This document shows, piece by piece, positions 1 to 64,000 of a stretch of DNA of 64,000 bases. Made by a program: the position numbers and the translations under genes. The number at the start of each line of letters is the position of its first letter. Positions within the stretch are counted from its first letter, which is position 1. The notes beneath the pieces are model-generated. The model searched no databases, had not been told where the DNA came from, and saw only the letters and a list, made by a program, of their open reading frames with translations. The stretch covers positions 12,718,735-12,782,734 of the forward strand of contig NC_037593.1 in assembly GCF_003073045.1 (NCBI RefSeq), given 5' to 3'. The DNA comes from Pomacea canaliculata (Eukaryota; Mollusca; Gastropoda; Architaenioglossa; Ampullariidae).

Positions 1-114
1 AGACTGCAATAATAAAAGAAATATGAAAAGAAGTAGTAAAAACTGGTAAAATGGTGAAAACGAGAGATAGAAGCTGACATTAAGAACTTATTTCACTTGT
101 TTATTTTTTTTAAG

Positions 115-2166
115 TTGGAAGGACTATTCGATGATGACGCAGATGATGAAATTGCCTACATTGAGAATTATGTTGAGCAGCTGATAGCGACGAATCCGAT
201 GAGCCTAGTCCTTGATTTTCTTTCTACAAAAGGTCAGTCTTTTCTTCCTCCTTACGTAGTTATGCAATGAGTCTTCAACTTCCCACTTTCTGGCTGTTTC
301 AAAATCTCTGGTTGTAGACTCAATACACCCAGGTTTAGGACATATCGCTTGTGCTCACCTTGGTGGTACGGGGGTGGGGAAGGGTGACACAAGGGGAACT
401 GGGAATAAGATGCAATGATCAAGATGTACATTAATGTCTTTTTTTATTTAAGAAATATCTTCTGATCCATTTTTACATTCCAGCTTGCCTAGGTGTTTTT
501 GTTTCTTTGTTTGTGGGTTCTTGTTGTTGTTGTTGTTGTTGTTGTTGGAGTTGGTGGTGGTGGTGGTGGTGGTGTTTTTTTGTTTATTTTGCCCAAACCC
601 TGACAACGCGCTGCATCAATTTCTTTTGTTGTAATCTTTTCACCTTGGACCTCAACCTGTCTACAGGCTGCATCAACAGCAGCGACGACGCTCGTAAGGC
701 GTTTATATACGAGCTGTGGTTCAACACCTACCCTCCCAACGAAGTGGACATTTCCTCCAAGTACAGGTCTGGCTTCCAACACGTGTTCCTGGGCGAGCTA
801 AGGGGCACCACTGTCCTCGGATTCTTCAACTGGCTGACCTTTTATCTGGAGGAGATGCAAGGTCGCATCAACTACCGCGGCTGGATAGACTACATGAAGG
901 TAAAGCGGACGAGTCATTTAGTCTAAGACAGGGAGACAACCAAGGCTTTCAACAGAGACGTGCGACCATGAATTATTTCCCTTTAATCATTCCGTCCTTT
1001 TCCCTCTATCGCCTCGTATTGTACTAAGGTTGGTTTGTTTTTTGTTTTTGCTTTTTTTTAAATTTCTTGTTTTCTGCTTTTTTTTATTTTACCGCAGTAC
1101 TTTTGGCAAGGAAAGGGGAGAGGATGACGAATGAGAATCGATTCATCCTCGGTTAATCTTTCGTCTCTTCACCTACTTCTCTTTGTCTTTATCTTAAGGC
1201 AGCAACCAAAAACAAACACCCGTCTTACTCCGTTGTCTTTACGAAATACTAAGGCCACGACACTTCGTCAACGTTGAGATTATTCCTGTCTTTAATGTGC
1301 TTAACTCTAGTTGTCTAGGACATACTATCTTCGCACTCCATCTTTCTTTGATCTACTTCCCTGTGACTTCTAGCATCTTTCTCCTAACCCTTTTTGCTTA
1401 TTTATTATTTTTTTTACCTTCTCCTGGTCACTAAAAAATATCTGTATATTTTTATCGTACATGGATTTGTCGGAAAAGTCAAATCAAAGAAACAGCATTT
1501 ATTTTTGAAGAAAGGATATTTTTATTGTTTGCTAGTATTTTTGTGAGTACTGCTGGGCGTATATTCTTCAGAAGTTTGAACGCACCTTGTTTCAGTCCTC
1601 ATTTTTCCTTTTTTTCACTTTTGACTACACCTTATTTAGCCATCTTACACCATTGATTTCTCTTGGTAGTTTGCTGCAGAAACCATCTCAGTTTTATTTT
1701 AAAGTAGTCCTGCTATATATATATAAGGCATTTTGTTCCGTTTGGCACTCTAAGAGCATGCCAAAAGGATAACTAAGTTGGGAGAGAATGTTGCAGATAC
1801 TGTGACTAATGCACTCCTCCGAAATATCCAAAGCAAATATTCAAACTAAATCCCCTCCCCCTTTTCTTTTTCCTTTGTCGTCAGAACCCTAGCATGGTGT
1901 CCGTCAGCTTCGACTGGCTCGGTATCCAGGCTCCTATTCGCTCTTTCTTCGTGGGTGTGAGTCCCGAGTTCGACATGGCCCTAGCTACTGTCTGCGCTCT
2001 TGTGCGACCGGAACGAGCTTGCCCCGTCGTCATCAACAACCAGACCTTCACCTACCAGACGTACATCATACGACACAAACGACAGTTGCAGCTGGCTGCA
2101 GCTTTTCCCATTGTTCCCTTACACACTGCCCCGCCCAACGCCACCGGAAGTGATTTTATGGGCTGA
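115..2166 (+). CDS. EndoU-family (XendoU-like) protein, 3' part, probable pseudoenzyme
   Basis: Three coding exons are visible: 115-232, 667-899 and 1885-2166 (TGA stop). They have AG/GT borders and join in frame to about 210 residues. Earlier exons lie left of the window. Family marks of the endoribonuclease EndoU fold are the ATNPM..VLDFLSTKG segment, GFQHVFLGE, GFFNWLTFYLEE, and FFVGVSPEFDMAL. Active EndoU enzymes cut single-stranded RNA at uridines using two His and one Lys. Here the first His is kept (codon 780-782). The second, normally in GFHNW, is Phe (825-827), and the position of the Lys is Ala (1930-1932). The usual C-terminal G-x-x-YxGTAYP region is also altered to QLQLAAAFP. The family call is strong. 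Loss of catalysis is an inference from an alignment made from memory. The protein may retain RNA or lipid binding. The CpG-rich exons contrast with AT-rich introns. Confidence 0.85.
233..666 (+). other. EndoU intron with TTG/GTG microsatellite
   Basis: This is an intron between EndoU exons. It carries a TTG run followed by a GTG run at about 522-573, and a polypyrimidine tract and CTACAG acceptor ending at 666. The microsatellite opens chance reading frames on both strands that are not genes. Confidence 0.7.
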
Positions 2167-2514
2167 AAGTGTCGATCTAACACTACTGGATAGACCCCCG
2201 CACCCGCGATATGTCAGAACTTCTTGTTACTCACATATAAAACACCTTGGAACATGAAGATCGACACCTTCGTCTTCAGTTTTGACATTAAAGAACAAAA
2301 TCAGGTTAAGAGGACACGAAGAACAACAAAAAAAAGATGCGGAAATATAGTGGGAGGGCATTTTAAATACTATGACAATGTCGCTTTATGCTTGAAAAGG
2401 AGGACAGACACTATTTGGGTCGTAGCTGCAGGTTAGAAATTGTGTTAATCCATGAGACAGCTGATGATAACTACACTCTACTGACTCTGCTATACAGATA
2501 GCTGAACACTAGCA

Positions 2515-2520
2515 AATAAA
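2515..2520 (+). terminator. AATAAA poly(A) signal of the EndoU gene
   Basis: A canonical AATAAA lies about 350 bp after the EndoU stop codon, with a GT-rich stretch shortly downstream. It is the first good polyadenylation signal after the stop. Confidence 0.6.
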
Positions 2521-5500
2521 GAAAATTGTGGAACTTAATGTTCGTGACGAATGCACACACACACGCGCGTGCACACACAGAGAGAGAAAATGTCAATGAA
2601 AACAGCCAAGAATACTTTCCGTTCCCACACCTACGGTGATATCTCCACCAATAATAGCTTAGTGATATTACAGTCTGGAGCTAAAATAAAAATCGGAAAT
2701 TCCTGCTTGAGCTGCGACCCGCTGTACGTGGCCGACATACAGCCTCGACCACTGAAGATATTTCCGCACTGCATCCGCCTTTAGTAGACGAGTCAGGTCG
2801 ACCGCGGGTAGCCCCCAACCCTCTGCCTCATCTACTGCGCATGTCAGTGGCACAGGCAGAAGCAGGTCTCCATTCACACACAGACACACGGCGCTCGGTC
2901 GTGCGGCATGCGGAGAGTCCCTGTCATTGTGTTCAGACCCAGCGAGACCAAGCGAGACCACCTCAACCATGAGTGTTTCTTCTCAGGCCCTACACACTAG
3001 ACAGACAGTGGTGTAGTGGGGAAGCGAGTCTGTGTGGTGGGACTGGCTTCAATCCAACACTGGATTTTATTCAAGCCAGCTTTGTTTTCGCACAAGTCGA
3101 GTCTTAAACGCCTCTCAAGTAAGTGTGTGTATGTTTTCGTTACAGAGATTGGATATGACTGACTACTCACTTAGCACTTTCAAGGATTCGCAGATAATTT
3201 CGCGGGTTAACCCAACATTTAGACCTTCATTCAGACCACAGAGTGAGAGCGGTGTACAGGTAGGGAGGGGAAGGGTGGAGACGGTCATCCTGAGCGCCAA
3301 TAAAGAGCAGCACCTCACCCTCCAAAAAATTACCTTCACTAATCGCTTTAGAGTAAATAAGATGATTATTAAAATACATTACTATTTCTCAGCATTTTGA
3401 TGGGTTTTTTTTTACTGTAATCTCTCGTTTTAATATCAACGTATTTTCGAATATTTAATTTAAAAAACGATGATTGGCCCAACCCTTTAGAGTCTACTAA
3501 TTGGTGTTTTTTGAGAAGAGGGGGGTGGGGAGTACAAAATAAACAAGTATTATAAGTAAATGGTAGTGACCAGGTATCAATTTTCTCTGGGTACCAAAGA
3601 CCCTAGATACGTCATTTAGGGGTAGGGGAACCTAATCTACGAGAACGTGGAGCTTATATATGGTAGTCCGGGAGGGTGAGGGGATTTCCCGAGCGATGTG
3701 TTACAGTTGACCTGCTTACCCACGATTGATATGGTAATTACAATGGCCGCGTCTTAACGTTCACTCTTCAGCCAAACGCTTCCAGACACAGCGAGGGCCT
3801 TCACGTGATCAAAAGTCAAGAGAGGCTGTTGGGAAAATCCCCGTCGCCTTATTAATAACAACAGTTTCATGCATGGCTGACTGCGAATCTTGAGTGAGAT
3901 TTTTGACGAGAAAAAGCAGGATAAATCTTGATTAACTGTGTAAGATGGACATGCTGCTGGGATATGAAATGATTAGGTGAGTGATAAACATTTATGAAGA
4001 ATATGTGACGAGGTATTGTGGCGATATAAATATTGCTGCAGTCTTGAGATACCACTATTAATGATCAACAGCACAGGCGGAGAGACTTCAAGGCTGAGAA
4101 ACGAACTGATTAATGGATAGGCGAGTGGAAAAATAGAACTAGATGATACTGGTTTTTTTTTCGAGTTTGCAACATACAATATCTGAGAGATAGCTATCGG
4201 AAGAGTTTAAGGGTAATTATTGGCTAGGATTTTAAATTCTCTCTCACACACATACACACGTACATGTATAAATATAAATGTCTACCACAATAACTGCTAA
4301 TAATAACAACATAATAATTTCCTGAAACAAACAAATCTTCCTCGTGAGCCATATACCGACATATCACGTGTGCATGCATGATGCAAATACAGACTCACAA
4401 ATAAATATCCTTAGTAATCTCAACCATGAATCATATACCATTACTCACCGTCTGAATAGAACTGTTATCACCATTAGCAGCTGCTACAACAACAACTGCC
4501 GCTCCTCCGCTCGGCCTTGAACAATGGAGAATAACCCAGAGGTCAATAGACGATAAAGACAGCGGGATTTGTTTTTCATAACAGGAACTGCGAAAAACAA
4601 TTCAACTGGAGCTTAAGTGCTTAGTTTACTTTTGGCCAAGGTGGTCATTACAGCAGTGAAAGTTTTTGCTTGAAACACACACAAAAGGGAATTAAAACAA
4701 TATATATAAATAAAATTACGCTTCAAGTAACGTGTTCAGAAATAGCCAATAGACTCGCAATGCAGTGGTCATCCTCGGTTTCTCCTGACATGTTAAAATG
4801 CGAGTTTCAAGTTGAACTTTAAACTTGGGTAGAGAGGGACAAAAGAGAGTGACGAGAGAGAGAGATAAACTGTTTGATTGACATCTTCCATTGCGGTTAT
4901 CAAAATACGAGCCTCGTTTAACGCCTCAACAGTTTCATACGCACACGCTGTCTTATTCTTTCTCTCTCAGACACACATTCACGCTGGTATACATACACAT
5001 TGCCGTACTAGGCCTTTAAGAATTAGACAATTTTGCTCCCAAGAGCCCTTCAGTCGTAGTTTATGGTGGGAGAATTTAGCTCAACGAGGTCAGTGATGGT
5101 GGTAGAAGGACATACTTCATCCACGAGACGCCTGTACCTTGCTATCAAGTTCAAGGTTCAGGGTTAGTGGCGACAATGTAAAGATCAAGTAAAGAGATTC
5201 CAAAGAGCATAACAATAGAGCGAGAGAGAAATATGTAGAGAGAAGGGTTACAAGAACGAAAACTAGTGTAATAGAAGGTGTCTGACACGATCAGCCTCCT
5301 TCCTGCTTCCCGATTCTCACTTCCGCGCGGTCAGACAATCGACACGCAGACCTCGCAGGAGTAGGTCCTTTCTTTCGCCGTCCATCTGTCTGTCTACTCC
5401 CATCAATACCGACAGTCCGTCCTGGTACACAGATGTGTTTTCACTGTAGGCCTCTCTCTGCAACGGAAGCAGCCTTCTCATCTGCCAAGAGGCCTACCAT

Positions 5501-7020
5501 GGAACTTTGACACACGATGCTTAGATGCAGAGACAAGAGTGAGACGAGAAATCGGAAGTTTTGTAATCGTCGAAAGGCTGAGATCAGAAGGACGAGGTTT
5601 GTACTGCTTGCCAGCCTCTGGTCAGCAAACGATATTTTTCTCTCCCCACCCCACACCTTGAACCAGTTTAATAAATAAAGCTTTTGCACTTAATGGAGAT
5701 TTTGCCTTTGTGATCAGCGGTCACGTGATAACGCTCACACAAAGGAAGTCGTAGCCGGAGTTACTTCGACTTTGCGCTGTGCTGCAACACCTTGTGCTCA
5801 GGGCTTTGTCGGGTATTCCTGGGTGAGACACTAGTAAAGAGGGAGGGGTAGCTGAAAGGAGGAGTGACATGTGATAGAAATAGGGCGGAGGTGTGAGAGC
5901 CTTAGTATCTCAAGACTGCGACCTAAGTTACCCTGAATCCCTTTAAATTTTCCCTTTTGCTGCACCGAGTATCGACAGCGGCACCGCGGTTACAAATTCC
6001 TATCCTAAATGGCCATGATCTGGTCGACATTAGTTTTGCAATCAATGGTTAGTAAAAGATGGGGGGGGGGGGAAATCCCGCGCTTACCACCTGACGCTGT
6101 GAAACCAAAGACGATCAATGGTGAAACTATGTGTCGGTTGCCTTCAGCGCGAGTTACGAGAAATAACGACCAGTCTCAGGTTGCTTTAGTTGAGGTCAAC
6201 TTTTGTCGAGGTGAAAAAGGATAGGTCTGTTTACCCTCTGCAGCAGGTCTTATCACCTGGCGAATAAAAAGACGCATATTGCGAACGGAAAAGCCCAGCT
6301 GAGTTGGTAGGTGGCAGTAGGGCTGAAGTGAGTATAGTAACTGTCATCGAATCTGAAAACAAAGCCTGTGGTGGTGATGGTGGTGGGGTGGGGGAAAACA
6401 TAAGAAAACGGATCTCTTGCTAGAGCCAGCCATTCACTGCAGACGAAGCGAAGTTGCTGTCAGTTTTTGCCAGAATCTTTCGACACGGGAGCTCTACAGG
6501 AAACAAAACAATTAAATTAAAAACAATCCCAGCAACAATAAATCCGCCTTGCCTTTCTCCCGTTATGACCTCGCATAGCTAATGGTAGGACAGTCTCAGG
6601 AGAGCGCGTTATCTGCGTGGCGAGGGCAAAGGTCATATCCGGATCTGTCGTCTGCGACTAGGAGCGTTTTAAACGGGGCGAGGTGACCACAGTGAAGGTT
6701 GTTTGTGTGTGGAGTTGGTGGGGGTGGAAGGGGTGGTGATAATCAGCATGTGATCGTCTAAAACATGTTGATGCTTGCTCAAGTGTTACACACGAAGAAA
6801 GATTTATTTATTAATTTGTTATTTCGGTGTAGTACTATTTGATACGGAAGTTGCCTCAGTCTGATGTAGCTGTTTGTGTGATTGAAATGTGCTTATACAG
6901 ACTCAGCCTTCTTTTCCTTTCACCAGAATCGTCCTTACTACATTGTAAATATTGTAAATAATATTTGTGACATGATAATTAGTCATTCTTAAAACTCTTT
7001 TCTTTTCTCTTGTTTTCCAG
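2521..7020. other. Intergenic spacer between EndoU and the nuclease-helicase gene
   Basis: No convincing gene is seen. The stretch holds a CA-type microsatellite near 2551-2580, a CpG-rich patch at about 2700-2960, a GA-rich tract at 4845-4870, another CpG-rich patch at 5280-5480, and a run of 12 G at 6061-6072. Open frames here are short, lack splice context and match no family I know. Confidence 0.6.
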
Positions 7021-7130
7021 TCTGTATTTTACTTCCAACCCACATCGGGTTTGACCTGCAGTCACTTGAGATTTCACAGAATCTTCAGTCTGCCCTCCTC
7101 CCCCACATGGGCATCAGATGAGTCGTAGAG
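7021..7130 (+). other. Candidate 5' untranslated exon upstream of the nuclease-helicase gene
   Basis: A strong pyrimidine-rich acceptor (ending TTTTCCAG at 7020) is followed 110 bp later by a strong donor (TAGAG|GTAAGG at 7131). The segment has no ATG-led frame that continues into the next exon, so it would be untranslated. A splice to the acceptor TTACAG at 7615-7620, ten bases before the ATG at 7631, is plausible. The call rests on splice-site quality and position alone. It could also be a chance pair of sites. Confidence 0.3.
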
Positions 7131-7200
7131 GTAAGGGTTAGATGAGTGATATAGGTAAAGGTTAGATGAGGGGTACAGGTAAAGGTGTTTTCTGACAACC
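7131..7200 (+). repeat. Short tandem repeat carrying splice-donor-like AGGTAAGG units
   Basis: The unit AGGTAA(A/G)GGTTAGATGAG recurs at about 7129, 7155 and 7178, the last copy truncated. Each copy restates the AG|GTAAGG donor at 7131, so the donor is followed by two near-identical decoys about 24-26 bp apart. Confidence 0.55.
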
Positions 7201-7630
7201 TTGCAGTTACAGCAGCTGCACTAACCGTCTGTCGCTTGGCTGCCCTGCCCTGCCTGACTCACTCTCTCCTCTGGCTTGTGACTCTCTCTCTGTCCTCCAA
7301 GTTGATGTAACCTCAAGCAAGGGAACGGCTGATGCAAGCTTGTTGATTTTACTTGTAGATACAGGTCAGTGCCTGGTGTGTACTTTGTAAAGGTGGAGCT
7401 GGTAATTCGTCGTCTGTCTTATTAACCTTCTTTCTTCTCTCTCTCTTTGAGTCGCTTTTTCTTTCTGGGTCTTCCTTTGGGTATCCCCCTTTCTCCCTCT
7501 GGGTTCTTCTTATTTCTTCTTCCAAGATCCTCTCACTCTTTGTATCGCCTTTCATGTTCATGTTCTTTCACCGAAACCAGCGAAGCCACAGACGCTCAGT
7601 CTGTCGTTATATCATTACAGAGAGGGAGCC

Positions 7631-10600
7631 ATGGGGCAGCACTTGTCGAGATGGAGCGATGACAGTTACAACAATAACAATAATAGCAATAACAACAATG
7701 TTGCCGTCGTCAATGGCACGAGTCCGGAAAGACACGGAGACTCGCGACGGTCACCTCGCGGACAGCAAAACAAGCGAGTAAATATTCCTTTAGCATATAT
7801 ATATATTTTTTAGTAAATAGCCATTCAGAAAATTTTCTCTATAATAACCATTTAGTTAATACTCTTTTAGTAACATCCTATATTAAATACTATTTTATCA
7901 CCTATTGTGTGTGGAAGGGGGCGTGCGCTACATATATGGCCGAAAGAGGATATTTTGTAACCTTTTAGCATATATTCTAGTTTAGTAACTACTTAGTATT
8001 GATACTCGCTGTTAGTTCCATAACATGAAACACTCGTGTAGCCTGCGAGGGCCGCAGCACATGAAGGAGTTCCAAAACGTGTCAAGAAGGCGTTACTTTG
8101 TCACCTTGCTGCCCCAGTTACGTCACACAGCTGTTTCACTCCACTCCCATAATTTTACTGGAATGTGAAGTTCATCGCCTTGCGCCTCGTGAACAAGAAT
8201 AGGCTGGATAGAGTCATTTAGCTTTGTCTTTTCTTGTGAAAAGTGACGTCGCTTGACTAATCTATGTAACGGACAAGTACTTAGTAGAGGGGGTTAGGAG
8301 GGAAGATCGACAACCGTGGTTGATCTGATTTAGCGTAGTGGGCTGGAAGTTGTTTGCCCTTGAGCAAATGACGTAAACTGGGACGTCAAAATAAGGTGAC
8401 GTAAAAGATGGAGGAAAATAACGTTAGAGAAAAAAACGGAAAGCAGAGAGCAGACGGCGGAACCGAAGTGAGAGCTGGTGGATTTTTCTTGGGACTTTCT
8501 CGCAACTGCTGCGACAGCGGAAAAAAAGTATTACGGGAAGTAATACCGTGGGTAAACTACAGGTGGATGTACTTCACAGGTCGTGAGTCACTGTAGTCCG
8601 TGTTCGCACCGTGGGGGAGCTCTGTGGCTTGGGCATCCCGCAGTACAGTGAAGTACTGGCGTGAGCGAGAAAAACAACGGTCCCAGAACGGAATATGTAT
8701 TACGGGAAGTAATACCGTGGTTAAACTACAGGTGGATGTACTTCACTGGTCGTGAGTCACTGTAGTCCGTGTCCGCACCGTGGGGGAGCTGGAAGGGACA
8801 GTTCTTAACAGCCGGAGAGTAAGCGCCGGTGGAGGAAAGGTTTCCTCCCGGCCTTCAGCTGATCTAACATCATCCGGCCAAACATCTAGGAGGCGGCCGC
8901 ATGCGCAAGACCGAGACGTCTGCTTGTAAACTGTGGTACCGTAAAAACTATTTATTTTCAATAATAAATAGACTTCGTGGAAAGAAGATCAGTGGGACTA
9001 ATTAGAATAGAGGACTTGGGAGGGTCTCAGAGACTTTAATATAAAAGGTTAATGTTTCATCAAGAACGAACATTTTGTTTTATTCTTCATCAGTGACAAT
9101 ATTTTATGAGAGTCGATTTCATTGTTAACTTTAATAGTACGTGGGATGAATGATAACATATTGGTAATATATCTTGTGTGGCGAATGAAGGAGTGAATCT
9201 ATCAGTGTGGATATTTTGCCTTTGTTTCATTTGACATTGTATTTGAATTGAATAATTATTTGTGCCTCTAAGAAGGTACGCCCACCCTCAAGCGATCAGG
9301 ATATTTTGCTTTGTGGAAAGAATGCGCATGTCTGCGGACGGTCCGTGACAATCTAAAACCCATAGATAAACCCCGCATGCCTGCAGTACTAGAGCTTGAT
9401 ACAGCTGCCGAACAGCCATCTTGCTGCTCGTAGTGTTAGATATAAACCGGCATAGAACATGGCGACATTGAAACCTACCTCCTCAGCTGTGAAATCAAAG
9501 AGCAAAAGCTGTTCAAGCAAATAAAATCAATTCATGTTGACAACGTTCGAAAAATACGAAGATACAATGCCAGGAAATCCTAGATACTGACGCATCCTTC
9601 ACTTCCATCATGGCAGTTAGTCGGCTTCCACCACAGCGAAGCATGGGTCTCTTCATAAGACTTAGATAATAGGTGAGCCCCCATAGAACCTAAGAGCACC
9701 TTCGAAGACAAACTGTGAGCCATGTGACGAGCTAAATCTGGGAATTTGTTGTGACCGTCATGCAACAAAAAAAAAAACCCCAAACAAACAAACAAACAAA
9801 CAAACAAATAAACAAAAAACAAAAAACATTGTCATTTGTTTCTACTCTGTCCATCTGTCCATCGCTTTTTGAAATTTAGAGTTAAACATAAATATTTTGA
9901 TTTACAACAGAAACCTGTAAAAAATAACTTTAGTTGAAAGAAAACAGTTGTTTGTAAATACAACTCGATCAGTCTCACAGCGCATGCACTAAACGAAAGC
10001 GGATGTGGTCAGTCTCTGTCCTCAGCGCAAGGCCGTGCTGGATCACAACGTCACGGCTGAGTTCGTTAAAAATGTCGGCTTGTGTTTTCGCAGAAACCGC
10101 ACGTGGTGACAGACGACGACCTGGTGCGAGCCACGCATGACTGTCTGAAGCTCATCAATACCTGGTTTCCCGAGCGATGTTCGCGCACGTACTTCATGCC
10201 ACCTGTGCACATGAACACCGTCAAATACAAGACGTGGCTGGGCGGCGAAGGGACTGCGCATGCGCGGGGTCTGGACGTGCAGGCGGTGCAGGGGACGATG
10301 GAGAGCGACTGGCGGGATGATGAGGTCATGCAGAGGACGCTGCACTGCCTGCGACGCCTGGGTGATTTCTTGAAGGTTCGACACGCCTCAGCGACTACGC
10401 TCTCGCTTGCCTTGCATCTGTCCAAAGACTTTTTTTCTGTATCTTGTCTCGGTCTCTGTAGATGACTGTTGCTTTTTCTGTGTCTCTGTCTCTTTCGTAA
10501 CCCTTTGTATTTTACTGTCACTCTGACATTAAACTTTGTCTCATCTCTCTCATGTCTCTCTAAATGTCTTGCACACTTTTTAGTTTGTCTCTGAAATATC

Positions 10601-13600
10601 TGCGCTATCTGCTTGTTTTTTGTTTTTTTTAAACATTCTGTCGTATAACATCTCCCATCCACCCCACTCCATGGTGTCACCTATTTCTGTCAGTCACTCT
10701 GACATTATCTTTTACGTCTCATCCCATATGATTCTGTCTCACACACATACACATTCTATTGCATTTTTTATCTTTCACGCATTATCTCATTGTCTTTTTT
10801 TTTTCGCCTCCTTTATACATTTTCATGATTCCTTTTCTCTCACACATGCATGTTTATACCCCCTGATATGACAACTCAAGTTTTGCCTGATGCAGGAGCC
10901 GATGGTGGTTATTCTCCAGATGGATCAGGACAACTACCTCAACAAGCCCAGGTATTCAGCTCTGACCTCTAAGTACCCACGTCCTAGCGAACTAACTGAG
11001 AAACTGCGCCGCGGTGACTTTGATCTTCTATTCGTGCACCTGCGGTACGGACTCATTGTCGCCGAGATGAAATCAGTTGGCTGGCGACCAGGTGAGAGGG
11101 ATCGGGTGGTGGGGCTTGGAGTGGTTGGGGTAAACACCTACCGGGCATTTGAGTTAACATGTCCTTAAAACCTTGCTAATAATTCTTTGCATATACCACA
11201 CCTGAAGAACTCTTCCTCGCTGCGTGTTGGGATGCAGATGGAGTTGACATCTTTTGTTAGATTTAGAGAAATTCGTTGAGCCAATAAAATAATAGAGTCG
11301 GTCTGGAAGTAACACAAAGCGCACTCCCCCTTCTTCTGCCCACAGGTCAGCAACAGGATGACGCCACTGTGGCCAAGAAGCTGGAGCTGGCCATCAAGCA
11401 GCTGAAAAAGTCAAAGGAGGTGCTGCAACACCTGGTGTCAGATCTTCGGCCTCAGCCCGCCATTCGCAGGTGCCTAGTGCTGCCCAACGTCAGCAGTCAG
11501 CGCCTGACGCAACTTCTGGATACGAACCCCATCCTGAGCCAGGTGAGCGGATCCCGGGATCTCGCTGAGGATCGTGGGGACGACTGACAGATCCTTCTAC
11601 TAGTGACAGGCTATTCTAGACAAAAGAAAACGAACACACAAAAACATTTTGAAAATATTTACTCAACCTGAACCGCCTACTGATGTGTAGTATGCACCCA
11701 CTTGAACAAATTTCCTTGAATTTTTTTTGTTTTTTTGCGAATTCTGCCATGGTGAATACGTGCAAAGAGCAGCATGGCTGTCACTTCTTTGCCATCTTCT
11801 GCAACGTGTTCACGTGTTGTGTGGCAGAAGGGGCGAATTTGAGTGTTTGTAAGATAATTGAAAATATCCCGGAGGATTTCTTTAAAAAGCCTCGCGGCGG
11901 CTATAGTCATTAGATAGTCACTTATTTTAAACACATGTCTCATAATATTACATTTAAATATTCCATGTTACTACAGGAACTTCGCACTTGTTTCGGAGCA
12001 TCCAGTGTGACAGACGCTGTGTCCCTCTGCCTCTGTTCCGACCTGATGACGTCAAGAGAGCAGCCCGCTGACGTCACAGACGCCATTTTGCAACGCATGC
12101 AGAAATGGTGGAATCGCCTGGTGACTAGTCAGGGAATCGGGGGAGAGGGTACGCCGGAAATTTACGACTATCTTCTGGCCAGGTACTAACGGATAGAGAC
12201 GAAAAGGAAGAAAATGGGTTTTTAAAAATTATTTTAATTATTATTTCATTTCTTGTAATAAACCCGCCTACATGAATTGCATGTTCCGCACTCAAAATAG
12301 TGACGTTTGTCTCCCTAACGTCTCGCATTAACATCACTGTTCTGTGTGACAGATTCTGCGGCCCTGCAAGTACAGTGAAGGTGTACTGCGTGACGTCACC
12401 GAGCCTGGAAATTCGGACGTTGGGTGACGCTGTGTCGGAGACCGGAGAGCGAATGGTGCAGTTCGCACTCTTCCCGGAGCAGCTGGCGCTCTTGGAGGTG
12501 ATATTTTACTTGTCTCAGTGTTGGACTTCCACTGCTTCTAATACATAATTTTACCGTTCACATAAAGCAGAGAACGGCTAGACAAAAATATTTGTAATGT
12601 GTGAACATATCTGTGTATGTCTGTACATGTGTGTGCAAAGGTGTGTGTGTGTGTGGTTATCTTAACCTCGTGCCTGGAAATCCTTTTCGTAGAGTAAGCA
12701 TGCATTTAAAGATCAAAACTAACGCAAGGTCAAAGGTTAGGGGACTGCAAGTTTTAACGTCGCACTATTGAATAAGAACCTCCTTTAAGGGTCACATTAG
12801 ACAGACGGGTACCCTACGCCAGGTGTCATGCAGGTGGCTTATCGAAATATGACGAGCCTTAGATATACCTACATGACAACGTTACAGTATTTCAAGACGA
12901 CGGGCATATAAACGGTCATGGTGGGTGTCAAAATGACAGCAGTGAGCACAGAACTGGTGTTAGCGGCAGTACGCACAGACCTATGTTTAGTCTGTCGATA
13001 TTTTAGGATTTTACTAGCTAAATGTAAGCGGTCTTTGATGCTCTGTTTTATTTTTGTTCTTTCCACTCACAGAGCTCAAACCCCTGCGTTTACTTAACGG
13101 GCCCACCTGGCACAGGTAAAACTCTCATCCTGGTCCTGCGGACCGTGCTGTGGGCGCGCCAGGGTCACGTGGTACACGTGGCCAGCACGGGCTCCTTCAG
13201 TGAGGCAGCCACACAGCTCATTTTTCACCAGGTGAGAAAGCGGGTGCTCGCTGGAATATATATATATAAAACGAGCTCTGGGAAGGGAGGATGGCAAATG
13301 GAGGGGAAGCCATGACGTCATAGACCCTGAACAGGAGAGCTATGACGTCACGATATTGTTTCTCGCGCTAACCTCACGCTGTAATCCTGTAATCCTCGCC
13401 ACGGTTCTGACTCCGTGCTCATGTTGTGAATAGTTTTAACCCGTTGCCGGGCAATAGCTACTTCGTACATTGGCCCTTCAGATGCGACTGTTCAAGGGTC
13501 CAGGTGTTATCTGGCATTGCCCTTGTGGATTAATAAAGTTGTATTGTATTGCACGGCACATCGCTTTTATAATGATGACAACGACAAAGAAGAAGAAATA

Positions 13601-15771
13601 GAGGAATGCTTTAGTTAGCTCGAACACACGGAGGGCGTGCTCTAGATTTTGTGTAACTCCAGGATCACGTGATTTTGTTACAGGCTACTAAGACGCTGGA
13701 GGATATAGACAAAGAGGCTGTCGCCAACGTTCAGCTGCTCCTTAACGGCAACAAGCGCGAGATCGAGTCTGTCGTCACATCCCTCACAGAGTCCTGCCAG
13801 AACGGACAACTCTACGTCATCGCCGACGAGGCGGATGGCATGTTCACGGAGTTTTTTACGAAGCTGAAAAACAACGTGTCCGACCTGCACGTGTGGGCGG
13901 CCTCCTACCACCACCAGCACCGCCCGCCCAACATGGACGAGGAGAGGCTGACGGTGTCGCTGCGCTGCCCCCCAGCTGTCATGCGCCGAGTGGAGACAGC
14001 CGTGTCCTTCACTAACAACGCCATCTACAGGTGCTTCTTGATGGTGAAAATGAAGATGATGTTGATAACAATGATGACTGATCATAATCATGATGATAGT
14101 GAAGAGGAAATATCAGTCTGGGATTTCTTTTGTTTAATTCTCTACACTGTTAAAGAATACAGTTGCTTCCCCTTTCTTTCCTGTGTATTAGGTCTTCATC
14201 GAATTTTTCGTTCATTCATCTTACTAGACCACCGGAAGACTTTAATTACTTACACTTTCCTTGACATGCGTAGTAATGGTAGCAGGGGTAGAGATGGCAT
14301 ATTATTCGCTGAGTTGATTACTGAACACTGGTAATTTCATTCTAGAAGTATGTCTGTGGTCACCTTGTCCTTAAGGAAACTAGTTCAGTTCTAAAACAAA
14401 GGATTTTAAACGATAAAGAATGTTGAAATTTTCTTCGGTGTGATGATAAAGATGAAGATACTCCAAGCTGCTATTAGCTGCCAATTAAAGTAATGCTGAT
14501 GTGAATACATTACACACGGGATTGTTTTAGCTTTGCCAATCAGCCAACATGAACAGTAGAATTGTCACGATTTTAGAAGCCTTCTAGACGATACCGTAGA
14601 TTGACCCCGAGCAACTGATTTCAGTTTTCTAGGAGACATTCAAGTTAAAATGATTTTTTTTTTTTTTTTTTTGCTACGAGAGGCTCAATGTCGATTTCCG
14701 TATCTTTCACTGTTGTACAGCTACGGTTTGCAATGAGTTAGATGTCTGACAAAGTAATGCTGTGTTTGCAGGTTTAACACCACCTTGGATCCGGAGAATA
14801 TTCGCCCTCCTGTGACGGATGGTCCGCCGGAACTGCTCCTCTCTCACCTGGATCACAGTGAGCAGTTCGCAATGAACTGTGAGCAGTGTGGCCTTGACAT
14901 TGGGCATTGCCTTCTAGAGAAGCTGGCAGTCGGTGAGATGCACGACTATTTATGTCTAAACCCGTCAAAGAAGATAAGTTAGCAGTCGGTATAGCTATTT
15001 AAACCTGTCAAAGTAGAGAAGCTGAGACTCAGTAACTCTATGTTAAACTTGTCAAAGAAAATAAGCTAGCTGTCGGTATAGATATTTAAAACTGTCAAAG
15101 AAATAAATTACAAGCACAGAGATGACATGTTCCAGTTATTCGCAGTGTTATAGTCAAAACCAACCAACCAAACAAAAAGACACAAATTAAGACAAATATC
15201 AAATATTAAAATCGTTTGACACTTCAATGAAACAGTATTTTTCTAAACATGACAAGACATCAACATTAGCCCTTAAAACTGACATTTTTACCTGTCGAAT
15301 AACATCTGTTTCAAGAAGTGACTGTTATTTCGAGCTCTACCCCTTCTTAATTGGCTTCTTGCAGGTCAGAAGCAACGGGTAGCAACAATTAAAGCTCCAC
15401 CCGCTCTTCAATACCGAGACATAATGGTGATTCCTGACTGGTATCAGAATGTGGAAGACCTTCATGACGAGGAACGACTTCCATCAGGGGAAGTCACTAA
15501 GGAAGCTTCCGGTATAGTGCGCGGTTTGCGAAAGATGGGACTTCCAGTGATGGTAGTGACCAGCGGCGATCAAGAAGCCATCCAGGATGTGGTCCGCTCG
15601 CTGTCGGACGTCGTAGCAGTGGTCGGGTGGGGGGTGGTCAACGGACTGGAGCGCAAGGTGGTGGTGTCCGTGGGGGAGGGAAGGGAGATGAGCGATGGGA
15701 GCGTCAGTGGGGTCCTGCACGGTGCCTCCCGCTGCACGGCGCAGCTTATTTACGTGAAGTGCCCGGAGTAA
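7631..15771 (+). CDS. Predicted N-myristoylated NERD-like nuclease / SF1-type helicase fusion
   Basis: Ten coding exons: 7631-7777, 10094-10375, 10896-11091, 11346-11542, 11977-12182, 12353-12497, 13073-13231, 13684-14030, 14772-14932 and 15365-15771. Phases agree throughout and give 748 residues. The ATG has a strong context (G at -3 and +4). MGQHLSRW fits an N-myristoylation signal, and an Asn-rich low-complexity tail follows. Residues about 144-230 resemble a NERD/PD-(D/E)XK nuclease: RGDFDLLF (D186), GLIVAEMKS (E200, K202) and a helix with Q227. Residues about 385-748 resemble an SF1-type helicase: Walker A GPPGTGKT (401-408), Walker B LYVIADEAD with DEAD at 492-495, LRCPP, GLERKVVV, and a motif-VI-like ASRCTAQLIYV (R736). 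Exon 1 is joined by phase and splice sites only. The helicase and nuclease calls come from motifs. The substrate is unknown; membrane-tethered nucleic-acid sensing or defence would be speculation. Confidence 0.8.
8528..8790 (+). repeat. Pair of 94-bp direct repeats in intron 1 of the nuclease-helicase gene
   Basis: Copies at 8528-8621 and 8697-8790 are nearly identical (a few substitutions) and start 169 bp apart. Each begins with a small perfect inverted repeat, GTATTAC-GGGAA-GTAATAC. The spacer contains another, CAGTAC-AGTGAA-GTACTG at about 8641-8658. No coding sense is seen. The high identity indicates a recent local duplication. Confidence 0.85.
9768..9830 (+). repeat. A-rich / (CAAA)n low-complexity tract
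   Basis: An A run, then repeated CAAA units and further A-rich sequence lie within intron 1 of the nuclease-helicase gene. It is probably a retroelement-tail-like or slippage-derived microsatellite. Confidence 0.7.
13432..13553 (+). mobile_element. Short non-LTR retroelement tail in intron 7 of the nuclease-helicase gene
   Basis: A moderately GC-rich segment ends in GATTAATAAAGTTGTATTG followed by a partial TATTG repeat, a form typical of 3' ends of LINE or SINE copies in invertebrate genomes. No coding part remains. The family is not identified. Confidence 0.4.
14926..15105 (+). repeat. Four-unit minisatellite that starts at a splice donor
   Basis: Imperfect units of about 43-56 bp follow one another, with starts near 14926, 14982, 15021 and 15069. 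The shared core is GAGAAGCTGGCAGTCGGTATAG, then a TATTTAAAC-CTGTCAAAGAA section (core given in parts). The first unit contains the end of coding exon 9 and its donor (GCAGTCG|GTGAG), so the array grew out of the exon-intron junction. Units 2 and 4 keep a GTCGGTATAG version of the junction. Confidence 0.7.
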
Positions 15772-17600
15772 ACGATGATGGCGGAGAGGTTGTAGCTAAT
15801 CTGAGACAATCTTGCCGTACACGCGAACGAGAGTGGAAAAAGAGAGGTAGAGAGGGAGCACGAATTAACGACTTTACTGGTCAGTCCATATCACCGACAA
15901 TTCCGTTTAATATAAATGTCGTGTGTTTAGATATACAGTGTATATATGAATCATATCATATGTAAGAACATTGTATTTTGATCATCAACGGAACATCTTG
16001 GCGCGCGTGCACGTATGTGCGTGAGAGAGAGAAAATGTGTGTGCGTGCGTATAATTCCATCAGACTTTTTTTTTAAAAGAGCAGCGTGCATGTGAAATCG
16101 AGCATGACAAACAAATTTTGGAATTGCATTTATCCGACGTTCAAAATGTCTAGTTAACCTATTTTTTCTAACTTTTGTGAATTTAAGTGTGTGTTGCTAT
16201 GTCATGAATTCCTCTGTATATATTCTGCTATACTCAGGCTGGTATTTGCGAACAGTGAGTCTTTTGGACATAACATATGCTGGGTGATTTTAGGGTTTTA
16301 TGCCTGCATTAAATTGTCTGCTAACAATACAACTTGAGGATTAGTGCCATAATATTGACATTTTTAACCTGATATCCAGGTCTAAAAGCATACTACCCAA
16401 TCAGCGGAAAAATCGTTATTATCATTTTCAACATAAAAGAGTTATTATTTTTTTGTTTAAAAGAAATATTTAGGAATGCTTCTAGATTCTTAACTTGTTT
16501 TCTTAAGCAAAGTAACAGTATCTCCAAAGCAAGAAAACCAGAAACTGTCGATGCAAAGTTCCAGGTATGTGCAGCGCGTTCTCAATCGCCGGCGTGTGTC
16601 CATGAGTTGGTCAGTTTGTTCTCGCGTCCTGCAGCTTAGGTTGTGGCATTAGCGGTGCATTCTGCTCAGTCTCCCTACCACACAGCATCCAACATTCCGA
16701 GACATGTTGAATTTTTCTTTTTTGCTCTGATGAAAGTCTGAGCAATCTTAAATTGGTGGGTGCGAAGGTCACAGAAGTGTTCTTGTGCGCATGCCTGGAC
16801 CTTTTCATCGACAGACGACGCTTCTAGTTAGCAATTCAAATATTTGAAAACTGTTCAGAATGTTCCTAATGCTTCATCCTGGTGGTGGAGGGTACATTTA
16901 TAAAATAACTTTTGCATTTAATGTAAAATGTCAACTGTATATTTGTTTTAGTCGATTCTCCATGACAAACCAGAAAACAGAGTAATTACTTTTGTTAATA
17001 ATTTATTTTTTCGAAGTTTAGGTCTTTTATATTCCAGCACTGGAATGTTTATCCTCATACTAGGCCTGTGTTATGTCCGTTAGTCGTTTTACAACACTGT
17101 ATAGTCACTGCCAGGCATCCAGCTCTAGGAGTTGTAAACTGTGATACTTTGTCCGGGTGAGGCATTTCTCATTCCCAAACAAAGGCTAAAATATGTTTTT
17201 TGCTTCCTTGTTGAAAAGTAATAAATCTATTAAATAAAATTAATTACTCAAAAGCTTTAAGAGATTTTTCACTCTTTAAAAATGATTTTACGATGTACAA
17301 AGTTAGCTTGGGTTGGTGGGCTCGATATAGACATATATCAACAAAGCTCCGTTGTGTTCCAGCATGCATTGTTAAGTGTCTTAAGACAAATAACCATCAG
17401 AGTGTTTTTCATTCCATGATAATCATTTTTATGTACAGTTTTAAATTATTTATACTTCTGAAATGTTTGATTGTTGATTTTTAACACTGTTATTATTACA
17501 TATGACTTCTTTTTCTTTGGTTTTTATGTGCAGCATTGTAATTCTGCCCTGAAGTTTTCTCAGTTATCAGCATTTTACGGAATAAACAGTCCTGCAGTAT
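15772..17600 (+). other. 3' flank / possible long 3' UTR of the nuclease-helicase gene
   Basis: No coding exon is recognised. AATAAA signals first appear at 17220-17225, 17233-17238 and 17581-17586, so the transcript may have a 3' UTR of 1.5-1.8 kb if none of the weaker variants upstream is used. The sequence is AT-rich, in contrast to the CpG-rich last coding exon. Confidence 0.4.
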
Positions 17601-17952
17601 TATTATAACACTTTTATGTTAGTGTGTGGCAGCTGTTCACATTGCCGAATCTGAGAGCAAAGAAGAGATCCGATTACAGAAAAAACAGAATAAAGCTTCA
17701 CCTGGAGTCACAATTCGGACAGCAAGTAAAAACAATTGAATACACGGACCTAAATTCTGTGAGTTAATCTGCTTTTTGTCATTTGAAGGTTTTGTTTCCA
17801 GCATCAGTGTTGATTGAAGTAGAGATTCAAAATAAGTTGCACTAGTTAACAAAACGCATGTGTGTGTATGTGGGGGGTTTTTTTGTTGTCTTTTTCTGTA
17901 ACTGTCGGCTATAAAACACATTGAACTCTCTACCGGATACATTAACCACGTT

Positions 17953-18018
<66 letters not shown>

Positions 18019-18039
18019 GTCGTCGTCGTCGTCGTCGTC
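17953..18039 (+). repeat. (ATC)22 followed by (GTC)7 trinucleotide microsatellite
   Basis: An uninterrupted ATC run at 17953-18018 (22 copies) passes directly into a GTC run at 18019-18039 (7 copies). The reverse strand reads as poly-Met, which is an artefact and not a protein. Confidence 0.97.
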
Positions 18040-19019
18040 TGTGCTTCATTTAGCCTGGTAAGAACAATTCCTGCCATTTCTCCAATTCGGTTTTTTCCAC
18101 CTCCACTTTTTTTTTCCACAGACCTTTTTTCGTCTGCATTCAGTAATCATTGACTGTCAGCATAAACAAGGGTAATATAATGTTTGAACTGGAGTAAATA
18201 TGGCTTGTTCATGTATTCTTTGTCCAAAGTTGTTTTTAAGGGATTTTTCAACATGCTCTGTGCAGTTTATTAATCCGTGCTGTTGATTTTATTGATGAGA
18301 GGTTTGTTAACTAATTTGACAGTCTGACGCTGCTGAACATTTTATTTGTGTGGTCTGGATTACAGACACGAACTGTACTAATCATTATTAAATTCATCGA
18401 TTGGTTTTGTAGTTATGATCAGTGCTATGGTGTCGCATATCTACTGCACACACACACATGCATGTACACGCAAAGACATGTTTACAGATAACTGACACTC
18501 GCTTTCTGGTCCACACACTCGTGGTCATTCACACGCCCTCGCCATCTTGCCCTACAACATATGCCTACAAAAATAAAATGAAACACGATGTGTGGAAAAG
18601 TTTTTTTTTCCGAAAGAAAGAAAGACAGACATGAATGACAGAAAAGAAAGGAATGAATAAGAGAATGACAAACAAAGGAAGGTTTTGTTTTTTTCTGTCG
18701 GTGGTAAACATAACACAGTCTGTCCCGAACTCTTCAGAAAATTGACATCCAGAAAGCTTTGGCGCGTCTGTTGAAACTGTGGCCGACCTCACCAGCCACT
18801 ACTGGTCGGAACAGCCAACTGGACATCCGACCTTTAAACTTGACCTGAGCACGAGGGACAAAACGCAGGGTCACGTGGGGAGGTTTTCCAATGACGTAAG
18901 GGCCAGCGGGCTGTCAAGGTGACTAATGACGCAACGAGCGAGGGTCTTCAAGACAATGGCGCCCGCGACGGACACTGCGCCTATCCCGCTAATGAGGGCG
19001 CTCCGGCCCGCGGACTCGC

Positions 19020-19032
19020 TGACCTCTGACCT
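19020..19032 (-). promoter_or_regulatory. Perfect DR1-type nuclear receptor half-site pair
   Basis: The plus strand reads TGACCTCTGACCT, which is AGGTCA-G-AGGTCA on the minus strand, a perfect direct repeat with one-base spacing. RXR, HNF4 and related receptors bind this form. It lies in a CpG-rich island 40 bp from a 13-bp hairpin. Function is inferred from sequence only. Confidence 0.45.
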
Positions 19033-19070
19033 CATTTGCACTCAACCACGCTCAGTGAAGTCAAGGGGTC

Positions 19071-19107
19071 AGGTGACCAGCACATGCGCAATCAGTGCTG
19101 GTCACCT
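19071..19107. repeat. 13-bp perfect inverted repeat with 11-nt loop
   Basis: AGGTGACCAGCAC (19071-19083) and GTGCTGGTCACCT (19095-19107) are exact reverse complements separated by 11 nt. It could be a cruciform, an RNA hairpin or a paired binding site. There is no T-run to suggest a Pol III product. Confidence 0.85.
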
Positions 19108-22100
19108 ACCTCATTGACGAGGTGACGACGATTTCTAATTCTCTTTGTGACCGCAAGCGGACCCACAGGGCAAAATGAGGCTACTTTCGGTTGTCATTAG
19201 ACTTCCATGCGTGTATGTATAATATACATGGTACAAATACAAACATACATCAAACCATTACAATAATGCATATGCACATACACACATATAGGTATCGAGT
19301 ATACACAAGTGGAAGAAAATACATTAATCAAATCATTCAACATAATATAGTAATGTAAACACACAGGTACAAGCACTAATATTTATCAAAACATGGATCA
19401 TAGTAATCAACATATTAACTTTTCTACATGACCATTCCTAGGTGCAATGGGCTTTAATCAACACCACGACTTCTTATTCCCAATTCATTGTAAACCAAAG
19501 AGGCAAGACTAGTATATATATAAGACTAGTATATATATATGTTTATACACACGCACACATTGAATAAAATCCTTTCTTTGATCCGTTTTTGCAGTGTTTT
19601 TGTTTTTGTTTTTTTTTTTCTTGCTCGAACAATTTGATGTGATTCTATTGTGTTCCACCAGAACCTTTTTAGGTGACGAAGCTGTGGTCTTTCGTGAGAA
19701 CTTTTATTTCACCGGAAGTGCCCCCCAGTGAACTTTCATAATCATAGTAAAGATTTCCAGAGCCTTGTCAGTTAACGAGACGCCATTTGCTTTGTGCCTG
19801 ATGCGACTCGGAAGACACAAGCTCAGAACAAATCAAAAGAAACAAGACTTCCTCCATCCTCCCCGCACACACACCTCCTCGCAAACAAACTGCCGTTCAC
19901 AGTGCGACAAACAGGGGCGTTGGATCCGGTTACAAGTCAAAAGGCCGAGATCGCCGGGTGTGGTGACGTAGCAGGCAATCTCCCGATGAAATACGTTTTC
20001 ACGCTACGTAATTAGTTTGTGGGTTTGACGTGCTCTGCAGTCTGTCACACATCCGGGCTACAGGCCACGCTGCAGCTCGCTAGAGCTCGTAAATGTTTTT
20101 GTATTAGGCACAGGACATCGTCAGCCCTGAAGACAGGGTCCCTGCTGGTGCAGGAGCTAGTCGGCATGCACGACACAGTGCGTGACCCCCTGACCTTTCT
20201 GGAGCACACCAGCGCCTCTGTCAAGGGTCAGCCAGACACGAGGAGATCAGAATGAATGGCGCAGTTACTGTCGTTGGGCAGAAAGTAAGTTCTTTGCAGT
20301 CAAGACTACCACTGAACATAACAATGCCATTCTAGGATACTATTTACTAGTGTCTATGATCCTAGTATTTTGGGTGTTTGTAGCGGGTGGGGTGGTTTGA
20401 TGAGTAAGTTTGGTTTCTAAATATAACTAATATGTTTGATCCCCTTCCACACCCTCATCAGAACCTTCACCGTCAACATTTAAGAATAAAATTAGCATAA
20501 TTCAAGTTGCAAAAAATAGATAAGAGAAGCCTACCAAACAAGAACTGCTTTGTCTCGGGAAAGCCCCGAGGAAGAAAGGGTGGTAAGAGATTATGAACAA
20601 CCAGTCACACACCTCGATCAACCGCAAAATCAAAGCAAAGGTGAGACGCCCGAGCAGTCATTTCATTATTTCCACCATCGCTTACACTCCATCGCTTGTT
20701 GTCCTCTTTGACGAGTTTCCCTTGATCACAATTACTTCCCTTTTCCTTCCTCTTCACAATTTCCCAATCACTTTCCGTATCCCAAGTTTCCTACAGTACT
20801 TGTTCTCTCTCTTTCCTTCTTTCTTTTCTCTCTCTCTCTCTTGTGTTTTGGTAATTCCCTGGAAACACATCCCTGGTCTTGAACTAATTTATCAACAAAA
20901 CGCTGTTTTACCGAATTTGATGGCAGTATTTTAAACCTCCGACTTCTCTCCAAACCTTTGCCGGCAGATGGGCGAGCAGCGTTCACTGTTTGAGCGGCAC
21001 GTGCATCTCACGTGCAAGTTTCCGAGTAGCGCGTGCGCTCGAAAACTGCCTGCGCAGAGAACTGCGGGATCGGGTTAATATTGTCACCCAAGCAGAGCAC
21101 CCTGCACGGCCTTTTTCTCTTCCTTTGTCTTTATTCCTGGGGCCTTACGGGAAGACCCTGAGTCTCTTGTTTTCGCCACGTTAAGATTTGATCAGTCCCA
21201 CCCATCGCCCCCAGAATTTACGTTAATGTACATGGATCAGATCGCGGATTACTCGGCGAACTCATTAGACTTGCAGATGAAACACATCACATAGATCACA
21301 GAAGTTCATCGAATGCCTCATTTAAATGTTAAAGGAAGTTGGAGGTTATTCCGGAACAATTTATTTTTTGCGCCTCTTTAACATAAAGTTAAAACAGCTG
21401 TCAGACAAACTAACTGTACTTACGTGTGACTAAACTCGATATCAGCGGTGATTTATGGCAGGAAAGTGGATGGTCGCCATTATTCCTAACACAGCTTTGG
21501 AAATGCTGGTGCACTCATGTTTTGTTTTTGCATTGATTTCATTTCCCTTTTCGCCCAAGTATTAATTTGTTTGCAATGAGAGTCTCAGCTGGCTCGCAGC
21601 TGCAAAAATAAAAATAAAATAAAATAAAATATTTCATGGCCTCAGGTGCTCGTTGTGTTGATTGTTTATTGTCTTATGTAAGGTCTTGGACTTTAGTCAA
21701 GAAACAGAGGGTCATTCATACCCTCTGATTTGCAATTCCTATGCTTAGTGCTTAGAGCCCAAGCAAACCCTCTGTGGGCTTCAGAAAGGCAAGATTGAGA
21801 CCTGCTAAATCCTCGTCTGATTCCATTTACAGAAACACTTCCGGTTCAAAGTGAATCCGGAGGTAACCTTCCTTCTGCACCATTCCTATGGCCCCAGATG
21901 TTTGCCCTGTTATGAATAATCTTCTTGCCTCTTGTTTCTTGCACACGTACGCCCACAAAAGGCTTGGCCATTGGTTCTTCTCAACAAACCTCGCCAAGCC
22001 CTCATCATGTGTAACATCTGCTCTGGCCTACTGTGTTTGTGGCAGCAAATGTTGCTAAGCTATAATTCGTAAACAATAAACTCACAATAGCAACCCGTGG

Positions 22101-23048
22101 CATCAAACTCTTGAAAAAAAAGTGAAAAAGCCGAGCGTTCCGTTCAAAATTATAAAAATTATATTTAAAATTATGCAATTATTTGTAATCAAAGAGCTCG
22201 ATTATGTAAGTCTACTACAATGGAGCGGTTGCCACCATTCATCATGTCAGGAAGAAATCCAGTTAGCAGAACAAGTGACGTTTAGGTTGATTAGCGGCAC
22301 GTAACATGGTCAAAGGGGAATAAATCATGCTTAATAACATTAAAAGCATTAACATTTTATTTTCGTTTAACGTACTGACGTTAATTGAGACTTCTGAAAA
22401 GGCAGCGATGCAGCAACATGTGTTCTTTTATTTGGGATCCATAATAGAAAAAAGGTTCAAAGAATACAAAAATAAAAACAAATCAAAATATGGCAGTTTG
22501 ATGATTCTGAAAGGAAGTATTTATGTGTTCGTGGTTGAATATCGTTATTTGCAAGCAGTCTATATTCCCGTATCCTGCTAGATGACTAAATGATAACATA
22601 TGAGGTGCAGTGTGCAATATATTTTGGAGGCACATTGCCGTTTTATACGTGGACATTACCTGTCAAACCTAATAACCACCAACTTACCTACAACGCACAC
22701 GTGACCTCTCCTATGTACCCAAGAAGATGGTCATCACATAGATTATTAAATAAAATTAATTTATTAATTCAAAATTTCAAGACGAAGCCCTTGTTAACAC
22801 ACACTGCATTATTATCTACATTTATTAATACTTGCCTTCTTACATAATATCAAGTTCATGTCGGTCTCTATTAATAGATTATGATACTGCCATCCGTCAA
22901 TTCATGTTTGTGCGTTCGTTTGTGTGTGTCTGAAGGCAGACAGGTTTTCGGTCTTTTGTGTCTTTCTTTCTTTCTTCATCTTTCTTTTCAAGAGAACGTT
23001 AAAGTCAACTTCGTCCAGGTGTTGGGGCAGACTGAGGCGCCAGTGGAG

Positions 23049-23125
23049 GTCACGTGACACTTTTAATTGGCGACGCCCAATCAGTAAGCATAATGGTCAC
23101 GTGGCGCTCGCATGTCGGTCACGTG
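23049..23125 (+). promoter_or_regulatory. Cluster of three GGTCACGTG E-boxes
   Basis: The same 9-mer GGTCACGTG occurs three times in 78 bp, with CACGTG at 23051, 23098 and 23120. The first is the full palindrome GTCACGTGAC, the CLEAR/USF/TFE-type E-box. ATTGG and CCAAT boxes lie between the first two copies (about 23066-23082). The grouping resembles a promoter or enhancer, but no transcript can be assigned. Confidence 0.5.
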
Positions 23126-24356
23126 CCGCTGGAGGAATCGAACTGCTCTTGTCGCCAAAAGGAGTTGTTTTAATGAAAAGTGCTTTCCCGGGCCTCGCCA
23201 GGGACCGCTGGGCCACGGCCAGACCCCAGGACGCAAACGGTTCTCACGGAGCATTTAATGGGAGGAAGAGCTTAGCAGCGCACAGCGAATGGTTTGCACT
23301 TGATGAATGAATTTTTGAATCGGTTTGTCATTAGTCGAAGTTTTCATGTGCACCCTCCATCTGACAAGATCCGAACACGCTTAACGGTTCTGTCTTACAC
23401 GGCGGGTGAGGTCACAGGCCGACGATGCAAAGCGTCAAGAGGGACGTCGAGGAGTGAAAGGGAAGTAACAGAGGCCTGCGTCGCTGTGACAGGGGAGATA
23501 ACAAGCGTCATGTCACAGTGACGGGACAACGAATCGCGAAAGGACAGTTTCCTTAGCCTCGATCTGTTGTTGGCAGAGACAACACAGCAATGAAAGTCAA
23601 CAAAACGGCGAGAGTACAAGCTTGATAGAACCCAGTGGTGCTAATCAGTAGCCTCATACCCACACCCGGACCACGAACTGCACTCAGCGGCCACGTCACC
23701 ACCGTCACACTTCTCGCTGCCTGCTCGCTGCTATAAATTATTTCCCTTGAGTACAGACGCACGTTAAACGATGGGAAAGCACTGCAGGGTTAAAGATTTC
23801 TGAGATTAACTAAAATTCTGATTTTCAGTGAATTCAATTTATCCTTAAAAAAACTCCATCCATAGGAGTGCATATTTCGGAAGTTTTTTTCTTCCATAGA
23901 AAGAAGATAATTTTCATGGCTGCACGAAGAGCTCGGCCAAGTGTTTAGGTAATGACACTGTATACCATATAGATACCTGATCAAAGCTTCAGCATAGGCT
24001 TTTAGCGTATCTTAACAATGATGTTAGTATTTTACGTCTAAATGCTTTAACATGGCGACCCTCTGAAGTTTGATAATCAGCGATCAACGTCGATCTCAAT
24101 TTCATTCTAGAAGGAATGGCGCTCCAAGAACCTTCCTGAAGATGGATTGTGGACAAGGTACATGGCCGTAGACGTTATGTGGGAAAAAGGCATCTGCTAG
24201 TTGATACTTGAAGGTGACTTGCTGAGCTCTCGTGTCAAAAAGACAAAAAAAAATATATTCTAGCAGTACACGAGCGGGTTGTTACTTCGCGAGAATAAAT
24301 ATAAAAAGTGACAGCATGGTTGATTTGACGGTAGCAAAATAAACATGTATGATAAA

Positions 24357-24418
24357 TTTTTTGTTAAAAATAACATTACTTTGTAAGATAAAACTTTTGT
24401 TAAAAATAACATTACTTC
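24357..24418 (+). repeat. Two-copy AT-rich tandem duplication
   Basis: TTTTGTTAAAAATAACATTACTT occurs twice with starts about 37 bp apart (segment quoted to the shared core TTAAAAATAACATTACTT). It is non-coding. Confidence 0.8.
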
Positions 24419-25246
24419 ACTTAAAGTAAACATAATATTAAATACATGTACACAATAAAAAAAAAATACAGGAACAAGAAGACGAAAATGAACAAAACAA
24501 AAATTAATTATTAGTAAAAGCATTACAGCGCAAGTAACTGTAAGGTGTGGGCAAATTAAGGAACGGAACTCCTGTCACCTAGATCACCACGAAACCAGTT
24601 CGTGAATAATTGGCTTGCAATTAAGAACGACCTTTTGAGTGCTTTAACCAGGTTGGGTTCATGAAGGATCGTCCAATGAAAAGACCCGCGCATGAGTAAT
24701 GCCGTCCATTGCCGACAGAGGATGGCTTACACATCCCAGGTCATTGATGGACTCGCATCTCGATTTCCCACAATACAAAGATGGAGCTGAAATAAGTAGA
24801 TAAATAAAGTTATTTGCGTTTTGGGGTATAGAAGGAACTGAAGCACGCTCCCGCGAGCTAGTCCGTCTCGTGCAGATCACAGATGTCTGATAGAAACACT
24901 CGGCAGCCGCCGTCAGCAATCTCTAGCTTCGGGGAACCTCGTAAATCTTGTACATGGACGGTCATGTCGGGCAGTGCCACTGACTCAGAGAGTGAACCGT
25001 TACTATTCTTTAAATAACGTATACTGCTCTTTCTTTTTCCACAATCTGAACTTCTCTTGTTGGTATTTTTTTCTGAACTCGATGTAAATGTTGAAATAGA
25101 AGATACTTAACCAGATTTAATTAAATCCTGAGGAAAGAACTTAAAGTGACATTATTAACAACGATTTTTAATATTGTTTAACAACATCCTCACTCCCCCA
25201 AAAAACAACAACAAAACAGAAACGACAACAATTTTTTTTTTTACGA

Positions 25247-25318
25247 CGACGTCATTGACAAAGAACTGTAAAATAACGTCATTAACAAAATGTAAATGAC
25301 GTCATGAAACTATGACGC
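25247..25318 (+). promoter_or_regulatory. Cluster of CRE/ATF-like sites
   Basis: GACGTCATTG, AACGTCATTA, a perfect TGACGTCA palindrome and TGACGCGG follow one another within about 70 bp at the left edge of a CpG-rich island. This spacing would suit CREB/ATF family binding. Function is inferred. Confidence 0.4.
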
Positions 25319-25724
25319 GGATACTGCTAGTACCGATGTGCTGGGAAGCGTCCTTTCAGTGTCCACAATGGCTCCGGGTTTTCCAGCTCACCCTTGTATT
25401 TCTAACCAGAAGAGCTCTCGCAGCCATGGTTCAGCTTCCACAGAGAAACTTCTTGAACAGTCCAGCTAGGCGAAGGGAGAAGATGTCACTCGGTGTGTAC
25501 TCACCATGCACGTGCGGTCCTCGAGCAAGTCCCCCTTTTGCTCTCACAGGGAGGAGGAGTGAGCAGGCATCACGGTGCTGCCTCAGCAGGCAGGGCAGGA
25601 GAGTAAATGGTCTGGCAGCACAAAGAGCGTTGTTCCTCTCCAGTCTGGGCCGGCGCGTGCCAGGGTTCGCCCGCGCACGCGACCTCAGCGCTGGCGCCTT
25701 TCTCTCCCAGGGCCTCCAGCGTCT

Positions 25725-25779
25725 GGTCACGTGCCTGACACGTGACCGGCGTGTGCGCGCGCATCTGCCGTCCCACGTG
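25725..25779. promoter_or_regulatory. Paired inverted E-boxes one helical turn apart, plus a third
   Basis: GGTCACGTG and its reverse complement CACGTGACC are separated by five bases (25726-25747), so two CACGTG cores (25728, 25739) lie 11 bp apart on the same DNA face. A third CACGTG is at 25774. The pair uses the same 9-mer found three times at 23.05-23.12 kb. Confidence 0.5.
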
Positions 25780-26924
25780 CGCCAAAACAAGGGAGGTAAA
25801 ACAAAAACCGAGTTACGTACAGAATCTAGAACGGTGGTCATCATACTGCTTACACTCCTGTAACATTTCGCGATTGGGGTGAGGGGTGTGTGTGAGGGAG
25901 GATGGAGGAGGGGAGATATTTGTATAAACATATAAAGAAATGATATGTTAGGAAACCGTTTTTCGTACGCAAGCTGCTGAGTCGTTCGCCTTTCCCCAAA
26001 GATGTCATTCTGCCTCTGGGAGGCCAGCCACACACTCCAGTTCTAACGGATCTGGATGGATTGCTGTGAATGCAGCGACAATGCGTGCATGATAAGGGCG
26101 ACTACAACAGGGTGCCGTGAGAGACAACCCAGTGCCTTGCATCTGACGTCACGTGACTTGTAATCTGCCGACGACAAACAAGCTTGTGACTTTGAATGCA
26201 CTTAATGAGGTGCACAGAACAATTCAAATGGCAGTTTAATGTGCGGTTTATATGTTGGACGGCGAACGAGAAAAAAGAAAGAGAGAGTGGGGCTGCAGAT
26301 TCTATTATCAAGAGTTTGCATGTAAACTAAATCTAAAAGTTCGACATAACTCTTTCTGAAGCTTAGCATACAAGCAAGTGATCTCCCTTGATTCCCCGAT
26401 TTCGTTTTCAGGTTAAAAACCAATTTAAAAATGGAAGCTTTCTTTGTTTTATTATCTCTTGTCAGCTGACAAGGCACTTTTGTTAACTTTGCTTATTAAA
26501 TACTTTTCATCTGGTTTTAGCGATAGAATTAATCCCAGACTTCATTCTTCTCACCAAAAAAAAAACAAAACAAAACAAAAAAACACATTGTTTTTAAGGA
26601 ATATATATTTATAGACATTCGATTTTTTTGGTAATCTTATTATTTCTTTTGTTCCAAATTTGTTCTGTTGCTAATTCTCTCCTTTTTCTGTCCAGCTTTC
26701 AGTTTTCTTTTGTCTTTTTTTAAATTTCTTTTGTCTGGCAAATTCTTTCCCTTTTCTCCTTTTCTGCTTTCTTCTTTCCCCTCCCCAACATATACCTCCC
26801 CGGTATACATTCAAATCAGAACCCCCGTGAAATAATCTATTGAGGCTATCTACATGCAGAGAATTCGTCTTAAATTTTCCCTCCTTTGTATTTAAATTGT
26901 CGTGGTAGAGGTTAACGCGGCGGA

Positions 26925-27028
26925 TTTTTTTTTTTTTTTTTTTTTGGGGGGGGGGGGTTCTTTCCTCTTCCACTGCACGGCTGCATTCTGCGCTAAGAAG
27001 TAATTGTTCCAAAAAAAAAAAAAAAAAA
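26925..27028 (+). repeat. Homopolymer runs T21-G12 and A-run
   Basis: A run of 21 T (26925-26945) joins directly to 12 G (26946-26957). A further A run follows at about 27011-27028. Such tracts are prone to sequencing and assembly errors. Confidence 0.9.
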
Positions 27029-28074
27029 CATTAGGCATGCAGATGTTAGAGAAAGTTTTTTGTTTAATAACGAAAATGCTCAGGTACGATGTCTATCGCT
27101 GCTCACCTTTTCGAAAAGTCACACGCTAAGCGATTTTTAATTCCTTCTGAAGCCCTTGAACCATCTCATTAAGATGCTGAGCTTAATCCCCTCTTACCAA
27201 ACTGCGCAATTTCATGGGAGATCGTAGAAAAAAATAGTATCTTTTCAAAAGAAAAACAAGGATAATGAAGAATGGGGAATTATGAATGGGGTGTAGAGAA
27301 TTGTGCAGCCTATTTTTATGTGTGCTGCTGGGCTCTAACCTTCCCACTACAATTTAGTGTATGACTTACAGCTCTTCTTCGTTATTTAAAAACAAATCCT
27401 TATGCTTTAGAACATTCTAGATGCTAGATAGGCTTCATTTCACACAAGTGAAGCAAACAGTAAAAGAGAAGTAGTCGTGGTGTCGTCAGGTTGGCTCCAC
27501 AGATTACGATAATGCAAGCACACAAGGAGACGCCATATCGTCTGGGAGAACATCGAGCTTAAGTAGCCTGAGGACACGCAATCAGTCGTTATGGGCCCAC
27601 GTGCACAGCGCGTCGTAAGCGCGTAGCGGTCCGGTGAATGCGTCTGTTTTGTGAGCTGAAACTAAAGGATAGAATCTGATTGCTCACCTGCTGGATCAGT
27701 TTTAGTGATACTCTGCTAAAAGAAAATAATTTTTTTAAGGGAAGGGGATATTTTTAAAATAAATTTTAAGGACTGCATTTTATTTAAGTGTTTTAGCTCT
27801 TTGATTACAAAATTGAGGAGATAGAATGCAATTAGTTCATGCTCCTTGCTGGTTTCTATGAAATGACGAGTGGTAAGATGGAGGGGTAATGTTTTCAACA
27901 AGGTAATGGCGAATGGTACTAATCCTCCAAAGTTCAAGGCAAGCAATTCTACAGACATGACAAATCATACCCTGCGGTTAGAGGTGGAGAAAGGAATAGT
28001 TGATTACGGAGAAAGACCGAGGAAGAGAAGGATGATTCAAAAATGTCTTGGGACAAGTCAGTAGCAGTTAAGTC

Positions 28075-28345
28075 TTGTTGTCATTCCATTGCAACCTTTT
28101 TTTGGACTTTGTCAAATGCAGTTGACAAGTCTAACAAAGCAAGAAATGACACTTTTTCATCGTTATCACTAAGGAGCGAATCGTTTACGACCTTAAGAAG
28201 TACAGATTCAGTACCTGGACCTTTCCTATAAACCGTCTCGAACGGATTAAGATGTTTTTGCTCCACATGTACACTGAGTTTCGAAAGAACAATCTTTTCC
28301 AGAACTTTGGACAGAACGGACACAATTATATCCCCTACATGTCGC
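28075..28345 (-). mobile_element. LINE fragment, reverse transcriptase N-terminal part (CR1/Rex1-like)
   Basis: On the minus strand an 80-residue frame reads ISVLSKVLEKIVLSKL, PFETVYRKGPGTESVLLKVV and FLALLDLSTAFDKV, the conserved RT segment that usually reads SKVLE...QSAYR..HSTETALLRV...LLDLSAAFD. Only this part of the RT is visible, without endonuclease, catalytic YADD box or 3' end. It is an old, truncated insertion. Confidence 0.8.
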
Positions 28346-28645
28346 CAACCTAAGGGTGGGTCACAGTTTCCGGAAAACCCAATTCACTCTAGCTTTGCAT
28401 CAACAAACCAAACTACATAAATCCATCACAGCAGCAAATCAACCAGCGAAATAAGAGCACCTTCCCCCTCACCATCATATCTCCCATCTTCCATCCTCCC
28501 CCTCCCACGCGCGCTCAGAGCTGTCGGCGTTATTGTCGGGCGAAGATAGTTACTTGTCACCTCATACCTGAAATCAACAGCCGCGATATTAATTTGAAAA
28601 GCGATCGCGCTGCTTGGCCTGTCACCTCCTTCTGAGCCCAGCAAC

Positions 28646-28681
28646 GCGCGTGACACAGCGCGTGACACGGCGCGTGGCACC
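28646..28681 (+). promoter_or_regulatory. Three 12-bp tandem units each carrying a class C (CACGCG) site
   Basis: GCGCGTGACACA, GCGCGTGACACG and GCGCGTGGCACC follow head to tail. Each contains CGCGTG, the complement of CACGCG, at 28647, 28659 and 28671. CACGCG is the class C site preferred by Hairy/HES/Hey repressors, and the Hey gene starts 6.4 kb downstream. Confidence 0.45.
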
Positions 28682-31600
28682 CCAAACCTAGCTGGAAGCG
28701 TCGCTCGTCGTCCCACGCCGGTGACAGCTTCCAGGCCGAGCCGAGCCCGCTAGGTGGCGTCACGCAGTGGCTGGCTGGGCGAGTCGGTGCGGGCGAGCCG
28801 ACTGAGCGCGAGAGACGCTTCGCGACTGGGTGGACGGATGTCAAAACTGACAAAATGTCTACAATCGTCAAGACCTCATCGCGTCAGTTCTGTGGGTCGC
28901 AGCTGAAGGTGTGGCTGGCTTGCCTGCTGGCTGGCCCTGTCAGCTCCCTGAGTGGCTTGCGACCGAAGGATTTATGATGCCACAAAAGCGGCGTTCGCTG
29001 CATCAGGTGTACCGTGACATATGCGTCTACATCCTTGACATGTAGGGGTCAGGGCTGATTTCGCAGTGGCTTGTTTTTCTGGGTGGCTCTAACCTTCCTG
29101 TGGAAACAATGTGATGGCAACTGGATTGTGGTTTGATGCTTCACTGGTAGATATTGTCCTCGTAGCACCCACGGGGTCAGATTTTCACAGTGTAATGATG
29201 ATTTCTTCTTTCTGCAATTATTATTTGTTTGTTTGTTCAGTTTTTGCATTTATATCGAGGTCATGCTAGCCACTGCATTTTTTCTATTTAGAACGAATGC
29301 TTGAAAGCATGCCAAGACAATCACCATGCATCTGGAGTACAATAGTCGGGGTAGGCTGGCGATCGTGACGTGTAATGCTTGTCTCGTTGCACCCGGTTTT
29401 CATGTCACTGATTTATGCTGTCTCTCCGCTGTCCTATATCTAAATATTAAACATAAACATATGTTTTTCGAAGTTGCCACAAGGTGGGTCCTGGTATTTC
29501 TAAAATTAAAAAAAATTAGTGACGATGACGATTGAAGCAAAATTCTTGGTTATTTAGAGTTACATTGCAAAACAACAACAACAACAACAAAAAAAAACAA
29601 CCAAAAAAACAAAAACAAAAACAACAACAAACAAACAAAAGCCCAAAAACTGGCTGTTAGTATGAAAGGTGCTGAGAGTGGACGACATCTCGATGACCTT
29701 TAGAAAACAAACGTCATCTAAACCCTTATTCTGTTGCAAAAGGGGGGCACTAATTAAGTTAGTCCAAACCTTCAGGAATATTTGTTGGTGTTGTTATTAC
29801 CATAACCCAACTTTAGATGCATGGAACTGTACAGATTACTTCCGCTTAATACCTATATGACTTAAGACAGGTAATTAAACTGCGACGAATTTTAACAGTG
29901 ACCTTTGTACTTACGGAAAAGAAGTAGGGAAAATGAAAAAAATTCGTTCCACCTCAGACCCATCCCCCCAGCTTTCCTACCCAACCCGCGTAACACGTGC
30001 TGTGTGAGAGTGGGTGTAGACATGAGGCTGCACCCCTATTACACTAACTGTAATCGTGCCAAAGGCGTTCGCAGTCGCCATTGTAAGCCCTCGATATCGA
30101 TCAGCCATCCCTTTCTCTCTACCTCCGAAACGACCTCGCACCCCTTCGCCTTCCACACCTGACTTCGCACCCGGATTCATGACACCCGCTTTTGTCCCGC
30201 CCTCCCGTCTCGGCGACGGCGCACACCTGCCTTGCTCCCTGACGTCAGTACCATCAAGTCGGGCCGCCATGTTGTGCCGGCACGCGCCTGCGCGAGGTGT
30301 CCACGTGCCAAGAGAGCCTGTCAATGGCGCGGCGCGTGCCACACGGCGTGACACTCCAGCGTCCCGCGCGCTAACGGGATTACCCGCCCCTCCACGAACA
30401 AAAGCGCGGAGTTAACTGCCCCTGACCGCCACCTCATAGCGCACGGCTAAACACCTGCATCAGGGGTGGAACAGTCGCGGGAGCCAGCGAGCCTGACGTG
30501 TGATGCTTGTCCCGTTACACGCGGTTCTCATGTCCCCAGGTTCCCGTCTGCTGGCTTCTGTCTTGTATCTTAATGGATCAAAAACATCAGCACTTAATAT
30601 ATTTTTTTTTTCTCCTCGCGAAACTACTTGAACCAAACTGATTAGAAGCTGTGATAAACGAACGGTAGCTGACTATGAAAAAAAGAATTTTGATGGGAAG
30701 GCTACATTATCAGAAACAACATCACTGTCCAGAACATTTGTCAAGAAGATAAAAGAAAAGTCACTGGTACATCAAAAATGACCATAGGATGTCGTTTATA
30801 TACTTCACGATCAGGAAATTAACGAAGAAATAGTTTTGAGTTTAAATCTTCCCGTTGAGAAACCAGTGACTTTTGTCCTGGCTTCGGTTCTGTTATAGCT
30901 ACGAAACATACATCGGATAGAGAAGAAAGAAGAGAGAGAGAGATAATGAGAGGAGAGAAAGATTTGTGATTTTACTTCGAGCCGACAACTATCACGGCAA
31001 AGCAGCCACAGGTGCTAAAAGCATATTTTTAAAAAAATGGTACGACCGAGTCGGTATTAGAACCCGCAACATCCGAACTTTACTTACGTGCTCAGTAACA
31101 ACAACGGATGCGTCGTCCAGTCCTGAGCGGACACACTTACAGATCACTCAGTCGCTATGGAGACACTTCCCAGCACCTGACTGATTACATATGCATTGAT
31201 GAAACTATTCTTATCTTGTTATGCTTTATTTTAGGAAGTTGATAGTAATTATATATGTCTTGCTTTGCTGACCAATATTCTCAGCTTCTTGCTTTTTGTG
31301 GCAGTTATAGCAATTGTTCTGGTTATTAGTCAACAGCTGGCGATGAATAAACACATTCTAAAATACATGAACCTCTGTTGCTGTTCCATCGATCGTAAAA
31401 GATCATGAATCTTTAAACAAGTATTAGAGAGAAGAGATGCATTGTGCGATCTTTTTGACTGTTTTTATTTTTTATCCAAATGTTGCATCTTTTAAAATGA
31501 TATTATCAGGAATCATTGAAAGGTTCATTACATTGAAGTGACAAGCAAAAAAATGTTTATCATTTCCTGGTGGTGAAGTTCAAGCACTGCGAAAATTTAT

Positions 31601-34196
31601 TATAAGAAAATATACGGCTTACGAAGTGCCTAAAAACGATACTTCGTAAATTATGATAACAGTGTGGAATAGAGATAGGAAAGGGAGGTGTCACTTAGCT
31701 TAACTTTTGTCAATGAATGAATGTTTGATCTCTCCTGTGTAGAAGGACATCATAGCTGCCCACGTTTTTAAATGTTGAATATGTGAAGACATACTTTACC
31801 GCATCAATATTTTATATCCAACGGTTTTTCATTTGCTGTTTGTCTCAAGGTGGGAAAAGCAAGCTTTCTTATTTAACCAGACACATTCAGATATTTGAAA
31901 GATATATAAACTTTTGAGAAATATTTAAAGACAAACATCGTATCCGCTTAAGACGACCTTTGCTTTAAAAGCGCATGTAAATATGCGGTTTGGGGTTCGT
32001 GCCCTTTTCAGGGTTGTGGTAATCGACCGTGTCTTTTCAGAAGGATGTCGTGGAAATCTTTATCATGCACTCTATAAATAGGTGTGAAAACAAATACACA
32101 CAAGCACGCACGCATTACAATACAAAGATCACACCAGGACGATAAAAAAAGGACATCAGTTAGATAAAGTTGATTTAAGACATGAGAAATGTGTTTAAAA
32201 AAGTTAGTCTATCCAGCCCATTCCCCGCTTCTACGGTCATCACTCACCCAGTGTATCCACCTCCCCAGTGGGCGATCTAGCCCCTCTACCACCCCACCCG
32301 TGCAGTCGCTAAACAGTTGGTCATTGCGCGCGCTCATTGCCTTAATGACTTTATAATTAAGGCTCGCATTGTTCTTGCAGACCCGGGCGAGTGTTGACAA
32401 CTACCTCGTCTATTTCCTACAGAAAAAAAAAAAAGGCGCGCCAGGCGATAGTCCGTACCCGTTAAGACCGCTAAATGTTGGCGAGGACTTAATTATGTTT
32501 GGGGAAATGGAACTTTCTTCCACCGATTCTCACGGTCCGAAACGACAAGGGGCAGTCACTCTACACCGACACCTCCCTTCATCCAGAAGTCGGATTCTGA
32601 CGTCACCGCATCTCGTTCACACTTAGTTTGTAGTCCCCCCACCCCTGTCTTTCTCCCTCCCCCTCCTCTCTTCTTCTCTGATTCCTTTATCCCAGCCCCC
32701 ACCTCTCTCCGCGTCTTTAATCAGCCTCTCTTCCCCCGTGTCGTCTGCTTGTGAGAGACGCGCCGCCTTCTTGTTCCCACACGCGAGGGCAAAGGCGAGC
32801 AACCAGGGGCAGACAGCTCCTCCGTAAGGGACATAACCGTTCTTCACTACTGTCAATCGATGAACGCGCTTGACCTCGGCGCGAGCGCACAGCCTGCGGG
32901 GTGGAGGGCGACTTGGAAGGAGGGAGGGGGAGAGTAGACGAGATGAACGCTGGTCAGCAGGCTGGGATGCTGGTGGCCGAGCTCTTCCTGATGTCAAGTT
33001 CTTGCAGGCCCCCCGACTGTCCAGCTGGAGGCGGTGGGAGGGTCCGATGCCAAAGGATGACCAGCGATGAGGTTACTTCTGTCGCTGGGGCTTTGTAATG
33101 ATGACACCCAGTCGTGTCCCACAGTTCTGCCTTTTTTTTTTTTTGCTGACGTGACAGAACAGAAGGTGCTAAGCCTACGGTTGGACGGAGCTCATTCCAG
33201 GTTCATCATTGCCAACGGCCTGCGGACATCCTCGCTGCCTCTTAGTATCTATGACTCTTCTTAACTCAAAGCCATTAACCATCCTCTCCCCAACACAGGT
33301 TCACTTTTGAGGATATCCAGATGACTTGTGGCATGTAGTTAAAAATAATTAAATGAATAAACAGATTTGAAGCGAGAGATACGTGAGTCAGGAAGAGAGA
33401 AGGAAAATGGCAAATGACAATAATTAATGACGATTGATTCATAATTAATTATATAACAAAAGAATGTGCTATTTTATGCACTAATTTACACATGCTTGTC
33501 TGGTTTTCTTTCGCTGTTTTGTATAGTTTTTAATCTCTCAGAAATAAAGACCAAGAGATGAAGGATGCACACTTCTCTCTCTATCTCTCCATCTGCACGA
33601 ATTGTCATATATGTCTATTTGTGTCTGACAGATTAGCGCAAAAAACGTAGATAGTTGATCGAAATACATCTCGCAGAAAGAGGCAAGTGTTATCTACATG
33701 CTTGAAACAAATTATTGAAAAATTGAGCATAACTTTAAAAAAAATTTTTAATATTTCCTCCCGCGCAAAACTCTTTTACATCCATCATGACAGTTACCTC
33801 TTCCGCGTACTATAGCTCCTCAAAACTGTTGACTATTATTGTTAAAATATTCCTGTATCAGTAGTTTCCCATGTCAGTCGAAAATCGGGCGTCCCGCTTT
33901 CCCAGTGGAGATCCTCACTTAAATAGAAGAACGTGAAATAAAAAAAAAAATAATAATAAAGAAAAACATATTGAGTTGTTAAAGAATAAAAATGACAAGG
34001 AAAAGAGAAAAAATACTTTTATCAAAAAATTTTAAAAGGACTTAGAAAAGTAAGGAAAATATTCGGAACCTTTTACATTCAGGGGTGGTAACTACACAAC
34101 ACGAGAGAAAAGAGAGAGCGAGAGCGAGAACACCTGTCCACCCGAAGCCAGGCTGTCAATGATAGTTGTAGCCAATGAGAGGCGGCGTCGGAATGC

Positions 34197-34795
34197 CACG
34201 TGACTCGTGTCTAGCCCGCAGCGGCGGTGCTGAATGGTGGCGCACGGCCAACGGGCGGTCTGCGACTCCTCCGGACGCCGAGCGAAGGGAGCGGGAGGGT
34301 GGGGAGCAAATTGTGACGGTGGGGACGGGGGGGAGCGCGTGCGCGACGCGCGTGTTTTATTTGGCGGCGCGCGTGAGAGCGGCCGTCACTTCGGCACGAG
34401 CGTCGTTCAGGAAGCACATGCATCCGGCGCTCGCACACCCCCTGACCAGTGCTCTGCCCCCGTGTATGTAGACGTCGGTGCCTCTTCTTCTCCCTCGGCA
34501 GCCAATTCTATCTTCTTGCATTTTTACTTCTTGAAGGCGTCGGCAGGGCTACAACCTCCCCCCGGCCTCTTTCCCACCACCAGCGCCGTCGCCACCACCA
34601 CACCCCTCGACTCCTAAAACAGCGCACGTGCGTGGCTAGCGACGACGACAACAACAACACGTGGAGGCTGATGTCGGTGTCTGTGGCTGCACATCTCCCT
34701 GCTGCCGCAACATTTTGCAGCACGTGCAGTTCCTTCTATAGGCACGTGTAATTGCTTGCGAAGGTTAAAGTAAGGAACTTCCGGCTATTCACGTG
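34197..34795. promoter_or_regulatory. Hey upstream region with six CACGTG and three CGCGTG sites
   Basis: CACGTG occurs at 34197, 34625, 34658, 34721, 34743 and 34790, five of them within 171 bp. CGCGTG (class C, reverse) occurs at 34336, 34349 and 34370. All lie 250-850 bp before the Hey ATG. Hey proteins bind CACGTG and CACGCG and often repress their own promoters, so an autoregulatory module is a reasonable inference. No TATA box was identified near the start. Confidence 0.5.
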
Positions 34796-35046
34796 AATGA
34801 CTTAATTTTTTTTTTTTTTTTTAAAGCGACGCCTTGAAAAACAAACAACATAAGCAAATACTAGGCTGACTACGTGTTTGAATTCGTTTTGAATAAAACG
34901 AAAACGTGTCTGTAAGTAAATTTTCCGAGGCACTTCAGAAAAAGGTGGACACTTTCTGCAGTTAGGCCGCAGGCTGTGGGTTTGTCGTCCGTGCGGGACA
35001 GTCGGCGAGTTTTGTTTGTTGTGAGAGTGCGCGGAACTTGTGGAGA

Positions 35047-38000
35047 ATGAAGCGAAGTCTCAGCGACAGCGACTCGGACTGCGATGTATTCGACGAGAGG
35101 CTGAAATCAGGGTGAGTCTCGAACTTTCCATATTTGTATTTCTGTCTCGCGAAATGGACGGGCGCATGCAACGATGCATTTGTGTGCTTGTGTTCTCGTG
35201 CACTTGCATGCGTGTAAGTGAGAGTGTGAGAGAGAGAGCGCATACCCGAAGCTTTGTTTTTAAGTGAGACATCTTTTTCTTTATTAATTTATTGGGTTGT
35301 TGAACTTTTATTTTGTTCAAGTATTTTAGCATCTATCCCATTGTCGTCGTGTACTCAAATATAGAGTTCTGATAGTCTCTAAGAGCAGAGTTAACAAGTT
35401 TTATAAGTTTTTTTTCTTCACTACAACAGATTATAGTTCATCTGTATTGATCACATTTGTGTAAAACATCAACAGTCAGACAGGAAATATATTCAGATGT
35501 TTATCCATCCGTTCTCCACTATCATCACGATTTTAACGATTAAATAAAATAATAATACTAACAATTTCTACACCAAAGCTTTAAAATGGAATGTTAAATG
35601 TTGACACGAAAAATTAATCCGACTTAAGGGGCAGGAGGAACGTTCAGCGTTTGTTTTAATGAAAGAATATATGCATTCATGATAAGCGAATAAACACGAT
35701 GTTCAATTTCTGTGAAAGTTAATAATTTGAAAATATAGTTATAAATGTAAATGAACAATGTGTGTGTGCAACGAATGATAGCAAGAAGTCATTAGTTGTG
35801 GAAGGTTAGTGTTATTATACTTTTTTTGTGTGTCTGCAGGTCGCCGTCCCAAAGCTGTCAGATAACAGACAGGAAGAAGAGACGCGGGGTAAGATGTCTT
35901 TTCCAAGCGTTACACATGACTGAGCACCAACAGTAAATAAAGAAATAGCAGAACGATCAGTATAAATACCTATATTGTTTAATTGTCACTGAGGTATCAA
36001 CAGTTAGTTATCAAAAATAGCTTCTTAGAGCACCATGTTCTCCCTTTAACCTTGGAATAGTTAGTTCCTCCAACTTTTAATCCCGACCAGTTAACTGACC
36101 TTTTAACTCTGACCCGTTCATATCGTTTCGACAGATTATCGAGAAGCGTCGCCGCGACAGGATCAACTCCAGCCTCTCAGAGCTCAGAAGACTGGTTCCT
36201 TCTGCCTTCGAGAAGCAGGTACGATTAGTGCCACAAGTTCCACCATTCTCTCTCTCCTTCTCTGTTTCTCTTCTTCGTTCCTCATTCTACATCGTCTTAT
36301 TTGCTACTAAACATTGAGCTGCTTAGTGAACTAAACATTTATATATTTACAATTTTTGCGGTTCCTGAGTATATTCGCAACAGCAAAGGAAAAGAAAGGG
36401 GAAACAAATAAGTAACTCTCATGACCAGCTGGCTCGTTTCATCTTCAGCAACCGCAGGACATGGCCGATAAAAGAGTGGTCTCCAAGGGGCATCGCCGAT
36501 AGTGACATCCGGCTTCCAGGTCCCTTGGCAGACACTGTCCTTTTGATAACACCAATACGGCCAGGATGAAGTCATAAACTGCACAACATGGAAAAAGTCT
36601 GGGATTTCCGAGGGCATGGAATAGTGGAGGGGTAAGGAGGGGAAAGGTTAGGTTACAGCAGGAACCAGTTCGGACACGGAAAGGAATCGTGTAGCGAGGC
36701 TGACAAGGGCAATCGCAACAGATGTATGTGTCGAGGGATCAAGCGCGGGACCCGAGTGAGGGAATGTTGGGATAAGCCCAGCTATGAACAGAAAGGGGTT
36801 TGGAGGAGGACATGAGCTATGAGGGACGTGGGCAGAACGCGGCGGAATCAAGTCGGATCGAGTCGGGCGCAAAAATAATAATAAAAAATGTGGCGGCGAG
36901 AGTCACGTCCACCTTATTTGTCGCCGGCTAACACAGCCAACACGGCTTTGGAGTCAACACGCCGTGCACCCCCACCCAACTGGCTCCCTCACCACAGCAT
37001 GCTAAATAGTTTTTGAATAGGAAGCTAGAAATAATTGAGACTTGCTAATCATTAGCTCACTGTCACTGAAATCATATCCGCCGGATTACCCTCACCATTC
37101 GATTCGCTTTGTGTTTGCAGGGGTCAGCAAAGCTGGAGAAAGCAGAGATCCTACAAATGACAGTTGACCATCTGAAATTGCTTCATCAGAAAGGTGAGAG
37201 CTGGATTCATTTTGTGTAAATACATATTTCCTTATAAGAGACATTTAAATGGTCGGAGACACGTCAGTTCACGGGGATGGGTGAATCTGAGTAGTATGTC
37301 ACAATGAAACTTATCTGAGGTTAGAAGTAAACTATTTCATTTCTTCAGGAGAATAGAAACGATCCAGACTGTTTCCCGAAGGACACCAGATATAATCTCC
37401 TTTAAGCGTTACTGCATTTCATAGGATCAGCGCCAGGCTGGAGCGGCTGATCGAATCCAACTAGTTGTATTTAAACATTCATAGCAAACAATCGCCGGCA
37501 ACCTGTACTTTGCGGGCGGCCGTTTCGACAAGGGGAGAAAACCCCCCAGCATTATCTGCCCTTTGTAAAGTGTCTTATTGGCGGCAACTATGAACCCTTG
37601 TCACTCGGAGTGTGTCCTGCACCACTCTGCGGAGGCCATGCAGTGTGCAGGAAGGTCATGGGAAAAACAAACTGGGACACGCAACCGACACACGTTGACG
37701 ACAGCCGCCGTAGAGAACAGAAAGGAGAAGGGGAAACATGTGGCCGGGATGCACGTGAAAACATCAGGAATACTAACTCCTTTTTGAGTGTAGATCACAT
37801 TTCGAGCACGAGTAAACATTCAAACATTTGGGGTTTAAAGTAGGAAGCGAGACAATGGCTAGTCCATGACTTAAAAGGAAAACGGACAATGTCGCTGATG
37901 GAAAACTTGTACAGCTGAAGCAGGTATCATCGTGCTTGTTATCTTCTCTGACACCAACATGTCACTGTTTTTTTTTTTTTTTTTTTAATCGGACAGTAAC

Positions 38001-38958
38001 CTTTTTTTTCATCGCATCGAACTTGGCCATTGTCCCATCCACACGTTAGACTCCATGAGGAAACATTCCGACGCCATAGTCTTAACCATTCCGCTATTGA
38101 GTGCCATTGGACTGCATTTACTTATCCAGTACTGATATATTTCTTTAAAGACAGTTTAGTTTGAAATTTGTTTTCTTTGCCATTTTTTTTTTTCTTGTAC
38201 GTTGGATATGAATACTAAAGGGATACTTTCTTGTTGACTGACAGGAATCACAGGCTACAACTGCGATCCACACGCCGTTGCCATGGATTACCGCTACGTT
38301 GGCTTCCGGGAATGTGCAGCGGAAGTTGCGCGCTATCCTGGTGGCCGTGGAGGGCTTGGACCTGCAAGACCCCTTACGCATGCGCCTTCTGAGCCACCTT
38401 CAGTGCTACTCGGCGCAGCGCGAGGCCGCCGCCAAAGCCACCCTGCAGCCTGTGCCTCCCGCCTGGCCCCCGGCTCCGCCCGCCATGCATCCAGTGCCCG
38501 TGCCCTCCTTCAACGCGCAGTACGGCGCCATGGTGCCCACGGGCGGGCAGGCCTCCAGCACGCAGGGCACAGACGCCCACTCCGTCATGACATCGCACGC
38601 GGCGTCGTCGTCCTCGGCCTCCTCCGTGCTGAACGTTTTCAGCGACTCGCGCCACATGGCGGGCGACGCCAGCGGCGGCCTGGGTTCCCTGACCGCACAC
38701 CACGCCCGCGGTGGACCAGCCGTAGCCATGACGACAACCTCCTCGGCAGCCGCCTCGCAGCCGCAGGCCATGTCACCGCCGCTGATCCACTCCCTGCCGC
38801 AGTTCCACGCTTCGCAGTTTCCGCCGCAGAGCATCATGCCTTCCGCGTCGCACGCGCCCTACTCACACGCTCACTCCGCGCATGCGCAGAGCGCCGGCCT
38901 TCATCCTTCCGCTAGCGTCAAGCCGTACCGACCATGGGGCGGGGAGCTGGCCTACTGA
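35047..38958 (+). CDS. Hey: Hey-family bHLH-Orange transcriptional repressor, with an apparent +1 frameshift
   Basis: Exons: 35047-35111, 35840-35888, 36135-36218, 37121-37193 and 38245-38958 (TGA). The basic region [17 protein letters not shown] has the Gly that separates Hey from the Pro-bearing HES proteins. The bHLH runs through VPSAFEKQ and [16 protein letters not shown]. The Orange domain reads [19 protein letters not shown], then changes frame and continues [18 protein letters not shown]. The C-terminus has the Hey signature YRPW in [12 protein letters not shown]. Coding length is 985 nt, one over a multiple of three. The extra base is a C at about 38337-38338 (TATCCTGG where TATCTGG is expected). 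With one base fewer the length would be 327 residues, in the family range. Without the shift, the other frame stays open to 38915 as an Arg-rich tail lacking YRPW. Hey proteins are nuclear Notch effectors that bind E-boxes as dimers. The cause (assembly error, allele or real lesion) cannot be decided here. Confidence 0.93.
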
Positions 38959-41900
38959 CTAGCCGACTAGTCTGACGGAGGCAATGTGATTTCTGTCGCC
39001 AACAGGAAGATTGGGGACTTGAAGTTTGCATAATGATCTCCAGCGCTTTCGTTGCGTGGTTTGTTCGCGAACATTCGAACGCAAACCTGCATGATGGCGG
39101 TGATCTTATTACAGGTGAAAATATGAACATCAAACTGTGGAAATAATTGTGTAACCCGTTTAGTCAACCGCGTGAACCCCGACAGACAACGTAGGGAAAA
39201 CAATTATCGCGTGAGCATCGTGTTCTTTCTTCGCACCAATTTTTTTTTAAACATGGACTGCAGTCGCAGACGGACAGACCTTGTCTGTAAGAGTTTGCAA
39301 ATCCTTTTACTTTTCTCTTCGCATTGGTCTGGTCATCATAGACGATTGTCCTGACAAAGAAGGGGGGGGGGGGGAAAAAATCCCCATAAGGACAACCACA
39401 GGTTGCAAAAGAAAATATTTTCTTCCGTGACTTTCTCACTGAATCGTTACTCCCGTTCTAAACGCGATTGTCAAGCGATTTGCTGACCAAACATTGTACA
39501 AAGGTCGTTTAAACGTTGTGGCAAAGCCGTTAAACTGTTGAAGTGACGTAACGTTATGTAAGTGCCTGAGTTAGGTGCCTTTACTACGCACGCATTGTGC
39601 TTCCCCTCATAGTGGCTTAACAGGTTCATCGTTACCAGTTGTTTAATTAGTGCCTGATATTTAAGTCTTTTTTAATTGATGATGTTTCCCAACCATTCCT
39701 CGAATCAACGAATATCGGATTTTTGATAACTCGATGTACCAGTGAACTTTAATAAGCTGTTCGTCAAAATGGTAACATAATCTCAGCAGCTAATTGTTTG
39801 GTTACATTTTTTATTAAAAAGATGGCATTAACCCTACAAACTGTGGTGTTGCTATGGCAAATAAGTGGCTCTCACCACGATGTATTTTGAAAAGTAACAA
39901 TGCCTTCTTGTTACCGGACAGATTTTGTGAAATTTATGTCTTGATGTTATATCATCAGTGAAGTCTCTCTCTGAAACACAATTTTATATCAGGAGGTTGT
40001 GGCTGAGTAGGTGTTTAGTATAGCCACCTAACCACTTTGTCACATCTTCTGTGTAATGAATGATGCAGAAAAATAATGAGGATTTTTTTCCTTTATGAAT
40101 ACTTGGGTCTAGTCTGTGAGTTGATACTGGAGTGCAATCATTTCTTAGTTTATTGTTTAAAAAGCAATTATTTTGATTTACAGCAATGCAAGGCTGTGTA
40201 CATTTTTTCAGTTTACTGTGACTTATAAAACACATGAAATCAGTATATACAATATTATTATGCAATATTTTTAATCCATGTTATACAATCATATTCATGA
40301 TATGCAATAAATCTTCATTTATATATTAATACAAATATTGTTCATCGAATCGGAACAAATTTTTTTCCTTCCTTTCATTCATTTTTTTGTAAAGTATTAA
40401 ATTACACGGTATGTGTCATTTAATTGTGCAGTAAATGACGCTCTTCAGAAAACACCGACAACAGTTCTGAAAGATCTTTTCAGACAGAAAAAGGCTGCTT
40501 GAATGAATAGCACCTTACATGAAAGGATGAGCAGAAACAGTTTTAGTGCTCTGTGTTTATTGATACATTAACTGATTGATAAACAAGCATTTTCGGAAAT
40601 CCAAGGTTAAAAATAAAACACCTATGCTCTAGTTCATCAAAAAAATAAACTAAGTGTTAAACAGGTATGAAGTCATTATTATAGCAAGTGTAAATTAATT
40701 GCTGAAGGAAGTACAAACAATTTATCCCATGCATTTGTTACACTGAAAACAAAAATAATCTCAGGATTAACCTATGGAAAGACCTTCATCAGGTCTAGTG
40801 TACTCTAAAGCATGAGAGTAGCATGCTAACAGTACACAAAAGTGTACAGTTCAGATTAGGACATAGACGTTTTCATCACTTGTAATCCAGGCTGGGCTGG
40901 AGGTCACTCAGTAGGAACCCTGAATTCATGATAATACCAGTGAATTGCTAACTTTCGAGGACATCTTTAGATGTTGGTCAGAAGAATTTTCACTGTTATT
41001 GTAGTTTTAATAGTACACTTAAGCTTTTTTTTCCAGTGCTGAATACTGAATATACTTAAATGCAGATATTTAACCTAAAAATGAGCCATCATCTTTCCAC
41101 AAGCTGCACTGCATGTGACAATCTCAGCTGTACCTATAAAAAAAATAAACACTATTCATTTACAAATGATAAAACCCCATTGTGCAAGATGCTTAACGAA
41201 AAAACCCAAAAAAACCCAAGAGTCTATTTGCTGTTTCTTTTTAGTTGACCATTTATACATATCACGCATTTTACATTCAAAGACCTGATACGTGGTAGAT
41301 ATGTCTTTTTATAAGCATTGTGTCTTCTATGCACAATATTTTGACCATTATTGCTATCAATTTTATGAAATATTTTGTTGGAACACTTTAACAATATGCA
41401 ACGAATGTTACCTTTTTCTCATAAGCCTTGAAATTTTATTTGTATAAATGACAAAATAACTTGGATCTTTCTTGCATGTTTGTGTATGTGTGTGTATGCA
41501 TAGATATTTATCTAAAAACATGAAGCTACAAATGGACACTGAAGGTAGAAACGCTTGATTTTGCTGTTTCTGGTGACTTTGTCCTAAAAATTGCATAAAT
41601 ACATGTGCTCGTTCATGCGCTCACACATACACACTGTGATAATACACAGATATACCTTTTTCAATGTGTTTATTTTTATATATCACTGTAAATATATTGC
41701 AGGACCACAACGTGCTGCTGCATAAAAACACAAAAAAATATTATTTGGCTTGTTGAATTCTATCATTGTATTAGATATTCTTCAGTCACATATTAATGAG
41801 GGTTTTTTTTTTGTGTTTCCTCAATTACTCAGACATGGCAAACAATCTTACTACTGGAAAAAAAAATCATACATGCATGAAATTACACTCATAACAAATA

Positions 41901-43022
41901 GCAGACCATGAATAAAGCTAACAATCTCTACAAAATCAGATGTATAAATGAACATCTATTGATTTTACATTATGGAAAATCTATTCTCTCTCATACATGC
42001 ATGTGTATATATACACACACACATTGTCTAATTCAAAGTTGTATTCAGATGGCAATATCAGATACTCAAATGGATAAGATAATGGTTCATAGTGGTTGGT
42101 TTAGTCTGTTACTCCTCGAGGAGCATAGGGCCACAACAACACCTCGCCACTGTACTTAGGTGGTTTCGATGTCCTTTTGTTTCTTTTCATGGTTCATAGT
42201 GGACTGACAGCCAATCATCTTCAGTTTCACAATGTCCAGCACAGTCCTCTCTGAACTAATTGCTGCTGATCTGAAAATCGATTAAACAAAAGTATATAAG
42301 TATACCTTATGATCATCATTAGTAATGCATTTTATAATACTGATCTATGTCTAAATTATCTCTACTATGAAAATACACTCTGTGAGATACCCGTAGTTGC
42401 TGACATGGTGTACAACTCCAACTGCCAAGAAAATACAAAGACTCTTTCTACACAATCAGGACACATTCAAGTAAGGATGAAGGAAAAATAAACTCAACAT
42501 AAAACTTAAATCAATGAATAATTATTTTGCTGTTACCAGAAATAGTCATTCTTATTTACTATAAAGATTATTGGAATAAGCTGTAAATCCATTGAATTTG
42601 CTGACTTTCTTAACCAAATATAACTTGTGCACTATCAATGCAGATGTTTTTTATTAAACATGATAGATGCAGAGAAGCTTATTTATAAAACTTAATGACA
42701 ACAATTTTGTAATGACTGCTGTTGTTAAACTGATAATAATTTTGATAGTTATTTGCATTATATCAGACAATATTATTACATAAAAACCTATTATTCATCC
42801 AAATGTTTGTGGTGTGCAGTCAAGTGAACAATTACAACCTCAGCCCACAATCAACATGTTTTCTAAAGGTTTTGCTCGAAACAGCTGATAACCAAGTGTA
42901 AAGTACTTTTATGGCAAGTCCAGACACAAAAAAATATATATTATGGTGCAACTGACCTTGCAGCACAAAAGTACTTAATTTGTCACCAACTGTTTCCTAA
43001 CTTTTATTCTCAAGGCTTACTG
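38959..43022. other. Hey 3' UTR/flank and spacer to MRPS28
   Basis: No gene is seen. A run of 13 G lies at 39362-39374. AATAAA at 40306-40311 is a likely Hey polyadenylation site, giving a 3' UTR of about 1.35 kb. Beyond it the sequence is AT-rich with only short frames. A segment at about 42095-42160 (ACTCCTCGAGGAGCATAGGG and following) has the look of a dispersed repeat but I could not identify it. On the minus strand, TTTATT at 43003 or 42650 could serve MRPS28 polyadenylation. Confidence 0.5.
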
Positions 43023-43848
43023 TTAATGTTGTGGCTGGCGGCGAAGGCCTATAAGAGTGCCGTCTGCTTCCAGAAGAGTTATATGCTTGTTGGATCCAAG
43101 GAAGCTTGAGGACATTTCCAGATCATTCACTTGCACCTTAACCTTTGTGCCTCGATGGTAACGCCTGAAGGAAAGCAATAAATTGGTGAGAGTGCTTTGA
43201 GAATAACTACACCCTCACAAGTATACCACCATACAATAAGATGGGAACAACTCTAGGAATGCTCACAACACAATGATATAAGTTGTTATGGACGACATGG
43301 CATGCAACCGTGAATCAGAAAAAGATAAACTTAACCCTAACCCAATTTCTAAAGTTGTGATAATATATGATCTGTAGCATATATTACTTCTAGACTTACT
43401 CTGCGTTTAACTTGGGACGTGGACACACGCAATGAAATTTTCCACCGATATCGATGTAAAGGTCATCGCCCACAACCTCAATAACTGTTCCAGCCACCGT
43501 CCTCCCTGCAATGTCACCAAGCTGCATCAGCTTGCTGTGACGTAGCATAGCAGCAAATGTTGTGTGTTCTGTTTTAACAATGTCATCTTCGTTATCGACA
43601 TTTGCCTCTATACTCTGGCTGCGAGCTTTCTCCAGAACCCTCGCAAACCCAGCCAACGCTGTTTCTCCTGTACTTTTTGGGGCATTCTTATTGCTTAGCG
43701 AAGGCTCAGAACTTTCGGATGCATATTCTTGATTAGTATTATTTAACCTTTGACCAACAGAGAGATGCCGTGACTCTTTAGGAGCTAAACTTTTGTAAAC
43801 GAAGACACAGTTTCTAGCAGCACATCGTACCCACAAGGGCGCAGCCAT
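43023..43848 (-). CDS. MRPS28: Mitochondrial small ribosomal subunit protein bS1m (MRPS28)
   Basis: Two coding exons on the minus strand, 43848-43400 and 43164-43023 (TAA), joined in phase 2 with GT-AG borders, give 196 residues (human 187). The ATG at 43848 follows an A-rich leader with A at -3 and G at +4. An in-frame TTG 15 nt upstream is not a plausible start. The N-terminus MAAPLWVRCAARNCVF is basic and hydrophobic, as expected for mitochondrial import. The conserved part is an S1-like domain: GDIAGRTVAGTVIEVV, DDLYIDIGGKFHCV and NDLEMSSSFLGSNKHITLLEAD. The last matches the vertebrate DLEM-ASFLG-...-LEA signature. The product is a structural protein of the mitoribosome small subunit. It shares a 180-bp head-to-head promoter region with HDDC2. 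Confidence 0.93.
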
Positions 43849-44028
43849 GTTTTTTCTTTCCAAACGACCAATGAAATGTCTCGAAACTCCAGACGTCAGC
43901 CAAATGTAATTTTAAACAGAGAAGAGCGTCTCAGTGACGCGTGCACCACTATGCTCGCTAGTTGATTATAATTATTATAAGTGTTTTGAATTAAAAAAGT
44001 GCCAAACACTCACTGTTAGAGTAGGATA
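43849..44028. promoter_or_regulatory. Bidirectional MRPS28-HDDC2 promoter region
   Basis: Only 180 bp separate the divergent start codons. The stretch contains a CCAAT box at 43868-43872, an ACGTCA half-CRE at about 43891 and TGACGCG near 43934. No TATA box stands out. Two housekeeping genes sharing a short divergent promoter is a common animal arrangement. Confidence 0.6.
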
Positions 44029-46938
44029 ATGTCTCTGAATTCAGCGAATGTGTTTAAATACATGACATTGATTGGAAAGCTTAAGGTCTCTGCTAGAAAA
44101 TAAAAACGACTACATTACTGATAATAATTATTACCTGCAGCATTCATTATCTATATCAACGTTATCGCTGTTTATTTGTATACTAGTCCCAAGTGACAAG
44201 TCTGTTAGGTTATCTAGTTATTAGTTTCACATACGTGAAAGTTGATTCACTCGATAAATAGTCTATGATTAACTATGGTCACTTTTGTTTAGATAACAGG
44301 CAGAATATACTTGAAACCCATAAGGTTATAGTATTTTCATATGTGGCAGCGAGTACAGCGAACAGGATGGGTTCGCAAAGGTGTGAAAAGACCAGAAAGT
44401 GTCGCAGACCACATGTACCGCATGGCAATGATGGCGATGTTGGCGCCTCCTGGGTTGGACGTAAATAAGTAAGTTTACAATTAGCTACTTTGAGAAAAAA
44501 AAATTCACAAAGGCTTTCATGCTGGCATACATGTAGACTTCAGTGTACCAAAGTATATATATATATTTGTTTACTTCATTTTATCTGACTATGATGATAC
44601 TGTAATGTCAGTATAGGTATAACTGTTATTGTCTTTTCTCCCATGTGTTAGTAAGGCAAATAAAAGATTTAAAAAAAATGTAAGATCAAGGAAACATGTT
44701 TTTTGACAGATGCATCAAGATGGCCTTAGTTCATGACATGGCAGAATGCATTGTGGGGGATCTGACACCTCATGATAGCATAACCAAGGAAGAAAAGCAC
44801 AAAGCTGAAGAGGTTGCTAATGTTTTGCTTTCTTGTCATTCAGAAAAATTAAGCTAAGTGTGTACATCAGTCTACATGCACAAGTTTGTTGCTTATGAAC
44901 AGCAAGCTAAAGGTATGCCATCTTTCTCAGAAAACAGCTGTGAGGAAGTGAGGTGGAAGAGAAGGGGTATTGGTATTTGACTCTGAGCAAGCAACTAAGG
45001 CTATATCATGGCAAAGCAGCCATTTCTGTACAGTATATGCCACATTCAAAGCAAAGAAAGAAGTGTGCCTGAGACAAGCTGTGAACAAACTCTGATGGCC
45101 AATTCTTATAGTATTGGTGACAGGCACTGTCACCCCACCAGACTTCCCTGAAAGCAGGTGTGGGTCAATGTGCAGGAAGTAATAAATACAAATAAGCTGG
45201 TTAACATATCTACAGCATTTTGAAAATACCTCTCATGCTTTTCCTTTTGTAGCAACTTGAACTGACTATCAACATATTTCTATTTCTTTACATACTACAC
45301 ACACACATATATATATATACACTTGTTGTTATGAATGCACAGTACATTTTCTGGCTGTTTTCTTTATTGGTCAAAAGAATTGCTGGGAGTCAAGTAATAG
45401 AGCTGTTTTTTACAGTTTTATTTACAGGCCATAGGTTTAGAAAATGCTTTACCACTGTGAACAAAGGATTAAAAAAAAAGCGTGTGTAGTAAATTGTATA
45501 GGTGTGGGATGTGACTTTATTTTGTTTAGTTTATTACTTATTACAGCTTCCAGCAAAGGACATTTTTTAAAAATCTGAACAGAAAATGTGAACAGAAGTA
45601 GACAGAAAAGATATATAGTAAAAGAACAAAGTAATTTTGTTTTTGTTAAAAGGCAGCAATGAAAGAAATGTGCACACTTGTAGGAGACGGAACTGGTGAC
45701 CAGCTCCTGGCATTATGGCAGGTTTGTTACAACACTTCTTTTGCATGTGTGTATGCCTCTGTTTATGTGTAACCATGTGTACACAGCATTCATGCACATG
45801 CATGTGTGAGAGAAAGAGTGGGAGGAAAAGGCAATGTATACAAAGTGGCAGTTTTGTAATATGTAGACATTATATTCCTTTTCACTGATTTCCAGGACTA
45901 TGAAGAACAGGTTTCAGAAGAGGCAAAATTTGTGAAAGATCTGGACAAACTGGACATGGTGATGCAGGCCTATGAATATGAACAGCTAGAGGAACGACCA
46001 AAATTTCTTCAAGAGTTCTTTGACTCCACAGAAGGTGAGGACAGGCTTTATTTTTTCTTGAAAGTGTTAGAGAAGTACTCATTTGATGTTTTCCCAGTGC
46101 TATTTAAAAAAAAGTATGGCAAATCCATTATGGAGGTTTTGTGCAATTGTTTACTCACTTATGCTTGTTGTTAAGGGAGATTTTCTGTAAGAAGTTATCA
46201 CATGCTTTATAGGTGTCAATGATGGATGGCAATGTTAAACACTTGCACCAATCCAATTTTGAAAAATAATAGGAATTTTAATCTAAGATGATTGAAATTA
46301 GACCGGAAGTTGGCTTACCAATTTACTTAATAATTTGTATGTAAAAGTACTCATTTGCCATAAATTTCTGACTATAAGCCACAATATTTCCCTCCGGTTT
46401 TAAACCCTGCGGCTTATACAGTGATGCGGCTTGTTTGCAGATTTTTTAGATTACTATTAATTTTTCGATGAGCTTTGTGTTAATTTGTTAATTGTTAACT
46501 GTTCACATTCTTAAATTAAAGCTGCATACAATTGAAGCATTCAGATCAGTTGCTGGACCACACACCCTTATCATGCTGATAACAAGACGATATGGCTGTG
46601 ATGTAACTTTAAAGTTGTATTTATCTCCAGCTTATAAACCAGTTCAGCTTGTGTAAAATGTAGAGTTTAAAAAAAAATTAATGGCTGTGACTTATATACA
46701 GGTGTGCTCAACAAGTAAGCTTAATAAGAAATAATGTTCTTTACAAGATAGATTCTCTACTTTTCTTTTTTGTATTTTGTGGTGTTTACTGGCATATTGG
46801 TTTTGCCGTTTCTTCATACTCTTAGGAAAGTTTGTCACAGACACTGGGTGTGCCTGGAAGGAGCATCTGGATGCCTTACGAAAAAATAATGTGCAAAATT
46901 TGTTCAGTGATACAGAACTTCCTAACCAGAAGACGTGA
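44029..46938 (+). CDS. HDDC2: HD domain-containing protein 2 (5'-deoxynucleotidase HDDC2-like)
   Basis: Six exons: 44029-44085, 44350-44468, 44710-44812, 45653-45721, 45896-46034 and 46826-46938 (TGA). Phases agree and give 199 residues (human about 204). The short first exon MSLNSANVFKYMTLIGKLK precedes RVQRTGWV..KGVKRPESVADHMYRM. The donor AAG|GTCTCT of exon 1 is weak, but the joined sequence matches the family. HD-fold metal ligands are visible: H40 in ADHMYRM, H67-D68 in LVHDMAE and a downstream Asp in VKDLDKLDM (about D133). EYEQLEERPKFLQEFFDST is a family hallmark. Members resemble bacterial YfbR and hydrolyse deoxynucleoside 5'-monophosphates. Introns carry a SINE (44.94-45.15 kb) and a MITE-like element (46.37-46.70 kb). 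Confidence 0.93.
44938..45150 (-). mobile_element. tRNA-derived SINE, copy A (HDDC2 intron 3)
   Basis: This segment is collinear with the one at 51139-51338. Both share AAGGCTATATCAT..CAAA.CAGCC, then GTGCC..AGACAAG..., GTATTGGTG.CAG.C..T and ACCAGAC, in the same order and spacing. In copy B the right end on the minus strand is tRNA-like with A- and B-box sequences. In this copy the tRNA-like part is more degraded. It lies in the minus orientation. Confidence 0.65.
46368..46701. mobile_element. Degenerate MITE-like DNA element (HDDC2 intron 5)
   Basis: The left end CTGACTATAAGCCACA and the reverse complement of the right end, CTGTATATAAGTCACAG, match at most positions. They form imperfect terminal inverted repeats about 334 bp apart. 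Internal copies of the phrase GCGGCTTATAC resemble a widely spread non-autonomous family with GACTTATAG-type ends. No coding capacity remains. The family was not determined. Confidence 0.45.
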
Positions 46939-47143
46939 GTTGCTGTGACTCTTTGTGACATTTCATGGGCATTCACCTGTAAATCAGCCATACTGATGAG
47001 GGAAGGATTAAATCATAACTTGCACAACTTGATGTTGGGCTAATGGAGCAGTGTCTTTTTCTTATGACTTGACATGTATTAGCAGCTTGTGTGTGACTGG
47101 TTTTTTAGAGCCTCTGCTGAGACAAAAAATGCTCTGGTTGCGA

Positions 47144-47149
47144 AATAAA
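47144..47149 (+). terminator. AATAAA poly(A) signal of HDDC2
   Basis: This is the first canonical AATAAA after the HDDC2 stop, about 206 bp downstream. HDDC2 and PRPF6 converge here. Confidence 0.55.
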
Positions 47150-48674
47150 TGATTACTAGAAACCAAAGGGGAGACAATTTAGGGGTCAATCTTTACCAGT
47201 GGAATTTAAACACAAGGCAATAACAGGCATTATGCCATACATTTGTATATTACTTTTGTTTTTAATTTTAGATGTTTTTTAAAGCAGTTTAAATACAGTT
47301 TTATCACCACAGTTAACCTGAAGGTACTTGCATCCACTGCTGATGTTTTATTTAAAATAGCTAGATTTTAGAAATTGACACAGATGAACAAGATGACTCA
47401 TCTATTGTAGTTCTTCATCTTGGGCATGATAACTCAGAGACCTTGCACATGGATAATGGTTGAAGTGTAAAACTTAATCATGTACATGTTGTTGGCCACA
47501 TTAAACCAAACTGACTTTGGGGGGAAAAATATTGTGTCATTACTATGTATCATTACACTACAGGTGCAGAGAATTTTTGCTGATCATCTTGAAACAAAAA
47601 TACATTTAAGTGCTAAGGGCAGGAGCTGAATGAAGAAGCGCTGTTTGTCCAAGTTACTAAGCTAATTATTTTAAAGATCAAATTGAAGAATCAAAGCCTT
47701 TTTGTAGTAAACATGGAATGTGAAGCATAAATTTTGGGTTGTCTAGTTAATATTCATCTGCACTCTGTCAGCAAGTTGTTTGGTCCTGTTAAAATAAATC
47801 TGAGTTCTGGACAACACCCACAGTGACTTTATGTTATATTGAGAAACAAGGAGTGGAAGCGTTTGTAACCTTTTTTAAAAACAAAGATTTAAACCTGTTC
47901 TAATCCTACCCAACAAACTTCCCTTTCTTCCCACATATTTTTACTCACTTTGGCATTAGCCCCAATTGGTACTTGTGCTTAACTATATCTGGGTTCAAAT
48001 TGGGTGTTGTTTTTACAAAAAAGTCCAAGCCCAAGTAACACTTGAAGTTGTTTTCACATTAAGTTCTGAGTGGAGTAATGTCTGGGATTTAGGGAAGTTG
48101 CATAAATCATTTTAAGGACATCTGTCATTTTTGTTTTCATCATTTGTATCGTATTAGCCAATGTCAAATTGAAACTCAATAACAAAAGATGCTGCTATAC
48201 ACTCAAGTTTTATTTGTCTACATCAACTTCAACATCCAACATTTTTATCAAGTTCTCTGAATGCACCCATCTGAATAACAAAGCAAGCATATGCTGTGTA
48301 ATACCTAAAAGTGTGTAAAAGCAAATGTCCAACTTTCTCAAAGCTTTGGGGCTGGCAACAAAATGTCCCTGTTTATCTGGTTATTCCCTTTTTAAAAGAG
48401 ACAAGATAACCCCTGTATCATGTTCGAACCTCTGCTGATTGACTTTATTTTCCTGCTTTGGGACACTTAGTATGATATTGTTCTTATCCTACCTACAGAG
48501 AGAAAAGTTTTGCTTTTTGCTCTTCTCTATAAGGCAGCATAAGTCAAGCAAAGGCTGATTTGTGTACCAAGTGCATCAAAGTACAAGAGCAAAGTACAAA
48601 GAATTTGGACATTAACTAAACAAAAAAGAGTCCAAACATTATAAGCTGGTTTGCAGTGTCTTCCTAAGAAATCA
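47150..48674. other. Convergent spacer between HDDC2 and PRPF6
   Basis: No gene is seen. The minus-strand AATAAA at 48444-48449 (reads TTTATT on plus), about 226 bp after the PRPF6 stop, or the one at 48208-48213, are the likely PRPF6 polyadenylation signals. The rest is AT-rich single-copy-looking sequence. Confidence 0.5.
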
Positions 48675-61287
<12,613 letters not shown>

Positions 61288-61786
61288 GGTTTAACTTAGG
61301 CTTTCAACAACTCCACCAACTGTCGCCATTGACAGGAAGTTGAAATAGAGTTACCATCTCTTGCGGTTAGCAGCTTGCGGCGTCTCTAGGAAAAGAAGAG
61401 CTGCTGATAATTTGAGTTCATTTCAAGTTTTTTAAGTTCGCATTGTTGCACAAAAAAAGACACTTTTTCTTTCCTAACTGCATCCGCGTTCAAAGCCTTC
61501 AAATCCAGCCTCAAATCAATGACTGGTTGGTTTTTGGGTCATTTGTAGTCTTTAACGTCAAGGGGAGCTAAATGCTCATTTCTTTAGCTGAGCATAGGAG
61601 TTGCCTCTCTTTGACCATCAACTTAGTAACTTCGGTATCTGGGAGAACTCTTTCTGTACCTATGAGATCGAAAATATTATCATTGTTTGTTCATCTATAT
61701 TCATCCTTGGAGGCTGCAATCCAATTCATTTTATGTATGCGATTCTATGGCTATAGAATTAATGTCGATATCATGGAAATAATATA
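61288..61786. promoter_or_regulatory. PRPF6 promoter / 5' flank
   Basis: The 5' untranslated leader and promoter of PRPF6 should lie here. A GGAAG (ETS-type core) occurs near 61335 and the stretch to 61390 is locally GC-richer. No TATA box is evident. No other gene is seen before the Tigger-like element. Confidence 0.4.
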
Positions 61787-62455
61787 CAGTGATACCTCGG
61801 TTCTCGAACGCCTTGACTTTCGACCAAATCGGTATTCGACCAGGAAATTCGAGAAAATTTTGTTTTGGAATCCGAACAAATATTTGGAACTCGAACATCC
61901 GAACGTCCGAGATGAGCCGAGTTGAGCCGAATGGCGTTCATTGGGCCCAGCGCGCCTTGCTTGCGTCATCAGTGTGAGTGCAGAGAGAGAGAGAGTCATG
62001 AAATGTGTGCAAAATGGGCAGAAATCGCAAATTTTGTTGAACAACATCACCCTGATAAAGTGGTAGCAAATAGAGCAGTTAACATTTTTAATGACAATGT
62101 TATGTCCACTTTCCGCAAAATTTTGCAAAGGAGAAAAAAACAGCAAACAATTGACAAATTCTTCCGTAAAGAAATCAGACAAGCAACTGCAGAGCAAGAT
62201 TCTGATTCTCCTCAGCAAAAGATACAGAGAACAGAAACACCCGAAGAGCAGTTACCCTCTGTTTTTATTGAAGAGGACTCCCCTTCAAAACAATAACCAT
62301 ACCCTCCTCCCTCCACATTCATTCCTCCTGCCATAAAGTTTGGTACAGGTAAAGTAAATGAAACACATTTACTGCACTGTACTGTACAGTACATTTGATT
62401 TATTTTTGTTTTGTTTTAATAAATACACTTTTATTTCTTATTTCTTGTTGAGACT
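61787..62455 (+). mobile_element. Tigger/pogo-like DNA transposon remnant, internally deleted
   Basis: After a TA (61785-61786) the sequence CAGTGATACCTCGGTTCTCG begins, the terminal inverted repeat form of Tigger-like elements, with the usual TCGACCAAAT..GGTATTCGACC and GAACATCCGAACG continuation. A frame ending at 62296 encodes only the C-terminal part of the transposase: HHPDKVVANRAVNIFNDNVM, STFRKILQRRKKQQTIDKFF and an acidic tail. The DNA-binding and DDE catalytic domains are missing, and no matching right-hand inverted repeat was found, so the 3' end is estimated. It is non-autonomous. Confidence 0.8.
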
Positions 62456-62970
62456 CATGTTTTCTACATGGCTTTTAACGGAGACTTTTAGCAGACTGCT
62501 GAATTTACTGAAAGCAGCGAGACAAGCGCTTGCATAAGCTTGATTTTTCCGTATCTAAAACAATATACTCACGTTGACACACCCACACACACACTCACAC
62601 ACATTTGAATGTAAAACCAACATTTAAGGCACAAAAATTTACTTTAAGCTGGAACATTTCCCATAAAAGAAGAATGTTTTGAAAAAGATAAGAACATTCG
62701 TAGCAGAAGGCATCAAATAAATATTCCACACACATCTAATGAAGGCATAGAATTTATGGACACAAAACATCTTCTAGGCCTGTTTCATGCTTGTAGCTCC
62801 AAGTTGCTGAAGGAAGTTTCAAGTGGTAGTTGATGTGTGATGAAACCAGTTTCTTGCCATTAACAACCACATCATTGAAAATATTTGCCCTTTGTTGATA
62901 TTTAATACTGCTCTCTCAATTACTACTACCGTTACTCTGCTTCGTCTCCATTGCTATTGCATCCTTACAG
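62456..62970. other. Spacer between the Tigger-like remnant and the possible cysteine-rich exon
   Basis: AT-rich sequence with a short CA microsatellite near 62577-62605. No gene or complete repeat unit is seen. Confidence 0.5.
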
Positions 62971-63751
62971 TCACACATACAAACACACTTGAAAGCTTGT
63001 ATCAGTCCAGGATGCTCACTTTCTCTTGGCACATCATGTTTCCGCAATGTCTGGCGATACGGAGCAAGCATGGACAAGAACTGTCTTCCCGCAGGCGTCG
63101 ACAGGAAGTCAGCACTTCCATCCTCATCCCAAGGACGCCCTGCTATGACAGAGCAACCACACTTCTACTGCAATGAGGGTTGCGAGAGCCTGGGCTTGTG
63201 CTTTCACATTTCTCGTAGAGGACTAACTTCCTGTCAGAAAATCCAGACATACTCTGTCGCTGTCCCCGGCTTTGACTCCTGTCTCGGTAAGTTAACAGAC
63301 CTCAGAGATGTGTTTGTATTTTGCAGAACTTAAATGCTAGTCCTCTTCTGAAAACGCGAGGTTTTATAAAAATGGAAACTCGATATTTAGGTGTAGATTT
63401 AGGCAGATCATGAGTAAAAGCCGAAATTTCGGATTAACATATTAACATAAGATGGCTAGGAGAATTGGATTTGTTCAGCAGGCGTCACGATCCCTTTGTT
63501 TTCAATTTCAATGTTACCTTGTTATACAAAGCTTCAGTCTCTTAAAGACAAGATCACACCGTATTCATGACACTGGTTTAAAAATGGGTTGTTTGTTTAT
63601 TTATTATTTTTTGCTTTGAAAAATAAACTGGAAACATTATTATTTTTGACTTGTCACTTTTTGCTCTATGTGCTGTTGTGTGTATGTTTTCAGTCACACA
63701 GGAAACTGGCCATGGCTTGCATCTCCAAGATCCTCTTTGCTGGTGTTTGGG
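62971..63751 (+). CDS. Possible two exons of an unrecognised cysteine-rich protein
   Basis: A segment 62971-63286 lies between a CTTACAG acceptor and a strong CTCG|GTAAGT donor. It is open in one frame (KACISPGCSLSLGTSC, then FYCNEGCESLGLCFHISRRG, SCQKIQTYSVAVPGFDSCL) with ten or more Cys. A possible next exon at 63694-63751 follows a TTTTCAG acceptor and continues in phase (VTQETGHGLHLQDPLCWCL) to a weaker GTACAC donor. I do not recognise the family. No start, signal peptide or conserved motif is visible. It could be part of a gene continuing right of the window or a chance open stretch. Confidence 0.25.
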
Positions 63752-64000
63752 GTACACAAATTTATTTAAAAATCAATTGCAGACTTACTTGCTTAGAATT
63801 TAATAAAATTAATTGGTGACATTTGACGTGACAACAAGAGAAATGTGTGAAGTCCATAAAAAGAGATGTTTCAGTCATTATGTATATGATGGACATTTTC
63901 ACTTCTTTAAATCCTCAGGCTTTTGAAGGCTTTGATGTCTTTTAAAATGCTTACAGGTTTTTCTTTTCTTAAGTCTGGATGGATGAACAGGGTGTCCAGT
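63752..64000. other. Right end of window
   Basis: AT-rich sequence with no recognisable exon. If the cysteine-rich exons are real, this would be intron. Confidence 0.4.

Follow-up and report, generated by a model that had tools for sequence, protein, structure and literature searches.

A divergent gene from a very large Pomacea canaliculata family that probably joins a NERD-type nuclease to an SF1 motor

Bacterial proteins in which a NERD nuclease is fused to a helicase are defence enzymes, and related combinations have been described elsewhere: Nhi carries nuclease and helicase in one chain, Schlafens, whose family is expanded and evolves fast, join a nuclease to an SF1 motor, and DNA2-like nuclease-helicases have a role in repair. 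Here we found that a gene of Pomacea canaliculata belongs, judged from its sequence, to a very large family in that genome, from which it has diverged, and that this family is best read as an animal NERD nuclease with an SF1 motor, probably for nucleic-acid defence.

We rebuilt a ten-exon gene model at 7631-15771 on the + strand of the window, a 64,000-nt stretch of P. canaliculata NC_037593.1 whose positions serve as coordinates throughout. The CDS of 2247 nt encodes 748 residues with no inner stops, all nine introns run GT..AG and the phases agree across the model; the 748-residue, ten-exon gene and the motifs proposed in a first-pass annotation were thereby recovered in one open frame. Exon 1 (7631..7777, residues 1-49) is predicted to hold an MGQHLS start, an Asn-repeat and a basic tail ahead of a GT donor in phase 0, and its peptide found no match in Pfam; the start at 7631 and the junction of this exon with 10094 are both predictions. 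Exon 2 (10094..10375, residues 50-143) encodes an N-terminal domain and a Glu-bearing helix that precedes the nuclease core. Exon 5 (11977..12182, 206 bp), which we used as the family probe, encodes a portion of a linker domain with no assigned fold, and exon 6 (12353..12497) leads up to Walker A. For exons 9 and 10 the family profile gave different boundaries, and we retained the simpler model, which was recovered twice.

The nuclease half of the window protein has a NERD-like core, D186-x13-E200-x-K202, in exon 3 (10896..11091; core at 11022-11072), and a Gln helix (QLKK, within KQLKK at 11396-11410) in exon 4 (11346..11542), where the nuclease domain ends. In the 24 paralogues that we read, D, E and K are complete in 19 and the Gln is present in 23, consistent with the core and trailing Gln helix described in the first-pass annotation; the 5 paralogues that lack at least one nuclease residue may include modelling errors. 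When we compared the window protein with the Pfam NERD profile (PF08378), it scored 13.4 bits (E 0.12), under the gathering cut-off of 22.1. Of four paralogue nuclease pieces, L028 (25.8 bits) and L016 (23.1 bits) lie above the cut-off and L017 (20.9 bits) and L022 (18.5 bits) lie under it. NERD was matched at E ≤ 1 in 7 of 11 family members, with a best E of 1e-4, and a search of PDB sequences with the nuclease piece gave no match.

In the helicase half, SF1 motifs I to VI occur in order with the catalytic K, E, R and R. Exon 7 (13073..13231) carries Walker A, GPPGTGKT (residues 401-408, 13100-13123), and motif Ia; exon 8 (13684..14030) carries Walker B, ADEAD (residues 491-495, 13822-13836), motif III, AASYHHQ, and motif IV, LRCPP (13960-13974); exon 9 (14772..14932) carries a CxxC pair (14878-14889); and exon 10 (15365..15771) carries motif V, GLERK (15643-15657), motif VI, SRCTAQL (15727-15747), and the stop codon. 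Helicase profiles match the first RecA half only, so the motifs were named by inspection, and exon 10 is the presumed second RecA-like half; modelled alone, it gave no confident fold (mean pLDDT 38.9). The window protein matches Pfam AAA_30 with E 6.7e-6, which is 0.6 bit short of the cut-off, and AAA_30 is matched at E ≤ 1 in 11 of 11 family members. Of 19 full-length paralogue models, 17 have the Walker A Lys, the Walker B Glu and the Arg residues of motifs IV and VI. Where letters are present, the helicase residues that we checked are invariant except for the motif-V Arg (18 of 19) and the Walker-A Thr (20 of 22), and the CxxC pair is retained in all 21 paralogues with letters at that site. 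These motifs, together with the relatives' NERD matches, support the original idea of an animal protein that combines a NERD-like nuclease with an SF1-type helicase.

To identify paralogues, we searched the 440-Mb P. canaliculata genome, the one animal genome covered, with two exon-5 peptides and scored 150 of 349 and 150 of 419 candidates; the resulting count, at least 196 distinct exon-5 places with the window included, is accordingly a lower bound. Among the matches scored for the first query, 149 lie outside the window (E 1.8e-10 to 2.1e-6), no stop was found inside any of the 150 + 150 scored exon-5 matches, and exon 5 is exactly 206 bp long in 19 of the 24 paralogues read. The stop-free matches, the recurring 206-bp length and the invariant helicase residues argue that the window gene model is more than chance. 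At least one stop is present in 7 of 24 paralogue models, some of which may reflect modelling errors. These counts put the family at some 200 copies or more within a single genome. Three scaffolds hold 174 of the 196 places, and we found no second family copy when we searched the 64-kb window.

Exon-5 copies are spread over ten scaffolds as clusters and singletons, a distribution that would also fit a mobile element that carried the gene, introns included, as cargo or left the copies behind as remnants. We compared ten pairs of copies and found that close pairs on the same scaffold are also alike in intron sequence; however, the five pairs between scaffolds match mainly on exons and show no evident common outer boundary within the 10-kb regions, and the copies have open frames. 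After this comparison we do not favour mobile-element cargo and consider it improbable. As introns are retained, the copies are not retrocopies.

Many of the relatives carry a KH domain. A KH-domain exon lies upstream at no fewer than 100 of the 196 exon-5 places, and 149 of 150 scored KH-exon matches have no stop. All four exon peptides exceeded the KH_1 (PF00013) cut-off of 21.5 bits (24.1, 25.5, 28.4 and 32.3), as did all three joined-exon peptides (21.7, 24.0 and 26.8); the matches cover profile positions 22-66 only, and GXXG was not seen. In the window, the family's own KH profile found no KH in the frames of both strands, and seven frames of intron 1 gave no KH match against Pfam. The window gene is thus without a detectable KH domain, although it may have a diverged one. 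In a midpoint-rooted tree of the window protein and 23 of the 24 paralogues (L034 was too short and was left out), the window gene joins L017 and L020 (98/94) on a branch of length 1.67, and with such a long branch and a midpoint root we place it in an older lineage only tentatively. On this tree the KH label requires 6 changes, a number equally low in 44 of 500 label shuffles; KH status thus shows little more clustering than random labelling would give, with no clear pattern of gain and loss, and some KH exons may have been missed. One paralogue, L035, was scored as KH-less on the tree, and a KH exon was later located inside its region.

At the N-terminus, the window protein was proposed to carry an N-myristoyl anchor, with which it would work at membranes. 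MGQHLSR agrees with the PROSITE N-myristoylation pattern, the ATG at 7631 has a good context under the Kozak consensus (gagccATGG), and a basic stretch closes exon 1. However, the pattern is loose and the start is predicted only: a candidate acceptor (..ATTACAG) ends at 7620, 10 bp 5' of the ATG, so an additional upstream exon is possible on sequence grounds. A conserved candidate first exon was visible in four paralogues, whose starts read MSGPPSS, MSGHPSS, MAAHPSS and MSAHPSS. All four are apparently M-S/A, which indicates that Gly-2 is no general family trait, and we rejected a membrane anchor as a property of the family. The proposed anchor is therefore unsupported, and we think it doubtful that even the window protein is myristoylated. 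An upstream ATGGGG that would fit the myristoylation pattern is seen in L011 only; that ATG is missing in L018, L033 and L036.

To compare how the copies have diverged, we calculated dN/dS between them. In the 18 closest pairs, dN/dS is 0.52-0.79, and in 128 pooled pairs it is 0.44 with no region above 0.59; the pairs may include models with stops, and decaying copies may inflate the elevated ratio. The exon-5 linker region has the lowest dN. Some 20-codon bins have pN/pS above 1 with few changes behind them, and we make no claim of positive selection. The family could instead have a part in everyday nucleic-acid metabolism, such as repair, the decay of RNA or tolerance of stress, and have been amplified by drift or for dosage, with no immune role. 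The strong constraint on helicase residues, the regional dN/dS below 1 and the action of DNA2-like enzymes in repair would fit such a housekeeping role. According to the P. canaliculata genome paper, the groups that are expanded in this species as well as in L. fortunei have functions that include replication and repair. In contrast, this family has at least 196 places, dN/dS of 0.52-0.79 in close copies and 5 of 24 paralogues without a nuclease residue. Such copy number, dN/dS and residue loss would be unusual in housekeeping enzymes, and we regard this explanation as rather unlikely.

Beyond the P. canaliculata genome, we found no informative relative among contigs, viruses, plasmids or PDB sequences. 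The genome contig collection gave no relative of either the window protein or family sequence A1. Viral contigs gave none for the window protein and, for A1, at least four matches drawn from 600 candidates listed, at 34% over query residues 312-375, which is the Walker A region. Among plasmids, the best 12 of 38 records had E ≥ 2, and PDB sequences gave P-loop or chance matches only; the C2H2 zinc fingers of Ikaros, Eos and Helios (E 0.19-0.64), which aligned over the CxxC region, were taken as chance. In NCBIfam, nothing scored close to the cut-off. Among the papers listed in a literature search, we found none that describes this family, and the main text of the P. canaliculata genome paper contains no word starting with 'helicase' or 'nuclease'.

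Taken together, these data lead us to lean, with some reserve, towards a gene that encodes an ATP-driven NERD-type PD-(D/E)XK nuclease, a conserved linker and an SF1-type motor, amplified as an intracellular defence. The KH or N-terminal part would recognise or tether RNA or DNA, the SF1 motor would travel along the bound nucleic acid as the putative substrate, and the nuclease domain would cut it, presumably in the cytosol. The size, clustering and fast evolution of the family suggest, without proving, defence against viruses or mobile DNA, and the family would then have been amplified and diversified to protect the inside of the cell from viruses or mobile elements. More tentatively, more than 200 KH-NERD-SF1 enzymes, which would be the animal equivalent of the NERD-helicase defence proteins of bacteria and would diversify in clusters, partly near scaffold ends, could recognise viral or transposon nucleic acid directly and destroy it, with the window gene as a survivor of an older KH-less lineage. 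In our judgement, an animal NERD-helicase with a KH domain in about 200 copies would be a striking nuclease-family expansion in one animal genome and, if true, a testable candidate for mollusc defence against viruses and mobile DNA. To our knowledge, molluscs lack antibodies. The nematode Angiostrongylus cantonensis is also described as using P. canaliculata as an intermediate host.

Among known systems, DNA2 and other eukaryotic PD-(D/E)XK/SF1 proteins have the same two activities in one polypeptide; the PDB matches listed include no DNA2 chain, and their helicase chains are PIF1 only (E 0.66-1.2). Nhi, in PADLOC, matches the window protein weakly (E 0.044-0.048), over about 50 residues round the P-loop and in 1 of 11 members only. 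Like the Schlafens, the snail family has a nuclease with an SF1 motor and is expanded and fast-evolving, and the SLFN-g3_helicase profile (Schlafen group 3, PF09848) weakly matches the helicase region of 10 of the 11 members at E ≤ 1, with E 7.1e-4 at best. Its five listed scores are 12.2-18.8 bits against a cut-off of 24 and extend no further than profile positions 4-93 of 354, the P-loop end, and no Schlafen nuclease domain or core is among the listed matches; the snail nuclease is of NERD type, and we rejected membership of Schlafen group 3. Three of the 11 members match the PADLOC 'NERD+UvrD' profile weakly, with a lowest E of 0.0058, and better PADLOC matches fall in other families (MkoA, 1.1e-4; mad8, 2.5e-4; typeIV_DinG, 6.5e-4). 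In layout, the snail family resembles the bacterial fusions of NERD (PF08378) with a UvrD-like helicase (PADLOC C3a187, RTasNERD-Hel), which have the same D..ExK and Gln helix followed by an SF1-type helicase, although the window member, unlike L028 and L016, scores below the NERD profile cut-off. In contrast to the bacterial NERD-helicases, the snail family is animal and intron-rich, with a linker of about 100 residues between nuclease and motor, a KH domain in many copies and a CxxC insert in the motor.

We found that the nuclease-helicase gene of the window can be rebuilt from the window DNA as ten exons (7631-7777 to 15365-15771), with GT..AG introns throughout, consistent phases and a coding sequence of 748 residues with 0 inner stops, in agreement with the predicted ten-exon, 748-residue model of the first-pass annotation. 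A purpose-written splice-aware aligner of protein against genomic DNA gave the same exons, which checks the aligner and not the gene model. The window occupies C4:12718735-12782734 in the genome, and no second copy of the gene was found within these 64 kb.

Upstream of this gene, we saw an XendoU-type endoribonuclease gene as two forward-strand frames (435-923 and 1810-2163) that match adjoining parts of the profile PF09412 at 73.9 and 69.5 bits. A perfect ATC repeat of 22 units lies at 17953-18018, and a reverse-transcriptase fragment (28084-28383, minus strand) reaches 23.1 of the 29.6 bits required for RVT_1, below the cut-off. The forward-strand frame 38242-38955 is likewise below the cut-off for Hairy_orange (18.4 of 25.3 bits); near its end is a KPYRPW stretch, which we take to recall HEY transcription factors. 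Two exons carry a mitochondrial ribosomal protein match (43399-43911, minus strand; Pfam MRP-S35, 72.5 bits) and an HD_3 domain (45860-46171, plus strand; 33.6 bits). Several minus-strand frames at about 48986-59916 presumably resemble a PRPF6-type splicing factor; the one tested, 48986-49312, had no Pfam match at E<=0.01.

For the family, we searched 440,159,624 bases in 24 contigs with exon 5, which encodes part of the linker domain. With the window peptide, the best 150 of 349 candidates all match, none with stops, at 27-48% identity (self excluded). With a second peptide, mixed from the main cluster, the best 150 of 419 candidates all match, stop-free and 79-97% identical, and the last of these 150 still has an E of 5.4e-33. 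Together the two queries give at least 196 distinct places, window counted, a number of exon-5 places of which 24 were read as genes. At least 118 places are on scaffold C11, at least 35 on C14, at least 21 on C7 and at least 22 over seven others; 30 of the 35 on C14, 61 of the 118 on C11 and 0 of the 21 on C7 lie no more than 2.5 Mb from a scaffold end. Median spacing inside the C11 clusters is 26 kb among the first 150 places.

We read 24 paralogue regions of 10 kb (20 + 4), some models being cut by the region end. The exon-5 length of the window gene, 206 bp, recurs to the base in 19 of the 24. The core is divided into nine exons (2-10) in the window gene and into six in paralogues L018 and L028. 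Seventeen of the 24 models are stop-free; the others have one to four stops, perhaps partly modelling errors. The nuclease D, E and K are complete in 19/24; the exceptions (L019, L021, L026, L027 and L035) lack at least one of the three and keep the helicase residues where readable; they may be decaying copies or members whose nuclease is dead. Of 19 full-length models, 17 have the whole helicase set of Walker A K, Walker B E, motif IV R and motif VI R, the exceptions being L009 and L020.

The first-pass annotation had proposed an animal nuclease-helicase fusion with SF1-like motifs and an architecture similar to that of bacterial NERD-helicase proteins. Taken alone, the window protein stays below every cut-off (AAA_30, 6.7e-6; AAA_19, 3.5e-5; SLFN-g3_helicase, 0.11; NERD, 0.12); the NERD match, residues 181-255, coincides with the D-x13-E-x-K core. 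In contrast, profile matches in the family favor both domains. We aligned the window protein with 10 of the first 20 paralogues, picked for clean models and 35-39% identical to it. At E<=1, AAA_30 matches 11/11 members, SLFN-g3_helicase 10/11 (best 7.1e-4) and NERD 7/11 (best 1e-4). Single nuclease pieces from four paralogues score 25.8 (L028), 23.1 (L016), 20.9 (L017) and 18.5 bits (L022) against the NERD cut-off of 22.1. The helicase profiles match the P-loop half, and motifs IV, V and VI were assigned by inspection and conservation. Family evidence makes a stronger case for the domains than the window protein alone.

Comparison of close paralogues revealed a candidate first exon, short and conserved, which begins MSGPPSS in L011, MSGHPSS in L033, MAAHPSS in L018 and MSAHPSS in L036. 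Because Gly-2 is present in 0/4 of these starts, the predicted MGQHLS start of the window protein would be a trait of part of the family at most, and the N-myristoyl anchor suggested earlier does not hold as a family trait.

Many paralogues have two further conserved exons upstream of the core. KH_1 scores above cut-off in the second of these (4/4 peptides) and in the two joined (3/3); the match is confined to profile positions 22-66, and the GXXG loop expected at the exon junction was not recognised in the matching peptides. We infer that the KH part may bind nucleic acid. With a KH profile of our own, KH exons turned up in 10 of the first 20 regions (7 of those 10 had served to build it) and nowhere in the window on either strand. 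When one KH exon was searched against the genome, the best 150 of 219 candidates all matched, 149 of them stop-free, and 101 are followed on the same strand, 0.3-9 kb downstream, by one of the 196 exon-5 places. At least 100 of the at least 196 exon-5 places have such a match upstream; among the first 150 places, 76 are paired, as compared to a mean of 13 and a maximum of 20 in 200 position-shifted controls. The other 49 KH matches, C13:15338920 among them, have no scored exon-5 place 0.3-9 kb downstream; they could belong to family members that were not scored or to another KH family, or be solitary exons.

A tree of 24 rows, whose root is arbitrary, places the window gene on a long branch with L017 and L020 (98/94), separate from a group of 19 (96/99). 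KH-bearing paralogues are scattered over this tree, with 6 changes of the label. DNA matches in five between-scaffold pairs are mainly exonic, and a shared outer boundary is not evident. dN/dS is 0.52-0.79 in the 18 closest pairs and 0.44 pooled over 128 pairs with dS below 0.8; by region, the minimum falls in the linker (0.36) and in the N-terminal and nuclease part (0.37), the maximum in the two segments that follow Walker B (0.54 and 0.59). Models that contain stops or have lost a nuclease residue were kept in the set, and decay may add to the ratios. The ratios describe fast evolution under constraint and do not prove positive selection.

NERD domains are PD-(D/E)XK nucleases, and in bacterial defence they are often found fused to a helicase; SF1 motors translocate along single strands. 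Against this background, the number of copies, their clustering and diversification and the KH module are best explained by a predicted nucleic-acid-degrading defence family. No paper on such a family was among the matches listed in full-text literature, and we regard it as new only provisionally, since the search covered few subscription journals and a single animal genome. Among PADLOC entries, the commoner and better matches in the 11 aligned members are to different families: mad8 (9/11, best 2.5e-4), MkoA (8/11, best 1.1e-4) and typeIV_DinG (6/11, best 6.5e-4). The NERD-helicase entries match weakly, 'NERD+UvrD' in 3/11 (best 0.0058) and RTasNERD-Hel in 1/11 (0.02), and both have the same architecture as the snail family.
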